From: Clostridiaceae bacterium
GTDB taxonomy: Bacteria > Bacillota > Clostridia > Oscillospirales > Acutalibacteraceae
Reading direction: 5' to 3'
Length of the DNA: 45,042 nucleotides
Assembly (NCBI GenBank): GCA_016290665.1
Contig: JAEEUW010000006.1
Location: 1 to 45,042, forward strand
Of the stretch, positions 1-45,042 are shown piece by piece. The notes below the pieces were generated by a model that was not told where the DNA came from, made no database searches, and worked only from the letters and a program-made list of their open reading frames with translations. Both the position numbers and the translations under genes were made by a program. Position 1 is the first letter of the stretch. Each line of letters starts with the position of its first letter.

Positions 1-130
1 CCCATTTGCTTCGCAAACAGGGACGCCATTGTTGTGCCCCGCCGTGAACGGTGCGCGGCAGCGCTGCGGCAACGATCTGCCCGCGGCCCGGCCGAACACT
101 GATCGGCACGACGGGGCGCTTTTGTTCTCC
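1..130. other. GC-rich structured intergenic stretch, possible end of an upstream transcript
   Basis: No convincing gene is visible here. A small perfect hairpin lies at 5-17 (TTTGC, loop TTC, GCAAA). A longer-range pairing joins 36-45 (GCCCCGCCGT) with 109-118 (ACGACGGGGC), 9 of 10 positions, and is followed by CGCTTTTG. This would suit the closing stem and terminator of a structured RNA or the 3' end of an upstream transcript. I cannot assign an RNA family. The short ORF across it is compositionally unconvincing. Confidence 0.3.
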
Positions 131-209
131 AATCCCTCAATCCCTCAATCCCTCAATCCCTCAATCCCCTAATCCCTTATTCCCTTATTCCCTTATTCCC
201 TTAATCCCT
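131..209. repeat. 8-bp tandem repeat (AATCCCTC / ATTCCCTT)
   Basis: About ten head-to-tail 8-bp units: four copies of AATCCCTC, then a transition, then copies reading TTATTCCC. The array ends about ten bases before the ddh promoter. Related AATCCCT copies occur again at 19975-20004, so this is a recurring intergenic sequence rather than a one-off microsatellite. No function is evident. Confidence 0.85.
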
Positions 210-218
210 CCTTTCCCC

Positions 219-247
219 TTGACAAACCGCCGCGTCTGCTATATAAT
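219..247 (+). promoter_or_regulatory. SigA promoter for ddh-lysA
   Basis: Exact consensus -35 TTGACA (219-224), 17-bp spacer, exact consensus -10 TATAAT (242-247). It lies about 45 bases upstream of the chosen ddh start. No operator or riboswitch is visible in the short leader. Confidence 0.9.
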
Positions 248-292
248 CACTTTAATGCGATAAAGAGCTATTTCTGAAAGGTGCGATGCAAC

Positions 293-1270
293 ATGAAACT
301 CGCCATTTACGGTTACGGCAACCTCGGCCGCGGTGTGGAATGCGCCGTCAGGCAGAACGACGCCGCCGAGCTGGTCGCCGTGTTCACGCGGCGCGACCCC
401 GCTTCGGTCCAAACGCTGACGGGCGTGCCCGTCTATGCGGCGGACGCTGTGACGCAGTTTAAAGATAAGATCGACGTGCTGATCATCTGCGGCGGCTCCG
501 CCACCGATCTGCCGACGATGACCCCGGCGCTGGCCAAAGACTTCAACGTGATCGACTCGTTTGACACCCACGCGAAAATCGCCGATCACTTTGCCGCGGT
601 GGACAAGGCCGCCAAGGAGAACGGCAACATCGCGCTGATCTCCGCCGGCTGGGACCCGGGCCTGTTTTCGCTCAACCGCCTCTATGCCTCTGCGGTGCTG
701 CCCGAGGGCAAGAACTATACCTTCTGGGGCCGCGGCGTGAGCCAGGGCCATTCCGACGCCATCCGCCGCATCGACGGCGTGCTGGATGCGCGGCAGTATA
801 CCGTGCCGATTCCGGCTGCGCTGGACGCGGTCCGCGCCGGCACCATGCCCGAGCTTTCGACCCGCGAAAAGCACCTGCGCGAATGCTACGTTGTGGCCGC
901 CGAGGGCGCCGACAAGGCGCGGATCGAGCGCGAGATCAAGGAGATGCCGAACTACTTCTCCGATTACGACACCACCGTGACCTTCATCACCACCGAAGAG
1001 ATGCTGCGCGACCACGCGGCGCTGCCGCACGGCGGCTTTGTGATCCGCACCGGCAAGATCGGCCTGCAGCGCGACCACACCGCCACGATCGAATATTCCC
1101 TGCGGCTCGATTCCAACCCGGAATTCACCTCGAGCGTGCTGGTGGCCTGCGCAAGAGCGCTGCTTAAAATGAAGGCCCGCGGCGAAACCGGCTGCAAAAC
1201 CGTGTTTGACATCGCCCCGGCGGATCTGTCTGCGCTTTCCGGCGAAGAGCTGCGCGCCCATCTGCTGTAA
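293..1270 (+). CDS. ddh: meso-diaminopimelate D-dehydrogenase
   Basis: NADPH-dependent enzyme that converts L-tetrahydrodipicolinate plus ammonium to meso-diaminopimelate in one step, bypassing the acylated intermediates of lysine and peptidoglycan precursor synthesis. The 325-residue product opens with a Rossmann nucleotide loop, GYGNLG at residues 7-12, and carries the family's DSFDTH and SAGWDPG segments. Its length matches the family. The start is ATG 293, preceded by GAAAGGTG about nine bases upstream; the GTG at 281 lies inside that ribosome binding site. lysA follows after 17 bases, so the two form an operon driven by the promoter at 219-247. Confidence 0.95.
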   Translation: MKLAIYGYGNLGRGVECAVRQNDAAELVAVFTRRDPASVQTLTGVPVYAADAVTQFKDKIDVLIICGGSATDLPTMTPALAKDFNVIDSFDTHAKIADHFAAVDKAAKENGNIALISAGWDPGLFSLNRLYASAVLPEGKNYTFWGRGVSQGHSDAIRRIDGVLDARQYTVPIPAALDAVRAGTMPELSTREKHLRECYVVAAEGADKARIEREIKEMPNYFSDYDTTVTFITTEEMLRDHAALPHGGFVIRTGKIGLQRDHTATIEYSLRLDSNPEFTSSVLVACARALLKMKARGETGCKTVFDIAPADLSALSGEELRAHLL

Positions 1271-1287
1271 GGACGGAGGACAAGGAC

Positions 1288-2598
1288 GTGAAACAACCCT
1301 ATTTTCCCTGTGAGAACCTGAGCGTCAAGGACGGCGTTTTGCAGTTTGCCGGCCAGAGCACGGCGGCCCTCGCCGCGCAGTACGGCACGCCGCTGTATCT
1401 TTTGGACGAGGCGCGCATCCGCCAGAACTGCCGCGTCTATCTCGACGCGTTCAAGGCCCACTTTCCGGCGGGCTCGCTGCCGCATTACGCGAGCAAGGCG
1501 AACGCCTGCAAGGCGATCTACCGCCTGATGACCGAAGAGGGCATGGGCGTCGACGTGGTTTCGCCCGGCGAAATCTTCACCGCCAAAAGCGCGGGCTTTG
1601 ATCTGGCGCGCGCGTTTTTCCACGGCAACAACAAGACCGACGTGGATATCGCCTTCGCCATGGACTGCGGCGTGGGCTGCTTCGTGGTTGATAACGAGGA
1701 GGAGCTTTGCGCCGTTGAACGCGAAGCGGCGGCCCGCGGCAGAACGCAGAACGTGATCTTGCGCCTGACGCCCGGGATCGACACCCACACCTACGCGGCG
1801 GTGAACACCGGCAAGGTCGATTCCAAGTTCGGCGCGGCCATCGAGACCGGGCAGGCCGAAGCGCTGACGAAGAGCGCTCTGCAGAAGGACCATATCGCGC
1901 TGCTGGGCTTCCATTGCCATATCGGCTCGCAGGTGTTCGAAGAGGACGTCTTTGAGCGCGCCGCGGTCATCATGATCGCCTTCATGGCGCAGATGAAGAA
2001 GGCGTATGATTTCACCACGCAGCTTTTGAATCTCGGCGGCGGCTACGGCGTGCCCTATGTGGAAGCCGACGGCAGCATCGACATTCCCGCAAAGATCGCG
2101 ACCCTCGCCGGCGTCATCAACGCCGCCTGCGCCGAAGGAGGCATTCCCGTGCCGCGCATCGCCATGGAGCCGGGGCGCTCCATCGTGGCGGACGCGGGCC
2201 TCACGCTCTATACCGTGGGCGCGGTCAAGCGCATCCCGGGCTACAAGAATTACGTCTCCATCGACGGCGGCATGGCCGACAACCCGCGCTTTGCGCTTTA
2301 TAAATCCAGCTACACCTGCTTTGCGGCGAACAGGATGGACGAGGAACCCGACATGGAAGCCTCGCTCGTGGGACGCTGCTGCGAAAGCGGCGACATCATT
2401 CAGGAGCGGGTGCCGTTCCCGTCGTCCGTCGGCAGGGGAGACCTTGTGGCGGTCTGCACCACGGGCGCCTATAACTACGCCATGGCGTCGAACTACAACC
2501 GCCTGTGCCGTCCCGCAACGGTGATGCTCGGCGAAAACGGCAATTACGTCGCCGTGCGCCGCGAAACGTTCGAGGATTTAACGGCGCTGGATGCATAA
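1288..2598 (+). CDS. lysA: Diaminopimelate decarboxylase
   Basis: PLP-dependent fold-III decarboxylase making L-lysine from meso-diaminopimelate, the final step of the pathway. It is 436 residues. The PLP lysine is K70 in HYASKAN. Other family motifs present are GFHCHIGSQ, LNLGGGYG, EPGR and GRCCESGD, the last supplying the cysteine and glutamate of the paired active site. The start is GTG 1288, behind GGAGGA. It directly follows ddh, which supplies its substrate, and ends at a strong terminator. Confidence 0.96.
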   Translation: MKQPYFPCENLSVKDGVLQFAGQSTAALAAQYGTPLYLLDEARIRQNCRVYLDAFKAHFPAGSLPHYASKANACKAIYRLMTEEGMGVDVVSPGEIFTAKSAGFDLARAFFHGNNKTDVDIAFAMDCGVGCFVVDNEEELCAVEREAAARGRTQNVILRLTPGIDTHTYAAVNTGKVDSKFGAAIETGQAEALTKSALQKDHIALLGFHCHIGSQVFEEDVFERAAVIMIAFMAQMKKAYDFTTQLLNLGGGYGVPYVEADGSIDIPAKIATLAGVINAACAEGGIPVPRIAMEPGRSIVADAGLTLYTVGAVKRIPGYKNYVSIDGGMADNPRFALYKSSYTCFAANRMDEEPDMEASLVGRCCESGDIIQERVPFPSSVGRGDLVAVCTTGAYNYAMASNYNRLCRPATVMLGENGNYVAVRRETFEDLTALDA

Positions 2599-2625
2599 AA
2601 AGAGCGGCTTTGCCGCTTTTTTCTC
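2597..2625 (+). terminator. Rho-independent terminator after lysA
   Basis: Stem AGCGGC (2603-2608), loop TTT, stem GCCGCT (2612-2617), then a run of Ts. An A-run precedes the stem. It overlaps the lysA stop region. Confidence 0.9.
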
Positions 2626-2680
2626 TGTGTGAATGCTTCGTAAGGATAACAGCCGTAAAAGATACAAGCGAAAACGAACA

Positions 2681-2710
2681 ACAGGACGCGCAGTTTTTGC
2701 GGCGTCCTGT
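2681..2710 (-). terminator. Terminator of the YbaK-like gene (minus strand)
   Basis: Perfect 9-bp inverted repeat ACAGGACGC (2681-2689) / GCGTCCTGT (2702-2710) with a short inner stem. Read on the minus strand it is followed by a T-rich stretch. It lies 54 bases beyond the stop of the minus-strand gene. Confidence 0.75.
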
Positions 2711-2764
2711 TTCTTTGATCATGATACTGTCTTCCTTTTGTTCTTCGCGAAACGCAACAGTCCC

Positions 2765-3241
2765 TCAGCCTTCCTCCGGCAGCTTGCACACGTCTACCCA
2801 GGCCTTGCTGCCCGAAAGCCGTTCCAGCTCGCCGAGCGTCAGCTCAATGGCGCTGTTGCTGCTGCCGCAGGCGGGGAACACCGTGGGAAAACGCCGCAGG
2901 GATTCATCCAGAAAGACGTCTACGCCGTCGTTGATTGCAAACGGGCACACGCCGCCCACGTCGTGGCCGACCATGTCGTGCACCTGCTGGGGCGTGAGCA
3001 TCTTCGCCTTGGCGCCGAACTGCGCGCGGAACTTCTGGTTGCTGACCTTCGCGTCGCCCGCCGCCACAACAAGGATCGCCCTGTCGCCCAGAAGAAACGA
3101 CAGCGTTTTCGCAATCCGCCGCTCCTCCGTGCCGAAGGCGATTGCCGCCAGCGCCACGGTTGCGCTCGATTCCTCGGATTCCAGAATGCGGCCTTCCATG
3201 CCGAACTGCGCCAGAAACGCGCGCACGTTTTCAATTGCCAT
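2765..3241 (-). CDS. YbaK/EbsC-family aminoacyl-tRNA deacylase
   Basis: A 158-residue single-domain protein of the YbaK/ProX editing family. These enzymes hydrolyse mischarged tRNAs such as Cys-tRNA(Pro). Supporting segments are RRIAKTLSFLL (with the conserved lysine), LVVAAGDAKVS, and VGGVCPFAI followed by DVFLDESL, which form the substrate pocket in this family. Length is typical for a free-standing deacylase. The start ATG at 3241 has a GAGGAAG site upstream and its own promoter at 3274-3302. Exact tRNA specificity cannot be read from the sequence. Confidence 0.88.
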   Translation of the reverse strand: MAIENVRAFLAQFGMEGRILESEESSATVALAAIAFGTEERRIAKTLSFLLGDRAILVVAAGDAKVSNQKFRAQFGAKAKMLTPQQVHDMVGHDVGGVCPFAINDGVDVFLDESLRRFPTVFPACGSSNSAIELTLGELERLSGSKAWVDVCKLPEEG

Positions 3242-3273
3242 AACGCTTCCTCTTTTCCGTTTGATCGCCCACT

Positions 3274-3302
3274 ATTCTACCCCTTTGACCGCCATCCGTC
3301 AA
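3274..3302 (-). promoter_or_regulatory. Promoter of the YbaK-like gene
   Basis: On the minus strand: -35 TTGACG (complement of 3297-3302), 17-bp spacer, -10 TAGAAT (complement of 3274-3279), 32 bases upstream of the start codon. Confidence 0.8.
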
Positions 3303-3353
3303 GGGCTTTTTATATTGCACAGTTTTCCGCCCGACATTTCGTCACATTGTCTC

Positions 3354-3382
3354 TTGCCTTTTTCGGCCGGATATTATACAAT
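3354..3382 (+). promoter_or_regulatory. Promoter of pcrA
   Basis: -35 TTGCCT (3354-3359), 17-bp spacer, -10 TACAAT (3377-3382), 34 bases upstream of the pcrA start codon. It is back-to-back with the promoter of the minus-strand deacylase gene. Confidence 0.7.
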
Positions 3383-3416
3383 AAAATGAAATAGTTTGAA
3401 CTTTCGGAGTGAAACC

Positions 3417-5807
3417 ATGGCATCCAAGGAATTCTTTGCGTTAAGAAAACAAATCATCGAACAGGACTTTGCCCGCATGAACGACCGCCAGAAGGAAGCG
3501 ATCTTTCACGTGGACGGCCCGCTGCTGATTCTGGCCGGCGCGGGCAGCGGCAAGACGACCGTGATCGTCAACCGCATTGCCAACCTGGTCAAATACGGCC
3601 GCGCCTACACGAGCGGCGAGGTGAGCGAGGAGCCCACGCCGCAGCAGATGAAGCTGATGCAGCGCTATCTGGACGGCGACAAGAGCGTGCTGTTCGACAT
3701 TGAAGACCTGCTGGCGGTGGACGCCGCGCGCCCGTGGCAGATTCTTGCCATCACCTTCACCAACAAGGCGGCCAACGAGCTCAAGGAGCGGCTTGCCGCC
3801 CTGCTCGGCACCGCGGGCGAAGAGGTCTGGGCCAGCACGTTTCACGCCTGCTGCGCGCGCATCCTGCGCCGCGACGGCGAAAAGCTGGGGTATACGTCCC
3901 ACTTTTCGATCTATGACACCGACGACAGCCGCCGGCTGATGAAGGAGTGCCAGCGCCAGCTCGATATCAAGGACAGCGTACTGCCGCACAAGACCATTCT
4001 GGCCGAAATCAGCAAGGCCAAGGATCAGATGATCTCTCCGGCGGCGTTCCTGAAGCAGGCGGGCAAGGACATCCGCCTGCAGAAGATCGGCGCGGCCTAC
4101 AAAATGTATCAGGAAGAGCTGAAAAAGGCCGACGCCATGGACTTTGACGACATCATCTGCAACTGCGTGCAGCTGCTGGAAACCGACGAAGACGTGCGCA
4201 GCTATTATCAGCGCCGGTTCCGCTACGTGATGGTGGACGAGTATCAGGACACCAACCGGCTCCAGTTCCGGCTGACGCAACTGCTTGCCGCGCCGCGCAA
4301 CAACATCTGCGTGGTGGGCGACGACGACCAGAGCATCTACCGCTTCCGCGGCGCCACGATTGAAAACATCCTTTCGTTCGAATCGCAGTTCGAGGGCACC
4401 ACGCTGATCCGGCTGGAGCAGAACTACCGCTCCACCCAGACGATTCTTGACGTGGCGAACGAAGTGATCTCCAACAACAAGAACCGCAAGGGCAAGAACC
4501 TCTGGACCGAAAACGGCGTCGGCGACCGCGTGGTGGAATTCACCGCCTATGACGAGCAGGACGAGGCGCGGTTCATTGCCGACACGATTGAGGAAAACGT
4601 TTCGGGCGGCAAATTTACCTTCTCCGACCACGCCGTGCTCTACCGCATGAACGCCCAGTCGAACGCCGTGGAAAGCGCGCTGGTCCGCGCCGGTCTGCCC
4701 TATCGCGTGATCGGCGGCTACCGCTTCTATGAACGCGCCGAAATCCGCGACGCACTGGCCTATCTGACCGTGGTCAGCAACCCCCACGACAACATCCGCC
4801 TGCGCCGGATCATCAACGTGCCCAAGCGCGGCATCGGGGAAACCTCGGTCAACCGCGCGTTTGAAATCGCCACCGGTCTGGGCGTCAGTCTGTTTGAGGT
4901 GATTTCCCACGCCGACGAGTATGAGACCCTTTCGCGCGGGGCCGGGCGGCTGATGAAGTTCTGCAGCCTGATCACCGAGCTGCACGAGCGGGCCGATGCC
5001 ATGCATCTGGACGACCTGCTCAAGGAGATCATCGAGCGCACGGAATATCTGAGCTATCTGAAGGCCGACTCCGAAAAGGGACAGGACCGGATCGAAAACC
5101 TCGGCGAGCTTGCGTCGAACCTTGTGACGTATGAAAACGAAAACGAAGACGCCACGCTTTCGGGCTTCCTTGAAGAGGTGGCGCTGATGACAGACATCGA
5201 CAACTATAACGCGCAGGCCGACGCCGTGGTGCTCATGACGCTGCATTCCGCCAAGGGACTGGAGTTCCCGGTCGTGTTCATTCCCGGCATGGAAGAGGGC
5301 ATCTTCCCCGGCGTGCAGAGCATGTTTTCGCCGCAGGAGGTGGAGGAGGAGCGCCGCCTTTGCTATGTGGGCATCACCCGCGCCAAGCAGAAGCTCTATC
5401 TTTCCCACGCCAACACGCGGCTGCTGTTCGGCTCCACGTCGCGCAACATGCCCTCGCGCTTTCTGGTGGAGATTCCGGAGAACCTGACCGAAAAGACCGG
5501 CCGCCGCAGCGTGTTCAGCCAGGTGAATCTCTTTGACAACGACAACCACATTTCCGGCGGCTACAGCCGCTATGAGGGCACCGGCTTTCTGCAAAAGGAG
5601 CGCAGCCGCGCCAAGGTGCAGACCCCGAAGCCCAAGGCGCCCGCCGTCTCCTACCGGATCGGCGATACCGTGGTCAGCAAAGCCTTCGGGCAGGGCACGA
5701 TTCTTTCCGTCCGGCCGATGGGCGGCGACAGCATGCTGGAGATCGCCTTTGAAAAGGCCGGCACCAAAAAGCTGATGGCGAACTACGCCAAGCTGGAAAA
5801 AATCTGA
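3417..5807 (+). CDS. pcrA: ATP-dependent 3'-5' DNA helicase, PcrA/UvrD type
   Basis: Superfamily 1A helicase that unwinds DNA in repair and in clearing stalled replication or transcription. The 796-residue product shows the Walker A loop GAGSGKTT at residues 41-48, Walker B VDEYQD at 273-278, GDDDQSIYRFRGA (motif III region), QNYRST (motif IV), LMTLHSAKGLEFP (motif V) and YVGITRAKQKLYLSHA (motif VI). A C-terminal Tudor-like segment, GDTVVSKAFGQGTI, is typical of PcrA. ATG 3417 is chosen because CGGAGTG lies about eight bases upstream; the in-frame TTG at 3396 has no such site. The next gene starts 17 bases after the stop, so transcription may continue into the hydrolase pair. Confidence 0.95.
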   Translation: MASKEFFALRKQIIEQDFARMNDRQKEAIFHVDGPLLILAGAGSGKTTVIVNRIANLVKYGRAYTSGEVSEEPTPQQMKLMQRYLDGDKSVLFDIEDLLAVDAARPWQILAITFTNKAANELKERLAALLGTAGEEVWASTFHACCARILRRDGEKLGYTSHFSIYDTDDSRRLMKECQRQLDIKDSVLPHKTILAEISKAKDQMISPAAFLKQAGKDIRLQKIGAAYKMYQEELKKADAMDFDDIICNCVQLLETDEDVRSYYQRRFRYVMVDEYQDTNRLQFRLTQLLAAPRNNICVVGDDDQSIYRFRGATIENILSFESQFEGTTLIRLEQNYRSTQTILDVANEVISNNKNRKGKNLWTENGVGDRVVEFTAYDEQDEARFIADTIEENVSGGKFTFSDHAVLYRMNAQSNAVESALVRAGLPYRVIGGYRFYERAEIRDALAYLTVVSNPHDNIRLRRIINVPKRGIGETSVNRAFEIATGLGVSLFEVISHADEYETLSRGAGRLMKFCSLITELHERADAMHLDDLLKEIIERTEYLSYLKADSEKGQDRIENLGELASNLVTYENENEDATLSGFLEEVALMTDIDNYNAQADAVVLMTLHSAKGLEFPVVFIPGMEEGIFPGVQSMFSPQEVEEERRLCYVGITRAKQKLYLSHANTRLLFGSTSRNMPSRFLVEIPENLTEKTGRRSVFSQVNLFDNDNHISGGYSRYEGTGFLQKERSRAKVQTPKPKAPAVSYRIGDTVVSKAFGQGTILSVRPMGGDSMLEIAFEKAGTKKLMANYAKLEKI

Positions 5808-5824
5808 CATTGGGAGGCGCAGAG

Positions 5825-7423
5825 ATGAAACACACCAACCGTTTGCTTGCGTTTGCGCTTGCGCTGCTTTTGCTTTGCGCGGCGCTTGCGCCCTGCGCGG
5901 CCGCGGCCGAACCCGTGACCCCGGTGATCGTGGTGAGCGGCATGAACTCGTTCCCGCTCTATGACGGCGAAACGGGCGAGCAGGTCTGGGGTCCGAAGGC
6001 AAAAGACATCCTCGGCGTTGTGGGGCGGGCGCTGCTGCCCACGGCCAAAGCGATTGTGAAGCGCGACCTCGACATTCTGGCCGACGAGAGCTTCGACGAC
6101 GTCTACAACACGCTGTTCGAGATCGTTTCATGCGACGAGACCGGCGCGCCGCTGCACCCGATCGACACCGTGCAGTTCCCGCAGTCGGCCGATCATTATG
6201 AAGACCTGCTGCTGCAAAGCGAGCAGACCGAGGACGAGGTGGCCGTTGTCAAAACGCTGGCGGCCGCCGTCGGCGCGCAGCATGTTTATTTCTTCAACTA
6301 CGACTGGCGGCTCAGTCCGCAGGAGCATGTGGACGACCTGCATGCGTTCATCGAACGCGTGAAAACAGAGCAGCACGCCGCAAAGGTGACGCTCGTGCCC
6401 TGCAGCATGGGCGGCACGGTGGTCAACAGCTATCTTGCGCGCTACGGCAGCGAAGGGATCGCAAGGATCGTCTATTGCCTTGTGGCCTCCAAGGGGATCG
6501 ACCTCGTGGGCGAGCTGTTCGGGCAGAACATCGAAATCGATCTGAACGTCCTGCTGGAACGGCTGTTCAACTTTGAAAACGGCAACATCGCCCTGCAGGC
6601 GCTGCTCGGTGCGCTCAAGGGGAGCTTTGAGCTCAACCCGCTGCTGACGAAGGCGGTCAACAAGCTTTTGCAGACCGTGCTGGAAAAAACGAGCGAGCGC
6701 GCCTACCGCGACATTCTGCTGCGCTCCTTCGCGTCGATGCCGGGGCTGTGGGCGTTCGTGCCGGACGACTACTATGAGGCCGACAAGGCGCGCATGTTCC
6801 CCGACGGCGCGAACCCGGTCTTTCTGGAAAAGATCGACGCCTATCACGCCGTGCAGGTGCAGTCGGAAGCGCTGATGCAGCGCGCGATCGACAGCGGCAC
6901 CGCGGTCTATGTGACCGCCGCCTACGGCTTCGTGGGCTTCCCGGTCACGAACAAGGCCTATACGCAGGGCGACTGCCTGATCGAAACGCACAACGCCTCG
7001 TTCGGCGCCACGGTCGCGCCCTACGGGCAGACGCTGCCGGCCGACTATGCGCCGCAGAACCCCGTCTGCGCCGACCCGGCGCACGACCATATCTCCGACG
7101 ACCGGATCGTGGACGCCTCCACCTGCGCCTTCCCCGAACAGACGTGGTTCATCAAGCATATGAAGCACGTGGGCTTCCCGGTCGGCTCCGGCGCGGCGGA
7201 GCTGCTGACGCGGCTGGTGACGAGCGAGGAAGCGCTGACGGTGCAAAGCGACGAACGCTTTCCGCAGTTCACCGACCTTGACCCGGTCACGGGGAAACTC
7301 ACGTCGCTCACCGGCGGCGAAAAGAAAGCAAGACTGTTCGACCGGGAATCGAACCTGTTCATCCGGTTCTGCAAATTCTTTGTCGATCTTTGGCATAAAG
7401 TGCAGTCCCTGTTTCAAAAATAA
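5825..7423 (+). CDS. Secreted LCAT-like alpha/beta hydrolase, copy 1
   Basis: A 532-residue exported protein. A signal peptide covers about residues 1-28, ending in a run of alanines. The mature part resembles the lecithin:cholesterol acyltransferase-like lipases: an early VIVVSGMNS oxyanion-region strand, the YFFNYDWRLSP block typical of the family, and a nucleophile elbow PCSMGGT with S194. A late Asp in DDRIVDAS (residues 425-430) and H448 in KHMKHVGF complete a plausible triad. The residue before the nucleophile is Cys rather than the common His. Start ATG 5825 has GGGAGGCG upstream. The neighbouring gene is a clear paralogue. The substrate, whether host lipid, membrane lipid or another ester, is unknown. 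Confidence 0.78.
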   Translation: MKHTNRLLAFALALLLLCAALAPCAAAAEPVTPVIVVSGMNSFPLYDGETGEQVWGPKAKDILGVVGRALLPTAKAIVKRDLDILADESFDDVYNTLFEIVSCDETGAPLHPIDTVQFPQSADHYEDLLLQSEQTEDEVAVVKTLAAAVGAQHVYFFNYDWRLSPQEHVDDLHAFIERVKTEQHAAKVTLVPCSMGGTVVNSYLARYGSEGIARIVYCLVASKGIDLVGELFGQNIEIDLNVLLERLFNFENGNIALQALLGALKGSFELNPLLTKAVNKLLQTVLEKTSERAYRDILLRSFASMPGLWAFVPDDYYEADKARMFPDGANPVFLEKIDAYHAVQVQSEALMQRAIDSGTAVYVTAAYGFVGFPVTNKAYTQGDCLIETHNASFGATVAPYGQTLPADYAPQNPVCADPAHDHISDDRIVDASTCAFPEQTWFIKHMKHVGFPVGSGAAELLTRLVTSEEALTVQSDERFPQFTDLDPVTGKLTSLTGGEKKARLFDRESNLFIRFCKFFVDLWHKVQSLFQK

Positions 7424-7441
7424 GCTTCGGGAGGAATCATC

Positions 7442-9037
7442 ATGAAAACCAGACGGCTTCAACGAATCGTCAGCGTGCTGCTTTGCGCGGCGCTGCTGCT
7501 TTGCTGCGCTTCGGCGGCGTTTGCAAAGGAAGAGAAGACCCCGGCCATCATCGTCAGCGGCATGGGCTCGCGCGAGATGACCGTGCACGACACGGGCAAG
7601 CGCGCCTTTCCGCCGGCCACCGGCAACATCATCAAGGGCGTCGCGCTCGGCCTCGGCCCCATTCTGACGGCCATCCTCTTCGGCAAGGGGATCCTCTTTG
7701 ACAAATACGGCGCCGACGCGATCTACGGCATGTTCAGCGATCTGGCCTGCGACGAGAACGGCGTATCCGTCAAACAGATCGATTCCACGCTGTTCCCCGA
7801 TTCCGTCGACCATTACCGCGACGTGTTCACAAAAGAAGAAAAGAACGAGTGCGGCTTCGTGCGCGCCGTGGCCGACGCCCACGGCTGGGAGAACACCTAT
7901 TTCTTCAACTATGACTGGCGCATGAGCCCGATTGATATTGCGCAGGATCTGAATGACATGATCTCCTTCGTGAAGGAAAAGCACGGCGCCAGGCAGGTTT
8001 CACTCTTTGCCATGAGCATGGGCGGCTGCGTGCTCAGCGCGTATCTTTCGCAGTTCGGCTCCGACAGCCTCAAAACGGCGGTCTACGCCTCCACGGCCTT
8101 CCTCGGCGTGGAGATGGTGGCGGCGCTGCTTTCGGGCAAGCTGTTCCTCAACACGCAGGGGCTGCTGCAATACTTCGTGCCGTTTTTGCAGTCCGCCAAT
8201 CTGCCCGCGCTGGCAAAGCTCTTCGGCGTGGCCTACGACAAGGCCGAAAAGGACGGCATGGAGACCGTGAACGGCATCATGGCGCGCACGATCGCTGCGG
8301 TGCAGGATCCGATGTATCAAAAGATCTTCCGCGACACCTTTGCCCGCTTCCCGGGCGTGTGGAGCTTTGTGCCCGCCGAAAACTATGAGGAATGCAAGGC
8401 CTACAGCAAGAACTACACCACGGTCTCCGACGCCTTCTGGCAGAAGGCCGACCGGATGATCGAAATTCAGAAGAGCACGCCCGGGCTGATTGAACAGGCG
8501 CGCAAAGGCGGCACGAATATCTACATCGTCGGCGCCTACGGCTTTGCGGGCATCCCGGTCAGCGAAGCCTATGTCAACCACACCGATATGCTGATTGACA
8601 CCTGTCTGATGACCGGCAACTGCGCCGTGGCGCCCTACGGCAAAACGCTCTCCGACGTCGGCTACACCGTGGGCGGCGGCTGCGGCAACAAGAGCCACTA
8701 TCACTTCTCCACCGACGGTGTGATCGACGCGTCGGTCGGCCTGCTGCCCGAGCACACCTGGATCGTCAAGGGCATGAGCCACGTGGAATTCGCCTATGCC
8801 CACGACACGAGCAAGCTGGGCGTCTGGCTGCTGACAAGCGACGAACCGGTGGATATCCACACCGACGCGCGCTATCCGCAGTTCACCGAGCTGGACCGCA
8901 AGACCGGCAAGCTCCTTTCGCTGACGCAGAACGTGACGGTCCCGACCGAAGAGACCCCGGCGCCGCAGACTTTCTTCCAGAAGCTCGCCGCGTTCTTCAA
9001 AGACGTCTTTGCAAAGCTGCAGGGACTTTTCCGCTAA
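7442..9037 (+). CDS. Secreted LCAT-like alpha/beta hydrolase, copy 2
   Basis: A 531-residue paralogue of the preceding protein, 18 bases downstream in the same direction and probably co-transcribed. It has a signal peptide (residues 1 to about 28), IIVSGMGS, YFFNYDWRMSP, the nucleophile elbow FAMSMGGC with S192, TDGVIDAS for the acid residue and H447 in KGMSHVEF. Triad spacing is nearly identical to copy 1, while the sequence between is well diverged, which points to an old tandem duplication. Start ATG 7442 follows GGGAGGAA. Both copies end in a short basic/hydrophobic helix (FFKDVFAKLQGLF here), which might associate with membrane. Substrate unknown. Confidence 0.78.
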   Translation: MKTRRLQRIVSVLLCAALLLCCASAAFAKEEKTPAIIVSGMGSREMTVHDTGKRAFPPATGNIIKGVALGLGPILTAILFGKGILFDKYGADAIYGMFSDLACDENGVSVKQIDSTLFPDSVDHYRDVFTKEEKNECGFVRAVADAHGWENTYFFNYDWRMSPIDIAQDLNDMISFVKEKHGARQVSLFAMSMGGCVLSAYLSQFGSDSLKTAVYASTAFLGVEMVAALLSGKLFLNTQGLLQYFVPFLQSANLPALAKLFGVAYDKAEKDGMETVNGIMARTIAAVQDPMYQKIFRDTFARFPGVWSFVPAENYEECKAYSKNYTTVSDAFWQKADRMIEIQKSTPGLIEQARKGGTNIYIVGAYGFAGIPVSEAYVNHTDMLIDTCLMTGNCAVAPYGKTLSDVGYTVGGGCGNKSHYHFSTDGVIDASVGLLPEHTWIVKGMSHVEFAYAHDTSKLGVWLLTSDEPVDIHTDARYPQFTELDRKTGKLLSLTQNVTVPTEETPAPQTFFQKLAAFFKDVFAKLQGLFR

Positions 9038-9054
9038 GAATTTTGCAAAAGGGG

Positions 9055-9083
9055 TTTACACGTTCCGGCAGATCGAGTACAAT
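9055..9083 (+). promoter_or_regulatory. Promoter of pyrH
   Basis: -35 TTTACA (9055-9060), 17-bp spacer, -10 TACAAT (9078-9083), 32 bases upstream of pyrH. It begins about 18 bases after the second hydrolase gene and gives the core block its own start. Confidence 0.85.
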
Positions 9084-9115
9084 AAACACAAGGACGTTTT
9101 CAGGGAGGGGTTATT

Positions 9116-9823
9116 ATGCAGGCAATCTATAAACGCATTCTGCTCAAGCTTTCCGGCGAGGTGCTGGCCGGCCCGGACGGCAAGGGCATTGACTTCAATA
9201 CCGTTACCAGCATCTGCAAAGCCGTGAAGGACTGCGCCGCGCTCGGCGTGGAAATCGGCCTTGTCGTCGGCGGCGGCAACTTCTGGCGCGGCCGCAGCAG
9301 CGGCGAAATGGACCGCACCCGCGCCGACCACATGGGCATGCTGGCCACCACGATGAACGCGCTGGCGCTGGCCGACGCGCTCGAGCAGATGGGCGTCGAT
9401 GTGCGCGTGCAGACCGCGATCCCGATGCCGCAGGTGGCGGAGCCCTATATCCGCAACCGCGCGGTGCGTCACCTCGAAAAGGGGCGCGTGGTGATCTTCG
9501 GCTGCGGCACGGGCAACCCGTTCTTCTCGACCGATACGGCGGCGGCCCTGCGCGCGGCGGAGATCAACGCCGAAATCATCTTCAAGGCGACCAACGTGGA
9601 CGGCGTCTATGACAAGGACCCGAACAAGTTCGCCGACGCCGTGAAATACGACACGCTGACCCACACCGAGATTCTGCAGAAGGGCCTTGCCGTCATGGAC
9701 GCCACCGCCGCTTCGCTTTGCCGCGACAACGGCATCTCCATCCTCGTGTTCAACCTGGCCGACCCGGAAAACATTGTCCGCGCGGTGAAGGGCGAGAACG
9801 TGGGCACGGTGGTGAAGGAATAA
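9116..9823 (+). CDS. pyrH: UMP kinase
   Basis: Phosphorylates UMP to UDP with ATP, an essential step of pyrimidine nucleotide synthesis, in the cytoplasm. It is 235 residues, a normal length for the bacterial amino-acid-kinase-fold enzyme. Visible motifs are KLSGEVL near the N-terminus, [13 protein letters not shown], the [11 protein letters not shown] segment and [13 protein letters not shown]. Start ATG 9116 follows GGGAGGGG. The usual upstream neighbours rpsB-tsf are absent; it has its own promoter and a terminator. frr follows, as in most Firmicutes. Confidence 0.96.
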
Positions 9824-9846
9824 TTAAGAATTAAGAATTATGAATG
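9824..9846. repeat. Short AT-rich direct repeat after pyrH
   Basis: Imperfect direct repeats of TTAAGAA/TTATGAA between the pyrH stop and its terminator. They stand out against GC-rich surroundings. No function is evident. Confidence 0.5.
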
Positions 9847-9852
9847 ATGAAG

Positions 9853-9883
9853 CGGTCGCAGAGAAAGCTGCGGCCGTTTTTTT
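9853..9883 (+). terminator. Terminator after pyrH
   Basis: Stem CGGTCGCAG (9853-9861) with CTGCGGCCG (9868-9876), one G-U pair, 6-base loop, then seven Ts. Confidence 0.92.
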
Positions 9884-9973
9884 GCGGGCTTCCGCGGCGC
9901 CGCTGCTTTTCCCTCCGTCCCGCTGCGCCCCCTCGCCCTTCCGAATTATTTTTCGGAATCCTGCAAAAACCAC

Positions 9974-10002
9974 TTGCCACCCGCGGGATAATATGTTAAA
10001 AT
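9974..10002 (+). promoter_or_regulatory. Promoter of frr
   Basis: -35 TTGCCA (9974-9979), 17-bp spacer, -10 TAAAAT (9997-10002), about 58 bases upstream of frr. Confidence 0.75.
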
Positions 10003-10060
10003 AAACAGGAACTTATTATATGCGCCGCCGGGCGCATGCAATACGACGAAAGAGGGCATT

Positions 10061-10618
10061 ATGATGAAAGAAGTATTTGAAACCGCGAAAACCAAAATGG
10101 GCAAAACCATCCATGCGCTGCAAAGCGAATACGGCGCCATCCGCGCCGGCCGCGCCAACCCGCAGGTGCTCGACCGCCTGACCGTCGACTACTACGGCAC
10201 GCAGACCCCGATCAACCAGCTGGCCTCCGTGGCCGCCACCGAAGCGCGCGTGCTGACCATTGCGCCGTGGGACAAATCGGTGCTCAAGCCGATTGAAAAG
10301 GCGATTCAGGCGTCGGATATCGGCATCAACCCGCAGAACGACGGCAGCGTGATCCGCCTGACCTTCCCGCCGCTGACCGAGGACCGCCGTAAGGAACTGG
10401 CGAAGGACGTGCAGAAGATTGCCGAGGAAGCAAAGGTTGCCACCCGCAACATCCGCCGCGACTGCATGGAAAAGCTGAAGGCAATGAAGAAGAACAGCGA
10501 CATTACCGAGGACGATCTGAAGGACGGCGAAAAAGAGATCCAGAAGATCACCGACAACTTCATCAAGGACATCGACGAAATCGCCGCTGCCAAGGAAAAG
10601 GAGATTCTCGAAATCTGA
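10061..10618 (+). CDS. frr: Ribosome recycling factor
   Basis: Works with EF-G to split post-termination ribosomes. It is 185 residues, the standard size, with the typical IRAGRANPQVLDRL and YYGTQTPINQLA segments and the C-terminal helical SDITEDDLKDGEKEIQK stretch. Two tandem ATGs occur (10061 and 10064); either is acceptable behind AGAGGG. It has its own promoter, and a hairpin with a T-run lies between it and uppS. Confidence 0.97.
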   Translation: MMKEVFETAKTKMGKTIHALQSEYGAIRAGRANPQVLDRLTVDYYGTQTPINQLASVAATEARVLTIAPWDKSVLKPIEKAIQASDIGINPQNDGSVIRLTFPPLTEDRRKELAKDVQKIAEEAKVATRNIRRDCMEKLKAMKKNSDITEDDLKDGEKEIQKITDNFIKDIDEIAAAKEKEILEI

Positions 10619-10629
10619 GTGCAGGGTAC

Positions 10630-10673
10630 AGCGGGCAGCGCGCCGGGAGATCCCCGGGTGCTGTTCGCTTTTT
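10630..10673 (+). terminator. Hairpin with T-run between frr and uppS
   Basis: Outer stem AGCGGGCAGC (10630-10639) with GCTGTTCGCT (10660-10669), including two G-U pairs. An inner stem CCGGG/CCCGG sits within it, and five Ts follow. It sits in the 76-base gap before uppS. Because uppS has no clear promoter of its own, this may be a leaky terminator that lowers expression downstream of frr. Confidence 0.75.
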
Positions 10674-10694
10674 GCAGTTTAAGGGGGGAAGCCC

Positions 10695-11417
10695 ATGCGT
10701 GAGACAAACAGCCTGCCGCGGCATATCGCGGTGATCATGGACGGCAACGGCCGCTGGGCCAAGAAGCGCGGTCTGCCGCGCACCGAGGGCCACAAGCAGG
10801 GCGCCGAGGTGTTCCGCAGGATCTGCCGCTACGCGTCGGATCTCGGCATCGAGTATCTCTCGTTCTATGCGTTTTCCACGGAGAACTGGAAGCGCTCCGC
10901 GCAGGAGGTCGACGCGATCATGGACCTGCTGCGGCACTATCTGGCCGAAATGGAAGAACGCGAGGACGAGAACAAGGAGGGCGGCTACCGCATCCGCTTC
11001 CTCGGCGCGCGCGAGGGCATGCCGCAGGACATTGTCCGCTTGATGGACGAGGTCGAGGAACGCTCCGCAGACAAAACGCGGATGTTCGTCAATCTCTGCG
11101 TCAACTACGGCGGCCGGGACGAGATCGTCCGCGCCGCGCGCACGCTGGCCGAACGGGTGCAGGCGGGAACGCTGCAGCCGCAGGACATCACCGAACGGCT
11201 GCTCTCCGACGCGCTCTATACCGCGGGTCAGCCCGACCCCGATCTGGTGATCCGCCCGAGCGGGGAGTTCCGGCTGTCGAACTTTCTGATCTGGCAGTCG
11301 GCCTATGCGGAGTTCTGGTATGACGATGTGCTCTGGCCCGACTTTACGCCGGCCGATCTCGACCGCGCCATCGAAGCTTATCAGAACCGCGACCGCCGCT
11401 TCGGCAACGCAAAATAA
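10695..11417 (+). CDS. uppS: Isoprenyl transferase (undecaprenyl diphosphate synthase)
   Basis: Cis-prenyltransferase that builds the C55 lipid carrier for peptidoglycan from farnesyl and isopentenyl diphosphates. It is 240 residues. The signature IAVIMDGNGRWAKKR is at the N-terminus, with the catalytic D16. Also present are FYAFSTENW, CVNYGGRDE, and DPDLVIRPSGEFRLSNFL followed by the EFWYDD segment. The start ATG 10695 follows AGGGGGGAA. It leads into cdsA with a 19-base gap. Confidence 0.97.
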   Translation: MRETNSLPRHIAVIMDGNGRWAKKRGLPRTEGHKQGAEVFRRICRYASDLGIEYLSFYAFSTENWKRSAQEVDAIMDLLRHYLAEMEEREDENKEGGYRIRFLGAREGMPQDIVRLMDEVEERSADKTRMFVNLCVNYGGRDEIVRAARTLAERVQAGTLQPQDITERLLSDALYTAGQPDPDLVIRPSGEFRLSNFLIWQSAYAEFWYDDVLWPDFTPADLDRAIEAYQNRDRRFGNAK

Positions 11418-11436
11418 GAAAAAGGGAAATCGGGTT

Positions 11437-12360
11437 ATGGGAAAGAAAGAAGAGAAAAAGGAAAAATTCCGGTTCAAGGGCGAGCGGACGAAGTCCACGC
11501 TCATTATCGCATCTTCTCTGATCGTGTATCTGCTGACGCTGCATTTCAATTTCCGCATCGGCTACACGCTGATCACGGCGCTGATCTGCGCCATGGGCAC
11601 CTATGAGCTGATTTACGTGGTCGGCGGCAAAAGCAAGGCGCTGATCGCCGCGGCCTGCGGCGTTTCCGTGCTCTATACCTTCTCGGTCGGCTATCACGTG
11701 GCGGTGCCGCATTTCGGCGTTGTCGTCTGCTTCTGGGCGCTGCTGCTGCTTTGCATGACGGTCGTGCTGAATCAGTCGATCAAATATATCGACGCGGTGA
11801 TGGCCCTGTTCGGCTCGGTCGGCCTGACCTATGCGCTTTCCTGCGCCGTCCGGCTCAACGATCTGCCGTATCTCAGAGACCGCTTCACGCATCTGGAAGG
11901 GCTTTATCTGTTTTGGCTCGCGTTCGGCTGCACGTGGCTGACGGACGTGTTTGCGTTCCTGGTCGGCCGCAAGATCGGCAAGCACAAGATGGCGCCGCAC
12001 ATCAGCCCCAAAAAGAGCTGGGAGGGCGCCGTGTTCGGCACGCTGATTACGGCGGCGCTCAACGTTGCCATTCTGTTCGTCTACAGCCTGATTGCGACCA
12101 AAGCCATGGGCTACGATTATTTTCTCATGCGGTCCGGCATAAAATATCTCTATATCGTCCCCGTGTCGGCGCTGCTGTCTGTGGTGGGCATGTTCGGCGA
12201 CCTTTCGGCGTCGGTGCTCAAGCGCAACGTCGGCGTCAAGGATTTCAGCAATATCCTGCCCGGCCACGGCGGCATCATCGACCGCTTTGACAGCTGCACG
12301 TTCGTGCTGCCCACGCTCTACGGGCTCGTGGTTCTGTTTGCCGATCGGCTGGCGTTTTAA
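11437..12360 (+). CDS. cdsA: Phosphatidate cytidylyltransferase
   Basis: Integral membrane enzyme making CDP-diacylglycerol from phosphatidate and CTP, the branch point of phospholipid synthesis. ATG 11437 gives 307 residues. An upstream open frame overlaps uppS and has no reason to be translated; AAAGGGAAA precedes 11437. After a Lys/Glu-rich cytoplasmic N-terminus there are about eight hydrophobic segments. The C-terminal family signature is complete: SVLKRNVGVKDFSNILPGHG followed by GIIDRFDS. The KHKMAPHISPKKSWEG loop is also diagnostic. Confidence 0.95.
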   Translation: MGKKEEKKEKFRFKGERTKSTLIIASSLIVYLLTLHFNFRIGYTLITALICAMGTYELIYVVGGKSKALIAAACGVSVLYTFSVGYHVAVPHFGVVVCFWALLLLCMTVVLNQSIKYIDAVMALFGSVGLTYALSCAVRLNDLPYLRDRFTHLEGLYLFWLAFGCTWLTDVFAFLVGRKIGKHKMAPHISPKKSWEGAVFGTLITAALNVAILFVYSLIATKAMGYDYFLMRSGIKYLYIVPVSALLSVVGMFGDLSASVLKRNVGVKDFSNILPGHGGIIDRFDSCTFVLPTLYGLVVLFADRLAF

Positions 12361-12374
12361 GAAAGTGTGATCGT

Positions 12375-13547
12375 ATGACAAAGTGTCTTTCCATTCTCGG
12401 CTCCACGGGGTCGATCGGCACACAGTCGCTTGACGTTGCCGAACGGCTGGGCATGCGCGTCTGCTGTCTGACGGCGCATTCCAACGACCGTCTGCTGGAA
12501 GAACAGGCGAGAAAATATCAGCCGCACACGGTCGCGCTCGTGGACGAGGCCGCGGCCAAGCGGCTCCGGCTCGCCCTGCGCGACACCTCCATCCGGGTCC
12601 TTTCCGGCATGGAGGGCGTTTGCGTTTGTGCGGCGGACGACGAGGCCGACACCGTGCTGACCAGCGTGGTCGGCATGGCGGGCCTGCAGCCCACACTCTG
12701 CGCCATTGAGGCGAAAAAGAAGATTGCCCTTGCCAACAAGGAAACGCTGGTGGCGGGCGGCGCGCTCGTGACCCGGAAGGCAAAGGAAAACGGCGTGGAG
12801 CTTCTGCCCGTGGACAGCGAGCATTCCGCCATCTTTCAGTCGCTGCAGGGGATGCGCCGCAAAGAGGAGCTCAAGTCGATCTTCCTCACGGCGTCGGGCG
12901 GCCCGTTCTTCGGCAAAACGAAGGAGGAGCTGCGCCGGGTGACGGTCAAGGAAGCGCTCAGGCACCCCAACTGGAGCATGGGCGCCAAAATCACCGTGGA
13001 TTCCGCCACGATGATGAACAAGGGGCTGGAGCTGATCGAAGCCGTGTGGCTGTTCGGCGTGCGGCCCGATCAGATCGAGGTGGTGGTGCACCGCGAAAGC
13101 GTGGTGCATTCCGCCGTGGAATTCGTTGATAACTCCGTGATCGCGCAGCTCGGCGTGCCCGATATGCGCATCCCGATCCAATATGCGCTCACCTTTCCGG
13201 CGCGCTGTCCGTCGCCGGTGAAAAAGCTCTCGCTGCCCGATTACGGCAAGCTGACCTTCAGCCGCCCGGACGAGGACACCTTCCGCTGCATCGCGCTGTG
13301 CCGCGGCGCCATCGAGCGCGGCGGACTGTATCCGTGCATCGCCAACGGCGCCAACGAAGAGGCGAACGCCCTGTTCCGGCAGGGGAAGATCGGCTTCCTC
13401 GATATCGCCGACCTCGTGGAAGGCGCGCTCGAGGCGGTTGAAAGCAAAGAGACCTACGCCCTGCAGGACGTGTTTGACGCGGACGCGGCGGCACGCGCTT
13501 ATGTGCGTGCGCACATAAGCAAATTCGGAATTCCGAATTCCCAATGA
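12375..13547 (+). CDS. dxr: 1-deoxy-D-xylulose 5-phosphate reductoisomerase
   Basis: First committed enzyme of the MEP isoprenoid pathway, NADPH- and divalent-metal-dependent. It is 390 residues. The nucleotide loop LGSTGSIGTQ is at residues 7-16. LANKETLV, DSEHSAIFQ, TASGGPF, HPNWSMGAKITVDSATMMNK and ANGANEEAN mark the metal- and substrate-binding domain. It starts 14 bases after cdsA with a weak ribosome site and probably relies on read-through from upstream ribosomes. ispG three genes on is a later enzyme of the same pathway. Confidence 0.97.
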   Translation: MTKCLSILGSTGSIGTQSLDVAERLGMRVCCLTAHSNDRLLEEQARKYQPHTVALVDEAAAKRLRLALRDTSIRVLSGMEGVCVCAADDEADTVLTSVVGMAGLQPTLCAIEAKKKIALANKETLVAGGALVTRKAKENGVELLPVDSEHSAIFQSLQGMRRKEELKSIFLTASGGPFFGKTKEELRRVTVKEALRHPNWSMGAKITVDSATMMNKGLELIEAVWLFGVRPDQIEVVVHRESVVHSAVEFVDNSVIAQLGVPDMRIPIQYALTFPARCPSPVKKLSLPDYGKLTFSRPDEDTFRCIALCRGAIERGGLYPCIANGANEEANALFRQGKIGFLDIADLVEGALEAVESKETYALQDVFDADAAARAYVRAHISKFGIPNSQ

Positions 13548-13574
13548 ACCAACAACGCACCCGGAGGTACACCC

Positions 13575-14888
13575 ATGAACCTACCCTTCCTCGTCACGCT
13601 CGGTACGATCTGGCAAAAAGCCTGGCCGTTTCTGATCGCCATTCTCTTTTTCGGGCTGATCATCTTCATCCATGAGTTCGGCCATTTCTTTTTTGCCAAG
13701 CTCTTCGGGGTGCGTGTCAACGAGTTTGCGCTCGGCATGGGGCCGACGCTGCTCAAAAAACAGGGCAAGGAGACCAAATACGCCCTGCATTTGTTCCCCA
13801 TCGGCGGCTACTGCGCCATGGAAGGGGAGGACGAAGAAAGCGAAGACGACCGCGCCTTCTGCAACAAAAAGCTCTGGCAGCGCATGATTATTGTGGCCGC
13901 CGGCGCCACGTTCAACCTGATTCTCGGCGTCGTCATCTGCTGCATCCTCGTGGGCACCGACGGCGACTACGTGGGCACGCGCACGATCCTGCGCTTCCAC
14001 GAAACGGCGATCAGCAACAGCGAGGGCGGTCTGATGCCGGGCGACGAGATTCTCAGAATCGACGGCAAGCGCGTGTTTTCCGATTACGACGTCACCTTCC
14101 TGATGCAGCGCAACAACACCGGCAAATACCACATGGTGGTGCGCCGCGACGGCAAAAAGGTCGACCTGCCCGCCGTGCCGTTCCAGGTGCGCACCGGAGG
14201 CAACTTTTCCTACGCGGAGGACAACACGATCGGCGATCTGAGCGCCCGGATGAAGAAAGCCGGGCTCAAAAACGGCGACAGAATCCTTGCCGTCAACGGC
14301 GAAGCGGTGGCGGACAACGCAGCCCTTGCCGCCGCCATCGGGGCGGACCGCGACTTCGTGATCGACTACACCGTGGAGCGCGACGGCGAAACGCTGGACG
14401 TCAACAAGGTCAAGATGATGACCGTCACGGTGTTCGATTTCGTCATCCTCGGCGAAAAGAAAACCGTGTTCAGCGTGCTCGGCGGCGGCGTCAAATACGC
14501 GCTGACCATGTCGCGCCTCGTCTATCTTTCGCTGTTCGATCTCATCCGCGGCCACTACGGCCTGTCGGAGCTGGCCGGGCCCATCGGCACGGTGTCGGTG
14601 ATCGCCAACGTGGCGCAGGAGAGCGTGCAGACGGCCGACTGGTCGGGCATCATCATGATTATGGCGATGATCACGATCAACATCGGGCTGTTCAATCTTC
14701 TGCCCATTCCGGCGCTCGACGGCGGACGGCTGTTCTTCATGTTCATCGAGCTGATCTTCCGCAAGCCGATCCCGGCGAAGTATGAGGGCTGGGTGCACGC
14801 GGTCGGCATGGTGCTGCTGCTTGCGTTCATGGCGGTGATCTCCGCCAGCGACATCTGGAAGTGGATTTCGGGCGTCGGGTTTTATTAA
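13575..14888 (+). CDS. rseP: RseP/RasP-type site-2 intramembrane metalloprotease
   Basis: M50-family zinc protease that cleaves substrates inside the membrane, such as anti-sigma factors and signal peptide remnants. It is 437 residues. The zinc motif HEFGH (H33, E34, H37) is in the first membrane segment and the third ligand is in PALDGGRLFF (D382) near the C-terminus. The intervening region includes two PDZ-like segments: GLMPGDEILRIDGKRV near residues 150-165 and AGLKNGDRILAVNGEAV near 230-246. NLLPIPALDGG is the classic second motif. Its place between dxr and ispG is conserved in Firmicutes. Confidence 0.95.
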   Translation: MNLPFLVTLGTIWQKAWPFLIAILFFGLIIFIHEFGHFFFAKLFGVRVNEFALGMGPTLLKKQGKETKYALHLFPIGGYCAMEGEDEESEDDRAFCNKKLWQRMIIVAAGATFNLILGVVICCILVGTDGDYVGTRTILRFHETAISNSEGGLMPGDEILRIDGKRVFSDYDVTFLMQRNNTGKYHMVVRRDGKKVDLPAVPFQVRTGGNFSYAEDNTIGDLSARMKKAGLKNGDRILAVNGEAVADNAALAAAIGADRDFVIDYTVERDGETLDVNKVKMMTVTVFDFVILGEKKTVFSVLGGGVKYALTMSRLVYLSLFDLIRGHYGLSELAGPIGTVSVIANVAQESVQTADWSGIIMIMAMITINIGLFNLLPIPALDGGRLFFMFIELIFRKPIPAKYEGWVHAVGMVLLLAFMAVISASDIWKWISGVGFY

Positions 14889-14916
14889 GTGTGCAGGGAA
14901 CAGGGAACAGGCCGCC

Positions 14917-15054
14917 ATGCGAAAGAACGGCGTTGCGGCGGTGCTCGTGCATCTGGGCGCGCCGAGGGAGCAGTGGTTCGAATCCCATGCGTTCTATCCG
15001 AAACACGGCTATGTGGAATATCAACCCCGATTCATGAAAAAGGAATTGAGATAA
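14917..15054 (+). pseudogene. C-terminal remnant of a GNAT acetyltransferase
   Basis: A 45-codon reading frame squeezed between rseP and ispG. The encoded end, FYPKHGYVEYQPRFMKKEL, matches the way many GNAT N-acetyltransferases finish: last helix, beta-bulge 'hGY', then a basic end. The acetyl-CoA-binding core is missing, so it is either a decayed gene or a small expressed peptide. There is no obvious ribosome site. Its last codons contain AAGGAAT, which serves as the ispG ribosome binding site, giving a reason for retention. The stop lies one base before the ispG ATG. Confidence 0.6.
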
Positions 15055-15055
15055 T

Positions 15056-16108
15056 ATGATACAACGACGCAAAACAAAACAAGTCAGGGTCGGCGGTCTT
15101 CCGATCGGCGGCGACGCGCCCGTTTCGGTGCAGTCGATGCTGAACGTGGAGGCGCACGACGTCGCCGGCAACGTCCGGCAGGCGAAGGCGCTGGAAACAG
15201 CCGGCTGCCAGATCATCCGCGCCGCGGTGCCAGACCTCGCCGCCGTGCCCACGATCGCCGCGCTGAAAGAAGCAGTGAAAGCGCCCATCGTGGCGGACAT
15301 TCATTTCGATTACAGAATCGCGCTTGCCTGCGTGGACGCCGGCGTCGACAAGATCCGCATCAATCCGGGCAACATTGGCAAAGACGAAAACGTCAAAGCC
15401 GTGGCCGACAAGTGCCGCCTGGCCGGCGTGCCGATCCGCATCGGCGTCAACTCCGGCTCGGTGGAAAAGGGAATTCTGGCGAAATACGGCGCACCGACGC
15501 CCGCGGCGATGGCCGAAAGCGCGTTGTATCACGTGCGTCTTCTGGAAAAGTTCGACTTCGACGACATCGTGATCTCGATCAAGTCGTCGAACGTGGGGAA
15601 TATGATTGAAGCCTACAAGCTCGTCGCCGCGCAGTGCGCCTACCCGCTGCACCTCGGCGTCACGGAATCCGGCACGCAGCGCATGGGCCTTGTGAAATCC
15701 GCCGTCGGCATCGGCGCGCTGCTCACGCAGGGCATCGGCGACACGATCCGCGTTTCGCTGACCGCCGACCCGGTGAAGGAAGTGGAGGCCGGGTTCGACA
15801 TTCTCGCGGCCGTCGGTCTGCTGCCAGACCGGCCCACGCTGGTCTCGTGCCCCACCTGCGGGCGCACGAAGATCGACCTGATCGGGCTGGCCAACGAGGT
15901 GGAGCAGCGGCTGCGCACGGTGCACAAGCCGATCACCGTGGCGGTCATGGGCTGCGTGGTCAACGGCCCCGGCGAAGCCCGGGAGGCCGACATCGGTATC
16001 GCGGGCGGCGACGGCTGCGGCCTGCTGTTCAAAAAAGGCGAGATTCTGCGCAAGGTGGAGGAGGACAGGCTCCTCGACGCGCTGATGGAAGAAATTGCGC
16101 AGTTGTGA
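15056..16108 (+). CDS. ispG: 4-hydroxy-3-methylbut-2-enyl diphosphate synthase
   Basis: Iron-sulfur enzyme of the MEP pathway that reduces MEcPP to HMBPP. It is 350 residues, the compact two-domain bacterial form. The TIM-barrel part has VQSMLNVEAHD, VADIHFDYRIAL, KIRINPGNIG and LGVTESGT. The cluster ligands are C265 and C268 in SCPTCGR, C300 in GCVVNGPGE and a glutamate shortly after. Start ATG 15056 uses the AAGGAAT inside the preceding GNAT remnant. It overlaps none of polC; the gap is 25 bases. Confidence 0.97.
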   Translation: MIQRRKTKQVRVGGLPIGGDAPVSVQSMLNVEAHDVAGNVRQAKALETAGCQIIRAAVPDLAAVPTIAALKEAVKAPIVADIHFDYRIALACVDAGVDKIRINPGNIGKDENVKAVADKCRLAGVPIRIGVNSGSVEKGILAKYGAPTPAAMAESALYHVRLLEKFDFDDIVISIKSSNVGNMIEAYKLVAAQCAYPLHLGVTESGTQRMGLVKSAVGIGALLTQGIGDTIRVSLTADPVKEVEAGFDILAAVGLLPDRPTLVSCPTCGRTKIDLIGLANEVEQRLRTVHKPITVAVMGCVVNGPGEAREADIGIAGGDGCGLLFKKGEILRKVEEDRLLDALMEEIAQL

Positions 16109-16133
16109 GAAAAAGAAAGAGGACATACATAGC

Positions 16134-19100
16134 ATGAGTTGTGAATTCTTGACGCTGTTCGGGGCCATTCCCGACGAAGCGGTTCAGACGCGCCTGCCCG
16201 CCGGTACTACGGTGGAGCGCGTGCAGATTTTCAAGGACAGCCGCCTGATGCGGCTGGCTTTGGCGTTCCCGGTGCTGGTGCGGGGCACGGCGGTGGAGGA
16301 CGTTGCCGCGGCGCTGGAAAAGGCGCTGCAGCTCGATAAGGTTGAAATCGACGTGCAGATGCCGCCCGAAAGCTTCAGCGAAGCCTATTTTTCCACCCTC
16401 GTGGGCGAGGTGAACCGCGCCGTGGCCGCCAGCAACGGCTTTTTCAAGGACGCGGTCTGCACACTGCGCGGCAACGATTTCATCATCACGCTGCAGCACG
16501 GCGGCGCCGAGATCCTCAAAAGCTGCGAATGCGACCGATTGATGGAAAAGCTCGTCATGCAGCGCTTTTCGCGCGCCGTGCAGGTGTTCTTTGAGGGCCG
16601 CGAGATCGAAGCGACCGACGACGACGTGGTCCATATGATCCGCACCGCGGAGGACGACAACCTGCGCAGCAAGGGCGTCGACCCGCGCGAAGCGCGCGCC
16701 ATGCAGGAAAAGCCCAAGGCCCACCGGATCGCGGAGGGCATTCCGCTGTATCTGGAAACCGCGAAGCCGATCTACGGCAACAAGATCACGAAGGATCCCA
16801 CGCCGCTGGCGCAGATTTCCGTTGAGGACGGCTCGTGCGTCGTCTGGGGCACGATCTTCCGCTTTGATTCGCGCGAAACGCGCGACAGGCGCTCGTGCAT
16901 CATCACCTTCAACATCAGCGACAACACCTACGCCTATTCCTGCAAAGTGTTTGAACGCAAGGAAAACTGCGACCAGTTGCTGAACAAGCTGAAGGACGGC
17001 GTCACCGTGCTGATCCGCGGCGACCTGACCTATGACAAATTCTCCGGCGAAAACGTGATTTCGCCGCGCGCCATCTCGCTGGTGGAAAAGATTCCGCCCG
17101 TGGACGACGCCGAAGAAAAGCGCGTGGAGCTGCATCTGCATACCAAGATGTCCATGATGGACGGCATGACCGACCCGGCCGTGCTGGTCAGGCGCGCCGT
17201 CGCCTGGGGCCACAAGGCCATCGCCATCACCGACCACGGCGTGGTGCAGGCCTATCCCGAAGCCGTGGCGGCCGCCGGCGGAAAGATCAAGGTCATTCTC
17301 GGCATAGAGAACTATTACATTGACGACACCGAAACGTCGTTTGACGAGTGGAAAAAGGATAAAAAAGCGAAGTATTACCACATGATATTGCTGGCCCGCA
17401 ACAACACCGGGCTCAAGAATCTCTATCAGCTGATTTCCAAATCGAACCTGAAATACTTCCACCGCCGCCCGATCATTCCCAAAAGCGAGCTGGTCCGGCA
17501 CCGCGAGGGCCTGCTCATCGGCTCGGCGTGCGAAGCGGGCGAGGTTTACCGCGCCGTGGCGCAGGAAAAGAGCGACGAAGAGATTCTGAAGATCGCCTCG
17601 TTCTATGACTATCTGGAAATTCAGCCCTGCGGCAACAACGGTTACATGATCCGCTCGGAGAATTTCCCCAACGTCAACAGCGTGGAGGATATTCAGCGGC
17701 TCAACAAAAAGGTGATCCACGCGGCCGACGCGCTGGGCAAAAAGGTCGTTGCCACCTGCGACGTCCATTTCATCGACCCCGAGGACGCCGTCTACCGCGC
17801 CATTCTGATGGCGGGGCAGGGGTACCCGGACGCCGACCAGCAGGCGCCGCTGTTCTTCCGCAATACCGGGGACATGCTGGCGGAATTCGCCTATCTGGGC
17901 GAAGAGACGGCCAAAGAGGTCGTGGTCACCAACCCGAATCTGATCGCCGACATGATCGAACCGCTGATGCCGATTCCGAGCGGCAACTTCCCGCCCTCTA
18001 TCGAGGGCGCCGACGAAGAGCTCAAGCGCCTTTGCTGGGAAAAGACCAGGCGGCTTTACGGCGACCCCGTGCCCGACTACGTCTCGCAGCGCCTGACCCG
18101 CGAGCTGGATTCCATTATCCGCCACGGCTTCGGCGTGCTCTATATGATCGCGCAGAAGCTGGTCAAAAACTCCGAGGATCACGGCTATCTGGTCGGCTCG
18201 CGCGGCAGCGTCGGTTCGTCCTACGTGGCCACCGCGGCGGGCATTTCCGAAGTGAACCCGCTGGCGCCGCACTACCGCTGCCCGAACTGCCGCCACACGG
18301 AATTCTTTTTGAACGGCGAGGTCGGCTCCGGCTACGATCTGCCGCCCAAGGCGTGCCCGGACTGCGGCACGATGATGGAGCGTGACGGCCACGACATTCC
18401 GTTCGAAACCTTCCTGGGCTTCAAGGGCGACAAGAGCCCCGATATCGACCTCAACTTCTCGGGTGAATACCAGTTCTATGCCCACCGCTACACCGAAGAG
18501 CTGTTCGGCGTTACCCACGTGTTCAAGGCCGGCACCATCGCCACCGTGGCCGACAAGACGGCGTTCGGCTTTGTCAGGAAATATCTGGAAGAGCGCGGCA
18601 AGACCGTCTCGCGCGCCGAAGAGGACCGGCTGGCCATCGGCTGCACCGGCGTCAAGCGCACGACCGGCCAGCACCCGGGCGGCATGGTCGTTGTGCCCAA
18701 GAAGTTCGACGCGGAGGATTTCACGCCCGTGCAGCACCCGTCCGACGACGCGACCAAGGGCATGATTACGACCCACTTCGACTTCCACGCCCTGCACGAT
18801 ACCATTCTGAAGCTCGACAACCTCGGCCACGATGTGCCCACGCTGTATAAGCATCTGGAGGATCTGACCGGCATCCCGGCCATGCAGACCGACATCTGCG
18901 ACCCGAAGGTCTATGCGCTGATGGCCTCGCCCGAACCGCTGGGCGTCACGGCGGAGGACATCGACTGCCCGACCGGCACGCTGTCCATTCCGGAAATGGG
19001 CACGCCGTTTGTGATCCAGATGCTGCTGGACGCGAAGCCGAAGAACTTTTCCGACCTGCTGCAGGTCTCGGGCCTGTCGCACGGCACGGGCGTGTGGCTT

Positions 19101-19877
19101 GACAACGCGCAGGAGCTGATTCGCAACGGCACCTGCGACATCAGTAACGTCATCGGTACCCGCGACAGCATCATGGTCTATCTGATGCACAAGGGCGTGG
19201 AGCCGAGCATGGCGTTCAAGATCATGGAGATCGTGCGCAAGGGCAAGGCGACTAAGCTGCTGACCGACGAGCACAAGCAGGCGATGAAGGAGCACGGCGT
19301 GGAGCAGTGGTACATCGATTCCTGCATGAAGATTCAGTACATGTTCCCGAAGGCGCACGCGGCGGCCTACGTCAGCGCGGCGCTGCGGCTGGGCTGGTAC
19401 AAGATCTATTATCCGGTGGAATACTACGCGGCCTACATGACCGTCCGCGGCGACGATATCGACGCGGCTGCCGTGCTGGAAGGCCGGGGAGCGGTCAAAC
19501 GCCTGATGGAAGAGATCAAGCAAAAGGGCAAGGAAGCCCCGCCGAAGGAGCAGAACATGTATCCCGGCCTGCAGGTTGTCAACGAGATGATGGCCCGCGG
19601 CGTCGAATTCCTTCCCGTTGATATTTACAAGTCCGAAGCGACGACCTACAAGATCGAGGACGGCAAAATCCGCATGCCGTTTTCGGCGCTGTCCGGCGTG
19701 GGCGAAAACGCCGCCGTCGCGCTGGCGGAAGCGCGCAGGGACGGCGAGACCTTCGTTTCCGTCGATGATTACGCGGCCAGGAGCGGCGCCTCCTCCGCCG
19801 TGATCGACGCGCTGCGTCTGGTCGGCGCGTTCAAGGGGATGCCCGAAACGCGGCAGATCAGTTTGTTTGATTTTTGA
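16134..19877 (+). CDS. polC: DNA polymerase III alpha subunit, PolC type, lacking the exonuclease domain
   Basis: Replicative polymerase of Gram-positive type. ATG 16134, with AGAGGA upstream, gives 1247 residues, against roughly 1430 or more for classical PolC. Order: N-terminal domain; OB fold from about residue 228; PHP domain opening VELHLHTKMSMMDG (331 on); polymerase core. The core has a zinc pair C716/C719 and C741/C744, the catalytic DID in SPDIDLNFSGEYQ (D770, D772), and GVKRTTGQHPGGM. Between GIEN (390-393) and the resumed PHP segment YYHMILLARNNTGLKN (from about 414) only some 20 residues remain. In classical PolC a DnaQ-like 3'-5' exonuclease of about 170-200 residues is inserted here. 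Proofreading must therefore come from elsewhere or be absent. The C-terminus, ISLFDF, resembles a clamp-binding peptide. Confidence 0.95.
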   Translation: MSCEFLTLFGAIPDEAVQTRLPAGTTVERVQIFKDSRLMRLALAFPVLVRGTAVEDVAAALEKALQLDKVEIDVQMPPESFSEAYFSTLVGEVNRAVAASNGFFKDAVCTLRGNDFIITLQHGGAEILKSCECDRLMEKLVMQRFSRAVQVFFEGREIEATDDDVVHMIRTAEDDNLRSKGVDPREARAMQEKPKAHRIAEGIPLYLETAKPIYGNKITKDPTPLAQISVEDGSCVVWGTIFRFDSRETRDRRSCIITFNISDNTYAYSCKVFERKENCDQLLNKLKDGVTVLIRGDLTYDKFSGENVISPRAISLVEKIPPVDDAEEKRVELHLHTKMSMMDGMTDPAVLVRRAVAWGHKAIAITDHGVVQAYPEAVAAAGGKIKVILGIENYYIDDTETSFDEWKKDKKAKYYHMILLARNNTGLKNLYQLISKSNLKYFHRRPIIPKSELVRHREGLLIGSACEAGEVYRAVAQEKSDEEILKIASFYDYLEIQPCGNNGYMIRSENFPNVNSVEDIQRLNKKVIHAADALGKKVVATCDVHFIDPEDAVYRAILMAGQGYPDADQQAPLFFRNTGDMLAEFAYLGEETAKEVVVTNPNLIADMIEPLMPIPSGNFPPSIEGADEELKRLCWEKTRRLYGDPVPDYVSQRLTRELDSIIRHGFGVLYMIAQKLVKNSEDHGYLVGSRGSVGSSYVATAAGISEVNPLAPHYRCPNCRHTEFFLNGEVGSGYDLPPKACPDCGTMMERDGHDIPFETFLGFKGDKSPDIDLNFSGEYQFYAHRYTEELFGVTHVFKAGTIATVADKTAFGFVRKYLEERGKTVSRAEEDRLAIGCTGVKRTTGQHPGGMVVVPKKFDAEDFTPVQHPSDDATKGMITTHFDFHALHDTILKLDNLGHDVPTLYKHLEDLTGIPAMQTDICDPKVYALMASPEPLGVTAEDIDCPTGTLSIPEMGTPFVIQMLLDAKPKNFSDLLQVSGLSHGTGVWLDNAQELIRNGTCDISNVIGTRDSIMVYLMHKGVEPSMAFKIMEIVRKGKATKLLTDEHKQAMKEHGVEQWYIDSCMKIQYMFPKAHAAAYVSAALRLGWYKIYYPVEYYAAYMTVRGDDIDAAAVLEGRGAVKRLMEEIKQKGKEAPPKEQNMYPGLQVVNEMMARGVEFLPVDIYKSEATTYKIEDGKIRMPFSALSGVGENAAVALAEARRDGETFVSVDDYAARSGASSAVIDALRLVGAFKGMPETRQISLFDF

Positions 19878-19878
19878 G

Positions 19879-20005
19879 TTTGAGAGACTGAGGGACGAAA
19901 GGGATTGAGCGGAGAAGTGACGCGGGAAAACGATCAACAAATACTGTGTCCTGCCCGCGTCTAAAAAATCACTGAATCCCTCATCCCCTAATCCCTAATC
20001 CCTGA
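19879..20005. repeat. Imperfect palindromic intergenic region with AATCCCT repeats
   Basis: The 145-base gap between polC and the next gene has an 8-bp inverted repeat GACGCGGG (19919-19926) / CCCGCGTC (19954-19961). Outside it are GGGATT (from 19901) and AATCCC (from 19975) in opposite orientation, and short AATCCCT direct repeats follow to 20004. The whole reads as a nested palindrome. There is no T-run on the plus strand, so it is a poor terminator. It shares its repeat word with 131-209. Confidence 0.55.
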
Positions 20006-20022
20006 CCACCGGAGGTGCTTCC

Positions 20023-20700
20023 ATGCCCAATCTGCTGCCCGACGAACACCTGGAGCCCCTCCGCGGCGGTCTGCAGATCGTCGTTTCCCCGGCACACACC
20101 TTTTCGGCCGACTCTCTTTTGCTGGCGGAGTTTGCCGCCATCCGCAAACGCGACAAAGCCTGCGACCTCGGCACGGGCTGCGGCATCCTTCCGCTGCTCT
20201 GGTGCAAAGGGGAGAGCGGCCCGATCACGGCCGTGGACATTCAAAAAGACGCCTGCGTTCAGCTCGAAAAAAGCCTTGCGCTGAACAAGCTCGAACACCG
20301 CGTCACCGTGGTCTGCGCCGATCTGCGGCAAAAGCACCCTCTGCTGCCCGCGGGCGGGTTCGACCTCGTTACGATGAATCCGCCCTATTACGCGGCGGGA
20401 ACGGGCAAAGAAAGCGCCGAAGAAAGCGGTCGCCTTGCCCGCCACGAAACGGCCTGCACGCTGGAGGACGCCGTCGCAGCGGCGGCGCGGCTTTTGAAAA
20501 ACGGCGGGCGGTTCTGCCTGTGCCAGAAGCCGGAACGCCTCACGGACGTGCTGTGCACCCTGCGCGCGCACAAGCTGGAGCCCAAGCGGCTGCGCTTCGC
20601 GGCGCATGCCGCCGGGAAAGCGCCGTTTCTCGTGCTCGTGGAAGCGAAGCGCGGCGCAAACCCCGGCCTGCAGGTCGCGCCGCTGCTTGTTTTGCAATAA
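20023..20700 (+). CDS. TrmN6/YabB-like tRNA adenine-N6 methyltransferase
   Basis: A 225-residue class I SAM-dependent methyltransferase. Motif I is DLGTGCGILPLL (about residues 48-59), and the amino-methylase motif NPPYY, with AVDIQKDAC before it, places it with TrmN6/YabB proteins that modify A37 of tRNA1(Val). The adjacent gene is rsmI; yabB-like genes and rsmI also neighbour each other in Bacillus, which supports the call. Start ATG 20023 follows CGGAGGTG. The RNA target is inferred from the family, not shown. Confidence 0.82.
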   Translation: MPNLLPDEHLEPLRGGLQIVVSPAHTFSADSLLLAEFAAIRKRDKACDLGTGCGILPLLWCKGESGPITAVDIQKDACVQLEKSLALNKLEHRVTVVCADLRQKHPLLPAGGFDLVTMNPPYYAAGTGKESAEESGRLARHETACTLEDAVAAAARLLKNGGRFCLCQKPERLTDVLCTLRAHKLEPKRLRFAAHAAGKAPFLVLVEAKRGANPGLQVAPLLVLQ

Positions 20701-20727
20701 CCGCACTCTGCAATTTGGAGGATGCCT

Positions 20728-21573
20728 ATGTCCGGAACGCTCTACATCGTCGGAACGCCGATCGGCAACCTCGGCGACCTGTCGCCCCGCGCGCTGGAAA
20801 CGCTCTCGCAGGCGGATTTCATCGCCGCCGAGGACACGCGCGTGACGCTCAAGCTGCTGAACCATTTTGAACTCAAAAAGCCCATGACGAGCTATTTTGA
20901 ACATAACCGCCGCGAAAAGGGCGAGCAGATTGCCGACCGGATCGCCGCGGGCGAAAGCTGCGCGCTGGTCACCGACGCCGGCATGCCGGCCATCTCGGAC
21001 CCGGGCGAAGATCTGGTGAAGCTGTGCCACGACCGGGGGATTCCCGTGCGCGTGGTGCCCGGCCCCACGGCCTTCGCCTCGGCGCTGGCGCTTTCGGGCA
21101 TGCCGGCGGGGCGGTTCACGTTCGAGGGCTTTTTGAGCATGAACCGGCAGACCCGCCGCGCCCATCTCGCGTCGCTGCAGCAGGAAACGCGCACCATGCT
21201 CTTCTATGAAGCGCCGCATAAGCTGACGCGCACGCTGCAGGATCTGCAGGAAACCTTTGGCCCCGACCGCGAAATCGCGCTGGTGCGGGAGCTGACCAAG
21301 ATCCACGAGGAGGTGCTGCGCCTGACGCTCGGCGAGGCGTGCGCCTATTACGAAACGACGCAGCCGAAGGGCGAATTCGTGCTGGTCGTTGCCGGAAAGC
21401 CCGAAGAAGGGGAGACCGCCTTCACGCCGGAAGAAGCGCAGGCGCTTGCGGCGCGCTACGTGGCCGAAGGCCTCGCGCCCTCCGCCGCGGCAAAAAAAGC
21501 CGCCCGGGAGAGCGGCCTCAAAAAAGCGGAGATCTATAAAGCATTGCTGACGGAGGAAGAAACAGATGGATAA
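20728..21573 (+). CDS. rsmI: 16S rRNA (cytidine1402-2'-O)-methyltransferase
   Basis: Methylates the ribose of C1402 in the decoding centre. ATG 20728 gives 281 residues. The ATG at 20722 touches the GGAGG site (20717-20721) and is too close to be used. Family motifs: YIVGTPIGNLGDLSPRALE at the start, AAEDTRVTLKLL, ALVTDAGMPAISDPG, VVPGPTA, FEGFL and FYEAPHKL, as expected for the tetrapyrrole-methylase-like fold. Its last codons overlap the next gene by eight bases, implying translational coupling. Confidence 0.96.
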   Translation: MSGTLYIVGTPIGNLGDLSPRALETLSQADFIAAEDTRVTLKLLNHFELKKPMTSYFEHNRREKGEQIADRIAAGESCALVTDAGMPAISDPGEDLVKLCHDRGIPVRVVPGPTAFASALALSGMPAGRFTFEGFLSMNRQTRRAHLASLQQETRTMLFYEAPHKLTRTLQDLQETFGPDREIALVRELTKIHEEVLRLTLGEACAYYETTQPKGEFVLVVAGKPEEGETAFTPEEAQALAARYVAEGLAPSAAAKKAARESGLKKAEIYKALLTEEETDG

Positions 21574-22192
21574 CGTGATCGCCTGGTTCCGGGATTACTG
21601 GCCCTATGCCGTTGCGCTCGTTGTTGTTGCGGTGGGCGCGTCGTTTTTGTTCCGCAAGGCCGCAAGGGCCTATCGGGATCATCAAAAGCGGTTCCACGCC
21701 GAGGAGGCGCAGATGCGCCGGCTGGTGGAGCTGAAAAAAACCTATTACCCGCTGACGGAGGCGGCCATTGCCGCCGCGCCGGCCGAAGAGCTGCTGGAAG
21801 GCACGGCGCTGTCGATTCAGATCCCGCTGCAGAAGCAGGACGACCCCGAGCGCGCGTTCGCGGCGCTGCCCGAAGCGCAGCAGTTGATCTACGTGCTGGA
21901 CGTGTTCGTCTCCGACGGAAAGGCGGCGGTCTTTTTCAAAGAGAGCAGCGCCCTGCTTTCCGGGCGGCTGCTGCCCGCGCTGCATCTGATCGGTCTGCAT
22001 GACGCGGACGACCGGATGACGACGCTTTGCACCATGTTCGACGAGAACGACGAGACCACCTCGCTCGACTGGAAAGCGGTGGAAAACGCCGACGAAGCGT
22101 TTGAAGCGATGGGTCTTTTAACTAAGATTAAGCTGCAGGGTGCAGAATATATTCGTTCTCATCCGGCACAATTTGTTGTAAATGATGATTGA
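21566..22192 (+). CDS. Membrane-anchored protein of unknown function
   Basis: A 208-residue protein not recognised as a named family. One N-terminal membrane segment (residues about 13-30) is followed by a basic, Arg/Lys-rich stretch, then a soluble alpha/beta-looking domain. The ATG overlaps the rsmI stop; its ribosome site GGAGGAAG lies inside rsmI. The stop codon overlaps the -35 box of the next promoter. The coupling to rsmI suggests co-expression but gives no function. Confidence 0.75.
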   Translation: MDNVIAWFRDYWPYAVALVVVAVGASFLFRKAARAYRDHQKRFHAEEAQMRRLVELKKTYYPLTEAAIAAAPAEELLEGTALSIQIPLQKQDDPERAFAALPEAQQLIYVLDVFVSDGKAAVFFKESSALLSGRLLPALHLIGLHDADDRMTTLCTMFDENDETTSLDWKAVENADEAFEAMGLLTKIKLQGAEYIRSHPAQFVVNDD

Positions 22193-22217
22193 CACAATAC
22201 AAAATCTATTGTATAAT
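22189..22217 (+). promoter_or_regulatory. Exact consensus SigA promoter for the lipoprotein gene
   Basis: TTGACA (22189-22194), 17-bp spacer, TATAAT (22212-22217). The -35 box overlaps the stop codon of the preceding gene. About 41 bases separate the -10 from the start codon. Confidence 0.92.
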
Positions 22218-22258
22218 GAATCGATCATCCAATCGGTTCAGGAAAGGGGGCGTTTCCG

Positions 22259-23158
22259 ATGCGCAGGAAAATCATCGCAGTCGTACTGGTGCTGTCGCTG
22301 GCAGTGCTGTTTGCGGCCTGCACGGGAAACGACAACAAGCCTTCTCTGCCGTCGTTCAGCTTTGACCCGGGCACGTCCTTTTCGGGGGCGGACAGCTCGA
22401 CCGACCCGTCGGGCAGCGACGTTTCGGTTTCGGCGCAGACAGGCGAAGGGAACACCGTGATTCTGACAACCACGCCGGGCCAGACCATGCAGACCGTGCC
22501 GACCACGCGCTTCGTGCCGGAGCCGGTCACCACGACCCAGCCCAGCACCGTCGATCCGAACGTCTCGCTGACCGTGCCGACCATGACGACCCCGTCGGTT
22601 ATTACCTCGAACAATTCGGGCGGCGTGACCTACGTGACCGTCAGCCCGACGCTTCCGACCTATACCACACGGTATAATCCCTATCTCACCACGCAGCCGA
22701 CGGTGAACCCCTATCTGACCACCACGCGCTACAACCCGACGACCCAGCCGACGAGCGTGACGATTCCCACCGTGACGCAGTCGACGACCAAGCCCACGAC
22801 CACGCAGCCGACCACCTCGGCCACGCGCCGCGCCAAGACGGTCGTCATCAACGATATTGCCACGACCTCCGATAAAAAGATGGTCGTCACAATCGATTCC
22901 AACGGCTGGGACGGCTCGTTCCAGAACAACAGCCAGACCATCAGCATCAAGGTGGACGGCGTTGCCAAGAGCGCGCCCTGCTCGGTCCGCAGCGGCGCCA
23001 AGAACGCCGACGGCTATCAGTACATCACGATTGACCTGAGCGAGCTTTCGGTGCCCGAGGGCTCCAACGTGCAGTTCACCGTGCCCGCCGCCTTCCTGCA
23101 GACGAGCAGCGGCGCCCAGTACAACAACGCGTTCTCCGGCGCCTACACCATGATGTAA
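22259..23158 (+). CDS. Threonine-rich lipoprotein
   Basis: A 299-residue lipoprotein. The signal peptide ends at a lipobox LFAAC with C21 as the lipid-modified residue. Residues about 22-190 form a low-complexity Thr/Pro/Ser linker with repeated TTQPT and NPYLTT words, typical of a wall-spanning stalk and a likely glycosylation region. A compact C-terminal domain of about 100 residues follows, with a WDGSFQNNSQTISIKVDG segment; I do not recognise it. An exact consensus promoter and a strong terminator make it a single-gene unit. Confidence 0.8.
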   Translation: MRRKIIAVVLVLSLAVLFAACTGNDNKPSLPSFSFDPGTSFSGADSSTDPSGSDVSVSAQTGEGNTVILTTTPGQTMQTVPTTRFVPEPVTTTQPSTVDPNVSLTVPTMTTPSVITSNNSGGVTYVTVSPTLPTYTTRYNPYLTTQPTVNPYLTTTRYNPTTQPTSVTIPTVTQSTTKPTTTQPTTSATRRAKTVVINDIATTSDKKMVVTIDSNGWDGSFQNNSQTISIKVDGVAKSAPCSVRSGAKNADGYQYITIDLSELSVPEGSNVQFTVPAAFLQTSSGAQYNNAFSGAYTMM

Positions 23159-23169
23159 GAAACAAGAAT

Positions 23170-23205
23170 CGTCCTGCGCCCAAACCCGCAGGACGTTTTT
23201 CTTTT
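23170..23205 (+). terminator. Terminator after the lipoprotein gene
   Basis: Perfect 9-bp stem CGTCCTGCG (23170-23178) / CGCAGGACG (23187-23195), followed by TTTTTCTTTT. Confidence 0.94.
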
Positions 23206-23217
23206 GCCCGCGCGCTC

Positions 23218-23246
23218 TTGACCTTGCCGCAAAAAGAGGGTATAAT
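23218..23246 (+). promoter_or_regulatory. SigA promoter of the 107-residue protein gene
   Basis: -35 TTGACC (23218-23223), 17-bp spacer, exact -10 TATAAT (23241-23246), about 42 bases upstream of the start. Confidence 0.88.
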
Positions 23247-23288
23247 AAACTCAACCGGCCCTGCGCCGGAAAAGAGAGGAAGCATGAC

Positions 23289-23612
23289 ATGAATCAGGAA
23301 TTATTCGTCCCGCTGTTTGAATGGCTGGTCGGCGGCTCGCGGATCGGCGGCGGCTATAACCGCTATTACGGCTCGCAGACCGAGCGCCCCGCAGAGGCCG
23401 CCTGGGGTCAGCGGGTGTTCAACTATGCCGTTTATATCGAAAAGATCGACGACGCCGAGTATCTGCGCGCGGCGGTCTGGTCGGGGCTGCGCTCGTTTTC
23501 CGTCTGCCCCGAAGAAGAGATCACGCGCGAAACCTTCGACTGTGAAGAGGCAAGTCTGCCCGCCGTCAAAGCCTGGCTCTGCGCCCAGCGCGACGCGTTC
23601 TTTGCCGCCTGA
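23289..23612 (+). CDS. Hypothetical 107-residue protein
   Basis: Not recognised. It is a soluble, acidic protein with no signal peptide or membrane segment and a glycine/tyrosine-rich patch (GGSRIGGGYNRYYG) near residues 15-28. It has its own strong promoter, a GAGAGGAAG ribosome site and a terminator directly after, which argues that it is a real gene. No function can be proposed. Confidence 0.7.
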   Translation: MNQELFVPLFEWLVGGSRIGGGYNRYYGSQTERPAEAAWGQRVFNYAVYIEKIDDAEYLRAAVWSGLRSFSVCPEEEITRETFDCEEASLPAVKAWLCAQRDAFFAA

Positions 23613-23623
23613 CAAAACAACAA

Positions 23624-23652
23624 ACCGGCCGAGGGTTCCCGGTCGGTTTTTC
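23624..23652 (+). terminator. Terminator after the 107-residue protein gene
   Basis: Stem ACCGGCC (23624-23630) with GGTCGGT (23641-23647), one G-U pair, inner GGG/CCC, then five or more Ts. Confidence 0.88.
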
Positions 23653-23672
23653 CCTGTGTCTGAGGAGAAGCC

Positions 23673-24050
23673 ATGACAAAAGATGCGTTTTTGCAGTTTG
23701 CCGCGGACGCCTTCGGCGCCGAGCCGGAATACCCCTGGGCGGAAACGCCCGACGCCTTCGTGCTGCGGCATGAAGCCAACCGCAAATGGTTCGCGGTCGG
23801 CATGACCGTGCGCCGCGACCGGCTGGGCCTTGCGGGCGAGGGAACGGTCGACGTGGTCAACGTCAAGTGCGACCCGCTGATGAGCGGCTCCTTTCTTTCG
23901 CAGCCGGGCATTCTGCCGGCCTATCACATGAACAAGCTCCACTGGCTGACGCTGCTGCTCGACGGCACGGCCGCGGACGACGACATCCGCGCCCTGCTGG
24001 AAACCAGCTTCGCGCTGACCTGGTCGAAGCCGAAGCGGAAAAAGCCTTAA
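23673..24050 (+). CDS. MmcQ/YjbR-family protein
   Basis: A 125-residue protein matching the MmcQ/YjbR (CyaY-like fold) family. Supporting segments are EYPWAETPDAFVLRH near the N-terminus, a central KWFAVGMTV strand, VNVKCDPLM and PGILPAYHMNKLHW, which are the family's most conserved pieces. Members are often annotated as DNA-binding, but their role is not settled. Start ATG 23673 follows GAGGAGAAG. The stop overlaps the stop of the convergent threonine-aldolase-like gene by four bases. Confidence 0.85.
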   Translation: MTKDAFLQFAADAFGAEPEYPWAETPDAFVLRHEANRKWFAVGMTVRRDRLGLAGEGTVDVVNVKCDPLMSGSFLSQPGILPAYHMNKLHWLTLLLDGTAADDDIRALLETSFALTWSKPKRKKP

Positions 24051-25072
24051 AACAGCGCAAGCAGGGCGTCCACGTCGGCTTCTGTCGTGGCCCAGTCGGT
24101 TGCCAGGCGCACCACGGTGTGGCTGTCGTCCGCCGCCTCCCAAAAGCTGACGCGCAGCGTTTTCTGCAGCGCCTGCAGCCGTTCGTTTTCAAGCAGGACG
24201 AAGACCTGATTGGTCGGCGCGATCATCGGCTGCACGCAGCCCTTTGCTTTGAGCCCTTCCCGGATCCGGTCGGCAAGGGCGACGGCGGATTTGCCGATGG
24301 TAAGATAGAGATCGTCCCGGAACAGGCGTTCAAACTGAACGCCGGTCAGGAACCCCTTGGCCAGCAGAAAGCCGTGCTGCTTGATCTGCGTGAACAGGCG
24401 CGGCGTGTTTGCCGGGTTCGGCACCACGAGTGCTTCGCCGCAGAAGGCGCCGCATTTCGTGCCGCCGATATAGAACGCGTCGCACAGCGCGGCAAGGTCG
24501 GGCAACGTCACGTCGTTCTGCGGCGACGCGAGCGCGTAGGCGAGCCGCGCGCCGTCCGCATAGAGCCGCAGCGAGAACCGGTCGCAGACCTCCCGCAGGG
24601 CGCGCAGCTCCGCAAGGGAATAGAGCGTGCCGTATTCCGTCGGCTGCGACACGTAGATCATGCCGGGGAAAACCATGTGTTCGCGGTTCCCGTCGCCATA
24701 GAACGCGGCGCAGAACGCCGCCGCGGCGTCGGCGGTCAGCTTGCCGTCCCGGTGCGGCACGGTCAGCACCTTGTGTCCGCCGTGTTCAATCGCGCCGGCT
24801 TCGTGCAGGGCGACGTGGCCCGTGTCGGCGGCAAGCACGCCTTCATAGGGCTGCAGCAGAACGTCGGCGGCCAGACGGTTGGTCTGGGTGCCGCCCAGCA
24901 GGAAAAACACGTCTGCGTCCGGCGCGCGGCAGGCCTCCCGGATGCGTGCGCGCGCACACGTCGACGGCGCGTCGGTGCCGTAGGGGAGATATTGTCTGCC
25001 GGCCGTTTCGGCAATCGCTTCCAGCAAAGCGGGGTGCGCCGAGCGGGTATAATCGGAAGAAAAGTCCGGCAT
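24047..25072 (-). CDS. Low-specificity threonine aldolase-like PLP enzyme
   Basis: A 341-residue fold-type I PLP enzyme of the beta-eliminating lyase/threonine aldolase group. The family usually cleaves L-threonine or L-allo-threonine to glycine and acetaldehyde. Features: an N-terminal SDYTRSAHPALLEA start, YGTDAPS, FLLGGTQTN, the cofactor-binding YADGARLAYA (D173) and the Schiff-base lysine K206 in YIGGTKCGAF. Length fits. The start has AAAGGA upstream on the minus strand and an exact consensus promoter. Substrate preference is not determined by the sequence. Confidence 0.87.
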   Translation of the reverse strand: MPDFSSDYTRSAHPALLEAIAETAGRQYLPYGTDAPSTCARARIREACRAPDADVFFLLGGTQTNRLAADVLLQPYEGVLAADTGHVALHEAGAIEHGGHKVLTVPHRDGKLTADAAAAFCAAFYGDGNREHMVFPGMIYVSQPTEYGTLYSLAELRALREVCDRFSLRLYADGARLAYALASPQNDVTLPDLAALCDAFYIGGTKCGAFCGEALVVPNPANTPRLFTQIKQHGFLLAKGFLTGVQFERLFRDDLYLTIGKSAVALADRIREGLKAKGCVQPMIAPTNQVFVLLENERLQALQKTLRVSFWEAADDSHTVVRLATDWATTEADVDALLALF

Positions 25073-25106
25073 GGAGGGTCATCCTTTCTATACAATGTCT
25101 GGCTTT

Positions 25107-25135
25107 ATTATACGAAACTGTCCCTGCCGTGTCAA
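25107..25135 (-). promoter_or_regulatory. Exact consensus SigA promoter of the threonine aldolase-like gene
   Basis: On the minus strand TTGACA (complement of 25130-25135), 17-bp spacer, TATAAT (complement of 25107-25112), about 34 bases from the start codon. Confidence 0.92.
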
Positions 25136-25159
25136 GGCGAGGGAGAAAAGGAGATTCTG

Positions 25160-25684
25160 ATGGCAACGCTCAAAAAGCTCTTTTCCAACATCCTGTTCAC
25201 CTCCGCGCTGTTTCTGGTGCTCGGCGGGCTTCTGATCTTTGCGCCCCGGGAAACGCTGGAGCTCTACGTCCGCGTGATCGGCGTCATCGCGCTGGTTGCC
25301 GCGGCGGTCACGCTGCTGGTGGATTTTCTGCAAACCAGACGGCCGCGCTCGGGGTGGGTGATTGCCGGGGCCGCGGCGGCCGCCGCGCTGGGCCTTTGCT
25401 TCCTGCTCGCGCCGGGCTTCGTCACGGGGGTGTTCCCGTTCCTGTTCGGCGTGGTGCTCATCGTCATTTCGGGCTTCGAGCTGCTTTCGGCGCTGCAGCT
25501 GCCGTTCGGCAAGCTGCTGACGATTCTGCTTTCGCTCGGCGGACTGGTGCTCGGCGTGCTGATCGTCTGCAACCCCAACGGCCTCGCCAGCCTGATGACG
25601 CGGCTGATCGGCCTGGCGCTTGTCTATGAGGGCGTGGTCGGCTTTGTCACGGCGGCCTTCGTCAAAACCGCGGAGCGCCGCTGA
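25160..25684 (+). CDS. DUF308/HdeD-like integral membrane protein
   Basis: A 174-residue protein made almost entirely of hydrophobic segments. About six membrane helices can be drawn, in pairs separated by short turns such as LQTRRPRSGW, the pattern of the HdeD/DUF308 family. The open frame runs far upstream across the antisense gene, but AAAAGGAG precedes ATG 25160, so this start is chosen. It is divergent from the threonine aldolase-like gene. No specific function is known. Confidence 0.75.
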   Translation: MATLKKLFSNILFTSALFLVLGGLLIFAPRETLELYVRVIGVIALVAAAVTLLVDFLQTRRPRSGWVIAGAAAAAALGLCFLLAPGFVTGVFPFLFGVVLIVISGFELLSALQLPFGKLLTILLSLGGLVLGVLIVCNPNGLASLMTRLIGLALVYEGVVGFVTAAFVKTAERR

Positions 25685-25722
25685 ACGCGCAAACAAAACG
25701 CTTTTGCACAGTTAAATAATAC

Positions 25723-25751
25723 TTGCAATGAAGCGCAGGATGTGTTATATT
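25723..25751 (+). promoter_or_regulatory. Promoter of the GH3-family gene
   Basis: -35 TTGCAA (25723-25728), 17-bp spacer, -10 TATATT (25746-25751), 40 bases upstream of the start. Confidence 0.8.
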
Positions 25752-25791
25752 ATAAAAGCATAGAATAAAAAAAGCAGACGGAGGTAACCTT

Positions 25792-27564
25792 ATGTCATTC
25801 ACCACAGATTACGGCGTATTTCTCGGCAACATCGTCTATAAGGGCTTTAACCACTTCACCACGGAGGCAATGCCGACGCAGGAGAAGACCCTGCAAAAGA
25901 TCATGAAGAGGAACGCGGACTGCGAACTCGGCAAGAAATATCATTTTGACGAGGTCCACACGCTCCGCGAATTCCAGGACAAGGTGCCCATCTCTACGTT
26001 TGAGGATTATCTGCCCTACATCGGCCGCATGCTCGACGGCGACAACGGCAAGATCATCACCTCGCAGAAGATTCACCGCTATTGCTCCTCCTCCGGCTCC
26101 GTCGGCATCCCGAAGCTGCAGCCGAAGACCGCGCGCGACCTGTGGAACATGCAGTGCATGGGCCTTGCCGCCACGCCGGCCTGCGCGAACAAATGGCTCA
26201 AGGAAAACCTGGGCCTCAAAAAGCTGCCCACCGCCATGGGCCCGCTGGTGCTTTCGCTCAACGGCGTCAAGATGAAGAACGGCTTCATGGCCAACGGCGC
26301 CGCGCAGATCCCGTTCTATTACATCCGCCCGCTGCTCAAGCACATCACCACCACGCCGATGGACATTCTCTTCCCCGAGGATGAAGAGCATACCGATACC
26401 GCCTACTTCCAGCTGCGCTTTGCGCTGGTGAACACCGACGTGACCTATCTCGGCTCGCTGGTCATCACGCTGCTGACCAATATGTTCGAATATCTGGAAG
26501 AAAACTGGCAGATGGTCTGCGACGATATCGAAAAGGGCACCATCAACCCGCGCGTCCGCGCCACAGATAATCTGCGCAAGAACTACGGCCATATGAAGCC
26601 CAACCCGGAACGCGCCGCCGAGCTGCGCAAGATCTTTGAGGGCGGCTTCGACGGCCCCGTGCCCGTGGGCAGACAGATCTGGCCGAAGCTCGTCTGGGGC
26701 TACGGCATGATCGGCTCCACGCTGGCCGTCTACGTCGAAAAGCTGCGCCGCTATGTGGGCGACATCCCCCTGCACAACATGGGCTACGCCGCCTCCGAAG
26801 GCTACATGGCCATGCCGGTGGAGCTGAACGCCAACGACTCCGTGCTGCTGCCGCGCTCACTGGTCTATGAATTCCTGCCGGAGGACGCGCCCGAAGGCAC
26901 CCGTCCGCTGCTGCTGAACGAAGTGGAGGTCGGCAAGAACTACGAGATCATCATCACGAACTTCTCCGGTCTCTACCGCTACCGCATCATGGACATCGTG
27001 AAGATCACGGGCAAGCACAACAATACCCCGAAGATCGAGTTCCTCTATCGTTCCAACATGGGCCTGAACCTCGCGAACGAAAAGACCACGACCCAGATGC
27101 TCGACTGGGTGGCCGAAAAGATGCAGGGAAAATACGGCGTCACCTTCCGCGGCTACAGCTTCTATTCCGAAACCAACGTCGGCATGCCGCACTACGTGAT
27201 GGTCGCCGAACCCGACGCGCCCCTGACCGCCGAACAGCGCAAGGAGCTGAGCGTGGCGGTGGACGACTTCTTCCGCGAGTGCAACGAGAAGTATGAGAAA
27301 TACCGCCGCTGGAACATGATCGGCGATTCGGTGTTCTTCGAGCTCAAGGAAGGCGCCTATGCCGAATACCGCGAGCTGCTGCTTTCGCAGGGCCGCGTGC
27401 TCAACCAGATCAAGCCGGTCATCGTGCTCAACACGCCCGAGCGCAAGGACTTCTTCTATGCCAGAATCAAGGAAGAATCCGCCGCAGAGGGAGCCGCCGC
27501 CGCAAAAGCGCCCGCCGAAGCGCCTGCCGAAGCGCCCGCTGCGGAAGAGGTTACCGCGGAATAA
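25792..27564 (+). CDS. GH3-family acyl-adenylate-forming protein
   Basis: A 590-residue bacterial member of the GH3 family, best known from plants, where members adenylate acidic hormones and join them to amino acids. The ATP phosphate-binding loop SSSGSVGIPKLQP lies at about residues 99-111. GYAASEGYM is the adenylate-binding motif, and NFSGLYRYRIMDIV is the family's hallmark late motif. The C-terminus (about 565-590) is an Ala/Pro/Glu repeat (APAEAPAEAPA), probably disordered. It is a stand-alone unit with promoter and terminator and GGAGG ahead of the start. The bacterial substrate is unknown. Confidence 0.88.
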   Translation: MSFTTDYGVFLGNIVYKGFNHFTTEAMPTQEKTLQKIMKRNADCELGKKYHFDEVHTLREFQDKVPISTFEDYLPYIGRMLDGDNGKIITSQKIHRYCSSSGSVGIPKLQPKTARDLWNMQCMGLAATPACANKWLKENLGLKKLPTAMGPLVLSLNGVKMKNGFMANGAAQIPFYYIRPLLKHITTTPMDILFPEDEEHTDTAYFQLRFALVNTDVTYLGSLVITLLTNMFEYLEENWQMVCDDIEKGTINPRVRATDNLRKNYGHMKPNPERAAELRKIFEGGFDGPVPVGRQIWPKLVWGYGMIGSTLAVYVEKLRRYVGDIPLHNMGYAASEGYMAMPVELNANDSVLLPRSLVYEFLPEDAPEGTRPLLLNEVEVGKNYEIIITNFSGLYRYRIMDIVKITGKHNNTPKIEFLYRSNMGLNLANEKTTTQMLDWVAEKMQGKYGVTFRGYSFYSETNVGMPHYVMVAEPDAPLTAEQRKELSVAVDDFFRECNEKYEKYRRWNMIGDSVFFELKEGAYAEYRELLLSQGRVLNQIKPVIVLNTPERKDFFYARIKEESAAEGAAAAKAPAEAPAEAPAAEEVTAE

Positions 27565-27576
27565 GAATAAAACAAG

Positions 27577-27609
27577 AACGCCTTTGGCAAAAGCCAAGGG
27601 CGTTTTTTT
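27577..27609 (+). terminator. Terminator after the GH3-family gene
   Basis: Stem AACGCCTTTGGC (27577-27588) with GCCAAGGGCGTT (27593-27604), loop AAAA, one G-U pair, then a T-run. Confidence 0.94.
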
Positions 27610-27611
27610 CT

Positions 27612-27725
27612 TCACCCCATGATCCCGGCCATCCTCGCGGCGGCGAGACAGCTGCCGTAAAGGATCCCCACCGCGCAAAGCAGCGCCGTGAGCGTGAGCC
27701 AGAACCAGGCGTCCTTTCTGTTCAT
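27612..27725 (-). CDS. Small 37-residue membrane protein downstream of spoIIP
   Basis: A short gene, easily missed. ATG at 27725 is preceded on the minus strand by a strong site (AAAGGAG, about eight bases away). The 37 codons encode MNRKDAWFWLTLTALLCAVG followed by a short hydrophobic continuation and a basic residue before the end. That is one membrane segment with a positive N-terminus. It lies 17 bases after the spoIIP stop in the same direction, so it belongs to the gpr-spoIIP transcript. I do not recognise a family. A role during sporulation is inferred from position only. Confidence 0.65.
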   Translation of the reverse strand: MNRKDAWFWLTLTALLCAVGILYGSCLAAARMAGIMG

Positions 27726-27742
27726 TTCCGTTCTCCTTTGAT

Positions 27743-28870
27743 TTATGCTTTCTCCTGCTTGTAATCCCCCAGCAGCTCCCCGAGGGCGCGGCCCAGCAGC
27801 CGCCCGCTGTAGGCGGCCTCCTCCAGCGTGTTGGAATCACTGCCGACCTCGATCAAAAGCGAGCAGTGCGACAGATTCATGTTATAGCGCCGCGGGGCAA
27901 AAAACAGCGGCCGCGTCAGCCCCGGAAAGGCGGTCTCCAGCTTCTTTTGCAGCTGCAGCGCGAAGACGAGGTTCTGCTTCCAGTCGGGGAAGTCGGTCAC
28001 CGCGCCCTCCTGGCAGCCGCTGATAATCATGAGCTGGGCGGCCTTTTTGCCGCCGACCGTCGCCGTCGGCTTGATCTTCGTGCCGTCCTGCTGCTGAATC
28101 GCGTCGCGGTGGACGTCCAGCAGCACCTGCAGCGACGGGTACTTTTTCAGATAGGCGAGCACGCTTTCGCGCGAATGGGCATAGGCGCCGGTGTAGCGCG
28201 CGTCGTGGATCGTCCTGTCGTGGAGCACCCTATAGCCCATGGCCTCCAGCTCGGCGCAGATCTCGTCGCCCACGCGGACCATGTTGCGCCCCGGGTCGCT
28301 GTCGCGCGTGGGCACGGCGCTTGTGTAATAGCCCCGGTCGAGGTATTGATAGGACTCCGTGGTGTGCGTGTGGAAGATCAGCACGCAGGGCTTGCCGTCC
28401 GTCACGGTGAGGTCGGCCTTTTGCCGCAGCAGGGCGGCGGGGTCGATCTGCGCCTTGCAAAGGTTCTTGATCCGCACGGCTCCCGCTTCGTCCGTGACGC
28501 CCTCGGTCGTGTAGGTCTTTGTGAAAACGGCGCCGGCTTTTTTGCCGGTGTCGGTCCGCTTCGCCTTTTGGATCAGCGCTGCAATATCGTCCGGCGTTGC
28601 GGTGAGCGCCTGCGCGCTTTTTGCCGCCTGCGTCGGTGCGTCAGTCGTTTCCGGCGGCGGTTCGGTCGGCGCCGTTGTCGTTTCCGCCTTCGTTGTCTGC
28701 GGCGCGGCGCTCTGCGCGGCGGGCGCCGGCAGCAGAAAGCCCGCCTCGCGCACCGTGAGCCGGCAAAGCAGATCCAGCGCCGCCGCGTGCCGCCACAACA
28801 GCAGCAGACACAGCGCGGCGGCGGCAAGCAGCAGTCCCGACGCGCGCAGGGCGCTTGTGCGGCGGTTCAT
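27743..28870 (-). CDS. spoIIP: Stage II sporulation protein P
   Basis: Peptidoglycan hydrolase (amidase/endopeptidase) of the engulfment complex with SpoIID and SpoIIM. ATG 28870 gives 375 residues; a second ATG six bases upstream sits against the GAGGG site and is less likely. An N-terminal membrane anchor (about 11-30) is followed by a Thr/Pro/Glu-rich linker and then the catalytic domain. The domain has IFHTHTTESY, LLDVHRDAI, YNMNLSHCSLLIEVGSDSNT, holding the zinc-binding His and Glu positions of the family. gpr lies directly upstream, as is common in Clostridia and Bacilli. Confidence 0.93.
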   Translation of the reverse strand: MNRRTSALRASGLLLAAAALCLLLLWRHAAALDLLCRLTVREAGFLLPAPAAQSAAPQTTKAETTTAPTEPPPETTDAPTQAAKSAQALTATPDDIAALIQKAKRTDTGKKAGAVFTKTYTTEGVTDEAGAVRIKNLCKAQIDPAALLRQKADLTVTDGKPCVLIFHTHTTESYQYLDRGYYTSAVPTRDSDPGRNMVRVGDEICAELEAMGYRVLHDRTIHDARYTGAYAHSRESVLAYLKKYPSLQVLLDVHRDAIQQQDGTKIKPTATVGGKKAAQLMIISGCQEGAVTDFPDWKQNLVFALQLQKKLETAFPGLTRPLFFAPRRYNMNLSHCSLLIEVGSDSNTLEEAAYSGRLLGRALGELLGDYKQEKA

Positions 28871-28930
28871 GGGCATCCCTCGTTTTCGGTGGTCTGCAAC
28901 AGTGTATGAACCGCGGCGCGCCGTTATGCG

Positions 28931-29812
28931 TCAGCGCACGAGCTCCAGCAGCTCCTGTTCGTCCAGCGTCGGCTGCAGCGCGCAGTTGATGCCCATGGCG
29001 ACCACCTCGGCGGCGCGGTCGATCAGCAGATCGACCTCCTTGGGCGTTACCATCATGAAGCTTTCGCGGTCAAACTGCGGCTCCCTGCGCGGGTCGATCC
29101 CGTAGCTGTCCAGCCAGTCGGCGATCAGGGTCGCGCCGTCTACCACCGTGGGCACGCCGATGGCGATCACGGGCACGCCGAGCGTGCGCAGGCTGATTTC
29201 GGCGCGCTTGTTGCCCACGCCGGAGCCCGGCGAAAGCCCCGTGTCGGTCAGCTGCACCGTGGTGCCCAGACGCGACAGACGCCGCGACGAGAGCGCGTCG
29301 ATCACGATCACCGCGCTCGGACTGATCCCGCGCACGACCGATTCCAGAATCTCCGCCGTTTCAATGCCCGTCTGGCCCAGTACGCCGGGACAGAGCGCCG
29401 CCACGGGCCGCAGGTCGTGAAAGCCCGTGACCCGCGCAATTTCGCCGTTGATGTGCCGGGTGGCAAACAGCCGCCGCGCCGCCCGCGGCCCCAGCGCGTC
29501 GGGCGTGATGCTCTCGTTGCCGAGCCCCGCCACAAGAATCGTGCCGTGGTCGGGCAGCAGCTTCAGAAGCTCCGCCGAAAGCAGCCGCCGCAGGGAAGAC
29601 AGCAGGGGACGGTCGGTCAGCGGCACGGCCGATTCCAGCGTGACGTAGGTGCCCTTGGGCTTGCCCAGCGCCTCGGCGCCCTTTTCGTTGCGCACGCAGA
29701 TCGTGGTGACGCGCACGTCGCCGTCCTGCTTCACGGCGTGCAGCACGCCGCGCAGGGTCTCCTCCTGCAGCGCTTCCTGCTTTTCCAGCGCAAGATCCGT
29801 TCGAAAAATCAT
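28931..29812 (-). CDS. gpr: Germination protease
   Basis: Degrades small acid-soluble spore proteins at germination. It is 293 residues. The N-terminus FRTDLALE is the region where the zymogen is normally processed. The body shows VAGLGNESITPDALGPRA, PGVLGQTGIET, VIVIDALSSR, LTDTGLSPGSGVGNKR and IGVPTVVDG, all hallmarks of the A25 aspartic-type peptidase family. It is slightly shorter than Bacillus Gpr. spoIIP follows after 60 bases. A forespore promoter is expected, but I could not identify one with confidence in the AT-rich gap to rpsT. Confidence 0.95.
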   Translation of the reverse strand: MIFRTDLALEKQEALQEETLRGVLHAVKQDGDVRVTTICVRNEKGAEALGKPKGTYVTLESAVPLTDRPLLSSLRRLLSAELLKLLPDHGTILVAGLGNESITPDALGPRAARRLFATRHINGEIARVTGFHDLRPVAALCPGVLGQTGIETAEILESVVRGISPSAVIVIDALSSRRLSRLGTTVQLTDTGLSPGSGVGNKRAEISLRTLGVPVIAIGVPTVVDGATLIADWLDSYGIDPRREPQFDRESFMMVTPKEVDLLIDRAAEVVAMGINCALQPTLDEQELLELVR

Positions 29813-29903
29813 CTTTTCTCACCCAAACTCTTGAAAAATAAACAAAAATGTAGTATCATTATGCTCGCTTTTCAAAAAGTCTATCCAAATATGCAAAAAA
29901 ACC

Positions 29904-29932
29904 TTGCATTTTTCGGCGAAAAGTGTTATGAT
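29904..29932 (+). promoter_or_regulatory. Promoter of rpsT
   Basis: -35 TTGCAT (29904-29909), 17-bp spacer, -10 TATGAT (29927-29932), 46 bases upstream of rpsT. Confidence 0.8.
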
Positions 29933-29978
29933 GCATTGACGTAAGTTATCACTGCTTTGAAGGGGAGGTGTACCACGG

Positions 29979-30233
29979 ATGCCGAACATCAAGTCTGCGA
30001 AGAAAAGAGTGCTCGTCAGCGCAACCAAGCAGGCGCGCAACAAGTCGAACAACTCTGCGCTGAAGACCGCGATCAAGAAGGCCAACGCCGCAATTGAGGC
30101 GAACGCCGAAGACAAGGACGCGCTTGTGAAAGCCGCGATCAAAAAGATCGACCAGGCCGCTGCCAAGGGTCTGCTGCACAAGAACAACGCCGCGCGCAAA
30201 AAGTCCGCGCTGGTGATCAAAGCTGCGAAATAA
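29979..30233 (+). CDS. rpsT: 30S ribosomal protein S20
   Basis: Small basic ribosomal protein that binds 16S rRNA. It is 84 residues, starting MPNIKSAKKRV and continuing with the typical SALKTAIKKA helix and LLHKNNAARKKSAL near the end. Start ATG 29979 follows GGGGAGGTG. It is transcribed alone, divergent from gpr; the rpsT-gpr adjacency is common in Firmicutes. Confidence 0.97.
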   Translation: MPNIKSAKKRVLVSATKQARNKSNNSALKTAIKKANAAIEANAEDKDALVKAAIKKIDQAAAKGLLHKNNAARKKSALVIKAAK

Positions 30234-30249
30234 GGCTGCTGCGGATGAT

Positions 30250-30285
30250 GAGATGGAAGGTGCCCTTTCCGTCTCTTTTTCTTTT
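30250..30285 (+). terminator. Terminator after rpsT
   Basis: Stem GAGATGGAA (30250-30258) with TTTCCGTCTC (ending 30275), one G-U pair, followed by TTTTTCTTTTT. Confidence 0.85.
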
Positions 30286-30338
30286 TCACTTTTTTATTTC
30301 GCAATCTTTATTTTTATGTAAACAATCTGCAAAAGCAA

Positions 30339-30368
30339 TTGCATTTTGACGCGCTCTCATGGTATGAT
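30339..30368 (+). promoter_or_regulatory. Probable promoter of the FN3 protein gene
   Basis: -35 TTGCAT (30339-30344), 18-bp spacer, -10 TATGAT (30363-30368). The leader ends in a full AAGGAGGT site at 30399-30406, seven bases before the start codon. Confidence 0.65.
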
Positions 30369-30413
30369 TATCATGTATTATTTTGTAATGCTCCCGGCAA
30401 GGAGGTCTTTTCC

Positions 30414-33400
30414 ATGAAGAAACAAGGCAACGTGATCCTGTCTTTGCTGCTGTGCGTGCTGCTGGTCTTCACCACGGCCGTGCCCGCGTTTGCGGCGCTC
30501 GGTACCGTGAAGGGCCTGAAGGCGGCCGCCGTTACGGCGGATTCCGCCACGCTCAAATGGTCGGCTGTGTCCGGCGCAAAGGGCTATGAGGTGCAGCAGG
30601 CGAGCGGCAGCGGCTGGAAGAGCGTCGCCGTAACGGGCAAGACGACGGCAAAGGTCGGCGGCCTGCGGCTCGGCAACACCTATCAGTTCCGCGTGCGCGC
30701 CTATAAATCGGGCAAGAGCGGCGTGCAGTACGGCGCGCCGTCCGCCGCAATCAGCGTGCTGGCCGGCCCCACGGTGAAAACGCTGAAGGCGGCCAAAAAG
30801 ACGTCGTATTCGCTGAAGCTGAAATGGTCAGCGGTCTCCGGCGCGTCCGGCTACCGTCTGCAGCAGTATGTGAACAAGCAGTGGGTCAATCTGCTCAAAA
30901 GCACCAAAAAGACCGACTATACGCTCAAAAAGCTCGCGCCCAACACGAGCTACCGCTTCCGCGTCTGCGCGTTCACGGGCAGCGTGTCCGGCGCATGGAA
31001 AGAGCTGAAGACCCGCACCGAGCTGCTCGGAAAGCCCCAGTCGCTCAAGGCGGTCAAGGTGACCGACACGTCTTTGACGCTGCAGTGGAACAAGGTCTCC
31101 ACCGCGAAGCTCTATTACGTCTACCGCGTGGGCACCAACACGCAAAAGCAGATTGCCAAAACGACGAAGACCTCCTATAAGCTGACCGGCCTTTCGGCCG
31201 CAACCGATTACATGTACGCCGTGCGCGCGCGCACGACGGTCAACGACCGCAACTATTATTCGCAGTATTCCTCCTATCTTTCCGTGCGCACCGCGCCGAA
31301 GCAGGCCGCCGGCCTGATTGCCGCCGGCGTGACCGATTCCGCGGTCAACCTGACGTTCTCGCGCGTGGACGGCGCGGAGGGCTATGAGATCTGGAAATAT
31401 GACGACGCAGCGCTGAAATGGACCTATATCGGCGCTTCGCTTACCACTTCCTATACCGTCGGCGATCTTGCGCCGCAGACGAACTACCGCTTCAAAATCC
31501 GCGCCTATCACACCGTGAACGGCCCCAAGCTTTGCGGCGCCTATTCCGCCGAATGCAAGGTGCAGACCAAAATGGCGCCCGTCTCCGACCTGCGCTTTGT
31601 GAACGCTACCGGCGCGAGCATCACGCTTTCGTGGAACCCGATTGCCACGGCCACGGACTACCGCGTGGATCTGCGCGCGTTTGACGAACCGGAAAGCAAG
31701 CTGCGCCCGGCGCAGGCCGACCGGAAGAACGAAAACGGCCGCATCGTCGCCACGATCACCGGCCTGGCCGTCAACACGGTCTATTACATCTACGTGCGTC
31801 CGGTCTACGGCGACGCGCTCGGCACGGAAAAGCCCGTTGTGGCCCAGACGGCTCCCGCCAAGGTCACCGGCGTCGCGGTGCAGAGCGTGCCCGGCGGCAT
31901 CTCGCTGACCTGGCCGGCCGTTGCCGGCGCCCAGGGCTACGAGGTCAGCAAATTCCTCTATGCCGATACCTGGAAGGTGATCGGCAACACGTCCGAGTGC
32001 TCCTTTGCCGATTCCGACGTTGTGACCGACACGACCTACACCTACCACGTGCGCGCCTATTACGAGCTCGGCGGCGTCAAGTATTACGGCGAAGCCTCCG
32101 ATCCCGCGTCGGAAAAACCGCTGCCGCCCGCAGTGAGCGGCATTGCGGCGTCCAATACTTCCGAAACGATGTTCCTGCTTTCCTGGAACAGCCCGCAGAC
32201 GACCACCGATTACGCGATCAAGCTCAGCGAAAGCGGCGGCGCAGAACGCACGCTGCAGCCCTATGTGACCGTGGACGGCGGCAGAACGACCCTCGTGGTG
32301 GACGGCCTGAGCGCCGGCACCACCTATACCGTGAAGGTCTATAACGCCGTCAACGGCACCCAGAGCATGCCCGCCGTGCTCACCGTGACGACCCTGCCCG
32401 GCAAAGTGACCGGCCTGACGGCCACGGCATTGTCGTCCGACACGATCAACCTCAACTGGACGCCCGTGCGCGGCGCGGCCTATTATGAGATTCAGACCGT
32501 CACCGAAAGCGGCGCGGCCATCGCCAATATCGATACCCACGTTACGGCGCTGCCCTATCAGGTCACCGGGCTTTCGGCCTCCACGACCTACCGCTTCCGT
32601 GTGCGCGCCGTGAACAGCAACGCGGGCGCCGCCCAATACGGTGTCTATTCCGACACGGCTTCGGCCGCCACCAAAGCGGCGTCCTCCACTCCGACGACGC
32701 CCGCCGCGCCCTCGAATCTGGCCGCGACGCAGACCGCAACCGGCAGCACCTACAGCGTGGCGCTTTCGTGGAGCGGCGTCAACGGCGTTTCCGGCTACCG
32801 CGTGATGATCAACGACGGCGCCTGGCGCGAGCTGACGCGGGTGACGACCTCGACCTATACCGCCACCGGCCTTTCCGCCGGCAGCTACAGCTTCTACGTC
32901 CAGTCCTATACGGGCAGTGGCAGCGGCGCGGTGCTTTCCAATCCCTCCAACACCGTTTCGGTGACGCTCGGCGGCGGCTCCACGCCGACCGACCCGGGCA
33001 ATCCGGCCGAGGATCTGCCCACGTCCGGCACGCCGATTACGGGTATCACGGTGAAGCAGGCGACCGACGGCCGCCACTACACCCTGAAATGGGACGAAGT
33101 TTCCGGCGCGTTCTATACGGTGCAGATGCGCGACCCGCAGTCGGGCCGCTGGGTCACTGTGCGCTCGAAGCTGACCTCCGCCCGCGTTACGCCGGACGTG
33201 AACGAAAGCCAGATGGGCATTTCCTGTTCCACCGACGCCGACCAGGCCACCACGGTCGGCTGGGGCGCCGTTTCGGGCGCGTCGAGCTATGAGGTGCGCA
33301 ACGAGCTGACCTGTGACACCGGCGACTGGATCACCAAGGTGAACGCAACCGGCACGAGCGCCAAGCTGCGGCTGCCGCCCGATTCCAAACAAAAAATCCG

Positions 33401-34235
33401 CGTTTCCGCCGTGGGCCCGGTCGTGTTCCGCATCTATGCGCTCAACGCGGCGGGCACGAGCTGCCTGGCCTATAAGGAATACACGGTTCAGAACGCCTAT
33501 CTGACCAGCTGCGACTACACCTTCACGACGCAGAAGGCGCCCGCGTTCTCTTCGTCCGCCTCCGCCGGCGTCAAAGAAGCCTACGCCCTGATGCTGACCC
33601 AGGCGGTCAACAACACCCGCATGGAATCGAACGTCCGGCTGAAGGCCGTGACGGAGCAGACCGCAACGGCCTCCGCGCTCGGCACGGGCGAGAACACCCA
33701 CACCAAGAAGACGATCACCTGCAACTATACCGGCGGCACGGGCACCGCGACCGTGCTGGTGCAGGAGGACGGCAAGGAGGACACCACGTCAACGGCGTTC
33801 TCTTCGCTGATGAGCATCATCGTGCCCTCCGACGGCGCGACCTATCTCTATGACCAGCACAACCTGTCCACGTTCCAGAAGTTCGTTTCCGACGTGTCTG
33901 TTTCGCAAAGCGGGGGCAAGACGGTCATCACCCTGACGCTCAAGCCCGAAACCGTGACCACGAGCACCGGCATGGTCTATCATCCGGGTCTGGTCGGCAC
34001 CGCGGTGACGCCGGAGAATCTGGAATCGTTCCAGGTGCAGGGCAGCGGCGTGCAGAGCGCGAACGCCACGGTCGGCGCCAGCACGATCCGCGCAACGATC
34101 AACGGCAACTATACCCTTGACCGGCTGGAAATCAGCAATCCCTATAAGATGAACGTCAGTATGACCGTGGGCTTTATTCCGACAACCGTGACGGTCGATA
34201 CCAAGCTGACCTATGACTATACCTTTACCCGCTGA
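30414..34235 (+). CDS. Large secreted multi-FN3 protein
   Basis: A 1273-residue exported protein. The signal peptide ends AVPAFA at about residue 27. About nine consecutive fibronectin type III modules of roughly 90 residues follow, each with a 'LxWxxVxGAxGYxV' strand and a 'YxFRVRAY' strand. A Pro/Thr linker and a tenth, more diverged module come next. A C-terminal region of about 240 residues is not FN3. There is no LPxTG motif, SLH domain or catalytic motif, so wall attachment is unexplained. The start is fixed by a full AAGGAGGT site. The gene 18 bases downstream encodes a membrane-anchored protein with a possibly related end domain. Confidence 0.88.
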   Translation: MKKQGNVILSLLLCVLLVFTTAVPAFAALGTVKGLKAAAVTADSATLKWSAVSGAKGYEVQQASGSGWKSVAVTGKTTAKVGGLRLGNTYQFRVRAYKSGKSGVQYGAPSAAISVLAGPTVKTLKAAKKTSYSLKLKWSAVSGASGYRLQQYVNKQWVNLLKSTKKTDYTLKKLAPNTSYRFRVCAFTGSVSGAWKELKTRTELLGKPQSLKAVKVTDTSLTLQWNKVSTAKLYYVYRVGTNTQKQIAKTTKTSYKLTGLSAATDYMYAVRARTTVNDRNYYSQYSSYLSVRTAPKQAAGLIAAGVTDSAVNLTFSRVDGAEGYEIWKYDDAALKWTYIGASLTTSYTVGDLAPQTNYRFKIRAYHTVNGPKLCGAYSAECKVQTKMAPVSDLRFVNATGASITLSWNPIATATDYRVDLRAFDEPESKLRPAQADRKNENGRIVATITGLAVNTVYYIYVRPVYGDALGTEKPVVAQTAPAKVTGVAVQSVPGGISLTWPAVAGAQGYEVSKFLYADTWKVIGNTSECSFADSDVVTDTTYTYHVRAYYELGGVKYYGEASDPASEKPLPPAVSGIAASNTSETMFLLSWNSPQTTTDYAIKLSESGGAERTLQPYVTVDGGRTTLVVDGLSAGTTYTVKVYNAVNGTQSMPAVLTVTTLPGKVTGLTATALSSDTINLNWTPVRGAAYYEIQTVTESGAAIANIDTHVTALPYQVTGLSASTTYRFRVRAVNSNAGAAQYGVYSDTASAATKAASSTPTTPAAPSNLAATQTATGSTYSVALSWSGVNGVSGYRVMINDGAWRELTRVTTSTYTATGLSAGSYSFYVQSYTGSGSGAVLSNPSNTVSVTLGGGSTPTDPGNPAEDLPTSGTPITGITVKQATDGRHYTLKWDEVSGAFYTVQMRDPQSGRWVTVRSKLTSARVTPDVNESQMGISCSTDADQATTVGWGAVSGASSYEVRNELTCDTGDWITKVNATGTSAKLRLPPDSKQKIRVSAVGPVVFRIYALNAAGTSCLAYKEYTVQNAYLTSCDYTFTTQKAPAFSSSASAGVKEAYALMLTQAVNNTRMESNVRLKAVTEQTATASALGTGENTHTKKTITCNYTGGTGTATVLVQEDGKEDTTSTAFSSLMSIIVPSDGATYLYDQHNLSTFQKFVSDVSVSQSGGKTVITLTLKPETVTTSTGMVYHPGLVGTAVTPENLESFQVQGSGVQSANATVGASTIRATINGNYTLDRLEISNPYKMNVSMTVGFIPTTVTVDTKLTYDYTFTR

Positions 34236-34253
34236 CGCGAAAGGACCCCTTTT

Positions 34254-35174
34254 ATGACCAACAAAAAACTCTTGCAGATCGTCGCGATCATCGCTGTGGC
34301 TGCGGCGCTGTTCACCACGATTATGGCGATCGGCATGCAGAAGATCCAGAAGCAGCGCGCCGAACAGACCACCGAAGCGCCCGCGCTTTCCACCACCCAG
34401 CCCACCACAGCGGCGCCGACCACCGAGGCGCCGCGGGTGACGATTGACGGCAACCGTTTCGGCGACGCGGACGATACCACACAGCCGACCGCGGACCCGA
34501 CCGCCGGCACGACCGAGCCGACGTCGGCCTCCTCCGGCTTCGTCATTCCGCAAAGCAAGGACACGGTGATCAAGACCTACGTCGACGCGGTCAACAAGCT
34601 GAAGGCCACGCCGAACTTCACGCTGGAAAAGACCGAAACGCTCAACGTGCAGATCGATGAGATGAATCCCTCGTCCATGCGCTCGCTGGCCAACAAGATC
34701 ATTGCGGGCAACACCAAGGACGCGCCCACGACCTACCGCTTTGTGAACGGCTCCGATTCCGCCAGCGGCAAATCGGCGAACTACGTGATCGCTCCGGCCG
34801 GCAAGAACTGCGCGCTGGACCCGACGCTCGTGACCTCCGCCACGGCAACGCCCTCGGCGGACGGCGGCTGCATGCTGAAGATCAATCTCGGCTCCGAAAC
34901 GCAGACGGCTACCGAGCTGCCCAAGAAGTACAGCGGATGCATGGACGTGCTCACGGTGGACTCGATGGGTCTGCCCTCGGCGGCCAAAATCGACGAAATG
35001 GCGGTCTATTACAACTATTCCTCCATCACCGCCATGCTGGACGCTCAGGGCCGCCTGATCGAAATGGAGCACCGCCTCGTGGTGACCGACGCAACGGCCA
35101 GAGGCTCCTACGTGATGAGCGTTACCTCGCGCATGCACGGCGACGCCGCGGCGCTCTATAAAATCACCTATTGA
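34254..35174 (+). CDS. Membrane-anchored extracellular protein, companion of the FN3 protein
   Basis: A 306-residue protein. A single N-terminal membrane helix (about residues 8-28) has no clear signal-peptidase site. Then come a Thr/Pro/Glu stalk (TTEAPALSTTQPTTAAPTTE), a second Thr-rich patch and a folded domain from about residue 100. The domain starts TVIKTYVDAVNKLK and contains NYVIAPAGKNCALDP and ADGGCMLKINL. I do not recognise the family. It lies 18 bases after the FN3 gene, with AAAGGA upstream, so the two are probably one operon. Confidence 0.75.
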   Translation: MTNKKLLQIVAIIAVAAALFTTIMAIGMQKIQKQRAEQTTEAPALSTTQPTTAAPTTEAPRVTIDGNRFGDADDTTQPTADPTAGTTEPTSASSGFVIPQSKDTVIKTYVDAVNKLKATPNFTLEKTETLNVQIDEMNPSSMRSLANKIIAGNTKDAPTTYRFVNGSDSASGKSANYVIAPAGKNCALDPTLVTSATATPSADGGCMLKINLGSETQTATELPKKYSGCMDVLTVDSMGLPSAAKIDEMAVYYNYSSITAMLDAQGRLIEMEHRLVVTDATARGSYVMSVTSRMHGDAAALYKITY

Positions 35175-35188
35175 GTTGTGAAAAACAG

Positions 35189-35217
35189 TTGACTTTGCAT
35201 TTTGGGAATGCTATAAT
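35189..35217 (+). promoter_or_regulatory. SigA promoter of the 63-residue protein gene
   Basis: -35 TTGACT (35189-35194), 17-bp spacer, exact -10 TATAAT (35212-35217), about 31 bases upstream of the start. Confidence 0.9.
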
Positions 35218-35248
35218 AAAACCAACCAAACAAACGGAGGTACCAGCT

Positions 35249-35440
35249 ATGGAGAAATTCAAGAAAATCGCCAAGATCGTCGCTATCGTTGCCGCGATCG
35301 CTGCCGCCGTCGTCGGCGTCTATATCGCCGTGACAAAGCTGATCGAAAAGAAGAACGCCAAGGATGCGGACAACCGTGAAAATTACGTTTCCTGCTCCTG
35401 CTTCGACGGCGACTTCATTTCCGAAAACACAGTAGCGTAA
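35249..35440 (+). CDS. Small single-span membrane protein, 63 residues
   Basis: Lys-rich N-terminus MEKFKKIAKI, an Ala/Val membrane helix (about 10-32), a charged stretch (KLIEKKNAKDADN), then a short tail with CSCF and acidic residues. Start ATG 35249 follows CGGAGGT; an in-frame upstream extension has no ribosome site. It has its own near-consensus promoter and a terminator, so it is expressed as a monocistronic message. Family unknown. Confidence 0.72.
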   Translation: MEKFKKIAKIVAIVAAIAAAVVGVYIAVTKLIEKKNAKDADNRENYVSCSCFDGDFISENTVA

Positions 35441-35454
35441 CACTTCATTCGATC

Positions 35455-35494
35455 CGGGACTTGAAGCGAAACACCTTCAAGCCCCGTTTTCTTT
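35455..35494 (+). terminator. Terminator after the 63-residue protein gene
   Basis: Stem CGGGACTTGAAG (35455-35466) with CTTCAAGCCCCG (35475-35486), one mismatch, then TTTTCTTT. The next gene starts about 20 bases later. Confidence 0.75.
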
Positions 35495-35513
35495 GCAAAG
35501 GAGAACGAAGAAA

Positions 35514-36893
35514 ATGAAAGACAAGCTATCCGCCAAAAACTATATCGGCTACACGATCTGCGACAGCGCCAACAACCTGGCGTTCTGCGTGATGGGCACC
35601 TATCTTGCCACCTACTGCACCGATATTCTGGGCATCACGGGCGCCGTGGTCACTGCGATCTTCTGGATCGCCCGCATCTGGGACGCGATCAACGATCCGA
35701 TGATGGGAACCATCGTCCAGCGCAAAAAGCCCGGGAAGGGCGGAAAATATCGTCCGTTCATCCTTTGGTCCGGCTTTCCGCTTGCCGTCTCGGCCGTGCT
35801 GGTTTATTCCAGGCTGACCGATAATCTCACCTTCAACACGATCTATGTTGCAGCCACCTATATCCTCTACGGTATGATCTACACCGTGATGAGCGTGCCC
35901 TACGGCTCGCTGGCCATGGTCATGACCGACAAGGACAACGAACGCAGCAACCTTTCGGTCTGCCGCGCCATCGGCGGCGGCTTCGGCAACATTCCGCAGC
36001 TGCTGTTCCCCATCCTCGTGATGACCGGCGGCGGCGACGGCCAGCAGATGGACGGCAAGCGCCTGTTCTATGCCATGTGCGTGGTTGCCGTTGCCATGAT
36101 GCTCATCTACATCCTTTCCTACCGCTGGACAGAGGAAAAACCCGAGCTGCTGCAGATTTCCAGCGAAGAAGTGCACATCACCTCCACACTGAAGGATATT
36201 CTCAAGGACCGCGCCTTTGTGACCATGAGTCTGATCGGCGGCCTTGTCATTGCGATTCAGCTCTATATCAACTCCGCAAATGTCTATCTGTTCAAGGATT
36301 TCTATCAGAAGAGCGGCTTCGGCACGATCTATCTGGTCATCTCCTATCTGCCGATGGCGATCATGATTCCGTTCGCCAACAAGATGATCCGCAAATGGGG
36401 CAAAAAAGCCATCTGCGTGGCGGGCTTCTCGCTTTCCGCCGCGGCCTCGCTGGTCGCCTGGCTCGGCCACTTCCAGAACATCTGGATCTATATCGTCCTA
36501 GCGTTCTTCGTCAACCTCGGCATCGGCTTTGTCGTGCTTGAAGTCTGGGCCATGTGCGGCGACATCGTGGACCACCAGGAGTGGGTCACCGGCAAGCGCG
36601 AGGAAGCGACCAACTACGCCGTGTTCACTTTCATGCGCAAGATGGGCCAGGCGCTGGCCGCCATCGTGCCGCTGCTGATCGGCGCCATCGGCTACGACAA
36701 AAACGCCATCGGCGCCCAGAGCCAGAAGGTGCTCGACGGCATCTACACCGTTTCCACCTTCGTGCCGTTTTTGATGATCCTTGCCATGCTCGGCCTGATT
36801 CTGCTTTATCCGCTGAGCAAGAAGAAGACCGAACAGATGCAGCAGGAGCTGCAGGCCATGCGCGAAGCAAAGCTTGCCGCCGACGGCGAATAA
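35514..36893 (+). CDS. GPH-family sugar:cation symporter (MelB-like)
   Basis: A 459-residue inner-membrane transporter of the glycoside-pentoside-hexuronide:cation symporter family in the major facilitator fold. About twelve hydrophobic segments are present. Family features are WIARIWDAINDPMMG near the end of helix 2, GKYRPFILW in the loop after it, and VPYGSLAMVMTDKDNERSNL. The C-terminal half has DIVDHQEWVTGKREEA. ATG 35514 is chosen because AAAGGAG lies ten bases upstream. It follows the preceding terminator closely and may depend partly on read-through. No sugar-metabolism gene is nearby, so the substrate is open. Confidence 0.88.
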   Translation: MKDKLSAKNYIGYTICDSANNLAFCVMGTYLATYCTDILGITGAVVTAIFWIARIWDAINDPMMGTIVQRKKPGKGGKYRPFILWSGFPLAVSAVLVYSRLTDNLTFNTIYVAATYILYGMIYTVMSVPYGSLAMVMTDKDNERSNLSVCRAIGGGFGNIPQLLFPILVMTGGGDGQQMDGKRLFYAMCVVAVAMMLIYILSYRWTEEKPELLQISSEEVHITSTLKDILKDRAFVTMSLIGGLVIAIQLYINSANVYLFKDFYQKSGFGTIYLVISYLPMAIMIPFANKMIRKWGKKAICVAGFSLSAAASLVAWLGHFQNIWIYIVLAFFVNLGIGFVVLEVWAMCGDIVDHQEWVTGKREEATNYAVFTFMRKMGQALAAIVPLLIGAIGYDKNAIGAQSQKVLDGIYTVSTFVPFLMILAMLGLILLYPLSKKKTEQMQQELQAMREAKLAADGE

Positions 36894-36902
36894 CAACCGA
36901 AC

Positions 36903-36943
36903 AAAAAAGCCGTTCCGGAATCAGTCCGGAACGGCTTTTTTTT
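36903..36943. terminator. Bidirectional terminator between convergent transporters
   Basis: Perfect 12-bp stem AGCCGTTCCGGA (36908-36919) / TCCGGAACGGCT (36925-36936), flanked by an A-run on one side and a T-run on the other. It can end both the plus-strand symporter and the minus-strand CDF gene. Confidence 0.95.
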
Positions 36944-36958
36944 CATGCAAACCGGGAC

Positions 36959-38107
36959 TCAGCTTTCGCTGAAATCCGTGTCAAGTATCACTTCGAGCGT
37001 GTAATCGGGATATTCCTTCTGCACGGCGGCGAGCACGTCGCGGTAGACTGCCATGCGGTCCTTTGCGTCAAAGCTGATGATCAGGTCGAAGCGGATCGCT
37101 TTGGGGTTCTCGTTCACGTGGAAGCCGTGAAGCTGCAGCACGTATTCGTTCTGCAGCGCTATGGCGGTGATTTTTTCGCGCATGGCGATGATTTCGGGGT
37201 CACGGGTGTTCACCGCATAGACGCCGATGGCGGTGAGCAGCACGTTGTGTTCGCGGTAGACCTGCATGGTGATGTCACGGATCATGTCGTCGATCTCGTC
37301 GGCGGAATGGGTGTCTGGCACCTCGATATGCAGCGAGCCGGTGAACGCGTCGGGACCGTAGTTGTTCAGCACCAGATCATAGACGCCCGAAACGTCGGGG
37401 AAGGCGCACACGGTTTCCTTGATCCCTCTGGCCAGCGCAGCGTCGGCCCGTTCACCCAGCAGCTGTGAGATCGTTTCGCGCAGCATCTCGACGCCGGATT
37501 TGATGATGACCAGCGAAATCACCGCGCCGAGCCAGGCTTCCAGCGAGACGCCTTTCCAAAGAAAGATGCCCGCGGCCGCCAGCGTGGAGGCGGAGATCAC
37601 GGCGTCCAGCGTGGCGTCGGTGCCGGAGTTCACCAGAGAAGAGGAGTTGACCTTTTTTCCCACGTGCTTGACATAGGCGCCGAGCACGATCTTGACCACC
37701 ACGGCAGCTGCGACAAGGATCAGCGACACCGCGGTATAGTCGGGCGTTTCGGGGTGCAGGATCTTCTTGACCGATTCCGTCAGCGAGGTGACGCCGGCAT
37801 AGAGCACAAGGAAGGAGATCAGCAGCGCGCTCAGGTATTCCGCGCGGCCGTGCCCGAAGGGGTGCTTGCGGTCGGGCGCCTTGCCCGCGAGGTAAGTGCC
37901 GATAATTGTGATCAGCGACGAGAGCGCATCGGTCAGGTTGTTGACCGCGTCCAGCACAATGGCGATGGAGTGTACGCCGAGGCCGACCGCGGCTTTGCCG
38001 CCGGCCAGCGCAACGTTGGCAGCGATGCCGATGATGCTGGTGCGCACGATGGTTTTGCTGCGGCCTTGCGCGGCGTTGACGGTGTCGTTGTCTAACTGAA
38101 AATTCAT
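36959..38107 (-). CDS. Cation diffusion facilitator family metal transporter
   Basis: A 382-residue CDF antiporter that exports divalent metal. Six membrane segments are followed by a cytoplasmic region longer than the usual single domain. The second-helix site reads LDAVNNLTDAL, so the first position of the usual D/H-x-x-x-D pair is Asn. The fifth-helix site reads NSGTDATLDAV (DxxxD). HPFGHGRAEYLSAL is the classic helix-2/3 loop. The tail appears to hold two successive dimerisation-type domains, the second with LHGFHVNENP. Start is ATG 38107 with AAAGGA. Metal (Mn, Fe or Zn) cannot be fixed from sequence. Confidence 0.9.
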   Translation of the reverse strand: MNFQLDNDTVNAAQGRSKTIVRTSIIGIAANVALAGGKAAVGLGVHSIAIVLDAVNNLTDALSSLITIIGTYLAGKAPDRKHPFGHGRAEYLSALLISFLVLYAGVTSLTESVKKILHPETPDYTAVSLILVAAAVVVKIVLGAYVKHVGKKVNSSSLVNSGTDATLDAVISASTLAAAGIFLWKGVSLEAWLGAVISLVIIKSGVEMLRETISQLLGERADAALARGIKETVCAFPDVSGVYDLVLNNYGPDAFTGSLHIEVPDTHSADEIDDMIRDITMQVYREHNVLLTAIGVYAVNTRDPEIIAMREKITAIALQNEYVLQLHGFHVNENPKAIRFDLIISFDAKDRMAVYRDVLAAVQKEYPDYTLEVILDTDFSES

Positions 38108-38130
38108 ACTGTCAGGTCCTTTCTTCCCTG

Positions 38131-38559
38131 TTATTCATAGTTGCCGAGCATAAAGCAGACGGTGACGTCACGGAAGACGGCGAAGAACAGATCCTCCATG
38201 GTATAAAACGGGCCGCGGCCGCCCGGCTGCGAAAGGGCGTCCTGCAGTGCTCCGATGTTTTCGGGGTCCAGCACCTGCAGCTCGTCGTCGAGCCGGATGT
38301 GGAGATAGTGACACAGACTGTCTGCAACGTTTTTCGGCTCGTCGCCCAGCCAGTCCCGCAGGCGCTCAAAGAGCGTTTTTCCGCTGTCGTGCAGCTGCAG
38401 CATCGAGCCGCGCAGATGATAGTCCTTGCAGAACAGGGGAGCGTAGGACTTGGGCGAAAAGCAGTCGACGCGGATTTCGCTCGGGCCGCAGCGCACCGAC
38501 ACGGCCGACGCCATCTGCGTCAGCCCGTTGAGATAGCCGTAATGGTTTTCCGGTTTCAT
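38131..38559 (-). CDS. Hypothetical 142-residue protein upstream of the CDF gene
   Basis: Not recognised. It is soluble, with no signal peptide, and contains several Cys and His residues (RVDCFSPKSY, LFCKDYHLRG, CHYLHIRLDD). The minus-strand start has AAAGGATG upstream and the stop is 23 bases before the CDF start, so the two are probably co-transcribed. No function can be assigned. Confidence 0.65.
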   Translation of the reverse strand: MKPENHYGYLNGLTQMASAVSVRCGPSEIRVDCFSPKSYAPLFCKDYHLRGSMLQLHDSGKTLFERLRDWLGDEPKNVADSLCHYLHIRLDDELQVLDPENIGALQDALSQPGGRGPFYTMEDLFFAVFRDVTVCFMLGNYE

Positions 38560-38595
38560 AGGACCATCCTTTCTGTAACAATCTGCTTTGTGTAA

Positions 38596-39678
38596 TCAGT
38601 TGATTTCGAAACGCTTTTTAAGTGCGGAAATTGTGTTACTGTCACTTCCGGCCTCCTCGGCAAGTCGAAGATAACCCTTTGCTTTTTGCATATCGCCGCT
38701 CTGCCCGGCAATCAATGCATAGTTTTCATAGAAGACATGCAAATCTATCCTTCTATCTTTTGCTTTTGCAACAGCAGTGTTCATATAGGTTTCGGCAAGA
38801 ACGAAATCCTTCTTTTCTGCATAATACAGGGCTAGATTGTTATATGCGCTTGGGTTATTCTTATCAAGTTGCAGAGCAGTCTGAAAGCACTCTGAGGATT
38901 TGTTGGCAGAGTTTGTCTCTCTGTAAGCGATGCCCAAATAGTTCCATATTTTCGCCTTGCGCAGATCATCTACATCCAGACCGGTCGCCTCAATTAAAAG
39001 GGGAATTTGAGAGGCGTAATCACCTTGTTTGGTCAATCGATTCTTTTCTGCAACAAGTTGATCAAAAGGTGAAAGAGATTCTGTCTGCGGCTGTTGAGGT
39101 GCAGCCGACTTCTCTTTCTGAAGTCTTTCACTCTCTTTTTGCTTTTTCTCTGAACGAGTCGTTTTGAAGCCCCAGATGACGAGAATTGCCCCAACAACAG
39201 CAAGTATCAACAGAACAATAGTTCCGGCTGCTTCTCCTCCTTCAAAATGTATGACATATGTACTGTTAATCAACGGAACAGACAAGACGCAGCCCGCAGC
39301 GCAAAACACAACTTCCAAAAGGAAGAGTTTTCCGGAAAACGATTCCTTTTTGCGGATGACTTGCCATAGATACTTGAGTACCATAATGCCGATGCCCACT
39401 GAATAGGCTAGAAGGAGAAAACCAAGGTTATGGAACAAAGCTCCGTCCTCAAATACAAGCGTACCCTCAAATAATGAGTATTCTAATTCGACTCGACCTG
39501 GCAACCAACTGAACAGTGCTGTTTGGAAGAGTAAAACACCGATTCCGATCAAAAAGTATCTGATCCAAAGGCGGTTTTTCTGAAGCAAGAATCGGATCCC
39601 AAAACAGATATAATAAGCAACGATTAGATCTACTGCTGCCAGAGTAATGTTTAAAAAGAAAATGAGTGCTTCCTTCAT
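38596..39678 (-). CDS. Membrane protein with C-terminal TPR repeats
   Basis: A 360-residue protein. Residues 1 to about 175 contain five hydrophobic segments. After a charged Lys/Gln linker (about 175-210), the rest is a helical TPR region with IWNYLGIAYRETN, AYNNLALYYAEKKDF and YENYALIAGQSGDM as recognisable repeat halves. TPRs usually bind protein partners. The gene is clearly more AT-rich than the core genes, suggesting a different history. GAAGGAG precedes the start. Function unknown. Confidence 0.8.
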   Translation of the reverse strand: MKEALIFFLNITLAAVDLIVAYYICFGIRFLLQKNRLWIRYFLIGIGVLLFQTALFSWLPGRVELEYSLFEGTLVFEDGALFHNLGFLLLAYSVGIGIMVLKYLWQVIRKKESFSGKLFLLEVVFCAAGCVLSVPLINSTYVIHFEGGEAAGTIVLLILAVVGAILVIWGFKTTRSEKKQKESERLQKEKSAAPQQPQTESLSPFDQLVAEKNRLTKQGDYASQIPLLIEATGLDVDDLRKAKIWNYLGIAYRETNSANKSSECFQTALQLDKNNPSAYNNLALYYAEKKDFVLAETYMNTAVAKAKDRRIDLHVFYENYALIAGQSGDMQKAKGYLRLAEEAGSDSNTISALKKRFEIN

Positions 39679-39745
39679 GGGGTTATATACTCCTTCCTAT
39701 AATCCAGTGTAAAGAGAATGCTGACTCTTTTAGAATAACCACTGC

Positions 39746-40537
39746 TCACCGCTTCCTGCAGATATACACCAAATGGCTGGACAGCCCCAGCAGCTCCCGC
39801 TTTTCGCAGACGTGCAGCTGGTAGTCCGCAAAGGCGGCGAAGTCTTCGTCCGTCATGGAGAAGTCCTCCCGGCCCTCGGCAATCTCCAGCACGCTGTCCG
39901 CAGCCACGGTTGTGATCTGCTCGACCGGCTTTTCCCGGAACAGGGCTTCGAATTCGCAGACGTCAAAGCCGGTGAAGACCTGCTCCGGAAAGTGCAGCGG
40001 CGTGTAATCGCCGTCAAAGTTCAGTCTGATGCCCTGCGCGGTCGGCGCGCGGTCATAGAGGTAATTCGTGCAGATGATGGCGTGCGCGGAAAGGAACGCG
40101 GCCAGAATCGCGCCGCCCGGCTTCGTCACGCGGATCGCTTCGTCCAGCGCCCGGTGCTGATCCGCCCTGTCATAAAGGTGATACAGCGGGCCGAAGACCA
40201 GCGTCACGTCAAACGTGTCGTTCGCAAAACGGCCGAGGTCCAGCGCGTCGCCCTGAAAGGCGTCGACGCCGGCAAGCCCCTTCGCGTTTTCTTTCAGCCG
40301 GTTCAGGTTGCTTTCCACAAGCTCCACCGCCGTGACCCGAAAGCCCTCCTTCGTCAGCGCAACGGAATAGCGCCCCGTGCCCGCGCCGATTTCCAGCACG
40401 CGGCAGCCGGGGGTCAGGAACTTGTGAATATACGTCATTGTGACGAGGTATTCCAGCTGTCCCTGCCGGCTTTTACGCAGGCGGTCGTCCTCGTTGAATT
40501 GCGCATAAAGGTCGTTCAGCATCTCTTTGCGGTTCAT
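39746..40537 (-). CDS. Class I SAM-dependent methyltransferase
   Basis: A 263-residue soluble protein. Motif I is VLEIGAGTGRYSVAL (about residues 45-59), followed by VTAVELVESNL (acidic motif II), ALDLGRFANDTFDVTLVFG and the HRALDEAIRVTKPGGAIL post-motif. These identify the methyltransferase fold; the substrate is unknown. Its start overlaps the stop of the upstream acetyltransferase gene by four bases (ATGA), so translation is coupled and the two enzymes may modify one small molecule or belong to one pathway. Confidence 0.85.
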   Translation of the reverse strand: MNRKEMLNDLYAQFNEDDRLRKSRQGQLEYLVTMTYIHKFLTPGCRVLEIGAGTGRYSVALTKEGFRVTAVELVESNLNRLKENAKGLAGVDAFQGDALDLGRFANDTFDVTLVFGPLYHLYDRADQHRALDEAIRVTKPGGAILAAFLSAHAIICTNYLYDRAPTAQGIRLNFDGDYTPLHFPEQVFTGFDVCEFEALFREKPVEQITTVAADSVLEIAEGREDFSMTDEDFAAFADYQLHVCEKRELLGLSSHLVYICRKR

Positions 40538-41001
40538 GATGGTGTCTCCTGTCGTCGGGCGAGCGTCATCGCCAGTTCGTTCTCGTCTTCGTCCGCTTCT
40601 CCCGTTGCCCGGAAGCCGCGGCTCTCATAGAGCTTTTTTGCAATGGGGTTGTCTTTGTTGCAGGTCAGAGCGACCCGGTCGGCGTCGCCGAACGGCCTGG
40701 TGCGGATATAATCGAGCACCCGGTCAAGCGCCGCGCCGCCGTAGCCGCGGCCCTGCGCGCTTTCGTCGATCATCATGTGCCAGACGTCGTATTCCGGCAC
40801 ATCGTAGTCATAGATTACCATGACGTAGCCGACCATTGTTTCACCGGCATAGATGCCGAACGGCTGGCACTGCGTTCTGTAGACGTACGCCTGCGCAAGG
40901 CTCCGGATCGGGTGGGAGACGAACTTCTCCTGCCCCGGGGCCAGTTTCAGGTTGAACGCGTCGATGAAGTTGTCTTCGGTAATGGGCTTGAGTGTGACCA
41001 T
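40534..41001 (-). CDS. GNAT-family N-acetyltransferase
   Basis: A 155-residue single-domain acetyltransferase. ATG 41001 is chosen because GGAGG lies upstream; the longer frame has no site. The acetyl-CoA loop is ESAQGRGYGGAAL (Q/RxxGxG/A), and CNKDNPIAKKLYESRGF is the C-terminal half typical of the fold. It resembles spermidine/diamine-type members (MMIDESAQGRGYG), but substrate is unproven. It is coupled to the methyltransferase gene. Confidence 0.85.
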   Translation of the reverse strand: MVTLKPITEDNFIDAFNLKLAPGQEKFVSHPIRSLAQAYVYRTQCQPFGIYAGETMVGYVMVIYDYDVPEYDVWHMMIDESAQGRGYGGAALDRVLDYIRTRPFGDADRVALTCNKDNPIAKKLYESRGFRATGEADEDENELAMTLARRQETPS

Positions 41002-41106
41002 GCAGTGTCCTCCGGGTGATTGTTCAACTGTTGCGCAAGGCGCAAGCTCAGTTACCTCTTGCGGAAACGGCAGAGACAACAGCTTGGATCGTCTGTTTTC
41101 CTTGCC

Positions 41107-41970
41107 TCAAATCAGTTTATAGAGCTCGTAGCAGTTGTGTCCTTTGGGAACATCTTTGAGTTCGCCTCTGAGCAGATAGCCGTTCTTTTTGAAGAAATCG
41201 ACATTCCAGTCGCCCGCGCTTGTCATAATCACAGGCATGTCCTTTTCCTTTGCAAATGCTTCCGCTTCCTTCAACAAATACGTGCCCAAACCTTGACGTC
41301 TGAGCGGCTCTTCCACAAACAGCGCTTTCACAAAGCCATAGGCGCCTTTGTTCACGTCCGCAATCACGCCTGCCGCAAACTTGCCGTCGTTGTCCGTAAG
41401 TTTCTTATAAAAACCAACGGTTTCGTATTTCGGCTCGTAGGCTTCGTCGTATGTGTCAAGGCCGTTTTGTATTATATCCGCATCGTCCTCACTGCCGAAG
41501 GAAACCATGTATCGTGTTCCGCTGTTGTTTGTCGGCACATAGTTTGGCGTGTCCTTGTCAAGATACTTGACCAATGAATAATCGATATAGCCGTTTGCCT
41601 TTTTCAGAACTGTAAAAACCTCGTAGCCGTGTCTTTCATAAAACGGTCTTGCCATATAGCTGGCGGTGCCGAGCGTCACGACCCGACAGCCCTTTCCTCT
41701 TGCAATACGCTCGACCTCGCGGATGATCATAGAGCCGATTCCCTGATGACGATAGCGTTCATCCACCCAAAGCTCTTCAAGCAGAACTCTCGACCAGTGG
41801 TATTCGTATGCTTCAGCGATGCATCCGCCGATGATCTCGCCATTTTCGTTCTCAACTTTGAGGACGAATGTTTCTTTGTCCGCGTCCACTTCGCGCGGCA
41901 CGATCTCATTGATCTTTTCGCCGATATATGCGGCTTCTTCCTTTGTCAGATTTTTGATTTTATAATCCAT
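41107..41970 (-). CDS. Two-domain GNAT acetyltransferase
   Basis: A 287-residue protein with two GNAT-like halves. The first (about 1-135) has YRHQGIGSMIIREVER as its acetyl-CoA loop and PFYERHGYEV at its end. The second (about 150-287) has LRRQGLGTYLLKEAEAF and FFKKNGYLLRGEL. Both loops look intact, so both halves may bind acetyl-CoA, unlike many fusions where one half is degenerate. The gene is less GC-rich than the core. It lies 105 bases upstream of the other acetyltransferase in the same direction. Confidence 0.8.
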   Translation of the reverse strand: MDYKIKNLTKEEAAYIGEKINEIVPREVDADKETFVLKVENENGEIIGGCIAEAYEYHWSRVLLEELWVDERYRHQGIGSMIIREVERIARGKGCRVVTLGTASYMARPFYERHGYEVFTVLKKANGYIDYSLVKYLDKDTPNYVPTNNSGTRYMVSFGSEDDADIIQNGLDTYDEAYEPKYETVGFYKKLTDNDGKFAAGVIADVNKGAYGFVKALFVEEPLRRQGLGTYLLKEAEAFAKEKDMPVIMTSAGDWNVDFFKKNGYLLRGELKDVPKGHNCYELYKLI

Positions 41971-42250
41971 TTATGCTTCTCCGCAGAACTTAATTTGCTC
42001 ATCGCCCTCAACCTTTTTTCAGACAGTCCGCATTCCTTGGCTCATACGGCACTGAAATGAAATCTTTCCTTTGGCGGTACAGGCAGCATACTGTCTCCAC
42101 GTGCGTTGGAGCAGCAGGTCAAATAAAACGGCTTGTATTCGACCCGCTGGTTCATCCCAATGAAGGAATGGGCAATTTTCCGGTATCTGTCGAGGTTGAG
42201 ACAGTAAGTTGAATATCGACAGGCCGATAAACCGGAATTTGCCGGGTTTA
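41971..42250. other. Gene-free stretch with several hairpins and two short antisense ORFs
   Basis: No gene is called. On the plus strand 42057-42212 is a 51-codon open frame; on the minus strand a frame with a TTG start covers 42042-42254. Neither has a ribosome site or a recognisable product. The DNA contains inverted repeats: CTCCA/TGGAG near 42095-42112, and GATAAACCGG (42226-42235) with CCGGGTTTATC (42242-42252). The last directly follows the stop of the minus-strand membrane protein gene and could mark its 3' end, although no T-run follows. It may be an eroded gene or a structured repeat. Confidence 0.4.
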
Positions 42251-42781
42251 TCAAATTGACGCGGAATTCTGATTCTCAGACTTATCTTTATATAGCTTCA
42301 ATGAAATAATAATACCTGCGAGCATAGGAAGAAAATATGCAACACTTATCAATAATAACTTTATTCCATCTGTACCAATGCCAATCACAGTTAGCAATTG
42401 ACTGTATATTGAAACTATCGCAACACAAGGAAAAACAAAAATTATTTGCATAACATCAGCTATAAAAGAAATAACCGGTAGCTTTGCATCCATAACAACT
42501 CCAAGCAGGAAGGAAATTACCCAACAAAATGCAGGTAAAGAAAAACAAAGCATTGAGGTTTTGAAATAAACACTCTTGCCATATCTCACGGAATGTTTTG
42601 CAACCAAAATGCAAGCAATTGCAAAAACAATCGGAAAAGCAAAAATTAACGGTCCGGTTGGATAAAGCTCAATATCTTCAACAAACGATAATCTCCCCGA
42701 TAACAGATGACCAAATATCCACAGTCCGATACCTGTCAAAACACCTTGAACAATTTGTGTTGATTTTTTTTGTGTGTTCAT
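42251..42781 (-). CDS. Small integral membrane protein, unknown family
   Basis: A 176-residue hydrophobic protein with about five membrane segments. ATG 42781 is preferred, with GGGGTG upstream; a longer frame runs back into the four-helix-bundle gene antiparallel-free region without a ribosome site. The gene is markedly AT-rich compared with the core block. It starts 46 bases after the four-helix-bundle gene in the same direction, so they may be co-transcribed. No family recognised. Confidence 0.65.
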   Translation of the reverse strand: MNTQKKSTQIVQGVLTGIGLWIFGHLLSGRLSFVEDIELYPTGPLIFAFPIVFAIACILVAKHSVRYGKSVYFKTSMLCFSLPAFCWVISFLLGVVMDAKLPVISFIADVMQIIFVFPCVAIVSIYSQLLTVIGIGTDGIKLLLISVAYFLPMLAGIIISLKLYKDKSENQNSASI

Positions 42782-42827
42782 AAGAGCACCCCACTTAAAA
42801 ACTTTATTATCAACAAATCCCGATTTG

Positions 42828-43190
42828 TCAGTTTGTTCCACTGTTTTTCTTTGCCGTTGTGATCGAGGCGACGAGCAGTTTTCTGATCTTACTGCATTGT
42901 CCATACATCTCTGTAAATTCCGCATCCGTGAGAATACAGGCCGTATGGAAAATATCAAGCCAGTACTCCGTTTCATAACACTCTTTCAATGCTATCTGAA
43001 ACTTGTTGATAAAACCCGCTTTACTGGAAGCGTGATTTGCTTCGTGGATGTTCGCGCCGATACTTGTGCCGCTTCGAAGAAGTTGATTGAGGATCGCGGT
43101 TGCCTTTTTGCGTTCCCTCAGATTTTCACAAAGCCTGATGATATCAACTGAAAATGCTTTTGACAGTATAACAAGTTGGTTGTCTGCCAT
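42828..43190 (-). CDS. Four-helix-bundle protein (S23/Avd-like family)
   Basis: A 120-residue all-helical protein. The segment LLRSGTSIGANIHEANHASS followed by FINKFQIALKECYETEYWL is the signature of the bacterial four-helix-bundle family. The family includes proteins encoded in 23S rRNA intervening sequences and is structurally related to the Avd accessory protein of diversity-generating retroelements. ATG 43190 follows AAAGGAG at a good distance; the longer frame translates the hairpin array and is rejected. The gene sits immediately downstream of the array at 43207-43392. Known relatives bind nucleic acid or assemble as pentamers; no specific role is shown here. Confidence 0.88.
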   Translation of the reverse strand: MADNQLVILSKAFSVDIIRLCENLRERKKATAILNQLLRSGTSIGANIHEANHASSKAGFINKFQIALKECYETEYWLDIFHTACILTDAEFTEMYGQCSKIRKLLVASITTAKKNSGTN

Positions 43191-43206
43191 AGCTTTTCTC
43201 CTTTGA

Positions 43207-43392
43207 ATGAATTGACGCTGCGCGTCATGATTTGCGCTACGCGCATGATTTCTCGCTGCGCTCCGTGAATTGAATTGCGCCTTCATGCCCCGCAGGGCAA
43301 TTCATGACCGAAGGTCAATTCATGTCCGAAGGACAATTCACGCGCCGTCAGGCGCAATTCATTGTCGGGACAGTCGAACGACTGTCTCGACA
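43207..43392. repeat. Array of compensatory mini-hairpins with constant spacer
   Basis: Hairpins on the plus strand: GACGC-TGC-GCGTC (43214-43226); TGCGC-TAC-GCGCA (43233-43245); a degenerate unit (43251-43265); TGCCC-CGCA-GGGCA (43286-43299); TGACC-GAA-GGTCA (43305-43317); TGTCC-GAA-GGACA (43323-43335); GCGCC-GTCA-GGCGC (43342-43355); and a 13-bp stem (43363-43375 with 43380-43392). Between the regular units is AATTCAT or AATTCAC at 43299, 43317, 43335 and 43356. Stem sequences differ while pairing is kept. The last AATTCAT contains the rlmD stop codon (minus strand) and the large hairpin uses the final rlmD codons. The other end abuts the ribosome site of the four-helix-bundle gene. Confidence 0.92.
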
Positions 43393-44711
43393 TGCCCGGT
43401 TCTCGGGAATAAGTCAACCCCTTCAATCATTTGCACTTTGTATCCGGCCTCGCACAGCATCGCCGCGTCGCGGGCGCCTGTCGCGTGGTTGCAGGAGATC
43501 ATGATTATCTTTTCGGGCGACATTTTTATTATATCGGCGATGACCGACGGCGCGCAGCCCTTCCTGGGCGGATCTATCACCACCGCCGCGGGGCTTGTTC
43601 CCTCTCCGGCAAGTCGTTGCACCGCCGCGGCCGCGTCGGCGCATATAAATTCGGCGTTCGCAATACCGTTTTTCTCCGCATTGCGGCGCGCGTCCTCGAC
43701 CGCTTCGGGTATTATTTCGACGCCGACCAGCCGGTCCGCCCGCGAGGCGAGCGACAGTCCGACGGTGCCGATTCCGCAGTAGAGATCGACCAGCGTCCCG
43801 CGGCATTCGCCGAGCATTTCTCCGGCAATACCGTAAAGCAGTTCGGCTCCGTCTCGGTTTACTTGATAAAAAGAGAGCGGAGATATTTCGAAATCGAGTC
43901 CGCATAGACGGTCGGTGATCCTGTCGGGGCCGAAAAGCGTCACGACCCGGTCGCCGAGAATAACGTTTCCCGGCTTTTTGTTTATGATGACCGAGACCGA
44001 CGTCGTTTCGGGCAGCGCTTTTCTCACCGCGGACACGAAATCCTCCGCGCCGGGAAGACGGTCTCCGTTGATTATCAGAGAAACCGATATCTGCCCCGTC
44101 GCTCTCGCGTCGCGGATATATAGATGTCTGACAAGCCCGCCTTTTCCGTCCTCATAAGCGCAAAGGCCACGCGAGTTGCAGAAATCCTCGGCGGCGCGTA
44201 TGACCCGGGAGTGAAATTCCGGAACGAGCATGCATCCCGGGCAGGGGACGACCCGGTGAGATCGCGGCGCGTAAAGACCGAAAATCAGCTTCCCTTCCCG
44301 ATCGGTCCCCGCCGGATACTCGGCCTTGTTGCGGTAGCGGTCGGGAGAGCCCGGAGCGTGCACGGTGACCTTTTCGATATCGAACCCGCCGATGCGGCGG
44401 AAGCTCTCGGCGATCCATCCGCCTTTTATCTTTAGTTCGTAATCGTAACCGATATGCCGCAGGGCGCATCCGCCGCACTTTCCGAAGGCAGGACAGCCGG
44501 GATCGGTCCTGTGCGGAGAGGGCGTAATTATCCGGTCCGCCTTTGCATATCCGTAAGAGCGGCCTTCTTTGAGTACGGTGCACTCCGCGACGTCTCCCGG
44601 AGCAGTTCCGGGAACGAAAAGCACGTATCCGTCGGGCGCTCTTCCAACGCCCGAGCCGTCCGGGGTGATATCGTCAATGACAAGTTTGATCTTTTCGTTT
44701 TTCGAATGCAT
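43359..44711 (-). CDS. RlmD-type 23S rRNA (uracil-C5)-methyltransferase
   Basis: A 450-residue TrmA/RlmD-family enzyme. An N-terminal TRAM domain (about 5-60) is followed by an iron-sulfur cluster set C73, C79, C82 and probably C160 in VPCPGC. The methyltransferase domain has FYQVN, DLYCGIGTVGLSLA (SAM), DPPRKG and the nucleophile C407 in ISCNHATGARD, where the usual Pro after SCN is His. The C-terminus HVETVV is canonical, but the last five codons (RLSRQ) are the complementary arm of the array's 13-bp hairpin. Codon use (more ATA, GGA, AGA) differs from the core genes. The exact target uridine is not certain. Confidence 0.9.
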   Translation of the reverse strand: MHSKNEKIKLVIDDITPDGSGVGRAPDGYVLFVPGTAPGDVAECTVLKEGRSYGYAKADRIITPSPHRTDPGCPAFGKCGGCALRHIGYDYELKIKGGWIAESFRRIGGFDIEKVTVHAPGSPDRYRNKAEYPAGTDREGKLIFGLYAPRSHRVVPCPGCMLVPEFHSRVIRAAEDFCNSRGLCAYEDGKGGLVRHLYIRDARATGQISVSLIINGDRLPGAEDFVSAVRKALPETTSVSVIINKKPGNVILGDRVVTLFGPDRITDRLCGLDFEISPLSFYQVNRDGAELLYGIAGEMLGECRGTLVDLYCGIGTVGLSLASRADRLVGVEIIPEAVEDARRNAEKNGIANAEFICADAAAAVQRLAGEGTSPAAVVIDPPRKGCAPSVIADIIKMSPEKIIMISCNHATGARDAAMLCEAGYKVQMIEGVDLFPRTGHVETVVRLSRQ

Positions 44712-44714
44712 CTT

Positions 44715-45042
44715 TTATACAGGTGAGTTAATAAGTCCGTTCATAAAATCGAGCACACGCTGCTTTTCGTCAGGATCGGTTATCGGCGCGGGCTGGAAGT
44801 TGTTGCGCACGTCGGTGTAGACGTAGCAGGGGATGATCACGTCTTCCTTCCCGAGTATAACGCCGTTTTCCCCGACCGTCAGACGCAGCTGATAGATGAC
44901 CGTGCGGTTTTCGCAGGTGATCATACCGCCGTAACAGAAGTTCCCGAGCGAATATACTATCGTGACCCCGTTGTAAACCTCCTTCGGCTGCAGAACGTGG
45001 GCGTGATTGCCGATAACGAGGTCCGCGCCCGCGTCGACGATG
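44715..45042 (-). CDS. CapA-family protein, C-terminal part (runs off the window)
   Basis: Only the last 108 codons are present; the start lies beyond 45042. The readable part begins DAGADLVIGNHAHVLQP and continues with GVTIVYSLGNFCYGG, the metal-binding histidines and 'SLGNF' motif of the CapA/poly-gamma-glutamate-synthesis metallophosphatase-like family. An internal ATG gives a shorter frame, but the motif upstream shows that the true gene is longer. It ends three bases before the rlmD start, so the two are probably co-transcribed. Confidence 0.85.
   Translation of the reverse strand, partial: IVDAGADLVIGNHAHVLQPKEVYNGVTIVYSLGNFCYGGMITCENRTVIYQLRLTVGENGVILGKEDVIIPCYVYTDVRNNFQPAPITDPDEKQRVLDFMNGLINSPV

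Follow-up and report, generated by a model that had tools for sequence, protein, structure and literature searches.

Hairpin arrays upstream of PF05635 four-helix-bundle genes as the probable end region of a mobile gene cassette

Integron attC sites fold, group IIC introns target terminator hairpins, and the intervening sequences of 23S rRNA genes insert at rRNA hairpins or loops. GNA and GNNA loops give extra-stable DNA mini-hairpins, and GNRA is the RNA loop rule. According to the sections of PMC10053308 that bear on it, the four-helix-bundle (4HB) family PF05635 resembles Avd of diversity-generating retroelements. The corresponding sections of PMC2864571 present Gut-1 (Rfam RF01706) as a free-standing orphan noncoding RNA from gut metagenomes. 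Here we compare with these systems a hairpin array of a Clostridiaceae bacterium (assembly GCA_016290665.1), found in a stretch of 45,042 nucleotides (contig JAEEUW010000006.1, positions 1 to 45,042), referred to here as the window. The array (43213-43392) consists of two mutually inverted halves and lies immediately 5' of a minus-strand 4HB gene.

42251..42781, minus strand: next open reading frame (ORF), 176 aa, candidate cargo, no Pfam match, G+C given below
42828..43190, minus strand: 4HB gene, 120 aa, PF05635 (23S_rRNA_IVP), E 7.9e-24, 84.4 bits against a cut-off of 33.8
43198-43204, minus strand: AAAGGAG, ribosome-binding-like, behind H7
43213..43227, minus strand: H7, right half-array, TGACGC-TGC-GCGTCA on the plus strand, loop GCA on the minus strand
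43233..43245, minus strand: H6, right half-array, TGCGC-TAC-GCGCA on the plus strand, loop GTA on the minus strand
43252..43265, minus strand: H5, right half-array, degenerate, read from the sequence
43271..43282, minus strand: centre, 12 nt, perfect complement of 43350-43361 (first spacer plus one H1 arm)
43286..43299, minus strand: H4, left half-array, TGCCC-CGCA-GGGCA on the plus strand, loop CGCA
43305..43317, minus strand: H3, left half-array, TGACC-GAA-GGTCA on the plus strand, loop GAA
43323..43335, minus strand: H2, left half-array, TGTCC-GAA-GGACA on the plus strand, loop GAA
43342..43355, minus strand: H1, first hairpin of the left half-array, GCGCC-GTCA-GGCGC on the plus strand, loop GTCA
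43363..43392, minus strand: H0 hairpin, arms 43363-43376 and 43379-43392 of 14 nt, 93% complementary, found by mechanical palindrome detection
43359..44711, minus strand: host gene (rlmD), RlmD/TrmA-type uracil-5-methyltransferase, PF05958 E 3.6e-17, with TRAM

On the minus strand, going from rlmD towards the 4HB gene, the order is H0, H1 to H4, the centre, H5, H6, H7, AAAGGAG and ATG. Pairing of the centre with 43350-43361 would enclose H2 to H4. A preliminary description made from the sequence alone had listed seven clear hairpins and one degenerate unit, and our direct reading gave the same count; its loops (GAA, TGC, TAC, CGCA, GTCA) were all found, and its central spacing of 18 and 18 nt was recovered by mechanical detection as direct repeats 18 nt apart. 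The constant AATTCAT spacer that it proposed stood in part, being exact three times and present once as ATGAATT, with variants otherwise (AATTCAC, AAATCAT, GTGAATT). The mutual inversion of the two halves did not figure in that description. It had also set CRISPR aside, and we agree: identical repeats with unique spacers were not found, since the spacer motif recurs with variants, the hairpins differ and the units measure 18-21 nt.

We rejected chance palindromes on the basis of fold stability, chain length and an arm-swap covariation test (below). The RNA fold of 43190-43400 (minus strand) has a z of -5.17, and 0 of 200 shuffles were equally stable. The longest chain of perfect hairpins in the window (stem at least 5, gaps at most 14) is 5, and in 40 dinucleotide shuffles of the entire window the chain never exceeded 4, a length reached once. 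Folded alone as DNA, the left half-array has a z of -3.86 (plus) and -3.60 (minus); the right half-array alone had no significant stability relative to shuffles (z -0.47 and -1.06).

H0 is the palindromic 3' end of rlmD and holds the position of the terminator at other loci, and the rlmD stop codon falls inside the first array spacer. G+C is 35-42% over 42000-43249 (4HB gene and next ORF) versus 57-60% in rlmD; ORF 42251..42781 is probably cargo. Array-bearing rlmD genes stop soon after the motif HVE[TSC]V (in the window, HVETVVRLSRQ and stop), and several array-free rlmD genes of relatives (L142, L144, L148) extend well past it. The H0 tail recurs within the same genome, where a second rlmD (C15) has the same tail followed by a 99% identical array; a third (C34) is followed by an array, an alpha/beta hydrolase, an array and the next gene. 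Most genomes used here are metagenome drafts, with arrays at contig edges (e.g., C15). Other rlmD genes (L140 in G015, L143 in G019) share a different tail at the same codons, TTGATCACTCGAGCC...GAGGCTACAGAATAGAT, so that the end of rlmD possibly serves as a hot spot for elements of more than one kind.

Among named RNA features, Gut-1 alone matches the array. The left half aligns with the full model (1-77) at 43294-43364 on the minus strand (36.0 bits, E 2.6e-5, gathering threshold 50) as three consecutive hairpins with conserved spacers, and the right half weakly at 43201-43256 on the plus strand (15.2 bits, E 4.8). The Rfam scan of the window gave no match at gathering. The earlier view that usual feature types do not name the unit needs amending, as the half-array has a name in Rfam, Gut-1, even though the window copy scores below gathering; three scans of other loci gave matches at or above gathering in 4 of 9, 2 of 19 and 2 of 7. 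Across 39 related genomes we found 0 to 34 Gut-1 hits per genome, with at least one (E at most 0.001) in 26 and one over the cut-off in 20. PF05635 is present in 30 of the 39, that is, in 25 of the 26 genomes with Gut-1 (the exception, G037, has Gut-1 hits and no 4HB match) versus 5 of the 13 without (p 1.6e-4). A control of 14 genomes gave one match below the cut-off, in E. coli. Two phage-labelled records, both matching Gut-1 above gathering, and one IMG/VR contig, the one locus from that scan, also carry hairpin arrays.

We next consider the rules of stem, centre and loop. Covariation was measured on 21 of 28 extracted arrays, those of the GAAAT type (105 units); we disregarded pair counts from alignments A1 and A2, because variable stems misalign there. 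Stem sequences differ between loci, and the 5-nt arms are fully paired in 72% of the units. When arms were swapped between arrays at the same position, 19% were paired (maximum 30%), and the observed level was reached in 0 of 500 swaps; hence, stems covary and stay complementary, as had been claimed. In 21 of 21 of these GAAAT-type arrays, the centre contains a sequence complementary to the first spacer together with the first arm. Four units with 7-nt (heptamer) repeats, in which both arrays lie upstream of the 4HB gene, have the complement of the terminator's 5' arm at the centre position (10/10, 10/10, 11/11 and 15/16 matches, with strings chosen by eye).

Loops were counted only in hairpins between two same-orientation spacers (106 unique), 96 of which close with C-G on the ATTTC strand. 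On that strand, 56 of the 96 loops are GN..A, 2 are TN..C and 38 neither, a preference for d(C-GNA-G)/d(C-GNNA-G) on one strand. Extra-stable DNA mini-hairpins, on strands reading outward from the centre, account for this loop rule better than one RNA does. The rule also bears on the explanation that the array acts as RNA, either a leader or a noncoding RNA with a protective, processing or regulatory role towards the 4HB-cargo transcript, its spread by mobility being incidental. Such a role would agree with the RNA fold z of -5.17, the location of the array in the presumed 4HB 5' leader with a ribosome-binding-like sequence directly behind it, the position of the unit behind terminators, and the status of Gut-1 as an Rfam sRNA family in the sections of PMC2864571 used here. 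A single RNA, however, would show the GN..A preference in one half only, and we found it on opposite strands in the two halves (56 versus 2). Moreover, 10 of the 16 GNNA loops are GNYA rather than GNRA, related elements have inverted heptamer arrays on both sides of the gene, and no ORF was found behind 6 of 16 examined arrays. We therefore consider an RNA function unlikely and return to the array as a DNA end region.

The same unit recurs elsewhere. A protein search for 4HB relatives returned at least 515, of which the best 80 were taken as loci. Related arrays and 4HB genes recur behind unrelated host genes in a common order: a target hairpin, the left half-array, a centre that pairs back to the first hairpin, the inverted right half-array, the 4HB gene and a variable cargo ORF. 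The target hairpin is either the rlmD end or a terminator, in many cases that of a tRNA gene; in the GAAAT-spacer group the array lies directly behind a terminator-like hairpin. Within these best 80 loci, upstream hairpin content exceeds the control 99th percentile in 69 and a repeat feature is present at the 4HB flanks in 75, with 5 failing, compared with 12 of 310 control positions that have one. In 35 of 79 loci, a tRNA or tmRNA in sense orientation ends no more than 330 nt from the start of the 4HB gene, and L040, L047, L054 and L056 retain a tRNA 3' fragment alone (by eye). None of the findings that the preliminary description named as refuting it occurred, the array being neither confined to one genome, nor dissociated from 4HB genes, nor free of covariation.

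Cargo is diverse. The 81 loci including the window have 64 next ORFs in 57 clusters, chosen by a mechanical rule by which some short ones may be spurious, and 22 of the 64 overlap the 4HB stop, as ATGA. Ten next ORFs were scanned, the window's included: two are GNAT acetyltransferases, one is a DUF4279 protein, one has weak matches below cut-off and six are matchless. DUF4279 cargo lies behind the 4HB gene in L064 and directly behind a 4HB-less array in L169, the two being 73% identical. The unit is also found in reduced or expanded form, with a hairpin and left half only in L036 and L078, a shorter piece in L049 and extra direct-orientation array copies downstream of the 4HB gene in L007, L010, L026, L051 and L064. 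The left half-array of L269 (564-776) has six near-identical hairpins, which indicates that hairpin unit number varies, as by tandem duplication. That the array occurs only beside 4HB genes was ruled out, since just 1 of 16 arrays in fetched stretches has a 4HB gene behind it, with another ORF behind 9 and none found behind 6. Because many arrays have no adjoining 4HB gene, the 4HB gene could be a passenger.

At many other 4HB genes, the place of hairpin arrays is taken by plain inverted 7-nt repeat arrays. From 102 PF05635 matches in relatives, excluding the window's, we took the 81 best-scoring, 79 of which had enough flank. Inverted or hairpin repeats were found at the 4HB gene in 69 of these 79 loci versus 12 of 310 control positions (Fisher), and the inverted repeat spans the gene in 43, usually as tandem 7-nt units. 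The flank test failed in 10 of the 79, of which L212, L214, L234, L260, L269 and L281 have repeats by eye and the others do not. Ten plasmid loci from 25 records, picked for variety before their flanks were seen, cover five phyla (six cyanobacteria, Monoglobus, Treponema, Chlorohelix, Bernardetia). An inverted repeat spans the 4HB gene in 10 of 10 (29.7-58.3 bits; control 99th percentile 25.3), and the best period is 7 or 14 on both flanks in 10 of 10. The periodicity control has a 99th percentile of 0.84, a value inflated by the CAATCCCT array of the window itself; at least one flank exceeds it in 8 of the 10 plasmid loci and 28 of 81 relatives' loci. On the Anabaena cylindrica plasmid pANACY.01 (L345), cas2 and cas1 flank a 4HB gene that has heptamer arrays.

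Heptamer repeats are also found in the genome of the window. Two further 4HB genes (L001, L002) are flanked by inverted short-repeat arrays without hairpins, of the types GGGAACA/CCCTGTC and GTCAACAGT. At 19877-20003 of the window, in intergenic DNA, GAGGGACGAAAGGGATTGAG faces AATCCCTCATCCCCTAATCCCTAATCCCT as inverted arrays of about 7-nt repeats with no ORF, resembling ORF-less units at the pgk-tpiA site of relatives. Further short tandem arrays at 130-210, 9822-9845, 13522-13545 and 14894-14911 (CAATCCCT x10, AATTAAG x3.4, AATTCCG x3.4 and CAGGGAA x2.6) are possibly remnants of heptamer elements.

We then compared array type with 4HB phylogeny, using a tree of 173 proteins (151 labelled, 22 unlabelled; L071 and L019 left out). 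Hairpin versus heptamer flank requires 9 changes on the tree relative to a shuffled minimum of 36, several rows labelled as heptamer having hairpin arrays on both sides (e.g., L014, L015, L016, L020, L022, L025). Spacer type among the 93 hairpin rows requires 13 changes (shuffled minimum 32). AATTCAT as a universal spacer is thereby ruled out: the window 4HB sits in the GAATT clade, to which this spacer belongs, and the spacer is lineage-specific, being GAAAT, GATAT, GATTT or others elsewhere. In these sequence comparisons, array and spacer type follow 4HB lineage, with exceptions. L071 is a frameshifted chimera of a GATAT-type array with a foreign N-terminal part and a C-terminal part; the last two thirds of its 4HB are 96% identical to the window's. 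This implies that the array and N-terminal part are exchangeable and separable from most of the gene.

The preliminary description had proposed that array and gene form a mobile unit, and comparative evidence supports this, since many genomes carry the pair, at sites unrelated to one another. Seventy loci with enough flank gave 41 4HB gene pairs at least 85% identical. The upstream flank is unrelated in 35 of the 41, the downstream flank in 29 of 33 testable pairs, and both in 23. In three pairs (L045/L068, L008/L009, L004/L008) downstream DNA is 89-92% identical while the upstream flank is unrelated, which indicates that cargo can travel. The 4HB median dN/dS is 0.05 and the maximum 0.2 (22 of the 41 pairs computed); by this measure the 4HB gene is under purifying selection.

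Empty sites, another point raised at the outset, exist at pgk-tpiA and upstream of ilvD. At pgk-tpiA, where 20 of 23 loci were readable, two loci have a 4HB gene between inverted heptamer arrays, three have ORF-less inverted-array units, four have likely array remnants (the window's genome among them), six are empty (24-35 bp) and five have another short spacer. The pgk-tpiA gaps of G017, G021 and G007 (L293, L294, L295) contain a small hairpin with TACCCACC arms and a varying loop, filling a gap that is empty or 4HB-bearing in other genomes. Upstream of ilvD (12 of 16 loci readable), the hairpin-array unit of G006 directly follows a terminator hairpin. A terminator of that kind stands without the unit in G014, G002 and G003, the last of which may retain a short remnant. 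The unit of G008 at this site is an ORF-less heptamer one, and at the remaining loci the spacer is shorter or of another kind. Within a single genus, one site is found empty, filled, ORF-less or reduced to a remnant, and tandem copies of units exist among relatives.

These data also bear on whether arrays might be shared repeats through which homologous recombination shuffles neighbouring genes, with the 4HB gene a passenger and no dedicated transposition. Direct array copies flank genes in L007, L010, L026, L051 and L064, and the L071 chimera and the many arrays without a 4HB gene are in keeping with such shuffling. Yet arrays lie directly behind hairpins of unrelated genes, empty sites exist at pgk-tpiA and ilvD, array type and 4HB lineage are co-inherited, and selection on the 4HB gene is strong, so that we regard shuffling by recombination as distinctly unlikely. 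The units share with transposable elements related copies at unrelated sites, empty sites and inverted ends. We infer mobility from comparison; the compared loci showed neither a transposition event nor an excised form, nor any consistent duplication of the target site.

No known recombinase or other catalytic enzyme is encoded in the unit. Reverse transcriptase (RVT_1) gave 0 matches in the window's genome, an 85% complete draft, and was absent from 30 of 39 genomes, including the drafts G026, G034, G003, G009 and G002 (18-34 Gut-1 hits; 85-98% complete); G033 (32 Gut-1 hits) has RVT_1. A diversity-generating retroelement or group II intron was rejected as the class of this element for want of a reverse transcriptase. 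A related possibility is that a reverse transcriptase acting in trans copies array RNA with the Avd-like 4HB protein and that the copy integrates behind terminator hairpins. The placement at terminators would be analogous to that of group IIC introns, and the sections of PMC10053308 cited above liken PF05635 to Avd. Given that RVT_1 is absent from the window's draft genome and most of these genomes, with one match in array-rich G033, we consider such a retroelement very improbable. A REP pair or REPIN-RAYT system was rejected as well, in line with the preliminary description: Y1_Tnp, the domain of the Y1 (HUH) transposase partner, had no match in five array-rich genomes (G003, G007, G009, G026, G034). 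The window's genome has three weak Y1 matches, none near the window. Tyrosine recombinases (PF00589) occur in 38 of 39 genomes and are uninformative.

In our view, the array is likely to form the compound end of a mobile gene cassette. In this model, the 4HB protein would bind the arrays and bring the element ends and the hairpin target together, and because of the loop rule the bound form would probably be single-stranded DNA mini-hairpins. Hairpin arrays may be an elaboration of heptamer arrays. Strand transfer might be performed by an enzyme not encoded in the element, perhaps a host enzyme guided by the 4HB protein, and cargo would be exchanged just behind the 4HB gene and could be carried along. 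A broader reading, to which we give about an even chance, is that these units belong to an unrecognised and widespread class of mobile element with inverted 7-nt-repeat ends (hairpin-elaborated in gut Clostridia), PF05635 as its common protein, insertion behind or into hairpins, cassette cargo, and no encoded recombinase, transposase or reverse transcriptase. In its widest form, hairpin targets would include terminators, tRNA 3' ends, the rlmD end and rRNA helices (23S intervening sequences), with one DNA mini-hairpin per repeat in gut Clostridia. Searches of open-access PubMed Central, with subscription literature mostly outside their scope, turned up no paper connecting these repeats with 4HB genes and mobility; within that scope we regard the class as new, its movement being deduced from comparison only.

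If correct, this reading would unite Gut-1 RNA, heptamer repeats, rRNA intervening sequences and PF05635. PF05635, a large family of unknown function, would gain a testable role, the orphan Rfam RNA Gut-1 would become a component of the end of a mobile DNA, and heptamer repeats would be linked with 4HB genes across phyla.

Among known systems, Gut-1 has the same chain of three small hairpins and a GAAAT-like spacer. Left halves match it on the gene strand and right halves on the opposite strand; in the present loci, Gut-1 makes up one of two inverted halves, and the pair is associated with 4HB genes. Period-7 arrays like the heptamer tandem repeats of cyanobacteria known as STRR flank plasmid 4HB genes in Nostoc, Anabaena, Dolichospermum, Planktothrix and Euhalothece; unlike these, the repeats of the window lineage are parted by hairpins. 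REP/REPIN elements are likewise inverted pairs of short hairpins scattered in genomes. The neighbouring gene, described at the outset as S23/Avd-like, is indeed PF05635 (E 7.9e-24), and 2rld_A is its only PDB relative at E at most 0.1 (E 9.5e-23). Diversity-generating retroelements share the likeness through Avd (PMC10053308, in the sections cited), while the window's genome has no reverse transcriptase match. The 23S rRNA intervening sequences with their S23/IVP protein share the family itself and insertion at a hairpin; however, the array lies between methyltransferase and 4HB genes rather than inside a 23S rRNA gene, and the unit, which has arrays and cargo, follows protein-coding and tRNA genes. 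Integron cassettes are similar in that tandem cassettes are parted by structured, sequence-variable sites, and differ in array anatomy and in the 4HB protein that travels with many cassettes here. If these cassettes move, gut bacteria would have in them a means of exchanging genes that is comparable to integrons and aimed at hairpins.
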